From positions 1 to 31,449 of the IMG/VR virus record IMGVR_UViG_3300046804_000116: a stretch of 31,449 bases of DNA, one strand, 5' to 3'. This stretch comes from a virus. A program made the position numbers and the translations under genes. The notes beneath the pieces are model-generated. The model was not told the origin of the DNA. It did not search any database and saw only the letters and a program-made list of their open reading frames with translations. Shown here piece after piece: positions 1 through 31,449 of the stretch. The number at the start of each line of letters is the position of its first letter. Positions within the stretch are counted from its first letter, which is position 1.

Positions 1-101
1 GACCCCCACCCCCCGAAACGGCTAGATGGGACCCACTCCACCCCATACACCCTATTCCGCACAAATAATCCCACACTTTTCCAAACTCCTGTATCATCAC
101 C

Positions 102-119
102 AAGCCGCAGTTGCGGTTT
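102..119 (+). terminator. Weak hairpin, possible first of two tandem terminators
   Basis: A 7-bp stem (one G-U pair) with an AGTT loop, centred on CCGC-AGTT-GCGG, is followed by a pyrimidine-rich run. It lacks a clean T tract, so it may only assist the stronger hairpin that follows 15 bases later. Confidence 0.35.
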
Positions 120-133
120 CTCCTCTCTGAGTT

Positions 134-165
134 AGGCCCCCCTAGGGGGGCCTCTTTTTCTTCAT
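134..165 (+). terminator. Rho-independent terminator
   Basis: A perfect 20-bp palindrome at 134-153 (AGGCCCCCCT and its reverse complement) is followed directly by CTTTTTCTTC. A GC-rich hairpin plus T tract is the classic intrinsic terminator. Because no gene lies between it and position 280, it presumably ends a transcript arriving from outside the window. Confidence 0.75.
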
Positions 166-225
166 GAGCGTAGTGAATGATGTTTTTAGGAAACACCCCC
201 CGGTAGGGAAGTTACACCTCCCCTA

Positions 226-253
226 TTGCAAAAAAATATTTCTGTGGTACATT
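226..253 (+). promoter_or_regulatory. Candidate sigma70-type promoter with extended -10
   Basis: TTGCAA at 226-231 and TACATT at 248-253 are separated by 16 bases. A TG dinucleotide at 245-246 sits one base before the -10 hexamer, as in extended -10 promoters. Each hexamer matches the consensus at 4 of 6 positions. Transcription would start near 260, about 20 bases before the small terminase start codon. It lies after a terminator and before the first gene of a long co-directional run, which supports the call, but the match is only moderate. Confidence 0.35.
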
Positions 254-279
254 TCAGGTTCCTTCTTTGAAGTGCCTTG

Positions 280-852
280 ATGGATAACTACATCACCCCT
301 GAAATCGACAGCGGACTGCCGCTACCCGCATCGGCCACTGAGGCCATGCCCGACCTTTCCCCACAAGAAGAGCTTGATATGCGAGTACGCACTATCAAGA
401 TGATCTCTGATTTGACTGGCAACCCCATCATTCCAGACGACGCTGACAAAGACGAAGCGCGTAAAGTTGCCCAAGTCATCCTCTCCGACCCCGCAAACAC
501 CCCCCAACTTGCCAAGTACAACAACCCAACCCTTGCATATCTCGCTGGGATGGTCGCGCAGCACGACACTTATATCGTGCAAGAGCTGGCCGAACTGAAA
601 AAGTACGTGGTAAATCAGCTCGTTGCCGAGTCCACAGACACTAACCCTAAAATAAGGCTTGCGGCATTACGCGCTATTGGTGAAGTTGATGGTGTAGACG
701 CCTTCAAAAAGCGTACAGAAGTCACTCACAAGGTGCAAACGCTCGAAGAAGTCGAAGAAGAGCTGCTCGAGAAGCTAGCCAAACTCGAAAAACGCACGAT
801 TGACGTGCAAGCGGTGGAGATCAAACGTGAAACTGACGCAAGAACAGATTGA
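280..852 (+). CDS. Putative terminase small subunit
   Basis: A 190-residue protein immediately upstream of, and overlapping by 26 bases, the terminase large subunit. That is the usual place of the small subunit, which recognises phage DNA for packaging. The sequence is mostly helical, with a central segment (DTNPKIRLAALRAIGEVDGV, about residues 121-140) resembling a small helical domain, and a charged Glu/Lys-rich C-terminal helix of the kind used for oligomerisation. I chose the ATG at 280 over the adjoining TTG at 277. The ribosome-binding site is weak. The assignment rests on position and general character, not on a diagnostic motif; another head-maturation protein is possible. Confidence 0.6.
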   Translation: MDNYITPEIDSGLPLPASATEAMPDLSPQEELDMRVRTIKMISDLTGNPIIPDDADKDEARKVAQVILSDPANTPQLAKYNNPTLAYLAGMVAQHDTYIVQELAELKKYVVNQLVAESTDTNPKIRLAALRAIGEVDGVDAFKKRTEVTHKVQTLEEVEEELLEKLAKLEKRTIDVQAVEIKRETDARTD

Positions 853-2344
853 TCGCCTCAAAAAGCTGCTTCCGTACGCTGCTGCGGACGAAAAACGGCG
901 CATTTTGGAGCTTTTAGACGAGTGGGACAGTAAAACAATCCAAGAAATTGGCAAAAACTCGCTACTTTCCTTCGTCGATCACGTCTATCCGGGGTACAAA
1001 GTTGGTCCGCACCATCGCCGTTTGGCTCGAATTTTTGAAGAAATTGCAGCTGGCAAGAAAAAACGAGTCATCGTTAATATTGCTCCACGACATGGTAAGT
1101 CTGAGCTCATTTCCTATCTTGCACCAGCGTGGTTCTTGGGTAAGTACCCTCAAAAGAAGGTCATTATGGCGTCTCACACTGCGGACTTGGCTGTTAATTT
1201 TGGCCGCCGCGTTCGTAACCTTGTGGGTTCAGAGGCGTATCGAGACATTTTTCCGCAAATAGAGCTGCAATCTGACTCAAAGTCAGCATCACGCTGGGGG
1301 ACGAACTTCAATGGTGAATACTTTGCAATTGGTGTTGGCGGTGCTCTTGCTGGTAGGGGTGCTGACCTGTTTATCATTGATGACCCACATTCAGAACAAG
1401 AGGCGAAAACTGGGCGACCCGATGTTTTTCTTCCTGCTTGGGAGTGGTTCCAGTCTGGCCCTATTCAGCGCCTTATGCCGGGTGGTGCAATTATTATCGT
1501 GATGACCAGATGGTCTAAATTGGACCTGACTGGTCAGATTATTCAGCAGATGGGACGTGAAGAAGGCGTCGATCAGTGGGAAGTGGTTGAGTTCCCAGCC
1601 ATCTTGAACGAGAAGCCTCTGTGGGGTGAGTTCTGGACGATTGAAGAATTGCTTGCTAAGAAGGCAGGCATGGATATTCGCTACTGGGAAGCCCAGTACA
1701 TGCAGAACCCCGTGTCTGAGGAAGGCGCTCTTATTAAGAGAGAGTGGTGGCAGATGTGGCCAGAGGATGACCCACCGCCATCGTGCGAGTTCATCATCAT
1801 GAGTCTGGACGCTGCACAAGAAGCCAACACACGAGCTGACTACAACGCGCTAACAACGTGGGGTGTGTTCAAGCACCACAAGACTGGGGCGTACAACATC
1901 ATCTTGCTCAACGCCGTCAAGAAACGCATGGAGTTTCCAGAACTCAAGAAGAAGGTGCTCGAGGAGTATCAGTACTGGGAGCCAGATGCGTTCGTGGTTG
2001 AGAAGAAGAGTAACGGTGCTGCTCTGTATCAAGAATTGAGACGCATGGGCGTGCCCGTGTCTGAGTTTACGCCGAGCAAGGGACAGGATAAGATTAGCAG
2101 GGTAAACGCAGTATCTGACTTATTTTCTTCTGGGATGGTGTGGGCCCCTGACAGGCGCTGGGCACACGAGGTCATCGAGGAGTGTAATGACTTCCCTGCT
2201 GGCCTGAACGATGACTTGGTGGACTCAACAACACAAGCACTACTGCGCTTCAGACAAGGCGGGTTCATTCGTCTGCCGACAGATGAGCCAGAAGATATTC
2301 AATGGTTTAAAAGTCACCGTGGTGAACGGTATTACACAGTGTAA
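827..2344 (+). CDS. Terminase large subunit (packaging ATPase/nuclease)
   Basis: A 505-residue motor that pumps DNA into the procapsid and cuts it. The ATPase domain shows a Walker A-type APRHGKSE (RHGKS at 88-92), a Walker B FIIDD (182-186) and a coupling motif MTRW (about 226-229). The C-terminal RNase H-like nuclease domain shows acidic residues in SLDAA (Asp328), VVEKKSNG (Glu392) and NDDLVDS (462-466). Length is normal for the family. I chose the GTG at 827 because GGAG at 815-818 lies at proper spacing; an upstream TTG at 800 is in frame but lacks such a site. It overlaps the small subunit gene, suggesting coupled translation. Confidence 0.95.
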   Translation: MKLTQEQIDRLKKLLPYAAADEKRRILELLDEWDSKTIQEIGKNSLLSFVDHVYPGYKVGPHHRRLARIFEEIAAGKKKRVIVNIAPRHGKSELISYLAPAWFLGKYPQKKVIMASHTADLAVNFGRRVRNLVGSEAYRDIFPQIELQSDSKSASRWGTNFNGEYFAIGVGGALAGRGADLFIIDDPHSEQEAKTGRPDVFLPAWEWFQSGPIQRLMPGGAIIIVMTRWSKLDLTGQIIQQMGREEGVDQWEVVEFPAILNEKPLWGEFWTIEELLAKKAGMDIRYWEAQYMQNPVSEEGALIKREWWQMWPEDDPPPSCEFIIMSLDAAQEANTRADYNALTTWGVFKHHKTGAYNIILLNAVKKRMEFPELKKKVLEEYQYWEPDAFVVEKKSNGAALYQELRRMGVPVSEFTPSKGQDKISRVNAVSDLFSSGMVWAPDRRWAHEVIEECNDFPAGLNDDLVDSTTQALLRFRQGGFIRLPTDEPEDIQWFKSHRGERYYTV

Positions 2345-2353
2345 GGACACGAC

Positions 2354-4843
2354 ATGGAAAAAGGTTTATACGCAGCACCTCAAGGTTTAAGTCAGCTTGC
2401 TGAAATGGAACCAGAAGGTATAGAAATTGAGATCGAGGACCCCGAAGCGGTAAGTATCTCAGGCCCCGGGTTTGAAGTTGATATCGGCAAGGAAGAAGAT
2501 GACTTCAACGAGAACCTCGCTGAACAACTCGATGACTCTGCGCTGGCGCAGCTAGCGGGAGATTTGATCGGTGACTTTGACAAGGACGTGTCTGACCGCA
2601 AGGACTGGATACAAGCATACATCGACGGGCTGAAGTTGTTGGGCCTGAAGTATGAGGAGCGTACAGAGCCTTGGCAGGGGGCTTGTGGCGTGTTTCACCC
2701 CATGTTGACTGAGTCAGTTGTGCGGTTCCAGTCAGAGTCAATGATGGAGACGTTCCCAGCGATGGGGCCTGTCAAGACTCAGATCATTGGAGCCATCGAC
2801 AAGCTGCGTGAAGAGGCAGCCGCGCGCGTGCGCGAGGACATGAACTATCAGCTCACCGAGGTGATGACTGAGTATCGCAACGAGCACGAGAAGATGTTGT
2901 GGGCTCTGCCACTCGCAGGTAGCGCGTTCAAGAAGGTGTACTACGACCCAAGCGAAGGTCGTCAGGTCTCGATGTTCATCCCCGCCGAGGACATTGTCGT
3001 GCCATACGGTGCGTCTAATTTAGAGAAGGCCGAGCGTATTACTCATGTGATGCGCAAGACCGAGAACGAGGTCTTGAAGTTGATGGAGGCTGGGTTCTAC
3101 AGTGATGTAGAGTTGGGTGACCCAGTCCATGACTTGGACGACATCGAGAAGCAGAAGGCGGAAGAAGGTGGCATGAGCGCCATACAAGATGACCGCTATC
3201 GCATACTTGAGATGCATGTGAACTTGGACCTGCCCGGGTTTGAGCATACAAACAAGAAGGGCGAGCAGACTGGCATTGCGTTACCATACGTTGTGACAAT
3301 CGAGAAGGGCACCAGCACTATTCTCGCCATCCGTAGGAATTGGTATGAAGAAGACAAATTACACACAAAGCGTCAACACTTCGTCCACTATCAGTACGTG
3401 CCCGGATTCGGGTTCTACGGCTACGGACTTATCCACCTCATCGGCGGATATACCAAATCAGCCACGATGCTTATCCGTCAACTGGTGGACGCGGGAACTC
3501 TATCTAATCTCCCCGGCGGTCTTAAATCACGGGGGCTTCGCGTTAAAGGTGATGACACGCCGATTGCACCGGGAGAATTCAGGGACGTAGACGTCCCATC
3601 GGGTTCTATCCGCGACAACATTCTCCCACTGCCATACAAAGAGCCATCACAGGTTCTGTTCACGCTGTTCAATCAGATCGTGTCAGAAGGCCGCGCGTTC
3701 GCTTCGGCAGGCGATTTGAATGTGAGCGACATGAGCGCACAAGCTCCTGTTGGTACAACTCTGGCGTTGTTGGAACGTACATTGAAAGTGATGTCTGCTG
3801 TACAAGCACGCTTGCACTTTGCAATGAAGCAGGAATTCAAACTGCTCAAGGCCATCATCGCTGACTACTGTCCAGAAGAATACAGCTACGACCCAGTTGA
3901 TGGTAACCGTCAAGTGCGCAAGAGCGACTACGACATGGTGGACGTGATCCCCGTGTCTGATCCCAACGCTGCGACTATGGCGCAGAAGATCGTTACATAT
4001 CAAGCGGTTCTTCAGTTGGCTCAGACTGCACCTCAGTTGTATGACCTGCCCTTGTTGCATCGTCAGATGATTGAAGTGTTGGGTATCAAGAATGCTGCCA
4101 AGCTTGTACCGATTGAAGATGATGCTGAACCCATCGACCCTGTGCAAGAGAACCAGAATGTCTTGACTGGCAAACCTGTGAAGGCGTTTGTTGAGCAGAA
4201 CCACCAAGCACACATTGCTGTGCATATGGCCGCGATACAGAACCCCAAGATTCAGCAAATGATGCAGATGAACCCCAACGCGCAGGCGATCATGTCTGCT
4301 GCAATGGCTCACATCAACGAGCACGTTGCGTTCCAGATGCGTCTTGAGATTGAACAGATGATGGGCACACCACTGCCACCGATGGAAGACAAGAACACTC
4401 CAGAAGGTCAGAAGCGTCGCATCCCACCAGAGCAAGCAGATCAGATCGCAATGATGGCAGCACAAGCGTCACAACAGTTGCTCCAACGCGACCAGCAGCA
4501 AGCTGCTCAACAGCAAGCTCAACAACAGATGCAAGACCCTGTGGTTCAAATGCAGATGCAAGAGTTGCAGTTGCGTCAACAAGAGTTGCAGCTCAAGGCA
4601 CAGAAGCAGCAGATCGAGGCAGCAGAAAAAGCCGACCGCATCCGTGTGGAAGAAGAGCGTATCGCTGCACAGAAAGAAATCGCTGCTATGCAAGTCAGCG
4701 CAACCGCAGCTGCGGCCAAGGACAAGCTGGCCAAGCAGATGGAGTTGGAGGGCGTCAAGATTGGAGTTGATGCAGCCAAACATCGTGCGCAGATGGCACA
4801 GCAGCGCAATCAGAAACAACAACCCAAAAAGGAGAATAAGTGA
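2354..4843 (+). CDS. Portal protein
   Basis: An 829-residue protein directly after the large terminase, the standard portal position. The portal dodecamer is the DNA gate at the capsid vertex. Features seen: an acidic N-terminus, a portal-type core (WQGACGVFHPMLTESVVRFQ, about residues 103-122, a signature of P22-type portals), and a long C-terminal part (about 640-829) rich in Gln, Met, Ala and Lys that should form extended helices. P22 portal also has a long C-terminal helical barrel inside the capsid, so this tail may form a comparable barrel. AAGGA lies at good spacing before the ATG. The stop overlaps the next start in GTGA. Confidence 0.9.
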   Translation: MEKGLYAAPQGLSQLAEMEPEGIEIEIEDPEAVSISGPGFEVDIGKEEDDFNENLAEQLDDSALAQLAGDLIGDFDKDVSDRKDWIQAYIDGLKLLGLKYEERTEPWQGACGVFHPMLTESVVRFQSESMMETFPAMGPVKTQIIGAIDKLREEAAARVREDMNYQLTEVMTEYRNEHEKMLWALPLAGSAFKKVYYDPSEGRQVSMFIPAEDIVVPYGASNLEKAERITHVMRKTENEVLKLMEAGFYSDVELGDPVHDLDDIEKQKAEEGGMSAIQDDRYRILEMHVNLDLPGFEHTNKKGEQTGIALPYVVTIEKGTSTILAIRRNWYEEDKLHTKRQHFVHYQYVPGFGFYGYGLIHLIGGYTKSATMLIRQLVDAGTLSNLPGGLKSRGLRVKGDDTPIAPGEFRDVDVPSGSIRDNILPLPYKEPSQVLFTLFNQIVSEGRAFASAGDLNVSDMSAQAPVGTTLALLERTLKVMSAVQARLHFAMKQEFKLLKAIIADYCPEEYSYDPVDGNRQVRKSDYDMVDVIPVSDPNAATMAQKIVTYQAVLQLAQTAPQLYDLPLLHRQMIEVLGIKNAAKLVPIEDDAEPIDPVQENQNVLTGKPVKAFVEQNHQAHIAVHMAAIQNPKIQQMMQMNPNAQAIMSAAMAHINEHVAFQMRLEIEQMMGTPLPPMEDKNTPEGQKRRIPPEQADQIAMMAAQASQQLLQRDQQQAAQQQAQQQMQDPVVQMQMQELQLRQQELQLKAQKQQIEAAEKADRIRVEEERIAAQKEIAAMQVSATAAAAKDKLAKQMELEGVKIGVDAAKHRAQMAQQRNQKQQPKKENK

Positions 4844-5034
4844 GCGATGAAATCCGTGTGCTAGCACACGTGCAAAAGGAAATTCAGAAGACACGGCTTG
4901 AGCAGCAGGAGTTCCTTGCTACCGACCGTGCTTCTTCTTACGAAGAGTACAAAAAGGTCTGTGGGGTAATCCGGGGTCTTAACCTCGCAGATCAAATCAT
5001 TAACGACCTCGTGCAACGATTGGAAAAAGAATGA
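4840..5034 (+). CDS. Small helical protein of unknown function
   Basis: A 64-residue acidic-to-neutral protein, predicted mostly helical (VQKEIQKTRLEQQEF, then a Leu-rich C-terminal helix). It begins with GTG at 4840, overlapping the portal stop (GTGA), with GGAG at 4831-4834 as ribosome-binding site, and ends in an ATGA overlap with the GroES-like gene. Small helical genes at this position are common in phages of this layout, but I cannot name a function. Tight coupling on both sides indicates a real gene made together with the portal. Confidence 0.75.
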   Translation: MSDEIRVLAHVQKEIQKTRLEQQEFLATDRASSYEEYKKVCGVIRGLNLADQIINDLVQRLEKE

Positions 5035-5441
5035 GTGAATTCGACGTGTCCGCTGTGGACTTATCAGGCGTGCTGAATAAGAGCGCCGAAGAGAAGGCGA
5101 AACAACTGCCTGACCCTAAAACATTTCACTTGCTCTGTGTCGTCCCCGAGGCGATGGAAGAGTACGCTGACAGTGAAATCGGGATTGTGAAGTCCGCTGG
5201 CGACATCTGGCGTGAAGAGATGCTCACCCCCGTGCTATTCGTAGTCAAGGTGGGCCCCGATGCCTATAAAGACGCTACCCGCTTCCCAAGTGGGCCTAGC
5301 TGCAAGGAAGGTGATTTCATCATCGTCCGACCCAATTCAGGCACCCGCCTGAAGATTCATGGCCGTGAATTCCGCATCATCAACGATGACTCGGTTGAAG
5401 CAGTCGTGGAAGACCCCCGTGGTATCACACGTGCATCGTAA
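5031..5441 (+). CDS. GroES-like co-chaperonin (Cpn10 fold)
   Basis: A 136-residue protein whose C-terminal two-thirds reads as a Cpn10 beta-barrel: a VLFVVKVGPDAY strand pair, then SGPSCKEGDFIIVRPNSG (the GroES 'kvGD.Vif..g.G' core) and EFRIINDDSVEAVVEDP at the end. Bacterial GroES is about 97 residues; the extra 35-40 residues are N-terminal. In T4 and related phages a phage co-chaperonin replaces GroES so that GroEL can fold the major capsid protein. Its place between portal and scaffold genes fits capsid folding here. Starts in an ATGA overlap. A highly diverged mobile loop is expected and I cannot judge GroEL binding. Confidence 0.75.
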   Translation: MSEFDVSAVDLSGVLNKSAEEKAKQLPDPKTFHLLCVVPEAMEEYADSEIGIVKSAGDIWREEMLTPVLFVVKVGPDAYKDATRFPSGPSCKEGDFIIVRPNSGTRLKIHGREFRIINDDSVEAVVEDPRGITRAS

Positions 5442-5451
5442 GGAGTAAAAC

Positions 5452-6459
5452 ATGCCGGATATTAAAGACGAATTTGAGTTTCCTGACGAAAAGGAAGCTA
5501 AGGGTAAACCCGAAGATGATAATCAACTTGATATTGAGATTGAGGACGATACGCCGCCGGACGAACACGCTGGCAAACCTCCTATCAGAAAGCGTATCAA
5601 AGAAGTTACCGACGAAGAACTAGACAACTACAGCAAGCAGGCTGAGCGTCGCATCAAGAAGTTCAGCAAGGGCTACCACGACGAGCGTCGTGCCAAGGAG
5701 CAGGCTGAGCGTGAACGCGAGGCGGCTGAAGCCTACGCTAAACAAATTCTTGACGAAAACAGACGTCTCAAGGAGCAGCTGTCGTCTGGCAGTAAGGTGT
5801 TGATCGAGACTTCCAAGTCTGCGGCTGAAGCTGAATTGAGCGCAGCCAAAGAGCGCTACAAGAAGGCATACGAGGCTGCTGACTCGGACGCCATCGTTGA
5901 GGCACAGGAAGAGATTGCCAAGGCTACCGTCAAGCTCGAACGTGCTGACACGATGAAACCCATCGAGCACAAAGAGGAAGAATGGGACACCCGCGCTAGA
6001 CCTGAACCTGCCAAGCCGCCCGTACCCCGCCGCACGCAAGCGTGGCTAGAAGCCAACAATGATTGGTTCGGGTCGGACGAAGAAATGACAATGGCTGCGA
6101 TGGGGCTTGACAAGAAGCTCCAAAAGGAGTATGGTGCGGAATATGTAGGTTCAAAGGAATACTTTGAAACTATTGATCGTACAATGCGCAAACGATTTCC
6201 TGAGTTCTTCGAAGACGAGGATTCTCAGAGCCACGAGGACGACGAGCCGCCTCCAAAGAAAAGAGCTGAACCGGCAGATGAGGATTATGAACCTCCACGC
6301 CGTGCATCAAAACCCGCTTCGGTGGTAGCCCCGGCTTCCCGTAGCACCCCGCCTAATCGTGTTCGATTAAAGGCATCCGAAGCTGCGATTGCTCGCAGAC
6401 TTGGGGTTCCGATAGAACTGTACGCGAAACAGGTTGCACAACTTAAACGAGGTGAATAA
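5452..6459 (+). CDS. Putative capsid scaffolding protein
   Basis: A 335-residue, highly charged protein. It has an acidic N-terminus, a long heptad-like Glu/Lys/Arg/Ala coiled coil (about residues 60-165), a middle segment (TQAWLEANNDWFGSD, about 195-209) and a C-terminal basic/amphipathic end (VRLKASEAAIARRLGVPIEL). Scaffold proteins are typically elongated, charged coiled coils with a small C-terminal capsid-binding helix, and they sit between portal and capsid genes as here. The start follows AGGAG closely, and the stop codon of the upstream gene is fused to the ribosome-binding site (TAAGGAG). No protease is seen nearby, so scaffold would probably leave intact, as in P22. Confidence 0.75.
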   Translation: MPDIKDEFEFPDEKEAKGKPEDDNQLDIEIEDDTPPDEHAGKPPIRKRIKEVTDEELDNYSKQAERRIKKFSKGYHDERRAKEQAEREREAAEAYAKQILDENRRLKEQLSSGSKVLIETSKSAAEAELSAAKERYKKAYEAADSDAIVEAQEEIAKATVKLERADTMKPIEHKEEEWDTRARPEPAKPPVPRRTQAWLEANNDWFGSDEEMTMAAMGLDKKLQKEYGAEYVGSKEYFETIDRTMRKRFPEFFEDEDSQSHEDDEPPPKKRAEPADEDYEPPRRASKPASVVAPASRSTPPNRVRLKASEAAIARRLGVPIELYAKQVAQLKRGE

Positions 6460-6461
6460 AA

Positions 6462-6920
6462 ATGGCTGAAACTCAAAACCGTCTAGATCGTGAACTGAGT
6501 TCGCGCCAGAAGACCCAGATGCGTCCCCAAGCTTGGAGACCACCTGAGTTGTTACCTAGTCCTGATCCACGTCCCGGATGGCAACATCGCTGGGTTCGTA
6601 CCTCGACTATGGGCACAGCTGATCCGTCTAACATCTCCAGCAAGTTGCGTGAAGGATTTGAGCCCTGCAAAGCAGAGGACTATCCCGAACTTATGTTGCA
6701 CGCCTCCACTGAAGGTCGTTTCAAAGGAAACATCGAAGTGGGTGGACTGTTACTTTGTCGCATTCCAGAAGAGTTTCTGAAGCAGAAGGCTGAGTACTAT
6801 GCCAATCAGAACCGCGCTCAGATGGAATCGGTGGATAACAATTTTCTTCGTCAAAGTGACGCCCGGATGCCTCTGTTCGCAGAGAAGTCCAGCAAAGTGT
6901 CCTTTGGTTCTGGTTCTTAA
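6462..6920 (+). CDS. Conserved-looking head-module protein of unknown function
   Basis: A 152-residue protein between scaffold and capsid genes. It is rich in Arg, Pro and Trp in the first third (QAWRPPELLPSPDPRPGW, about residues 23-40) and ends in a helical and then Ser/Gly-rich tail. I recognise the general pattern from aquatic phage genomes but cannot give a function. Position suggests a minor head or head-completion role. The ATG at 6462 follows the scaffold stop after two bases; translation is probably coupled. Confidence 0.6.
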   Translation: MAETQNRLDRELSSRQKTQMRPQAWRPPELLPSPDPRPGWQHRWVRTSTMGTADPSNISSKLREGFEPCKAEDYPELMLHASTEGRFKGNIEVGGLLLCRIPEEFLKQKAEYYANQNRAQMESVDNNFLRQSDARMPLFAEKSSKVSFGSGS

Positions 6921-6937
6921 ATTTTTTGGAGTCTTAA

Positions 6938-7534
6938 ATGGCATTTCCTACCGTTTCGGCCCCTTATGGTCTCGAAGCCGTCAATTCGCTTGACGGTAAG
7001 CCATATGCTGGGCAAACTCGCCTGATTCCCGTTGCTGCTGGTTTCGGCACCGCCATTTTCAATGGTGATACCGTTCAGATTGACAGCACCGGTTATCTGA
7101 TTAAATCAACCTCTACTAACGCTGGCACCATTGTTGGTGTGTGCACAGGTGGTCAGTATGTGAACTCGAATGGTCAAACCGTTCAAGGTCAATACATCCC
7201 CGCATTGGCTTCTACAAGCGCTAACCCCGCTTATGCCTATGTGATCGACGACCAGCAAGCTTTGTTCAAAGTGGCTGTCGTGACTAGCGGCACTACTATG
7301 GGCACCGCAAGCCGCGCTGACGTTGGCTCTAACGTTCCCTTGGTGTTGAACGCTGGTTCTACCACTACTGGCAACTCTGCTTTTGCAGTGACATTGACCG
7401 GTGCTGGCACTACCGCCACCATCCCATTGCGCGTTATCGACGTTGTTGAACAAACTGCCTCTGCTCCCGGTGTTTACACCGAGTTGTTGGTGAAGATCAA
7501 CGCCCACCAATACAACAACACTACTGGTGTTTAA
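6938..7534 (+). CDS. Putative capsid decoration or minor head protein
   Basis: A 198-residue, Thr/Ala/Gly/Val-rich, beta-type protein starting AFPTVSAPYGLEAVNSLDGK, with alternating hydrophobic strands and no membrane segment. It directly precedes the major capsid gene. Short beta-rich proteins at this place often bind the outer capsid, but nothing in the sequence proves it. Codon use looks like that of the capsid gene, in keeping with high expression. The stop codon is fused with the capsid gene's ribosome-binding site (TAAGGAG). Confidence 0.55.
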   Translation: MAFPTVSAPYGLEAVNSLDGKPYAGQTRLIPVAAGFGTAIFNGDTVQIDSTGYLIKSTSTNAGTIVGVCTGGQYVNSNGQTVQGQYIPALASTSANPAYAYVIDDQQALFKVAVVTSGTTMGTASRADVGSNVPLVLNAGSTTTGNSAFAVTLTGAGTTATIPLRVIDVVEQTASAPGVYTELLVKINAHQYNNTTGV

Positions 7535-7544
7535 GGAGTAAAAC

Positions 7545-8477
7545 ATGGCTATTTCACGCGCACAGTTACTTAAAGAACTGCTCCCCGGCTTGAACGCTTT
7601 GTTCGGCATGGAATACGCTCGCTACGGCGAAGAGCACAAAGAAATCTACGAAACAGAAACTTCTGAGCGTAGCTTCGAAGAAGAAACCAAACTGTCTGGT
7701 TTCTCTGCTGCTCCAGTCAAGAACGAAGGTTCAGCGATCCAGTATGACAATGCACAAGAAGCATGGTCCACCCGCTATAACCACGAAACCATCGCCTTGG
7801 GTTTCTCAATCACTGAAGAAGCGATTGAAGATAACTTGTACGACAGCTTGTCTGCTCGTTACACCAAGTCTTTGGCCCGTGCTATGGCTTACACCAAACA
7901 AGTTAAAGCTGCTGCCGTTTTGAACAACGGCTTCAACGGTGGCTACTTGGGCGGTGACGGTGTGTCATTGTTCGGCTACAACAGCTCGAACACCTTGGTT
8001 AACCACCCCTTGGTTTCTGGTGGCACTAACAGCAACACTCCCTCAACTCAAGTTGACCTGAACGAGACTTCTTTGGAAGCCGCCGTGATTCAGATCGCTG
8101 GTTGGACTGACGAACGTGGTCTGTTGATCGCTGCTAAACCCAAGAAGTTGGTGATCCCACCAGCATTGATGTTCACTGCCAAGCGTTTGTTGGACACCGA
8201 ACTCCGCGTGTCTACCGCTGACAACGACATCAACGCAATCAAGCAGATGGGCGCAATCCCTGAAGGCTACACTGTCAACCACTTCTTGACAGACAGCAAC
8301 GCTTGGTTCTTGACAACCGACGTGCCTAACGGCATGAAGCACTTCGTGCGTACCCCCTTGCAAAACAGCATGGACGGTGACTTTGACACCGGCAACGTGC
8401 GTTACAAGGCTCGTGAGCGTTACAGCTTCGGCTGGTCTGACCCTCTGGGTATCTGGGGTTCTTCAGGTTCTGCCTGA
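7545..8477 (+). CDS. Major capsid protein (HK97-type fold)
   Basis: A 310-residue protein at the expected place after scaffold. Segments typical of Mu gpT-like/HK97-fold coats are visible: an N-terminal arm (AISRAQLLKELLPGLNALFG), a loop with YETETSERSFEEE, then GFSITEEAIEDNLYDSLSAR (about residues 86-105), and a late PPALMFTAKRLL segment (about 206-217) followed by a C-terminal beta region ending SFGWSDPLGIWGSSG. A strong terminator directly follows, as is common after a highly expressed coat gene. Ribosome-binding site AGGAG is optimal. An alternative structural role is unlikely given context. Confidence 0.88.
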   Translation: MAISRAQLLKELLPGLNALFGMEYARYGEEHKEIYETETSERSFEEETKLSGFSAAPVKNEGSAIQYDNAQEAWSTRYNHETIALGFSITEEAIEDNLYDSLSARYTKSLARAMAYTKQVKAAAVLNNGFNGGYLGGDGVSLFGYNSSNTLVNHPLVSGGTNSNTPSTQVDLNETSLEAAVIQIAGWTDERGLLIAAKPKKLVIPPALMFTAKRLLDTELRVSTADNDINAIKQMGAIPEGYTVNHFLTDSNAWFLTTDVPNGMKHFVRTPLQNSMDGDFDTGNVRYKARERYSFGWSDPLGIWGSSGSA

Positions 8478-8485
8478 TAAATCCG

Positions 8486-8515
8486 AAGGGGGCCTTGTGC
8501 CCCCTTTTCTTTTGT
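8486..8515 (+). terminator. Rho-independent terminator after the capsid gene
   Basis: AAGGGGGC at 8486-8493 pairs perfectly with GCCCCCTT at 8499-8506 around a 5-base loop, followed by TTCTTTTGTT. It begins nine bases after the capsid stop codon and should end or reduce transcription, so that genes downstream are made less than the coat protein. Confidence 0.85.
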
Positions 8516-8523
8516 TGTATATT
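8495..8523 (+). promoter_or_regulatory. Weak candidate promoter overlapping the terminator
   Basis: TTGTGC (8495-8500, in the terminator loop and right arm) and TATATT (8518-8523) are 17 bases apart. The -10 is good (5 of 6) but the -35 is poor. It could restart transcription for the genes from 8614 on. The chance of a random match is high in this T-rich stretch. Confidence 0.22.
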
Positions 8524-8571
8524 CAACCCATCCCGGGGTCCCCGGTGTATCTGACTAGTCCCGGCTAGACG

Positions 8572-8602
8572 ACATGCAGACAGATGCACCTAACTTGCAT
8601 GT
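8572..8602 (+). promoter_or_regulatory. Inverted repeat just upstream of a ribosome-binding site
   Basis: ACATGCA (8572-8578) and TGCATGT (8596-8602) form a 7-bp stem with a 17-base loop, touching the AAGGA used for the ATG at 8614. It could be an mRNA structure tuning translation or a protein-binding site. No further support is seen. Confidence 0.25.
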
Positions 8603-8613
8603 AAGGAAAAGAC

Positions 8614-9153
8614 ATGGCACGCACTACCTTCCAAGGTCCAATTCGCTCTCTGGGCGGCATCTATCAACAAGGTCCCGAAGCTGTTGTTTCAATCACAGCT
8701 AGCACCACACTTGACCCCGTTGCTCACGGCGGTCGTATCCTCACTGTCGGCGGCTCTTTGGCCTCCACTCTGACAATCACTCTGCCTGCGATTAACACCA
8801 GCGCAAACCCCTCTTCTTCTGGCCCCGGCCAAGACCCCAACACCTTGAACAACGAAGGTGTGACTTACACCATCTGGGTTCCCACAACCATCTCTACCAG
8901 CTCATTGAAGATTGGTACAAACGGCACCGACAAGTTTGTTGGCACCATCTTGGGCGTGGACACTGACAGCACCAACGCTTTGGTTGCCTACACTGCTGGC
9001 TCTACCAACGACTTTATCAACTTCAACGGTACTACCACCGGTGGTGTTGCTGGTACTTGGGTTCAAATCGTTGCAATCGCTGCAAACAAATATGTGGTGA
9101 ACGGTATCGCTTTGGGTTCTGGCACTGTCGCTACTCCCTTCGCTGATTCCTAA
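8614..9153 (+). CDS. Beta-rich structural protein, unknown function
   Basis: A 179-residue protein beginning ARTTFQGPIRSLGGIYQQGP, then Thr/Ser/Gly-rich alternating strands (TLTITLPAINTS, VTYTIWVPTTIS) that look like a virion beta-sandwich. It is the first gene after the capsid terminator and is followed by two genes it is likely co-expressed with. Composition and codon use resemble the decoration candidate at 6938. Probably a second capsid-surface or head-fibre protein; no diagnostic motif. Confidence 0.55.
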   Translation: MARTTFQGPIRSLGGIYQQGPEAVVSITASTTLDPVAHGGRILTVGGSLASTLTITLPAINTSANPSSSGPGQDPNTLNNEGVTYTIWVPTTISTSSLKIGTNGTDKFVGTILGVDTDSTNALVAYTAGSTNDFINFNGTTTGGVAGTWVQIVAIAANKYVVNGIALGSGTVATPFADS

Positions 9154-9166
9154 TTAGGAGGTCGTA

Positions 9167-9457
9167 ATGACCATGCAAACCGACGTAAAGAGTACGCACC
9201 TTAACGCGTCTGGCTCCATTTTTGCGGGTCGCACGCGTGTCAAGGGCTTCTCTATCTGTGCAACTGCTAGCACCGCTGGCACCCTGTTGTTGAAAGACGG
9301 CGGTTCCAGCGGCACTACACGCATTGAAATCGACATTCCATCTAACTCCAACCCCAACACGTTTTACACATTGGTGCCCGGAGAAGGTGTTTTGTTCACT
9401 ACAAACGTGTACGCCAGCTTGACTGGTATTGCAAGCGTAACAGTGTTTTATGGCTGA
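9167..9457 (+). CDS. Small beta-rich structural protein
   Basis: A 96-residue protein with AGRTRVKGFSICATASTAGT, repeated short beta strands and a hydrophobic C-terminal strand (IASVTVFYG). A near-perfect AGGAGG ribosome-binding site precedes the ATG at 9167; an in-frame ATG at 9173 is possible. It overlaps the glycosyltransferase-like gene by 8 bases. Likely a virion component of unknown role. Confidence 0.55.
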   Translation: MTMQTDVKSTHLNASGSIFAGRTRVKGFSICATASTAGTLLLKDGGSSGTTRIEIDIPSNSNPNTFYTLVPGEGVLFTTNVYASLTGIASVTVFYG

Positions 9458-10199
9458 TACCGAGAAGAGCATTAACCTAGCTGGTCGCAAACTGATGGTT
9501 GCGATTCCAGCTTACGACGGCAAGCTGAACATTGATTCGGCTTTTGCCTTGTCCAATCTGGCCGTTCAGGTCCAGTCGTTGGGGGTTAAGCTCTATCTCA
9601 CGCACCTCTCGGGGTGCTCCCTCATTACGAAGGCACGCAACTGCTTGGTTGCGGACTTTCTCAAATCCGACGCAGACACGCTTCTGTTTGTCGATGCTGA
9701 TGTGGTTGTTACCGCTGATGCGATTCTCCGCTTGATGGCGTTGAGTCTGGATAAAGACATTACGGCAGGTATCTACCCTCGCCGTGGTATGGACCGCAAA
9801 TTCTTCCTTGACTACTACCTCGACGAGAATGGTGGCTTGGAGTTTGACGCGAATGGCATGCTTCGTGTGAAGCGTATCGGCACAGGGTTCATGATGATTC
9901 AACGCCACGTGCTTGAGACAATGATTGCCAAGCATCCAGAGTGGAATTACTTCAACAACGTAGACAACCGTACTGACAGTGCAATCTTTGATTTGCAGAT
10001 CGTCAACGGCGAGTACTACGGCGAAGATTATTTGTTCTGTGACCGTGCAACCGCTGACGGCTTCACAGTTTTTCTTGACCCCTCCATCAGCCTCCCACAC
10101 GTCGGTACTGAGAAGTTCACTCGTGACTTTGAAGCAGATGTGTTGAAGCCCCTGCTGGAACAACACTGCACGCCAGTATTGAAAGTTGTAAATGGCTAA
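9450..10199 (+). CDS. GT-A-type glycosyltransferase-like protein
   Basis: A 249-residue protein with a GT-A Rossmann-like N-terminal half: strand KLMVAIPAYDGKLN, a segment SLITKARNCLVADFL (about residues 57-71), and the metal/nucleotide-sugar motif LLFVDADV (Asp82-Ala-Asp84, a DxD). A later GTGFMMIQRHVLE segment and EDYLFCDRA (acidic catalytic-site candidate, about 193-201) complete the GT2-like pattern. It has no membrane segment. It would transfer a sugar from a nucleotide donor to an unknown acceptor: virion protein, DNA or host glycan. Its location among virion genes favours a virion protein target. Overlaps its neighbours by 8 bases on each side. Confidence 0.7.
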   Translation: MADTEKSINLAGRKLMVAIPAYDGKLNIDSAFALSNLAVQVQSLGVKLYLTHLSGCSLITKARNCLVADFLKSDADTLLFVDADVVVTADAILRLMALSLDKDITAGIYPRRGMDRKFFLDYYLDENGGLEFDANGMLRVKRIGTGFMMIQRHVLETMIAKHPEWNYFNNVDNRTDSAIFDLQIVNGEYYGEDYLFCDRATADGFTVFLDPSISLPHVGTEKFTRDFEADVLKPLLEQHCTPVLKVVNG

Positions 10200-10437
10200 A
10201 TCACCAGCATGGCAGAGGAAAGAAGGCAAGAATCCGAACGGAGGTCTCAACGCCAAAGGGCGCGCCTCTGCGAAGAAGCAAGGAATGAATTTAAAACCCC
10301 CTCAACCAGAAGGCGGCTCACGCCGCGACTCTTTCTGTGCGCGGATGGAGGGGATGAAGAAAAAATTAACATCGGCCAAGACAGCCAAAGACCCCAACAG
10401 CAGGATCAATAAATCCTTGCGGGCATGGAATTGCTGA
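10192..10437 (+). CDS. Small basic protein with conserved-looking Arg/Lys core
   Basis: An 81-residue protein, net charge about +15, of the pattern SPAWQRKEGKNPNGGLNAKG followed by KPPQPEGGSRRDSFCARMEG and a Lys-rich end with SLRAWNC. I recognise this as a recurrent small protein of phages (DUF6321-like, from memory). Function is not known. High positive charge suggests nucleic-acid contact, for example a DNA-associated virion protein. Overlaps the glycosyltransferase-like gene by 8 bases and ends one base before the next ATG. Confidence 0.7.
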   Translation: MAKSPAWQRKEGKNPNGGLNAKGRASAKKQGMNLKPPQPEGGSRRDSFCARMEGMKKKLTSAKTAKDPNSRINKSLRAWNC

Positions 10438-10438
10438 C

Positions 10439-10687
10439 ATGGAAATGATGCTATGGAACGTCTTGCTGACTACATTCATCGGGTTACTAAGTTGGAATCT
10501 GAGGGAAAAATCAGCAGAGCTAAGTCGAATCACGATCCTGTTGAACAGGACGCGGGAAGAGATCGCTCGGGACAATGTGACGCAGGCGGAGATCGACAAG
10601 ATAGTGGCTCACATCGACCAGCGTTTCGACAAGCTCAACGACAAGATTGACCTGATGATCCGGGAGAACAGAAGTGCCCTCAACTAG
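10439..10687 (+). CDS. Small membrane-anchored coiled-coil protein
   Basis: An 82-residue protein with one hydrophobic N-terminal segment (about residues 4-19, LWNVLLTTFIGLLSW) and a long charged coiled coil behind it (about 22-80, including AHIDQRFDKLNDKIDLM). This resembles phage inner-membrane helpers such as small lysis proteins, but the lysis genes lie 14 kb away. A virion protein that enters the host membrane on DNA entry is another option. Overlaps the next gene by 14 bases. Function unknown. Confidence 0.6.
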   Translation: MEMMLWNVLLTTFIGLLSWNLREKSAELSRITILLNRTREEIARDNVTQAEIDKIVAHIDQRFDKLNDKIDLMIRENRSALN

Positions 10688-11087
10688 TCAGAAACAACAC
10701 AACCTGATGGCAGCAGTCGCCAACAACCCAGACTTTGCAAAGAAGGCTGGCATCCCACAGAAAGTGGGCAAAGAGTTTGTCGCTGCTGACAAAGGTAAGA
10801 AATTCGGGGCTCGCCCTGATTTGCAAGGGGTGAATAAGCCCGAAACCCACCGCAGCAAACAAGCTGCACTTTTCAATAAAGGAGGCCAAGTCATGGCTAA
10901 ATCTTCAGGTAACGGTATCACTAACGCCAAAATGGGCTCAGTCCGCACTGCTGCTCCTAGCCGCGACGGCGTGGTTTCCAAGGGTAAAACCAAGGGCACC
11001 CAAGTCAAAATGGCTGGCAGCAAACCTCTGGGTATGAAAAAAGGCGGCATGACCAAGAAAATGGCATACGGCGGCAAAGCCTGCTAA
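10674..11087 (+). CDS. Basic small protein with QKQHNLMAA N-terminus and Gly-Gly motifs
   Basis: A 137-residue protein starting at GTG 10674. The N-terminal block (STSQKQHNLMAAVANNPDFA, then KKAGIPQKVGKEF) is a widespread phage signature as I remember it, without known function. The C-terminal half is Lys/Gly-rich, with FNKGGQVM, RDGVVSKGKTKG and KKGGMTKKMAYGGKAC. A strong internal ribosome-binding site (GGAGG at 10881-10885) precedes an in-frame ATG at 10893, which would yield a separate 64-residue C-terminal product. The RDG...KGKTKG block is shared with the next two proteins. Confidence 0.7.
   Translation: MPSTSQKQHNLMAAVANNPDFAKKAGIPQKVGKEFVAADKGKKFGARPDLQGVNKPETHRSKQAALFNKGGQVMAKSSGNGITNAKMGSVRTAAPSRDGVVSKGKTKGTQVKMAGSKPLGMKKGGMTKKMAYGGKAC
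10893..11087 (+). CDS. Possible internal translation product (64 residues)
   Basis: In frame within the gene above, ATG 10893 is preceded at 7 bases by GGAGG (10881-10885). The leader GGAGGCCAAGTCATG closely resembles that of the next gene (GGAGGCCATCATG). This suggests either a nested start giving the Lys/Gly-rich half alone, or an old gene boundary now fused. The GTG at 10674 has only a modest site, so the short product could even dominate. Confidence 0.4.
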   Translation: MAKSSGNGITNAKMGSVRTAAPSRDGVVSKGKTKGTQVKMAGSKPLGMKKGGMTKKMAYGGKAC

Positions 11088-11100
11088 ATAGGAGGCCATC

Positions 11101-11937
11101 ATGGCACGAAGAAATGATCTAGCAGGGCTAGCAGCCCTTGGCGCTTTAGGTCTGCTCCTGAACAAGAAGCAGGACGGTTCTTCTGTGCCTGTGGAAGACC
11201 GAGTTGGTACACCTGTGGGCGGAGACGACCAATACAACCCAGATGTTAGGGCTGTAGACCGTAATGAAGATTACGGCAACGAAGGTCGTCGTGAGGGGCC
11301 TGTAGGTATCGGGCGTATGCCTCGTTCAAACGCTGCTCCCGCGCGCACACGTCCATCAACCTATACCCCAAAACCCGGCTCTGCTGGGCAAAAAGGTCCC
11401 GGGTTTGGCGAAGAAGCTGCATACCGTCAACAACAGTACGAAGAAGCTCAACGCAGAGCCGCTAGCCCAGAGGGTCGTGCAGAGCGTCAGCGTATGGAGC
11501 AGTCTCAAGCTTTAGAAGCTGTTCGCCCAGAAGAGTATTTGCTCGGCGGCTCTATGATGGGCTTGAAGGGTGTGGCGTCAGCGGCTCAAAACTTAGCACG
11601 CCGTCACGCTGCTCGTAATGTTGAAAAAATCCCAGAATACATTCAGCCTGCGATTGGTTATTCCGACCGTGCGCGATTGGCATATTCTGGCGGCGATCAA
11701 GCCGTAAAAGGCGCTACAAAACAGTTGCCCGGTCCACCCCGCCAAATCGCATACGAAGCTGCTGATACAGCCCGCGACAAGGTTACAAACCCACTCGCTT
11801 GGTTGGCTGGCCCTAAAGGCATGGACGAGTTCAAAAAAGGTGGCAAGGTTAAGAAGGCTGCACCCGCACGCTCTTCCGCATCTAGCCGTGGTGATGGTAT
11901 TGCCAAACGTGGTAAGACACGCGGCAGAATGTTCTGA
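11101..11937 (+). CDS. Basic, partly disordered protein with Gly-Lys-Thr tail
   Basis: A 278-residue protein. It has a short hydrophobic N-terminal helix (LAGLAALGALGLLL, about residues 7-20), a disordered Pro/Arg/Gly/Gln-rich middle (about 30-145), a more ordered part (about 146-240, YLLGGSMMGLKGVASAAQNL) and a basic tail with FKKGGKVKK and SSRGDGIAKRGKTRGRMF. The hydrophobic start could insert into a membrane; the tail is shared with two neighbours. It starts after an AGGAGG site. Role unknown; a virion-internal or ejected protein is the best guess from composition and place. Confidence 0.6.
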   Translation: MARRNDLAGLAALGALGLLLNKKQDGSSVPVEDRVGTPVGGDDQYNPDVRAVDRNEDYGNEGRREGPVGIGRMPRSNAAPARTRPSTYTPKPGSAGQKGPGFGEEAAYRQQQYEEAQRRAASPEGRAERQRMEQSQALEAVRPEEYLLGGSMMGLKGVASAAQNLARRHAARNVEKIPEYIQPAIGYSDRARLAYSGGDQAVKGATKQLPGPPRQIAYEAADTARDKVTNPLAWLAGPKGMDEFKKGGKVKKAAPARSSASSRGDGIAKRGKTRGRMF

Positions 11938-11945
11938 GGTGAATC

Positions 11946-12314
11946 ATGCCCGAAAAGAAAATCCCACAAGATATTGATGGCGCGTCTGCTGGTCGTAAAT
12001 TTAAAAAGAACGAACCCGGTTTGCCAGAGCAGCCCGGAAGCGGCATCAAAGTAGATAAAGACTACGATGACAAAGTCAAAAAATATAAAGAGGTTTACAA
12101 CAAGCGTGACACAAGCACGCCCGTAAACCAAGCTCTTTATAACGTTGCTGACGCCGTTACCGAGCCAATCCAAAAGTTTGGACGCGGCTGGGGTTTAAGT
12201 GAAAACAAAGCCCAGCTTGAAGCAAAAGGCGAAGGCTTGAAAGCAGGCGGCACAGCTTCTAGCCGTGCTGACGGTTGCTGCGTCAAAGGTAAGACTCGCG
12301 GAAAGCTGGTGTAA
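11946..12314 (+). CDS. Small basic protein with Gly-Lys-Thr tail
   Basis: A 122-residue protein with a charged, helix-poor N-terminal half (KVDKDYDDKVKKYKEVYNK, about residues 35-53), a middle helix (NQALYNVADAVTEPIQKFG) and the tail GLKAGGTASSRADG followed by CCVKGKTRGKLV. The tail is clearly like those of the two upstream proteins. A Cys-Cys pair replaces two residues of the motif. The stop of the previous gene is fused with its ribosome-binding site (TGAGGTGA). Function unknown. Confidence 0.65.
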   Translation: MPEKKIPQDIDGASAGRKFKKNEPGLPEQPGSGIKVDKDYDDKVKKYKEVYNKRDTSTPVNQALYNVADAVTEPIQKFGRGWGLSENKAQLEAKGEGLKAGGTASSRADGCCVKGKTRGKLV

Positions 12315-12316
12315 TC

Positions 12317-12574
12317 ATGATGCCCAGCCGTGGGATGGGAGCCATCTCTCCCTCCAAGATGCCTACTAAGAAGGTCATTCATCGCAAGGATGACCCGAAC
12401 GACGTTGACATGTATGCTAACGGCGGAGAGGTGTGGTCTAAACCACGGCCCCAAAAACTCGGCAAGTCTAAAGAATTGAAAGCGGATAGGAAACAGCAAG
12501 CTAAGTCCCGCGCACGTCGCGCTGGCAGACCTTATCCCAATTTGATTGACAATATGTGGGCTGCACAGGAGTAA
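12317..12574 (+). CDS. Small basic protein, unknown function
   Basis: An 85-residue Lys/Arg-rich protein beginning MPSRGMGAISPSKMPTKK (from ATG 12320; the preceding ATG at 12317 adds one Met). It contains MYANGGEVW, the Gly-Gly motif seen in its neighbours, and ends NLIDNMWAAQE. Little ribosome-binding signal is seen, so translation is likely coupled to the previous gene two bases upstream. Recurrent in phages of this layout as I recall, but unnamed. Confidence 0.65.
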   Translation: MMPSRGMGAISPSKMPTKKVIHRKDDPNDVDMYANGGEVWSKPRPQKLGKSKELKADRKQQAKSRARRAGRPYPNLIDNMWAAQE

Positions 12575-12577
12575 ATC

Positions 12578-12751
12578 ATGGCTGAGAAGTGGATTCAGAA
12601 AGCTATCAAAAAACCCGGCGCATTACGCGCTCAACTAGGAGTCAAAGGTGATAAACCAATTCCTGCAAAAACTCTCTCAAAAGCTGCAAAGTCTTCGGGC
12701 AAGCTTGGCCAACGTGCTCGACTCGCTCAAACGCTTAAGAAAATGAAGTAA
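12578..12751 (+). CDS. Very small basic protein (57 residues)
   Basis: ATG 12578 to TAA 12751 reads MAEKWIQKAIKKPGALRAQL and continues to GKLGQRARLAQTLKKMK. It has 13 Lys, 3 Arg and only 2 acidic residues (net about +14). It fills the gap between two genes exactly, three bases after the previous stop and two before the next ATG, with an AGGAG (12567-12571) in the previous gene's end. I recognise this protein type from other phages, without a function. Helical, strongly cationic: a DNA- or RNA-binding role is plausible. Confidence 0.8.
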   Translation: MAEKWIQKAIKKPGALRAQLGVKGDKPIPAKTLSKAAKSSGKLGQRARLAQTLKKMK

Positions 12752-12753
12752 TC

Positions 12754-13686
12754 ATGGCAATCACATCCGGAACCTCTTCTTTTAACCTTGACCTAGCTGA
12801 GCTGGTCGAGGAAGCGTTCGAGCGTGCCGGACGTGAATTGCGTTCTGGCTATGACCTGCGTACTGCTCGTCGCAGCCTTAACATCATGTTTGCTGAGTGG
12901 GCTAACCGTGGTATCAACATGTGGACTATTGAGCAGGGCCAGATTGACCTTGTCCAAGGTCAGAGCACTTATGCGCTCCCCAACGATACCGTTGACTTGT
13001 TGGAGCATGTGATTCGTACACAGGCCAATCAACAATCGAATCAGGCTGACCTGACAATTACCCGCATCAGCGTTTCGACCTATGCGACTCTCCCAAACAA
13101 ACTTCAGCAAGCTCGTCCAATTCAGGTTTGGGTACAGCGCCTTGATGGTCAAACGACAGCGCCAATCACGACTCTTGCGTCTGGCATTTCGGCTACTGAC
13201 ACTACGATCACGTTGACTTCAACGCAGGGCCTCGCTGCCGCTGGTTTTATCAAAATTGGTAACGAAACAATCAACTACACCAACGTCAGCGGAAACCAGT
13301 TGCTTTATTGCTTCCGTGGGCAAAACGGTACGACCGCCGCTTCCCATTCTGCTTTGGACCCCGTGTCGGTCCAGAACTTACCAGCTGTGACCGTGTGGCC
13401 CACACCTGATGGGGCTCAGTCATATCAGTTCGTGTATTGGCGTCTACGCCGCACCCAAGATGCGGGCGGCGGTGTGAACGTGATGGACGTACCTTTCCGC
13501 TTCATTCCTTGTATGGCTGCTGGTCTGGCGTACTACATCGCTGGCAAGATTCCAGAAGGTGCAGAGCGTTTAATGCTGCTCAAACAGCAGTATGACGAAG
13601 CTTGGGAATTGGCTGCGTACGAGGACCACGAAAAGGCAGCATTGCGTTTTGTGCCCCGTCAGCAGTTCTTGGGGAACACGATCTAA
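12754..13686 (+). CDS. Putative head-tail adaptor / tail accessory protein (P22 gp4-like)
   Basis: A 310-residue protein. The N-terminal helices (LAELVEEAFERAGRELRSGY and LNIMFAEWANRGINMW, about residues 14-60) match the pattern of P22 gp4-type accessory factors, which extend the portal ring. A strand segment (GQSTYALPNDTVDLLEHV) follows. A separate 70-residue beta module (about 138-207; 13167-13374) is inserted, and the same module occurs in the nozzle candidate at 26615. The C-terminal part is helical (IAGKIPEGAERLMLLKQQY). Expected to sit between portal and nozzle. The P22 comparison is by pattern only. Confidence 0.6.
   Translation: MAITSGTSSFNLDLAELVEEAFERAGRELRSGYDLRTARRSLNIMFAEWANRGINMWTIEQGQIDLVQGQSTYALPNDTVDLLEHVIRTQANQQSNQADLTITRISVSTYATLPNKLQQARPIQVWVQRLDGQTTAPITTLASGISATDTTITLTSTQGLAAAGFIKIGNETINYTNVSGNQLLYCFRGQNGTTAASHSALDPVSVQNLPAVTVWPTPDGAQSYQFVYWRLRRTQDAGGGVNVMDVPFRFIPCMAAGLAYYIAGKIPEGAERLMLLKQQYDEAWELAAYEDHEKAALRFVPRQQFLGNTI
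13167..13374 (+). repeat. Shared beta module, copy 1 (inside the adaptor candidate)
   Basis: Encodes TTLASGISATDTTITLTS through INYTNVSGNQLLYCFRGQNG and TTAASHSALDPVSV. The copy in the 26615 protein has ITLTS, a G-x-I-x-I-x-x-E-x-I-x-Y core, then a Gly-Cys-Val-Arg-Gly block with NGTTAAAH. The CxRGxNGTTAAxH core is nearly the same in both, although the two host proteins otherwise do not look alike. Confidence 0.65.
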
Positions 13687-14115
13687 ATGGGAAACAGATT
13701 TGCTTCTGGCAAATGGGCGATTGCTCAGTGCGATCGCTGCGATGGGCGTTATAAGCTCAAGCAGCTGCGCAAGGAGATCATCAAGACTAAGAACTATGCG
13801 TTGCTAGTCTGCCCAGAGTGCTGGGACCCAGACCACCCACAACTGCTGTTGGGTATGTTTCCTGTGGATGATCCACAAGGTTTGCGTGATCCACGTCCTG
13901 ATCGTAGCTACATTACGTCTGGTACAACTGGACTTCAGATCATTAACAGCAACAGCACTGATGTGCTTGCTCAAGGTTTCCAAGGCGAAGGCAGTCGTGA
14001 CATTCAGTGGGGGTGGAACCCTGTTGGTGGAGCGAGCTTGAGTGATGATGGATTAACGCCAAATTACTTGGCTTTAGCCGTGGAAATTGGTACAGTCACT
14101 ATTGCAACGACATAA
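13687..14115 (+). CDS. Zinc-ribbon phage structural protein, unknown role
   Basis: A 142-residue protein with two CxxC pairs (Cys15/Cys18 in QCDRC and Cys42/Cys45 in VCPECW) that should bind a zinc ion, then DPDHPQLLLGMFPVDDPQGL and a C-terminal beta part with IQWGWNPVGG. I recognise it as a recurrent tail-region protein of phages. The zinc ribbon probably stabilises a virion part; nothing points to transcription control. The ATG abuts the previous stop codon (TAAATG), with GGGGA upstream in the previous gene. Confidence 0.7.
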   Translation: MGNRFASGKWAIAQCDRCDGRYKLKQLRKEIIKTKNYALLVCPECWDPDHPQLLLGMFPVDDPQGLRDPRPDRSYITSGTTGLQIINSNSTDVLAQGFQGEGSRDIQWGWNPVGGASLSDDGLTPNYLALAVEIGTVTIATT

Positions 14116-14125
14116 GGAGTCCCTC

Positions 14126-14317
14126 ATGGACAAGAAAGACCTCGCACAAGATAAAAAGATGGCCGCAAGAGCCGTGCACAAGCACGAAAAAGCCATGCAC
14201 CCCGGTAAGCCACTGACTAAAATGAAGGCCGGTGGTAAAACCAACAGCGATATGCTCAAGTATGGCCGCAACATGGCCAAGGTTATGAACCAGCGTTCTT
14301 CTGGTCGCGGAGGCTAA
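14126..14317 (+). CDS. Small basic protein with Gly-Gly motif
   Basis: A 63-residue protein (net about +11): a helical N-terminus (AQDKKMAARAVHKHEKAMHP), then KMKAGGKTNSDMLKYGRNMA and an Arg/Gly tail. The ATG at 14126 follows TAAGGAG at proper spacing, so a longer reading from 14087, which would overlap the previous gene, is not used. Same family feel as the other small basic proteins upstream. Function unknown. Confidence 0.7.
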   Translation: MDKKDLAQDKKMAARAVHKHEKAMHPGKPLTKMKAGGKTNSDMLKYGRNMAKVMNQRSSGRGG

Positions 14318-14318
14318 T

Positions 14319-14519
14319 ATGGCCACATACAAAGTCCCTAAAAAAGTTCCTTCAGTTGTGGTGGGCGAAGAGCCTGCAAAGACCACAATGAAGAAGGCCA
14401 ACGTGTCTGTGGCTAACGTCCGCAGTCAAGACTACCCACCCACCAAAACTTCGGGTATTAAGATTCGTGGTACAGGCGCTGCTACGAAAGGCTTGATGGC
14501 TCGCGGACCGATGGCATGA
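14319..14519 (+). CDS. Small basic protein ending IKIRGTGAATKGLMARGPMA
   Basis: A 66-residue protein (net about +9) with a low-complexity Lys/Val N-terminus and a C-terminal block that I recall as recurrent in phages of this type. It follows the previous gene after one base and ends in an ATGA overlap with the next. No function is known to me; it belongs by composition to the small cationic set. Confidence 0.65.
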   Translation: MATYKVPKKVPSVVVGEEPAKTTMKKANVSVANVRSQDYPPTKTSGIKIRGTGAATKGLMARGPMA

Positions 14520-15223
14520 CCTACAACGAACTTTTCGCGGCGATTCAGTCTTATACGGAAAACCAATTTCCAGAGACTTATCTTGCTGATGGGAGTGCTG
14601 TGTCCTCTACGACACAGATCAACACTTTCATCCAGCAGGCGGAACAGCGCATCTTTAACACGGTGCAGTTTCCATCGTTGCGGAAGAACGTAATGGGTAT
14701 AACCACAAATAACAACAAATATCTTTCGTGCCCCAGTGATTTTCTTGCTTCCTACTCTTTGGCGGTGATTGATGCTGACGGCAATTATGAGTATTTGCTG
14801 AATAAAGATGTGAACTTCATCCGTCAGGCGTATCCCAACACGAACGCCGCCTACAACGGGCTGCCCCGTTATTACGCATTGTTTGGCCCAACAACTTCGG
14901 GCACAACAATCACGGATGAGTTGACATTCATTCTTGGTCCAACACCAGACGCAGCCTACGATGTTGAACTGCACTATTACTACTATCCTGAGTCGATCAC
15001 GACTGCGGGCGATGGGCGTACATGGTTAGGCGACAACTTTGACAGCGTACTGTTGTACGGTTCTTTGGTTGAAGCGGCTACCTTCATGAAGGAAGAAGCT
15101 GACATCATTACAAACTACAACACCAAGTACAACGAAGCGCTTGCAATGGCTAAACGTCTGGGCGATGGTATGGAGCGTCAGGACGCATATCGTTCTGGCC
15201 AGTATAGACAGGCGGTGACCTGA
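14516..15223 (+). CDS. Putative phage adaptor protein (head-tail connector)
   Basis: A 235-residue protein: helix TYNELFAAIQSYTENQF, then INTFIQQAEQRIFNTVQFPS (about residues 34-53), a strand pair with LRKNVMGITTNNNKYLSCPS, LEADER-like 'polar turn' repeats, and a C-terminal helical part (YNEALAMAKRLGDGMERQ). This order is the one I associate with SU10-type adaptor proteins that form the ring below the portal. With the gp4-like protein upstream, two connector rings seem present. Starts in an ATGA overlap and ends in TGATG with the next gene. Confidence 0.65.
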   Translation: MTYNELFAAIQSYTENQFPETYLADGSAVSSTTQINTFIQQAEQRIFNTVQFPSLRKNVMGITTNNNKYLSCPSDFLASYSLAVIDADGNYEYLLNKDVNFIRQAYPNTNAAYNGLPRYYALFGPTTSGTTITDELTFILGPTPDAAYDVELHYYYYPESITTAGDGRTWLGDNFDSVLLYGSLVEAATFMKEEADIITNYNTKYNEALAMAKRLGDGMERQDAYRSGQYRQAVT

Positions 15224-15651
15224 TGGCGATTGCTCAAGGCGCAACAAACACATTTAAACTTGGGTTGCCAAAGGGTGACTTTGACTTTGATGTGGACACA
15301 TTCAAGATCGCGTTGTACACCGGTGCAGCGTCGATTGGTCCTGATACGACCGCATACACAACTGACGGCGAGGCTGTGGCTTCAGGCTACACCGCTGGCG
15401 GTCAAACTCTCACTGTTACGCAGACACCTACAATTGGTAACCAAACAGGTATTGCCACGGTGTATTTGTCGTTTGCGAATGTCACATGGAATGCAGCTTT
15501 GACTGCTCGCGGCGCTTTGATTTACAAGTCGGGTTCTGGCAACCCAACGGTCTGCGTGCTGGACTTTGGCGGCGACAAAACCTCAACCACAACTTTCACG
15601 GTGCAGTTTCCTGCTGCTACCGACACAGCGGCAATTATTCGCATCTCGTAA
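15223..15651 (+). CDS. Beta-rich tail or head structural protein
   Basis: A 142-residue protein with FKIALYTGAASIGPDTTAYT, a central GYTAGGQTLTV, and strands FANVTWNAALTARGALIYKS and FTVQFPAATDTAAIIRIS. This is a recurrent phage protein of unknown exact role; the pattern suggests a jelly-roll-like fold. It pairs with the next gene, which has a related make-up. Start overlaps the previous stop (TGATG). Confidence 0.6.
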   Translation: MAIAQGATNTFKLGLPKGDFDFDVDTFKIALYTGAASIGPDTTAYTTDGEAVASGYTAGGQTLTVTQTPTIGNQTGIATVYLSFANVTWNAALTARGALIYKSGSGNPTVCVLDFGGDKTSTTTFTVQFPAATDTAAIIRIS

Positions 15652-15660
15652 GGAGCCCCC

Positions 15661-16236
15661 ATGTTTAAAGATAAAGCACAATCTACAGACACCGTTGCCG
15701 CAGGCTTGGTCGCTGCTACCCAAACCGCTTCTGGCGCTAAAGGTGGTGGTGTATTCCATTTCCAATGTGTTGATAAAGACGGCAACATCAAGTGGGAAGA
15801 GACCACCCACAACCTCGTGGTGAACGAAGGGTTGCAGGACATGAACACCCAATATTTCAAAGGCAGTGCGTACACTGGCGCTTTTTACTTGGGGTTGATT
15901 ACTGGCCCCGGTTCAGGCACTAGCTACGCCGCCACCGACACTTTGGCTTCACACGCTGGTTGGACTGAGTTCACCAACTATTCTGGCGCACGTAAATCTG
16001 TAACTTTTGGTTCAGCCTCTTCCGCTGACCCATCGGTGATTGCCACCGCATCTGCCGTGTCTTTCACGATTAGCAGCTCTGGCGGCACTGTGGCTGGTGC
16101 GTTCTTGTGCACCGTGTCTAGCGGCACTTCTGGTGTGTTGTTCTCTGAAGCCGACTTCCAATCGCCGGGCGACCGCGTGGTTGTGTCTGGCGATACATTG
16201 AACGTGACATACACCTTCAGCCTCGACGCAGCTTAA
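15661..16236 (+). CDS. Beta-rich structural protein
   Basis: A 191-residue protein with GGGVFHFQCVDKDGNIKWEE, THNLVVNEGLQDMNTQYF, AFYLGLITGPGSGTSYAATD and a C-terminal strand set (VVVSGDTLNVTYTFSLDAA). I recall this NxVxNEGL pattern from tail-region proteins of many phages, often annotated only as structural. TAAGGAG of the previous gene gives the ribosome-binding site. A minor tail or fibre-base role is likely. Confidence 0.6.
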   Translation: MFKDKAQSTDTVAAGLVAATQTASGAKGGGVFHFQCVDKDGNIKWEETTHNLVVNEGLQDMNTQYFKGSAYTGAFYLGLITGPGSGTSYAATDTLASHAGWTEFTNYSGARKSVTFGSASSADPSVIATASAVSFTISSSGGTVAGAFLCTVSSGTSGVLFSEADFQSPGDRVVVSGDTLNVTYTFSLDAA

Positions 16237-16254
16237 TACACAGGGAGACCCCCT

Positions 16255-17175
16255 GTGCTTGGGTTTACCCCGCTTGCAACTGTACCGCTGGCTACATCCA
16301 GCGCGGGGGCAACTTACCTTGGTGAAATTGAAGAAGCGGCAGCCGCAAGCCAAACTGTTGTGGCGGTGGCAAATTTCACCACCAGCATCACGGAATCTTC
16401 AGTTGGCGCAGACAGTGTTGCAGTAGCGGCGTCAAATTTCTTCGCTGCTATTAGCGAGTCTGTCACTATCTCTGAGTCCATAGCAGCCCTCGTAGTTATT
16501 AACTGCGCAGTGCAGGAAGCTATTACAGGGTCGGATGTATTTTCCGCGCTGGTTGATTTTGCTGTGGCTATTGACGAATCGGCCACTGTATCTGAGCAAG
16601 TTGCGGCTGTAGCCACTTTTGTTGGCGCAATTTCCGAATCGGCTACCGGGGCTGACGTAGTAACTGGAAGTCTTGAATACAACGCCTCTATAGCTGAAAC
16701 AGCCACAGGCCAAGACACCGTATCGACTTTTGTTGAGTTCATAGCCTCGGTCCTTGAAACGGTTGTTAGTTCTGATTCTGTCAGTGCAAGGGCCGTTGTA
16801 GCGGGGGTAATTGCCGAGGCGGCCACAGGGTCCGACAGCACAAGTGTTGCGGCTTCTACATTCAATGCGGCGGTGGCGGAGACGGTTAACGCAGTCGATC
16901 AGTTCTTGGCAGCAGCAGTGTTTCTTGCTACCATTACAGATAGCGCTGTAGGTGTTGACACAATCGTTGCGCGATTCCTTTGGGAGCTGATTGATGACTC
17001 ACAAAACGCAGACTGGGCGACTATTGGTGATGCGCAAACCCCAAGTTGGGCAACGTTGAATACAGCGCAAACCCCAAGTTGGGCGACAATTAACGATGCG
17101 CAGACCCCCGGCTGGGGGATTGTTGACGACGCTCAAGGTGGCACGTGGGATGTCATTGGGACAGACAACGCTTAA
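16255..17175 (+). CDS. Repeat protein: ten 20-residue and five 11-residue repeats
   Basis: A 306-residue protein from GTG 16255 (GGGAG seven bases upstream). Residues about 41-243 form ten repeats of 20 residues, consensus FxAxIxESATGxDxVxAxVx, with the aromatic/hydrophobic first position at 41, 62, 82, 102, 122, 142, 162, 182, 203 and 223. Residues 250-306 form five 11-residue repeats of the type WATINDAQTPS, with Trp at 254, 265, 276, 287 and 298. No membrane segment or enzyme motif. Strict periodicity suggests an elongated stalk or spacer. Its place before the collagen-like fibres points to an adsorption or fibre-attachment role; I cannot name a family. Confidence 0.7.
   Translation: MLGFTPLATVPLATSSAGATYLGEIEEAAAASQTVVAVANFTTSITESSVGADSVAVAASNFFAAISESVTISESIAALVVINCAVQEAITGSDVFSALVDFAVAIDESATVSEQVAAVATFVGAISESATGADVVTGSLEYNASIAETATGQDTVSTFVEFIASVLETVVSSDSVSARAVVAGVIAEAATGSDSTSVAASTFNAAVAETVNAVDQFLAAAVFLATITDSAVGVDTIVARFLWELIDDSQNADWATIGDAQTPSWATLNTAQTPSWATINDAQTPGWGIVDDAQGGTWDVIGTDNA
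16375..16983 (+). repeat. 60-bp-period coding repeats (ten units)
   Basis: Encodes the ten 20-residue repeats. The DNA is diverged between units; the period is visible mainly at protein level (examples: AISESATGADVV, SIAETATGQDTV, VIAEAATGSDST). Two junctions are one residue longer, the rest keep exact 20-residue spacing. Confidence 0.75.
17002..17172 (+). repeat. 33-bp coding repeats (five units)
   Basis: Five units with Trp every 11 residues. Units 2 and 3 share the exact stretch GCGCAAACCCCAAGTTGGGC (from 17034 and 17067), so this part is a recent or slippage-prone tandem array, in contrast to the diverged 60-bp repeats before it. Confidence 0.85.
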
Positions 17176-17184
17176 AGGCATGGC

Positions 17185-20100
17185 ATGGCAATCGTTCTAA
17201 AAGACAGAGTTAAAGAAACCACAGCTACAACCGGCACAGCTGATTTTGTGCTTGGCGGTGCGCCATCGGGGTATCAAACCTTCTCCGTCATCGGCGCAAA
17301 CAATTTCACCTACTACTGCTGTTTTGACCAAACTACCGGTGCTTGGGAAGTTGGTTATGGGCAGTACACCACCACGGCTGGCGGTACGCTGGTGCGCACT
17401 ACAGTGCTGTCAAACAGTGCGGCCACTACAAGCAAGATTTCTTTTGGCGCTGGCGACAAAGAAGTATTTCTTACCTACCCCGCTGAAAAAGCCATCTACG
17501 AAGAAATAGCTGGCAACGTTTTGATCGACGGCGGCCCAATCACCGTGATTGGCAACGGTGTTACTGGGTACACAACCTTCACGGCAGCGCTTGGCGAGAT
17601 GTACGCCGACGTTAATTCGTTTGCGCAGTTCTACGCCCAAAACTTGAATGACGGCTCCGAAGCATCAGCCGACTTTGTTGCGTATAACGACCTTGGTGAC
17701 GGGGTAAATAACTTTGTTGACGTTGGTATCAACAGCTCGAACTACAGCTCGGCCACATATCCCATCTTTACTCCCAACTCTGCCTATGCGTTCAACGACG
17801 GCGGCGAGATGTTTGTCGGTAGTGCCACAGACGACTTGGTATTGTTCGCTGGTGGTGTTGACCCAACTGATGAAGCCGTACGCATCGACAAGACAACTAA
17901 GGCTGTAACCACGGCATCTGATGTAAACGCTGGCGGTAACGTGAACGCTACTGGCGGTACTTTTACTGCGGCTGTTACTTCTACCTCGCCCTCTGTCACA
18001 TCCCCAGCAAACAACGAATTTGTGACCAAGGCGTATGTTGACAACGTTGCCACAACCGGTATTCACATCCACACCCCCGTTGCGGCTGAAACAAGCGCGG
18101 CTTTGTCTGCTGTCTACACCCAAGGTGGCACGACTTTCAACATTACGCAAATCACCGGTGGCAACACTGTTGTAACGTCTACAACCCACGGGCTGTCCGT
18201 GGATAACCAGATTTGGTTGACCACAACTGCGGGTAATGGTTTGTCGATCAACACACCATACTTTGTTTACGCCACCCCAACGACAACCTCGTTGCAGCTC
18301 ACTGCTTCGTGGAACGGGCCGTTGCTTACTGGCCTGACCAATGCGTCTGGTCTGTCTTATGCCACTCGTGCCAACTCTGGTGTGGGCGCATACCTTGAGT
18401 CTTCTGCAAATGCAACACTGCCTGTTGCTGGCGTAACTACCGGCGATCGTGTGTTGGTGTACAACCAATCCACATCGTATTGGAACGGTGTCTACACAGT
18501 CACATCGCTGGGTTCTGGCGCATCTAAGTGGAAGCTGACCCGTGCAACTGACGCCAACTACTACAGCCCTTCTGACACAAGTGGGTTGAGTGAAGGCGAC
18601 TACTTCTTTGTTCAGTCGAACTCAGAGTCGTATGTGTTGACGACGCCCGGCATCATCATTATTGGGTACACCGGCATCACCTACACATTGTTCTCATCTG
18701 TGCCGACATATATCGGTGGCACGAACATTGATGTCACTGGACAAACCATTTCGCTGACCGGTACGGTTGCCGCCACTAACGGTGGCACAGGCACAAATAC
18801 AGTCACAACAGGCGACCTGCTCTATGGCTCTGGCACAAACACTTGGGCCAAGCTGGGTATTGGTTCTGCTTATCGTTCTTTGGTTGTCAACGCTGGCGGC
18901 ACAAACGTCGAATGGAACGCTGTCGCTCTGAACCAATCAGGCGCTGTTTCCGGTGCTTTGCCAGCTACCAACGGTGGTACTGGGATTACAGCCTACAACG
19001 TAGGCGAGATGGTCTACGCGAACACGACTACCACGCTTGATGTGGTAACTCGCAACACCACAACGACCAAGAAGTTCTTGAGCCAAACTGGTACAGGTAC
19101 ATCTGCGCAAGCGCCCGTGTGGGACCAACCCGCTGCATCTGACATCACCGGTCTAGCACCATCGGCCACAACAGATACGACCAATGCAAGCAACATCACT
19201 TCAGGCACTTTACCGACGGGTCGGCTTACTGGCTCTTACACAGGAATTACTGGCGTCGGCACTCTTACTGCTGGCACTTGGAACGCTAGCACTATTGCTG
19301 CTAACCGTGGTGGCACTGGCCTTGCCTCTTACGCTGTGGGGGATTTGCTTTACGCAGATACGACAACCACACTCGCTGCGCTAGCCGATGTTGCAGTAGG
19401 TAACGCACTCATCTCGGGCGGTGTCGCCGCTAACCCATCATGGGGCAAGATTGGCTTGGCCACTCATGTATCCGGCACTTTGCCCGTGGCAAACGGCGGC
19501 ACCGGCGTAACTTCGTCCACTGGTTCAGGTTCTGTGGTGCTGTCCAGCAGCCCTACGCTTGTCACACCTAATTTGGGTACACCTTCGGCTGCTACGCTAA
19601 CAAACGCTACTGGACTCCCACTGTCCACCGGCGTGACAGGTAATCTGCCCGTAACTAACTTGAATAGTGGAACCAACGCTTCATCAGGCACATTTTGGCG
19701 CGGTGACGGTACATGGGCAACAGCTACAAATACTGCGGGGTCTTACACTCGGACAGCGTTTACTGCTACCGGCGGCCAAACAACTTTTGTTGCAGCATAC
19801 ACAGTTGGGTATGTAGAGGTGTTCTTGAACGGCGTGCTGTTGAACGCCAGCGACTACACCGCAAGCAACGGCTCGTCTGTTGTATTGGCTACGGGCGCTA
19901 CCAGTGGCGATATTGTTGAACTGATTGCATACGCCACTGGCACACTGATTCAGTTACCAATTAACTTGGCTAGTCAGGTGACAGGCACGCTGCCCGTTGC
20001 AAACGGTGGTACAGGCACGACAACATCTACAGGTACGGGTTCGGTTGTTTTGTCTAGCAGCCCAACACTGACCACGCCAAACTTGGGTACGCCATCAGCA

Positions 20101-20739
20101 GCGACACTCACAAACGCTACCGGCCTACCACTCAGCACAGGCGTTACAGGCAACTTGCCTGTTACCAATTTGAACAGTGGTACTGGCGCATCTACATCAA
20201 CTTTCTGGCGCGGCGACGGTACATGGGCCGCTGGTGTTTCAGGCCCCACCGGACCAACAGGTCCTACCGGTCCCACTGGCGCTCCGGGTCCTACAGGTCC
20301 TGTTGGCCCTACCGGACCTACCGGCCTTACTGGAAGCCCCGGACCAACTGGCCCAACTGGCCCAACTGGCCCAACTGGTGCCCCGGGACCGAACGTTGTT
20401 ACGACTACAACAGGTAGTGCACCCTATTACATGGCTCGCGCATGGGTTAACTTTAACGGCTCGGGTACAGTGTCCATATACTCAAGCGTTAACGTGTCTT
20501 CAATCACTGACAACGGTGTTGGTGATTACACGGTGAACTTCAGTACTGCGATGGCAGATACAAACTATGCCTGTTTAGTTTCGCAATCAAGGGATGCGGG
20601 CGCTAACCCACCAACTCCAGTATCAACTCAAAACATTGCCGGTACGTCAACAAAGACAACCAGCGCGGTTCGTGTAGGTACGGGTGGTAACACCGGTGCG
20701 TATGACCCAACTCAAGTTTCTGTGGCCATATTCCGATAA
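17185..20739 (+). CDS. Large tail fibre with collagen-like stalk
   Basis: A 1184-residue fibre. Order seen: an N-terminal domain with [16 protein letters not shown] and [13 protein letters not shown] (about residues 70-110), as in many fibre bases; a middle region with [16 protein letters not shown]; several NGGTG-type stalk repeats (about 530-760); two nearly equal 83-residue cassettes (763-845, 933-1015) around a further beta domain with [19 protein letters not shown]; 17 collagen-like Gly-X-Y triplets (1020-1070); and a tip domain (1071-1184) with [12 protein letters not shown] and [12 protein letters not shown]. Two small genes follow, then a homologous shorter fibre. Likely receptor-binding, but the receptor is unknown. 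Confidence 0.88.
19471..19719 (+). repeat. Fibre cassette, copy A
   Basis: Encodes 83 residues from [12 protein letters not shown] to FWRGDGTWA. About 75 of 83 residues equal those of copy B, but about two-thirds of the shared residues use different synonymous codons. Confidence 0.85.
19981..20229 (+). repeat. Fibre cassette, copy B
   Basis: Same length and nearly same protein sequence as copy A, from [12 protein letters not shown] to FWRGDGTWA, immediately ahead of the collagen-like stalk. The DNA is heavily diverged at third codon positions. Confidence 0.85.
20242..20394 (+). repeat. Collagen-like Gly-X-Y repeats, stalk 1 (17 triplets)
   Basis: Seventeen uninterrupted Gly-X-Y triplets, mostly Gly-Pro-Thr. 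Thr fills the Y position 12 times; Pro fills it three times (GAP, GSP, GAP). Such repeats form a triple helix in trimeric phage fibres. Confidence 0.95.
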
Positions 20740-20750
20740 CCGAGGCAGCA

Positions 20751-21017
20751 ATGACAAAACGAATCATATATAGAACAGAAGAAGGCGGGGTTGCGGTCAT
20801 CGTCCCCCTGCTGGATTGCGGGTTAAGCGTTGAAGAGATTGCTAAAAAAGATGTCCCACAAGGTTTGCCATACGCTATTGTTGATACGGAATCTGTACCT
20901 TCGGATAGAACTTTTCGTGCGGCTTGGGAAGTTGACCCCTCAGAATTAAACGACGGTGTTGGATTGGGGCCCGACGCTTGGTTCGCTCAACAGTTTGGCA
21001 GAGGTGGCGCAAGATGA
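20751..21017 (+). CDS. Fibre-associated small protein, type 1, copy 1
   Basis: An 88-residue protein: RIIYRTEEGGVAVIVPLLDC, LSVEEIAKKDVPQGLPYAIV, then FRAAWEVDPSELNDGVG. It is homologous to the 97-residue protein at 22097, which also follows a collagen-like fibre. Small conserved genes directly behind fibre genes are often fibre-assembly chaperones or fibre-capping proteins; that is inference, no motif proves it. It ends in an ATGA overlap with the next gene. Confidence 0.7.
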   Translation: MTKRIIYRTEEGGVAVIVPLLDCGLSVEEIAKKDVPQGLPYAIVDTESVPSDRTFRAAWEVDPSELNDGVGLGPDAWFAQQFGRGGAR

Positions 21018-21247
21018 TTTCTGTAAATATTCAAAAAGCAAAGGAAATTGCGCATATCATTCGCCGCGATAAGCGTGAAGAAGAGTTCGCGCCTTTGGAC
21101 AAAGTTATTATGAAGCAAATACCCGGCACAGATGTTGGTGCGGTTGAATCCCAACGGCAAGCCATCCGTGATAAGTATGCGGCCATGCAGATTGAGATTG
21201 ATGCTGCGCAAGACCCACAAGAGCTTAAAAACATTTTGGGGGTGTGA
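21014..21247 (+). CDS. Fibre-associated small protein, type 2, copy 1
   Basis: A 77-residue helical protein: MISVNIQKAKEIAHIIRRDK, FAPLDKVIMKQIPGTDVG, AVESQRQAIRDKYAAMQIEI. It is homologous to the 79-residue protein at 22387. The ATG at 21014 was chosen because it overlaps the previous stop as in copy 2; an in-frame ATG 36 bases upstream would overlap more. A tail-fibre assembly chaperone role is likely by position and by the helical, charged make-up. Confidence 0.7.
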   Translation: MISVNIQKAKEIAHIIRRDKREEEFAPLDKVIMKQIPGTDVGAVESQRQAIRDKYAAMQIEIDAAQDPQELKNILGV

Positions 21248-21250
21248 TCT

Positions 21251-22093
21251 ATGACCATATCACGCAATCTAGCAAACACAGGACAGGTTGTTAACACTAG
21301 CGGTCAGGTGAGTCTTACTACTGGTGTTTCAGGCACTCTACCCGTCGCAAACGGCGGTACGGGTGTGACTACTTCCACAGGTTCTGGCGATAATGTTTTA
21401 TCTGTAAGCCCCGTACTTACAACCCCCAATTTGGGCACGCCGTCCGCTGTTAATTTGACAAACGCTACCAGCGTACCACTCAATCAGGGCACCGGTAACT
21501 TGGCTGTGGCAAGGTTCAATGGCGGCACAGGCGCATCCATATCTACATTCTGGCGTGGTGATGGTACGTGGGCTGCGGGCGTTTCTGGCCCTACTGGCCC
21601 TACTGGCCCTACTGGCGCTACTGGACCTACTGGCGGCCCCGGACCAACTGGCGCCCCCGGACCTACTGGACCTACTGGACCTACAGGCTCACCCGGTGGT
21701 ACTGGCCCTACCGGACCTACTGGCCCACCGGGACCAAACATTCTTTCAACCAGCGGTTCTGCTCCTTACTGGGCAGCGCGTGTATGGGTGTCGTTCAACG
21801 GAACCGGCTCAATTTACAACAGTTCAGGTCTGTCAAGTGTGACCGTAAACGGTACGGGCGACTACACCATGAACTTTTCTACGGCGATGGCAGACGCTTT
21901 TTACAGTTGCCACGCAAGTGCAAGCTATGCGTCTTCACAAAGTAGTCGGCAGACATGTGTGAATATGTGCACAGTCGCAGGGCGTTCATCGTTGCAAGCC
22001 CCGACAACTACCACACTGCGTTGGACTACATCGGCGGTTGAATCTGGTACGAACTACACCGCTGTTTACAACTTCTTTACCTTGTTCCGGTGA
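21251..22093 (+). CDS. Short collagen-like tail fibre (paralogue of the larger fibre)
   Basis: A 280-residue fibre that matches only the end of the large fibre: a short N-terminus, one cassette (27-108) from [12 protein letters not shown] to FWRGDGTWA, 17 collagen triplets (113-163) and a tip domain (164-280). The tip begins like that of the large fibre ([32 protein letters not shown]) and then diverges ([20 protein letters not shown]), with four Cys. It lacks the attachment-type N-terminus of the large fibre. It may bind a second receptor or join the first fibre as a mixed trimer. Confidence 0.85.
21329..21574 (+). repeat. Fibre cassette, copy C
   Basis: 82 residues aligned with copies A and B, more diverged in the second half ([20 protein letters not shown] in place of [20 protein letters not shown]). 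Confidence 0.75.
21587..21739 (+). repeat. Collagen-like Gly-X-Y repeats, stalk 2 (17 triplets)
   Basis: Seventeen triplets, the same number as stalk 1. Thr is in the Y position 12 times, Pro four times (GGP, GAP, GSP, GPP). Third-position codon choice varies, so the DNA is not a simple perfect repeat. Confidence 0.95.
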
Positions 22094-22096
22094 TAT

Positions 22097-22390
22097 ATGC
22101 AAAACACGAGAATCATTTATCAAGGGGGAAACGGGTTGGTTATGCTGGCTCCAGCCCCCGCCTCGGGACTGACAGTTGAGCAAATTGCGCTCAAAGATGT
22201 GCCACCCGGCGTGCCTTACAAGGTTGTTGATGTGAGCGATTTACCATCTTCTGTACAGTTTATATCGGCGTGGGAGATTGACCCTGCGTTGTTGAATGAT
22301 GGCGTGGGTGCCGACTATGGTGTTGGGTCTACCAATGCCGTGATTGGCTGGAACCTTGATGGCACACCTGTTTTGAGGGACGACTCATGA
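22097..22390 (+). CDS. Fibre-associated small protein, type 1, copy 2
   Basis: A 97-residue homologue of the 20751 protein: TRIIYQGGNGLVMLAPAPAS, LTVEQIALKDVPPGVPYKVV, AWEIDPALLNDGVG. The C-terminus is longer and different (IGWNLDGTPVLRDDS). Directly follows the short collagen fibre and ends in ATGA with the next gene, the same arrangement as in copy 1. Confidence 0.7.
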   Translation: MQNTRIIYQGGNGLVMLAPAPASGLTVEQIALKDVPPGVPYKVVDVSDLPSSVQFISAWEIDPALLNDGVGADYGVGSTNAVIGWNLDGTPVLRDDS

Positions 22391-22626
22391 TTACAGTTAA
22401 CATGGATAAAGCAAAACAAATCGCGCACACTTACCGCCGCGAAGCTAGATCATGGGAGTTCAAGCCGCTGGATGCAATGATTGCAAGCCAAATTCCCGGC
22501 GTAGATGTTGTGGCTGTTGAAGCACAGCGTCAGGCTATTCGTGATAAGTACGCCGCCATGCAGCAGCAGATTGACGCCGCTACTGCCGTGTCAGAGTTAG
22601 AAACTTTACCAATCTACCAACCATGA
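22387..22626 (+). CDS. Fibre-associated small protein, type 2, copy 2
   Basis: A 79-residue homologue of the 21014 protein: MITVNMDKAKQIAHTYRREA, FKPLDAMIASQIPGVDVV, AVEAQRQAIRDKYAAMQQQI. The last ten residues differ. It overlaps both neighbours in ATGA. Presumed to act on the short fibre as its paralogue acts on the large one. Confidence 0.7.
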   Translation: MITVNMDKAKQIAHTYRREARSWEFKPLDAMIASQIPGVDVVAVEAQRQAIRDKYAAMQQQIDAATAVSELETLPIYQP

Positions 22627-23168
22627 GTCATTTACCAATCTGGTTTTTAGGCTCTGTGCCGTCTCACCTGTGCGATCAAATCACGCAGGAGCTTTCGGCT
22701 ATCCCGCCACGGGACGCCGCTATGGGGGTTAACGGGGAACAAATCTCTCATGGCCACCGCAATACTGAAGTTCGGTTTGCCCGTGACGACTATTGGTTTG
22801 GTGAAACTATGGAAAACTTTGCTCACGAGTCAAACCACATCTGCAAGTGGGACTACGATATAAAAGGGCGAGAGGCCATCCAGTTCGCCAAATACGGTCC
22901 AGAACAGCATTACAACTGGCACGTGGACAACTTTCCGTTGTGCGGTAGGGACACGGATCGTAAGGTCACCGTTGTGTGCCTTCTCAACGACCCCGCAGAA
23001 TTCACCGGTGGTGACTTCCAAATTCGGCTGTACTCAGAATACACCGCACCTTTAGTCAAAGGCAGCATGATTGCCTTCCCTTCTATCCTTGAACACCGCG
23101 TCGTTCCGGTGTTGTCAGGCACGCGCTACTCAGCGACAATGTGGTTTAACGGGCCACGCTTCAGATAA
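22623..23168 (+). CDS. 2-oxoglutarate/Fe(II)-dependent oxygenase (prolyl-hydroxylase-type fold)
   Basis: A 181-residue protein with the full active-site set of the 2OG-Fe(II) family: YNWHVD (His100, Asp102) and LEHRV (His158) to bind iron, and Arg168 (SGTRYSATMW) for 2-oxoglutarate. The segment order (EQHYNWHVDNF, RKVTVVCLLND, FTGGDFQI, KGSMIAFPSILEHRVVPV) is that of the PKHD/P4Hc subfamily, which includes prolyl hydroxylases. No transit signal is seen. It overlaps the fibre-partner gene (ATGA) and sits behind two collagen-like fibres, so a proline in those stalks is an attractive substrate; DNA or host protein substrates are not excluded. Confidence 0.88.
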   Translation: MSHLPIWFLGSVPSHLCDQITQELSAIPPRDAAMGVNGEQISHGHRNTEVRFARDDYWFGETMENFAHESNHICKWDYDIKGREAIQFAKYGPEQHYNWHVDNFPLCGRDTDRKVTVVCLLNDPAEFTGGDFQIRLYSEYTAPLVKGSMIAFPSILEHRVVPVLSGTRYSATMWFNGPRFR

Positions 23169-23177
23169 GGACACGAT

Positions 23178-24521
23178 ATGTCTTCCAGCTATTCACCAGA
23201 CCTGCGTATTGAACTCATTGGCACCGGCGACCAAGCCGGTGTGTGGGGCGCTACCACCAACAACAACTTGGCCTATGTGCTTGAGCAAGCAGTCGCGGGT
23301 TATGTTTCTGTGGCTGTAGCTTCAGCCAACCAAGCGCTCACTTACATCAACGGCGGCACGTCAGACCCAGCACTTAATCAGGCGGTACACGCAAACCTCG
23401 CGCTGACTACCTCCACCGGTGCAAACTTTGCGGTGTACGCGCCACCTGCTTCCAAGCAGTACACAATCTACAACTCATCGCTTTACACAGCTACGATCTA
23501 CAACTCGACTGTAATTGGCAACACAACTGCGGCTGGTACGGGTGTGGCTATCCCCGCTGGTAAAACCATGACTGTGTGGAGCGACGGTACAAACTTCAGC
23601 CAGCAGAACACGCATCTCATTTCCCCAACAATCGCCAGCCCAACGCTGACTACCCCCGCACTGGGTACCCCATCTTCTGGTACGCTGACAAACTGTACTG
23701 GTCTTCCTGTATCCACTGGCGTTTCTGGTCTTGGTTCTGGCGTTGCCACTTTTTTGGGTACGCCTTCTAGCGCAAACTTGGCCGCTGCCGTGTCCGATGA
23801 AACGGGGTCTGGCGCTTTGGTGTTTGCTAACAGCCCAACCCTCACAACCCCTAACTTGGGCACACCTTCTACTTTGGTAGGTACAAACATTAGCGGTACC
23901 GCATCAAGTTTAAGTATTGGCGGCAACGCTGCCACAGCCACCAACCCACAGAGTGGCGGTTCTTTTATTACATCAAGCAACATTGGTAGCCAATCTGTTA
24001 ACTATGCCACCACTGCGGGTAACGGCGGCGTAACTTCTGTCAACGCAAAAACAGGCGCTGTTCAATCGGTCACCACATTTGGAACCGTCAATACATCCAG
24101 CGGCGTAACTGAAAAAGCGTTTACTGGCATACCGTCTTGGGTAACAAGAGTCACGATGACCTTTGTTGGGGTTACACCAAACAATATCGACGCCTTAGTA
24201 CAGATCGGTTCCGGGTCATACACCACGTCAGGATACACATCAACAGGGCAAACTGTGTATGGCGGTAGTGGGGATACTAGATCAGACACCACTGGATTCC
24301 GTATGTACACATACTCTGGATATGTTATGTCTGGACATCTCACACTTGTTAAACAAACAGGGAATGTGTGGACTTGCACGCACATGGTGACATACGACAC
24401 GATCGGTATTACGTTTGGGGCAGGTTCGGTTTCTCTTAGCGGCGCTATTGATCGAATTCGTTTGACCTCTACTTCGGGGTCAACGACGTTCTCTGGCAAC
24501 GTCAACATCATGTACGAATAA
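23178..24521 (+). CDS. Third tail fibre / receptor-binding protein
   Basis: A 447-residue fibre protein. Its N-terminus (SPDLRIELIGTGDQAGVWGA, then TNNNLAYVLEQAVAGYVSV) is a widespread phage fibre start. A stalk with LTTPALGTPSSGTLTNCTGL and [14 protein letters not shown] follows, like the cassettes of the collagen fibres but without Gly-X-Y repeats. The C-terminal domain (about residues 315-447; FTGIPSWVTRVTMTFVGV, DALVQIGSGSYTTSGY, GSVSLSGAIDRIRLTS) is a known-type beta tip of phage fibres. The leader TAAGGACACGATATG is nearly that of the portal gene. No partner genes follow this fibre. Confidence 0.82.
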   Translation: MSSSYSPDLRIELIGTGDQAGVWGATTNNNLAYVLEQAVAGYVSVAVASANQALTYINGGTSDPALNQAVHANLALTTSTGANFAVYAPPASKQYTIYNSSLYTATIYNSTVIGNTTAAGTGVAIPAGKTMTVWSDGTNFSQQNTHLISPTIASPTLTTPALGTPSSGTLTNCTGLPVSTGVSGLGSGVATFLGTPSSANLAAAVSDETGSGALVFANSPTLTTPNLGTPSTLVGTNISGTASSLSIGGNAATATNPQSGGSFITSSNIGSQSVNYATTAGNGGVTSVNAKTGAVQSVTTFGTVNTSSGVTEKAFTGIPSWVTRVTMTFVGVTPNNIDALVQIGSGSYTTSGYTSTGQTVYGGSGDTRSDTTGFRMYTYSGYVMSGHLTLVKQTGNVWTCTHMVTYDTIGITFGAGSVSLSGAIDRIRLTSTSGSTTFSGNVNIMYE

Positions 24522-24524
24522 CAT

Positions 24525-25256
24525 GTGGACCCGTTCAGCCTTCTCATGGCAGCACAAGCTACCGTTGCGGCGATCCGCAGCGGCTGTGAGATGCTGTCTC
24601 AAGGTAAAGCTGAAATACAAAATGCGAAGGCAACAGTTGAAAAAACCGTCCGCGAAGCAAAGGCTATCTATGCTGAGGTCATCGGTCTTTGGGACTGGAT
24701 TACCGGGCTATTTGGGATGGCACCGAAACAGGCTGCTCGCAAGACTGATGTTCAGGAACGTGTTCAGCCAAAAACCCCGAGTCGCGTCAACTACAAACCA
24801 AAGCCTGTTGAACAGCTGAGTTACGAGGAGTACCAGACCCAAGCCATCCACCAGATTTGCGAACAGCTAAAAACCTTTTTTGAGATAAGACGCCAGTTAC
24901 AAGAGTACTGCATCCAGCTTGAAGAAGAATCGAAAACCACAACCGACATTGAAGGTGCCGCGCTAGACAGGATTCAGATCGAAATGCAGCTTGAACAGAT
25001 GACCGTTCAGATTCGAGAGACCATGATCTACACCCCCAAAGAGATCGGGCTCCAGTCAATTTACAGTCGTTTTCTCAAGATGTATGACCAGATTCTGGAA
25101 GAGCGTGAGTTTGACAGAGCGTTGAAACGCAAGCAGGAAATTGACGCAAGATGGCAACGCGAGTACCAACAACAACTTCTGGTGGCAAAGCTGGGGTACG
25201 CAGTGGTGGTGGGAATGGCCGCGCTGTGGATGACGGCACTGTTTTCCGCTCTATGA
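24525..25256 (+). CDS. Helical protein with C-terminal membrane segment, lysis region
   Basis: A 243-residue protein beginning DPFSLLMAAQATVAAIRSGC, with long helices, a Pro/Lys linker (about residues 80-95), a coiled coil and one C-terminal hydrophobic segment (about 220-243, LGYAVVVGMAALWMTALFSA). The GTG at 24525 is chosen because its reading resembles phage proteins I recall; an ATG at 24523, two bases earlier, opens a different 98-residue frame. Neither has a clear ribosome-binding site, so re-initiation from the previous stop (TAA 24519-24521) is likely. ATG 24546 is an alternative start. Role in lysis is suggested by neighbours only. Confidence 0.65.
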   Translation: MDPFSLLMAAQATVAAIRSGCEMLSQGKAEIQNAKATVEKTVREAKAIYAEVIGLWDWITGLFGMAPKQAARKTDVQERVQPKTPSRVNYKPKPVEQLSYEEYQTQAIHQICEQLKTFFEIRRQLQEYCIQLEEESKTTTDIEGAALDRIQIEMQLEQMTVQIRETMIYTPKEIGLQSIYSRFLKMYDQILEEREFDRALKRKQEIDARWQREYQQQLLVAKLGYAVVVGMAALWMTALFSAL

Positions 25257-25438
25257 AGGAGTTCTACTGGTGGGTACTGATCGTCACATGTTTGATTGCG
25301 CTGCTGGGGTTTTCAATCGCGTCAGCGTTGTTCTCGTACCAACAAGTGCGCAAAGCCGAAGCCATACTCCAGCGTGCCGAGCAGCTTGAGAAGAAACAGA
25401 AACCAAAACTTGAACCTAAACCTGATAAGGACGAATAA
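25253..25438 (+). CDS. Small single-span membrane protein, lysis region
   Basis: A 61-residue protein: one hydrophobic span (about residues 5-27, YWWVLIVTCLIALLGFSIAS) and a charged helical tail (AEAILQRAEQLEKKQ) ending in a Pro/Lys/Asp-rich stretch. It starts in an ATGA overlap with the previous gene and stops directly before the holin-like gene. I chose ATG 25253 rather than the in-frame ATG 25151, which would overlap the previous gene by about 100 bases. Candidate spanin-like or antiholin component; not proven. Confidence 0.6.
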   Translation: MKEFYWWVLIVTCLIALLGFSIASALFSYQQVRKAEAILQRAEQLEKKQKPKLEPKPDKDE

Positions 25439-25945
25439 ATGTTACCAATCGTTGCTGGCATCGTAGCCAACCTCATAAACAACGGGATGCACAAAGTTGC
25501 CGATCAGGTGATTGAAAAAGGCGTTGATGCCGTGCAAGAGAAGCTGGGCATTGAGCTAAAGCCTGAAGGCGAAGCCACACCCGAGTACAACGCCAAGCTG
25601 CAAGAAGAGGCCAACCGTCATTCTGAGTTTATGGCTGCATTGGACGAAAAGTCTGCGCAGCGCGCTACCGACATGCAGATGATGGCCATGCAGTCAACCG
25701 ACACTATGATTCGCCGCTTCCTGTACTACTATGCTTGGTACTGGGGCGTTTTTGCTGGTTTGTACTTCTTTGCTGTATCGTTCTTGCCCGTCGAGAACAA
25801 AAACCGAGACTTCATCAACATCATCTTGGGTTTCCTGATCGGTACTGCTGTGCCAGCGATCATTGCATTCTTCTTCGGTCAAACCAACAAGAGCCGCGAA
25901 GACACCATGAAACAGATGAAAGATATGGCAAAGGGTGACAAATGA
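25439..25945 (+). CDS. Putative holin
   Basis: A 168-residue protein with an amphipathic N-terminal helix (LPIVAGIVANLINNGMHKVA), a charged helical middle, and two strong membrane spans (about 94-117, FLYYYAWYWGVFAGLYFFAV; about 125-147, FINIILGFLIGTAVPAIIAF), with a short polar tail. The arrangement resembles the family called 'holin of 3TMs, for gene-transfer release'. It overlaps the endolysin gene by 4 bases (ATGA), the typical holin-lysin pairing. The holin would open the inner membrane to time lysis. Confidence 0.75.
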   Translation: MLPIVAGIVANLINNGMHKVADQVIEKGVDAVQEKLGIELKPEGEATPEYNAKLQEEANRHSEFMAALDEKSAQRATDMQMMAMQSTDTMIRRFLYYYAWYWGVFAGLYFFAVSFLPVENKNRDFINIILGFLIGTAVPAIIAFFFGQTNKSREDTMKQMKDMAKGDK

Positions 25946-26598
25946 CGCCAGACATCGCTGACCTCCAAGCAGCCAAAATCAAAAACCCCGAAAAGTGGCT
26001 TGATGCCGTAGTGGCTACCTGCCAAGAGTTTGAGATCAACACCCCCCAGCGCGTTGCTGGGTTCTTGGCGCAAACCAGCCATGAGTCAGGCGGCTACACC
26101 ATGCTGTCTGAGAATCTTAACTACCGAGCCGCTACGCTAGCTGCGTGCTGGCCCAACCGGTTTGCTGTCCTTGGTGCAGATAAAAAGCCCATCAAAGAGA
26201 ACGGTAAGTTAGTGCCCACTGCTGTGGCAAACAGCATAGCGGGTAAGCCGGAGCTTATCGCCAACCTTGTGTACTCGTCTCGTATGGGCAACGGACCAGC
26301 TGAGTCTGGTGAAGGGTGGAAATTCCGTGGCAGGGGTCTTAAACAGTTGACTGGAAAATTTAATTATGAAAAGTGTGGGCAAGCATTGGGCGTTGATCTT
26401 GTGGGCAATCCTGATTTGCTCCTTGAACCTATTTATGCCGCAAGAAGTGCTGGATGGTTTTGGAAGTCGAATAATCTTTCATCTTTCGCAGACGCCAACG
26501 ACATCAAAGGCATGACCAAGAAGATCAATGGCGGTTTGATTGGGTACGAGCAACGCCAAGCGTTGTACGATGCGTGCTATGGACAGTGCCGCGCCTAA
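25942..26598 (+). CDS. Endolysin, glycoside hydrolase family 19
   Basis: A 218-residue muralytic enzyme. The GH19 signature is visible: AQTSHESGGYTMLSENLNY with Glu48 and Glu57 as the catalytic pair, and GRGLKQLTGKFNYEKCG (about 131-147), the substrate-binding segment typical of chitinase-like lysozymes. It would cut the glycan strands of peptidoglycan. No signal peptide or cell-wall-binding domain is seen, so release depends on the holin. Length is that of a single catalytic domain. Confidence 0.92.
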   Translation: MTPDIADLQAAKIKNPEKWLDAVVATCQEFEINTPQRVAGFLAQTSHESGGYTMLSENLNYRAATLAACWPNRFAVLGADKKPIKENGKLVPTAVANSIAGKPELIANLVYSSRMGNGPAESGEGWKFRGRGLKQLTGKFNYEKCGQALGVDLVGNPDLLLEPIYAARSAGWFWKSNNLSSFADANDIKGMTKKINGGLIGYEQRQALYDACYGQCRA

Positions 26599-26614
26599 GT
26601 AGGAAAATACTGCT

Positions 26615-28846
26615 ATGCCGTTACAAAAACTTCAATTCCGCCCCGGTGTCAACCGCGAAGGCACAACTTTAGCCAACGAAGGTGGCTGGTTCGAGTGCGA
26701 CAAGATTCGCTTCCGTTCGGGCTTTCCAGAAAAAATTGGTGGCTGGGTTAAAGACACGGGCACATACTACCCAACCGAACCTATTGGTACGTTTGTAGCA
26801 GACGGTACGGAAAGCGCCGCCGCACCTACCACAGGCTCATATTGGGGCGTGTGCCGTTCTATGTGGAATTGGATTACCTTGGCAGGGCAAAACTTGCTTG
26901 GCCTTGGCACTAATTTGAAGTTTTATATCCAGAACGGCCCCAACGGTTATTTCTATGACATCACCCCCATTCGTGATACCAACGCTGGTATTACTAATGC
27001 GTTTACTACTGTCAACGGCTCAACAACGGTAACAGTTAACGACCCCGGGCACGGTGCACAAACCGGTGACTTTGTGATGATCTCCGCAGTTGGCGGCGCA
27101 ATTAATGGTATTCCTGCCGCCGCGTTAAACCGTGAATTTCAGATCACATATTTGAACAGCAACCAGTACAACATCACTGTAAGTTCCCCCGCCACCTCTG
27201 GCAGCACCACAGGTACAGCCACTTTTACTTACCAGATCAACACAGGTTTGGATACATACACCGTGGCTACTGGCTGGGGCGCCGGTACTTGGGGCGGTGT
27301 GGTGGCTGGTTCCGCAACTACTACTCTGAACGGTACGATCAACTCTAGCGCCACATCTATTACCCTCACTTCAGCCGCGTCATTCTCTGCATCTGGCACT
27401 ATTGTGATTGATACCGAGTCCATCACATACTCAGGTAAGTCAACAAATACGCTTACTGGCTGCGTTCGTGGCGCAAATGGTACGACTGCGGCGGCGCATA
27501 CTTCTGGTGCTACTGTTACACAGGTCGCATCCACTTGGAACGGTTGGGGTATCGCTGCCGCTAACTCCGGTGTCGGGCAACAACTTCGTCTCTGGAGCCA
27601 AGCCAATTACGGTCAAGATTTGATATTTAACCCACGTGGCGGCGGCATCTACTACTGGTCTACTAATAACAACATCAACACGTTTGATCGCGGGCAACTT
27701 CTTGTTGCTGGCAGTTCTATCACTGTGCGTGGGTCATCTGTGGCAATCGACTCAACATGCCCGTCCGTAGCCAACATTGTTATGGTGTCAGACTCGTCGC
27801 GTTTCGTAATTGCTATGGGTACAAACGACCCAACGGGCGCGTACGCCACCACCACACAAGACCCCTTGCAGATTCGTTGGTCGCAACAAGAAGAGTTCTA
27901 CACATGGACGCCCTCGCCTACCAACCAAGCCGGTGACTACCGCCTGAGTAACGGCTCAGAGATCATTGGCGCTATGCAGACCCGCCAAGAGATTTTGATT
28001 TGGACTGATGCCGCCTTGTACTCAATGCAGTACCTTGGCCCCCCATACGTTTGGGGCTTCCAGATCATGGGTAGCAATTTGTCTATTGCTGGTCCCAACG
28101 TCATGGCTACAGCCAACAACGTGACCTACTGGATGGGCGCAGACAAGTTCTATATGTACTCTGGCCGTGTGGAAACACTGCCATGCTCTTTGCGGCAGTA
28201 TGTGTTTGACGATATTAACTTGGTGCAGTCGTACCAATTCTTTGCTAGCACCAACGAAGGCTACAACGAGATTTGGTGGTTCTATTGTTCAGCCAACAGC
28301 GACACAATCGACAAGTATGTGGTGTTCAACCACCTTGAGCGTACTTGGTACTACGGCACACTGGCCCGCACTGCTTGGTTGGATAGCCCCCTGCGTGAAG
28401 TGCCAATGGCGGCTGGCTATAACGGTCAACTGATTTACCAAGAGACAGGTAACGATGACGGCACTACAACACCTGCTTCGCCTATCGAGGCTTACGTGCA
28501 GTCCTCTGACTTTGATATTGGTGATGGCCATAATTTTGGTCTTGTGTGGCGTATCATTCCTGATGTAACCTTTGACGGCTCTGATACAGCGGCCCCTTCA
28601 TTGGACTTCACTGTGCGCCCACGCCAGAATCCCGGCACAAACTACGGCAGCTCTGATAGCCCAACAATCACCAGTGGCAATAACTATTCTGGTCAGCGCG
28701 TATACAACGTGCAGCAGTTCACTGAGTATGCCTACGTGCGCATCCGTGGACGTCAGATGGCGTTCAAAGTTAGCTCCAATGACCTTGGCGTTGCTTGGCA
28801 GCTCGGTACTCCGCGCCTTGATGTGCGCCCAGATGGACGTCGTTAA
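26615..28846 (+). CDS. Putative tail nozzle/hub protein (P22 gp10-like)
   Basis: A 743-residue protein starting LQFRPGVNREGTTLANEGGW and CDKIRFRSGFPEKIGGW, followed by repeated beta-strand units (for example IRWSQQEEFYTWTP; ALYSMQYLGPPYVWGFQIMG; NVTYWMGADKFYMYSGRVE) consistent with a propeller-like hub. The start pattern and length resemble phage nozzle proteins such as P22 gp10, to which the adaptor ring is attached. It carries the same inserted beta module as the 12754 protein (27316-27531). AGGAAA precedes the ATG at moderate spacing. Assignment is by pattern. Confidence 0.65.
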   Translation: MPLQKLQFRPGVNREGTTLANEGGWFECDKIRFRSGFPEKIGGWVKDTGTYYPTEPIGTFVADGTESAAAPTTGSYWGVCRSMWNWITLAGQNLLGLGTNLKFYIQNGPNGYFYDITPIRDTNAGITNAFTTVNGSTTVTVNDPGHGAQTGDFVMISAVGGAINGIPAAALNREFQITYLNSNQYNITVSSPATSGSTTGTATFTYQINTGLDTYTVATGWGAGTWGGVVAGSATTTLNGTINSSATSITLTSAASFSASGTIVIDTESITYSGKSTNTLTGCVRGANGTTAAAHTSGATVTQVASTWNGWGIAAANSGVGQQLRLWSQANYGQDLIFNPRGGGIYYWSTNNNINTFDRGQLLVAGSSITVRGSSVAIDSTCPSVANIVMVSDSSRFVIAMGTNDPTGAYATTTQDPLQIRWSQQEEFYTWTPSPTNQAGDYRLSNGSEIIGAMQTRQEILIWTDAALYSMQYLGPPYVWGFQIMGSNLSIAGPNVMATANNVTYWMGADKFYMYSGRVETLPCSLRQYVFDDINLVQSYQFFASTNEGYNEIWWFYCSANSDTIDKYVVFNHLERTWYYGTLARTAWLDSPLREVPMAAGYNGQLIYQETGNDDGTTTPASPIEAYVQSSDFDIGDGHNFGLVWRIIPDVTFDGSDTAAPSLDFTVRPRQNPGTNYGSSDSPTITSGNNYSGQRVYNVQQFTEYAYVRIRGRQMAFKVSSNDLGVAWQLGTPRLDVRPDGRR
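27316..27531 (+). repeat. Shared beta module, copy 2 (inside the nozzle candidate)
   Basis: Encodes NGTINSSATSITLTSAASFS, then GTIVIDTESITYSGKSTN and LTGCVRGANGTTAAAHTSGA. It matches the module in the 12754 protein in strand order and in its C-x-RG-x-NGTTAA-x-H core. Confidence 0.65.
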
Positions 28847-29499
28847 TGGCTACAACAGCCCGCAATCAACTACAAACGGTTTCGCCGCCGCGTCTACCTG
28901 CGGCACCGGTTGAGTACAGCCAGCGTTATGGTGACGACCTCACCAACGTGCTTCGTTTGTATTTCAACCAGCTCAGTAATGGGTTGGCTGCACTGTTGGC
29001 ACCAGAAGGCGGTAAGTACCTTAACAACGTATACGCCGCAGTTCAAAACACTACGGACATTAGCTTTACCGCCAACACTGCAACGCAGATTGTTTTTCCG
29101 ACAACGGACTTCATCAACGGTGCAACTAATACTGGGCTCGACGGTATCAAAGTACTGCAAGACGGCATTTATAACTATCAGTTCAGCGTGCAGTTTAAGA
29201 ACACCGACACTTCTATCCATTCCGCATGGATTTGGTTGCGCGTAAACGGCGTGGATATTGCCGGTACCGGCAGCAAGTTTGATGTAATTTCTTCCCACGG
29301 TGGAACGCCCGGTTTTGTTATTGGGGCCGCTAACTTCTTTGTTCAGTTGCGCGCAAATGACACGGTTGAGATGTGGGCGGCTGTCAGTAACACTGCTGTA
29401 ACTTTTGATTCCACTACAGCGTCTACCTCCCCCTTCACCATGCCTGCGATCCCTGCGGTCGTGGCAACACTTTCATTTGTGTCTTCTATCTTGACATGA
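28846..29499 (+). CDS. Structural protein with C1q/TNF-like C-terminal domain
   Basis: A 217-residue protein: a short linker, a helical stretch (DDLTNVLRLYFNQLSNGLAA, about residues 29-48) and a C-terminal beta-sandwich (GIYNYQFSVQFKNTDTSIHS, AWIWLRVNGVDI, ANFFVQLRANDTVEMWAAV) whose strand pattern recalls C1q/TNF-like trimer heads found in phage fibres. It overlaps the nozzle gene in TAATG, so it may attach near the nozzle as a short fibre or needle. Family call is by pattern. Confidence 0.55.
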   Translation: MATTARNQLQTVSPPRLPAAPVEYSQRYGDDLTNVLRLYFNQLSNGLAALLAPEGGKYLNNVYAAVQNTTDISFTANTATQIVFPTTDFINGATNTGLDGIKVLQDGIYNYQFSVQFKNTDTSIHSAWIWLRVNGVDIAGTGSKFDVISSHGGTPGFVIGAANFFVQLRANDTVEMWAAVSNTAVTFDSTTASTSPFTMPAIPAVVATLSFVSSILT

Positions 29500-29532
29500 T
29501 AGACTTCGTCAACCCCTAATTTGCGAGGCTTT

Positions 29533-30897
29533 ATGGGCTTTCTTTCTTCACTTTTACCTATGGCAGCCGGTGCGGCATCGACCTATTTCACTGGCAACCC
29601 GTATCTTGGTATGGCGCTGGCTGGCGGGGTGACTGCTAAAAAAACAGGCAGTTTACAGCAGGGTATGTTGGCGGGTCTTAGCGCCTACGGCGGGGGCCAA
29701 ATAACAGGCGGTTTGATGGGTGCTGGCTCGGCTGAACTTGGTAAAACAGCAGTCGCAAATGCGGCTGAAGAGGCCACCAAACAAGGCTTAACCGGTGAAG
29801 CTTACAACCAAGCAATGCAAAACAGTGTTGCTGACAAAATGGCGGGCCTATCAAACTGGGACAAACTTAGCGCGGGATTCGCTAATCCATCTACGGCAGT
29901 TACAGCAATGGGTGGCGGTTTAAAAGCAGGCATGGCTGGGTTGGCAGCTCTTGCCCCCGCGATGGCGGTGACCCCACAGCCACAGACGCAGGCAGGCGAC
30001 AGCACAATGCCACAGCGCTTGCGCTACGATCAAGGTACAGCTACACCCCTACCCGCACCCGATGTGCCCGGCTACGACAATCTGGGCCAAGACTTTGGAC
30101 GTCAGCAAAGTTATTTCCCCAATGCCGGATACAGACAAATTTCCCCAGAAGAAGCCAAATCCATTCGTGGGTATGCAGGGGGCGGTCCCGTTGAACAAAT
30201 GTCAAATGCAAATGCCGTGGGTATGAACACTGGCTACCCTCAAGCTGACATTAGCGGGCACGCATACGCAACTCCTTGGCAAACTCCTGTAAGCCAAAAC
30301 GTGGTGGCTGGCACTGCTGACACTGGAGTAAACCGCATGAGCGGTCAGATGTTGGCTGATGGCGGTATGGCTTACGCCGCAGGCGGTAACGTTCAGTTGC
30401 AAGGCCGTGTTGATTTCGATGGCAACCCTGAAGGCGGCCAGTTTGGTCAACTTGCTCGCCAAATGAATCAGGGCGGCGGGATGATGGGTCAGCCCGGTCC
30501 TTTTACTGGGAACAACAACGCCACGGCAGCTTCTGGTTTAAACGAAGCGCAGCAGGCAGCTGCGGCAGGTCTTGGTAGCCTTAATTTTGCATTTGCTGGA
30601 GGTGGCCTTTCTCACCTTGGCGATTACTCTGACGGTGGGCGTCTATTGAAGGGTCCCGGTGACGGCGTGTCTGACTCTATCCCAGCAGTGATTGGGCGTA
30701 AACAGCCAGCTCGTTTGGCTGATGGTGAATTTGTTGTGCCTGCTCGTATCGTTTCTGAATTGGGCAACGGCTCGACAGAGGCTGGCGCTCGTAAGCTTTA
30801 CGCAATGATGGACCGTGTGCAAGCCGCTCGTGGTAAGACCGTAGGCAAGGGTAAAGTGGCTAAGAACAGCCGCGCTGATAAATACCTGCCCGCATGA
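29533..30897 (+). CDS. Glycine-rich putative internal virion / DNA-ejection protein
   Basis: A 454-residue protein. N-terminal half: hydrophobic Ala/Gly-rich helices (LPMAAGAASTYF; MALAGGVTAKKTGSLQQGML), which could enter a membrane. Middle: disordered Gln/Pro/Gly region with GYAGGGPVEQM, LADGGMAYAAGGNV. C-terminus: LLKGPGDGVSDSIPAVIG, RKQPARLADGEFVVPARIVS, ARKLYAMMDRVQAARG, a block I recall from many phage proteins. It lies between nozzle-region genes and a GNAT gene. ATG 29533 with GAGG upstream is preferred to the TTG at 29521. Ejection role is inferred from composition and place. Confidence 0.55.
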   Translation: MGFLSSLLPMAAGAASTYFTGNPYLGMALAGGVTAKKTGSLQQGMLAGLSAYGGGQITGGLMGAGSAELGKTAVANAAEEATKQGLTGEAYNQAMQNSVADKMAGLSNWDKLSAGFANPSTAVTAMGGGLKAGMAGLAALAPAMAVTPQPQTQAGDSTMPQRLRYDQGTATPLPAPDVPGYDNLGQDFGRQQSYFPNAGYRQISPEEAKSIRGYAGGGPVEQMSNANAVGMNTGYPQADISGHAYATPWQTPVSQNVVAGTADTGVNRMSGQMLADGGMAYAAGGNVQLQGRVDFDGNPEGGQFGQLARQMNQGGGMMGQPGPFTGNNNATAASGLNEAQQAAAAGLGSLNFAFAGGGLSHLGDYSDGGRLLKGPGDGVSDSIPAVIGRKQPARLADGEFVVPARIVSELGNGSTEAGARKLYAMMDRVQAARGKTVGKGKVAKNSRADKYLPA

Positions 30898-31358
30898 CGA
30901 TAACGTATCAAACTGAAGACCCGGGCGACTTCATTGACGCCCTCAGGGAGATACTGCCGTCACACTACGAAGAGCTTTGCCCCTGCAAGGACTTCCCTCT
31001 AGCCCCAGATTACGAAGCGTTTGGACGAATGCACGTGGCTGGCATGTTGCGCTGCATCACGGTTAGAGAGGATAATCAGCTTATTGGTTACGCAATTTTT
31101 ATTGTGCAACCACACTTACATTACAGAACTTGCTTGACTGCCTTTGAGGATATTTATTATCTGAAGAAAGAGTACCGCAAGGGACGTGTGGGACTCCGTC
31201 TGTTCCAGTTCGCAGAAGACGTGCTTAAAAAAGAAGGGGTGAACCGTGTCATCATGCACACAAAGGTTTTCCTCGACAATTCTCGTTTGTTTGAATATCT
31301 TGGGTACACATTTACCGACAAGCTATTCTCGAAAGTTTTGAATACGGAGCCACTATGA
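30894..31358 (+). CDS. GNAT-family N-acetyltransferase
   Basis: A 154-residue protein with the GNAT fold order: strand NQLIGYAIFIV (about 61-71), the acetyl-CoA pyrophosphate loop region YYLKKEYRKGRVGLRLFQFA (about 88-107), where RKGRVG is a variant of the usual R-x-x-G-x-G loop, and a C-terminal pair VNRVIMHTKVFLDNSRLFEY, GYTFTDKLFSKVL. It would transfer acetyl to an amine of an unknown target (host protein, virion protein or small molecule). Overlaps both neighbours in ATGA, so it is expressed with late virion genes. Confidence 0.85.
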   Translation: MTITYQTEDPGDFIDALREILPSHYEELCPCKDFPLAPDYEAFGRMHVAGMLRCITVREDNQLIGYAIFIVQPHLHYRTCLTAFEDIYYLKKEYRKGRVGLRLFQFAEDVLKKEGVNRVIMHTKVFLDNSRLFEYLGYTFTDKLFSKVLNTEPL

Positions 31359-31449
31359 GCTACTCTCGCAGACAACTCTATGCTATGGGTGAACCCCTTG
31401 GAGACAGCGCTACCTACCGCAAAGCGGATGGCGGCATGGTTCTTGGCGG
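31355..31449 (+). CDS. Start of a further small protein (cut by the window edge)
   Basis: 31 complete codons from ATG 31355: SYSRRQLYAMGEPLGDSATY and then RKADGGMVLGG. The start is one I recall from small phage virion-region proteins. It bears the Gly-Gly motif of the other small proteins (compare LADGGMAYAAGG in the preceding virion protein). It begins in an ATGA overlap; its end lies outside the window. Confidence 0.65.
   Translation, partial: MSYSRRQLYAMGEPLGDSATYRKADGGMVLG

Follow-up and report, generated by a model that had tools for sequence, protein, structure and literature searches.

A prolyl-4-hydroxylase-type oxygenase co-inherited with collagen-like tail-fibre stalks: comparative evidence for a putative phage collagen prolyl hydroxylase

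In collagen, 4-hydroxyproline stabilises the triple helix, and the alpha subunit of the animal collagen prolyl 4-hydroxylase (P4H) has a separate helical (TPR) substrate-binding domain and a Lys as the residue that binds 2-oxoglutarate (2OG). Among viruses, Paramecium bursaria Chlorella virus-1 has a stand-alone P4H, vCPH (PDB 5c5t), although this virus, unlike the phage described here, infects a eukaryotic alga, and we know of no case of vCPH beside a collagen tail-fibre stalk. Bacteria and viruses have been said to lack animal-type prolyl hydroxylases and the preference for proline at the Y position of Gly-X-Y (PMC3368898). The P4H of Bacillus anthracis (PDB 3itq, 5hv0), a prokaryotic, cellular enzyme, hydroxylates collagen-like (PPG) peptides (PMC8968730), and that of Pseudomonas putida, PPHD (PDB 4iw3, 4j25), was solved with EF-Tu and has no collagen context. 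In aquatic phages, P4HA "auxiliary genes" with an EGLN3-like fold have been noticed before and are abundant in pelagic viruses (PMC12774648, PMC9301287), where the role of the P4H genes "remains cryptic" (PMC9301287). Earlier work did not tie these genes to a stalk sequence, and the cyanophage-type relatives tested lie away from collagen.

The window analysed here is a stretch of 31,449 nucleotides from a virus (IMG/VR record IMGVR_UViG_3300046804_000116), and its fibre block combines two collagen-like stalks with a 2OG-Fe(II) oxygenase of the PHROG to which the aquatic-phage genes belong (Table 1). The Gly-X-Y runs of both fibres are uninterrupted, and their PF01391 (Collagen) scores of 36.3 and 31.3 bits, against a curated cut-off of 27.2, place them among collagen-like proteins; neither stalk contains Lys. 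A sequence-only reading of this DNA had counted 17 triplets in each fibre, which is correct from the first GPT on and becomes 18 with the leading GVS, and its counts of Thr and Pro at the Y position were reproduced exactly. It had also described the oxygenase as coupled to the fibre-partner genes, and indeed the oxygenase gene overlaps the end of B2 by four bases (ATGA at 22623-22626). Partner gene B1 probably encodes an assembly chaperone.

Table 1. Features of the fibre block in the window
Feature	Position	Strand	Details
Tail fibre 1, C-terminal collagen-like stalk	17185..20739	+	1184 aa; PF01391 E=4.8e-9; phrog_11355, phrog_10972 (tail fiber protein)
Collagen stalk 1	20233..20394	+	18 triplets of Gly-X-Y, with 12 Thr and 3 Pro at Y
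Fibre-partner gene A1, small	20751..21017	+	88 aa; 50% identity to A2 (22097); no family match
Fibre-partner gene B1, small	21014..21247	+	77 aa; phrog_20196; 64% identity to B2
Tail fibre 2, central collagen stalk	21251..22093	+	280 aa; PF01391 E=1.8e-7; 69-72% identity to parts of fibre 1
Collagen stalk 2	21578..21739	+	18 triplets of Gly-X-Y, with 12 Thr and 4 Pro at Y
Fibre-partner gene A2	22097..22390	+	97 aa; 4-base overlap with B2
Fibre-partner gene B2	22387..22626	+	79 aa; phrog_20196; 4-base overlap with oxygenase
2OG-Fe(II) oxygenase, prolyl-4-hydroxylase type	22623..23168	+	181 aa; PF13640 E=6e-18; phrog_61 E=3.8e-35
Third fibre-like protein, without collagen	23178..24521	+	phrog_31104

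With 66 bits against PF13640 (cut-off 27), the oxygenase is a member of the 2OG-Fe(II) superfamily, and the HxD...H...R site recognised earlier is intact: the Fe ligands H100, D102 and H158 and the 2OG-binding R168 are invariant in 64 aligned sequences. Three residues mark P4Hs (PMC4396695): a Tyr at position -3 relative to the first iron-binding His (Tyr140 in CrP4H, Tyr310 in PHD2), a place taken by Leu in P3Hs; an Arg at the mouth of the active site, which binds the carbonyl of the substrate proline; and a Trp six positions beyond the 2OG-binding residue. The corresponding residues of the window enzyme are Y97, R113 and W174. Y97 is kept in all sequences of clade I (36/36) and clade II (18/18), while the position is Phe in five of seven paralogues sited away from collagen; R113 and W174, which were assigned by motif position and not by coordinate superposition, do not vary within the collagen-linked clades.

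The DSBH fold of the predicted model (pLDDT 92) is closest to prolyl hydroxylases. A Foldseek search with this model returned P. putida P4H (4iw3) as the best match (TM 0.74, E=7.8e-11, 21% identity), and also PHD2 and vCPH, with PKHD/PiuC enzymes in between; vCPH, at about 20% identity, is among the best matches in both sequence and fold. Profile matches in the PDB were to prolyl hydroxylases and PKHD/PiuC enzymes, and B. anthracis P4H was matched at E=2.6e-5, although the phage profile scores lower against this enzyme than against PKHD/PiuC. The enzyme differs from the animal alpha subunit in that it consists of the catalytic domain only and has Arg168 in place of Lys. No annotated phage isolate carries a close oxygenase (defined as at least 49% identity), the best being cyanophage proteins at about 31-34%. 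A cellular origin was rejected, as only one weak relative was found in 84,980 species genomes. Since phrog_61 is classed under auxiliary metabolism and there is a weak match to phrog_2297 (DNA endonuclease), the enzyme could in principle modify DNA or nucleotides, or be an auxiliary metabolic gene unconnected with the virion; however, among solved structures it is nearest to peptidyl prolyl hydroxylases and PKHD/PiuC enzymes, its gene overlaps a fibre-partner gene and it is associated with collagen stalks, so that we regard such a role as very improbable.

This association is strong among close relatives. Of 67 contigs that encode a close oxygenase, 61 (24/28 and 37/39) also carry, nearby and on the same strand, a Gly-Pro-Thr (GPT) stalk; among non-collagen fibre loci the figure is one of 118. 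When any 2OG enzyme is counted, the comparison between phage GPT stalks and other fibres shows a trend only (15/120 vs 7/117, p=0.12), and for the majority of GPT stalks no 2OG enzyme is nearby. The co-occurrence that the sequence-only reading proposed to survey is strong for particular oxygenase clades only. Backbone trees built on homologues of 26615-28843 contain 14 changes of state; oxygenase and collagen change together in 9/9 supported independent pairs and never in reverse (p=0.004), and collagen occurs in none of the 39 cassettes without oxygenase in this set. In two relatives (L032 and L033) the oxygenase is reduced to a 49-aa relic and the stalk is absent. Joint gain and loss of enzyme and stalks in dozens of relatives, together with the additional proline of the stalks at the very position that is hydroxylated in animal collagen, suggests, from sequence comparison, that these phages chemically mature their own collagen.

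Adjacent genes can, however, hitchhike as one fibre cassette, and joint gain and loss alone is thus no proof of a substrate relation. The substrate might instead be a host protein such as EF-Tu, the non-collagen substrate with which the top Foldseek match was solved, or a non-collagen part of the fibre, the stalk being merely linked to the adjacent oxygenase gene; a related paralogue group placed between the terminase and portal genes, away from the fibres, would fit such a role. We consider this quite unlikely, since the order and distance of stalk and oxygenase vary across loci (the stalk is mostly upstream of the close oxygenase, but downstream in about ten contigs) and since linkage does not predict the enrichment of Y-position proline (Y-Pro) described below. 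The NGGTG fibre repeat was rejected as a substrate: it is present in only 29 of 84 oxygenase loci of the broader set, and this oxygenase type is found at none of 118 control NGGTG loci.

All 20 residues were compared at X and Y between stalks with the oxygenase and those that have no 2OG enzyme in their vicinity. Y-Pro gave the strongest difference of the scan, 13.8% against 2.1%, in loci that are related to each other, so that Mann-Whitney p values overstate their independence; a same-filter control gave 13.1% against 2.1%, and the enrichment was replicated at distant-oxygenase loci (5.9%). Y-Pro is absent from L241 and L290, related phages with stalks and without the oxygenase. Exceptions are four of 62 stalk-bearing clade-I loci without Y-Pro and a related fragment (L255) with Y-Pro and without oxygenase. 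A second collagen-linked clade, of small oxygenases, lies mostly beside stalks without Y-Pro, and the oxygenase family as a whole therefore need not act on this residue.

That clade bears on the possibility that the enzyme modifies the stalk elsewhere, at the X-position proline of Gly-Pro-Thr, at Thr or at C-3 of proline. GPT is common to all small-oxygenase stalks, including those of the second clade; isolate CRP-6, which has a fusion enzyme and no annotated adjacent small oxygenase, has a GPT-poor, GAT-rich stalk; and B. anthracis P4H hydroxylates prolines at both X and Y (PMC8968730). Against this, X-Pro differs little between the stalk sets (0.70 vs 0.62) whereas the difference in Y-Pro exceeds sixfold, the catalytic site carries the Tyr of P4Hs and not the Leu of P3Hs (PMC4396695), and a nearby 2OG enzyme is missing for most GPT stalks; modification at these other sites is, in our judgement, unlikely. 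In stalks that lack a neighbouring 2OG enzyme, Y-Thr is just as frequent (0.636 vs 0.653), which makes it uninformative on modification, and it was discarded as a modification sign.

The sequence-only reading had proposed hydroxylation and/or glycosylation of the stalks, the latter by a glycosyltransferase within the fibre block. The glycosyltransferase-like gene (9450-10199) is in fact some 7 kb upstream, surrounded by head genes; it scores below every Pfam cut-off, and its best PHROG is phrog_1574, which has no assigned function. None of the 18 collagen-bearing relatives tested has a homologue, whereas 6 of 22 collagen-less ones do; on this distribution it was rejected as a stalk partner, and it does not qualify as a dedicated, stalk-tied glycosyltransferase of the kind that serves BclA-type collagen. 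Glycosylation thus finds no support in this phage, while hydroxylation is favoured by co-inheritance, Y-Pro enrichment, P4H-type fold and residues, and the enzymes found at Y-Lys stalks of other phages.

In those phages, fusions of GT25, PLOD-glycosyltransferase and 2OG domains adjoin stalks rich in Y-Lys. They match human LH3 (PLOD3; E=6e-33), the mimivirus L230 lysyl hydroxylase (1e-9) and human COLGALT1 (4e-4), and are of the PLOD/L230 type, which combines PLOD glycosyltransferase and lysyl hydroxylase domains with stalk Lys and is absent from the window. The isolate CRP-6 has a PLOD-type fusion, with an adjacent small oxygenase not annotated, and its stalk is rich in GAT and poor in GPT. 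Y-Pro stalks go with the P4H type and Y-Lys stalks with PLOD-type fusions; that is, the enzyme type tracks the Y residue. It seems rather probable that tailed phages run an animal-type collagen-maturation toolkit, each stalk having next to it the gene of a dedicated enzyme that suits its Y residue, with a P4H-type oxygenase for Y-Pro stalks and a GT25, PLOD-glucosyltransferase and lysyl-hydroxylase fusion for Y-Lys stalks (marine podoviruses, cyanophages). If so, hydroxylated collagen, also glycosylated in the Y-Lys case, would be common in phage virions.

Taking sequence comparison and the predicted model together, we give a probability of roughly three in four that 22623-23168 encodes a phage prolyl hydroxylase for the Y-position prolines (X-Pro-Gly) of its own tail-fibre stalks, acting before trimerisation. 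Co-translation with the fibre and partner genes would place the enzyme beside the nascent stalk, where it would use host 2OG, oxygen and Fe(II) to form 4-hydroxyproline; the stabilised triple helix would let the short 17-triplet stalk fold and remain rigid. We infer the stalk as substrate, 4-hydroxyproline as product and stability as effect.

P4H-like genes of phages were already known, and a residue-supported stalk substrate appears to be new within the literature searched. Here, a single gene block unites enzyme, likely substrate and preferred residue, and the comparative evidence reaches the level of single residues, so that the question of what phages use P4Hs for can be tested directly. 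If the proposed hydroxylation is true, collagen hydroxylation would extend to tailed phages, with convergence on, or exchange with, the collagen maturation of animals and giant viruses, and these phages would offer small enzymes for producing hydroxylated collagen in bacteria.

The window is part of a podovirus genome and holds terminase, portal, head and lysis genes; its portal shares 42-48% identity with the portals of HTVC023P, MinM2 and CRP-901-like phages. A GroES-like co-chaperonin gene (phrog_3188) lies between portal and head genes. In the fibre block, a module of a fibre and two small fibre-partner genes (A and B) occurs in duplicate, and after it come the oxygenase and a third fibre; the copies of the module are 50% (A1/A2), 64% (B1/B2) and, for the fibres over their shared parts, 69-72% identical, and A2/B2 and B2/oxygenase each overlap by ATGA. 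The sequence-only reading had placed collagen-like fibres beside a 2OG-Fe(II) oxygenase, and this was confirmed: both stalks are true Gly-X-Y repeats and the PF13640 oxygenase (E=6e-18; phrog_61) lies in the same block.

Residues R46, Q87, Y91, H100, D102, R113, H158, R168 and W174 of the oxygenase are invariant across 64 homologues. The structure predicted from the alignment of these homologues (pLDDT 92, pTM 0.89) matched, in a Foldseek search against the PDB, P. putida P4H first (4iw3, TM 0.74), followed by PKHD/PiuC, human PHD2 and the viral collagen P4H vCPH; in sequence profiles PKHD/PiuC led, followed by P4Hs of PBCV-1, B. anthracis and Chlamydomonas, PPHD and P3H1. Structural resemblance of PHROG 61 proteins to EGLN3 has been described (PMC12774648). 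A marker Arg is present in all prolyl hydroxylases (Arg161 in CrP4H, Arg322 in PHD2), while a Tyr (Tyr140 and Tyr310, respectively) marks P4Hs and is Leu in P3Hs (PMC4396695). The phage Tyr lies at -3 from the first iron His, as in P4Hs, and is invariant in both collagen-linked clades; R113 and W174 were equated with P4H residues by motif order, not by superposed coordinates. Paralogues encoded between terminase and portal (L494-L505) are without collagen, mostly carry Phe in place of the P4H Tyr (5/7), and putatively have a different substrate from that of the collagen-linked oxygenases.

When contigs were picked by the oxygenase alone (at least 49% identity), a same-strand Gly-Pro-Thr (GPT) stalk was present in 24/28 of a first set and 37/39 fresh contigs, at a median distance of ~0.66 kb, where near-copies are included (56 distinct stalk sets in all) and contig ends truncate some of the stalk-less contigs. 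No stalk was found with cyanophage-type oxygenase relatives (30-39% identity) or terminase-portal paralogues, and only 1/118 control contigs, picked by a non-collagen fibre repeat, had collagen. Relatives were also picked by backbone genes: the downstream anchor (homologues of window 26615-28843) gave 22 with stalk and oxygenase, 39 with neither and one with oxygenase only, and the upstream anchor 20, 42 and three, the sample being a union of searches because loci fetched earlier seem omitted from later scans. On the backbone-gene trees each trait changes ~14 times, and independent pairs were concordant in 9/9 (p=0.004) and 5-6/6 cases, with the caveat that neighbouring genes may travel together. 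The oxygenase tree contains two collagen-linked clades, with collagen in 36/38 and 18/19. At L032 and L033 the oxygenase is reduced to its C-terminal 49 residues and the fibres are without collagen, an apparent joint loss.

All residues at X and Y were compared between two sets of loci: 62 from the window's clade that carry a stalk, and 95 that have a GPT stalk and, within 4 kb, no 2OG enzyme. The biggest difference was Y-position Pro, 13.8% versus 2.1% (p ~1e-18; the loci share kinship and p values here and below are therefore descriptive), or 13.1% versus 2.1% with an identical GPTx4 filter on both sets. This Pro mostly follows Ser, Ala, Pro or Gly and precedes GPT. Distant-oxygenase loci replicate the enrichment (5.9%, p=0.0015). 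There are exceptions: 4 of the 62 loci lack Y-position Pro, and a related fragment, L255, shows it in the absence of an oxygenase. L222 has three tandem PF13640 genes, and its stalk, ~12 kb off, has the highest Y-position Pro, 28%. At L208, L231, L262, L309 and L213, second-clade small oxygenases adjoin stalks whose Y-position feature is not Pro or Lys; it is Asp/Asn (GSD, GAD, GSN), possibly another hydroxylation target.

In three collagen loci, picked irrespective of enzymes, the small oxygenase is followed by a ~600-aa protein with GT25, PLOD-GT and PF13640 domains that is related, among solved structures, to LH3, mimivirus R699, mimivirus L230 lysyl hydroxylase and COLGALT1. Of the 55 fusion loci whose upstream sequence reached 2.5 kb or more, 50 had a stalk and 49 had Y-position Lys, mostly as GQK; in stalks without a 2OG enzyme Y-position Lys is 0.4%. 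Fusion homologues, annotated 'hypothetical protein' or 2OG oxygenase, also adjoin Lys-rich collagen fibres in cultured phages, with Y-position Lys at 37-44% in cyanophages and 27% in CRP-6.

Features of the window and of related loci
Feature	Locus	Positions	Strand	Context
GroES-like gene	window	5031-5441		
Glycosyltransferase-like gene	window	9450-10199		phrog_1574
Three PF13640 genes	L222	4507-5961		
Reduced oxygenase	L032	7723-7869		
Reduced oxygenase	L033	1300-1446		
GT25/PLOD-GT/2OG fusion	L276	3674-5431		beside collagen stalk with Y-position Lys (GQK)
GT25/PLOD-GT/2OG fusion	L311	4372-6162		beside collagen stalk with Y-position Lys (GQK)
GT25/PLOD-GT/2OG fusion	L210	2798-4618	(-)	beside collagen stalk with Y-position Lys (GQK)
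GT25/PLOD-GT/2OG fusions	L523-L601			beside collagen stalks with Y-position Lys (GQK)
Fusion homologue	L602			Roseobacter phage CRP-6
Fusion homologue	L603			S-CAM9
Fusion homologue	L604			S-PRM1
Fusion homologue	L605			S-8S56

Y-position Pro and prolyl hydroxylases have been said to be absent from bacterial and viral collagens (PMC3368898). Collagen-like peptides are substrates of B. anthracis P4H, and mimivirus collagen is modified by the virus itself (PMC8968730). In Baltic pelagic viruses P4HA is among the most abundant auxiliary genes, in a study that mentions tail-fibre collagen and calls the use of P4HA cryptic (PMC9301287). Among openly licensed literature, we found no paper linking phage P4H-like genes to Y-position Pro in adjoining stalks.

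Stalk maturation by hydroxylation and/or glycosylation had been proposed from the sequence. Its glycosylation part is not supported in the window phage, where the divergent glycosyltransferase-like gene lies among head genes and does not track collagen; its hydroxylation part is supported by the co-occurrence, the Y-position Pro and the P4H-type fold and residues of the enzyme, and hydroxylation of the collagen-like stalk by the oxygenase is the best explanation, with a probability of roughly three in four. Enzymes of this kind are already known; employing one on the collagen of phage tail fibres appears to be new.
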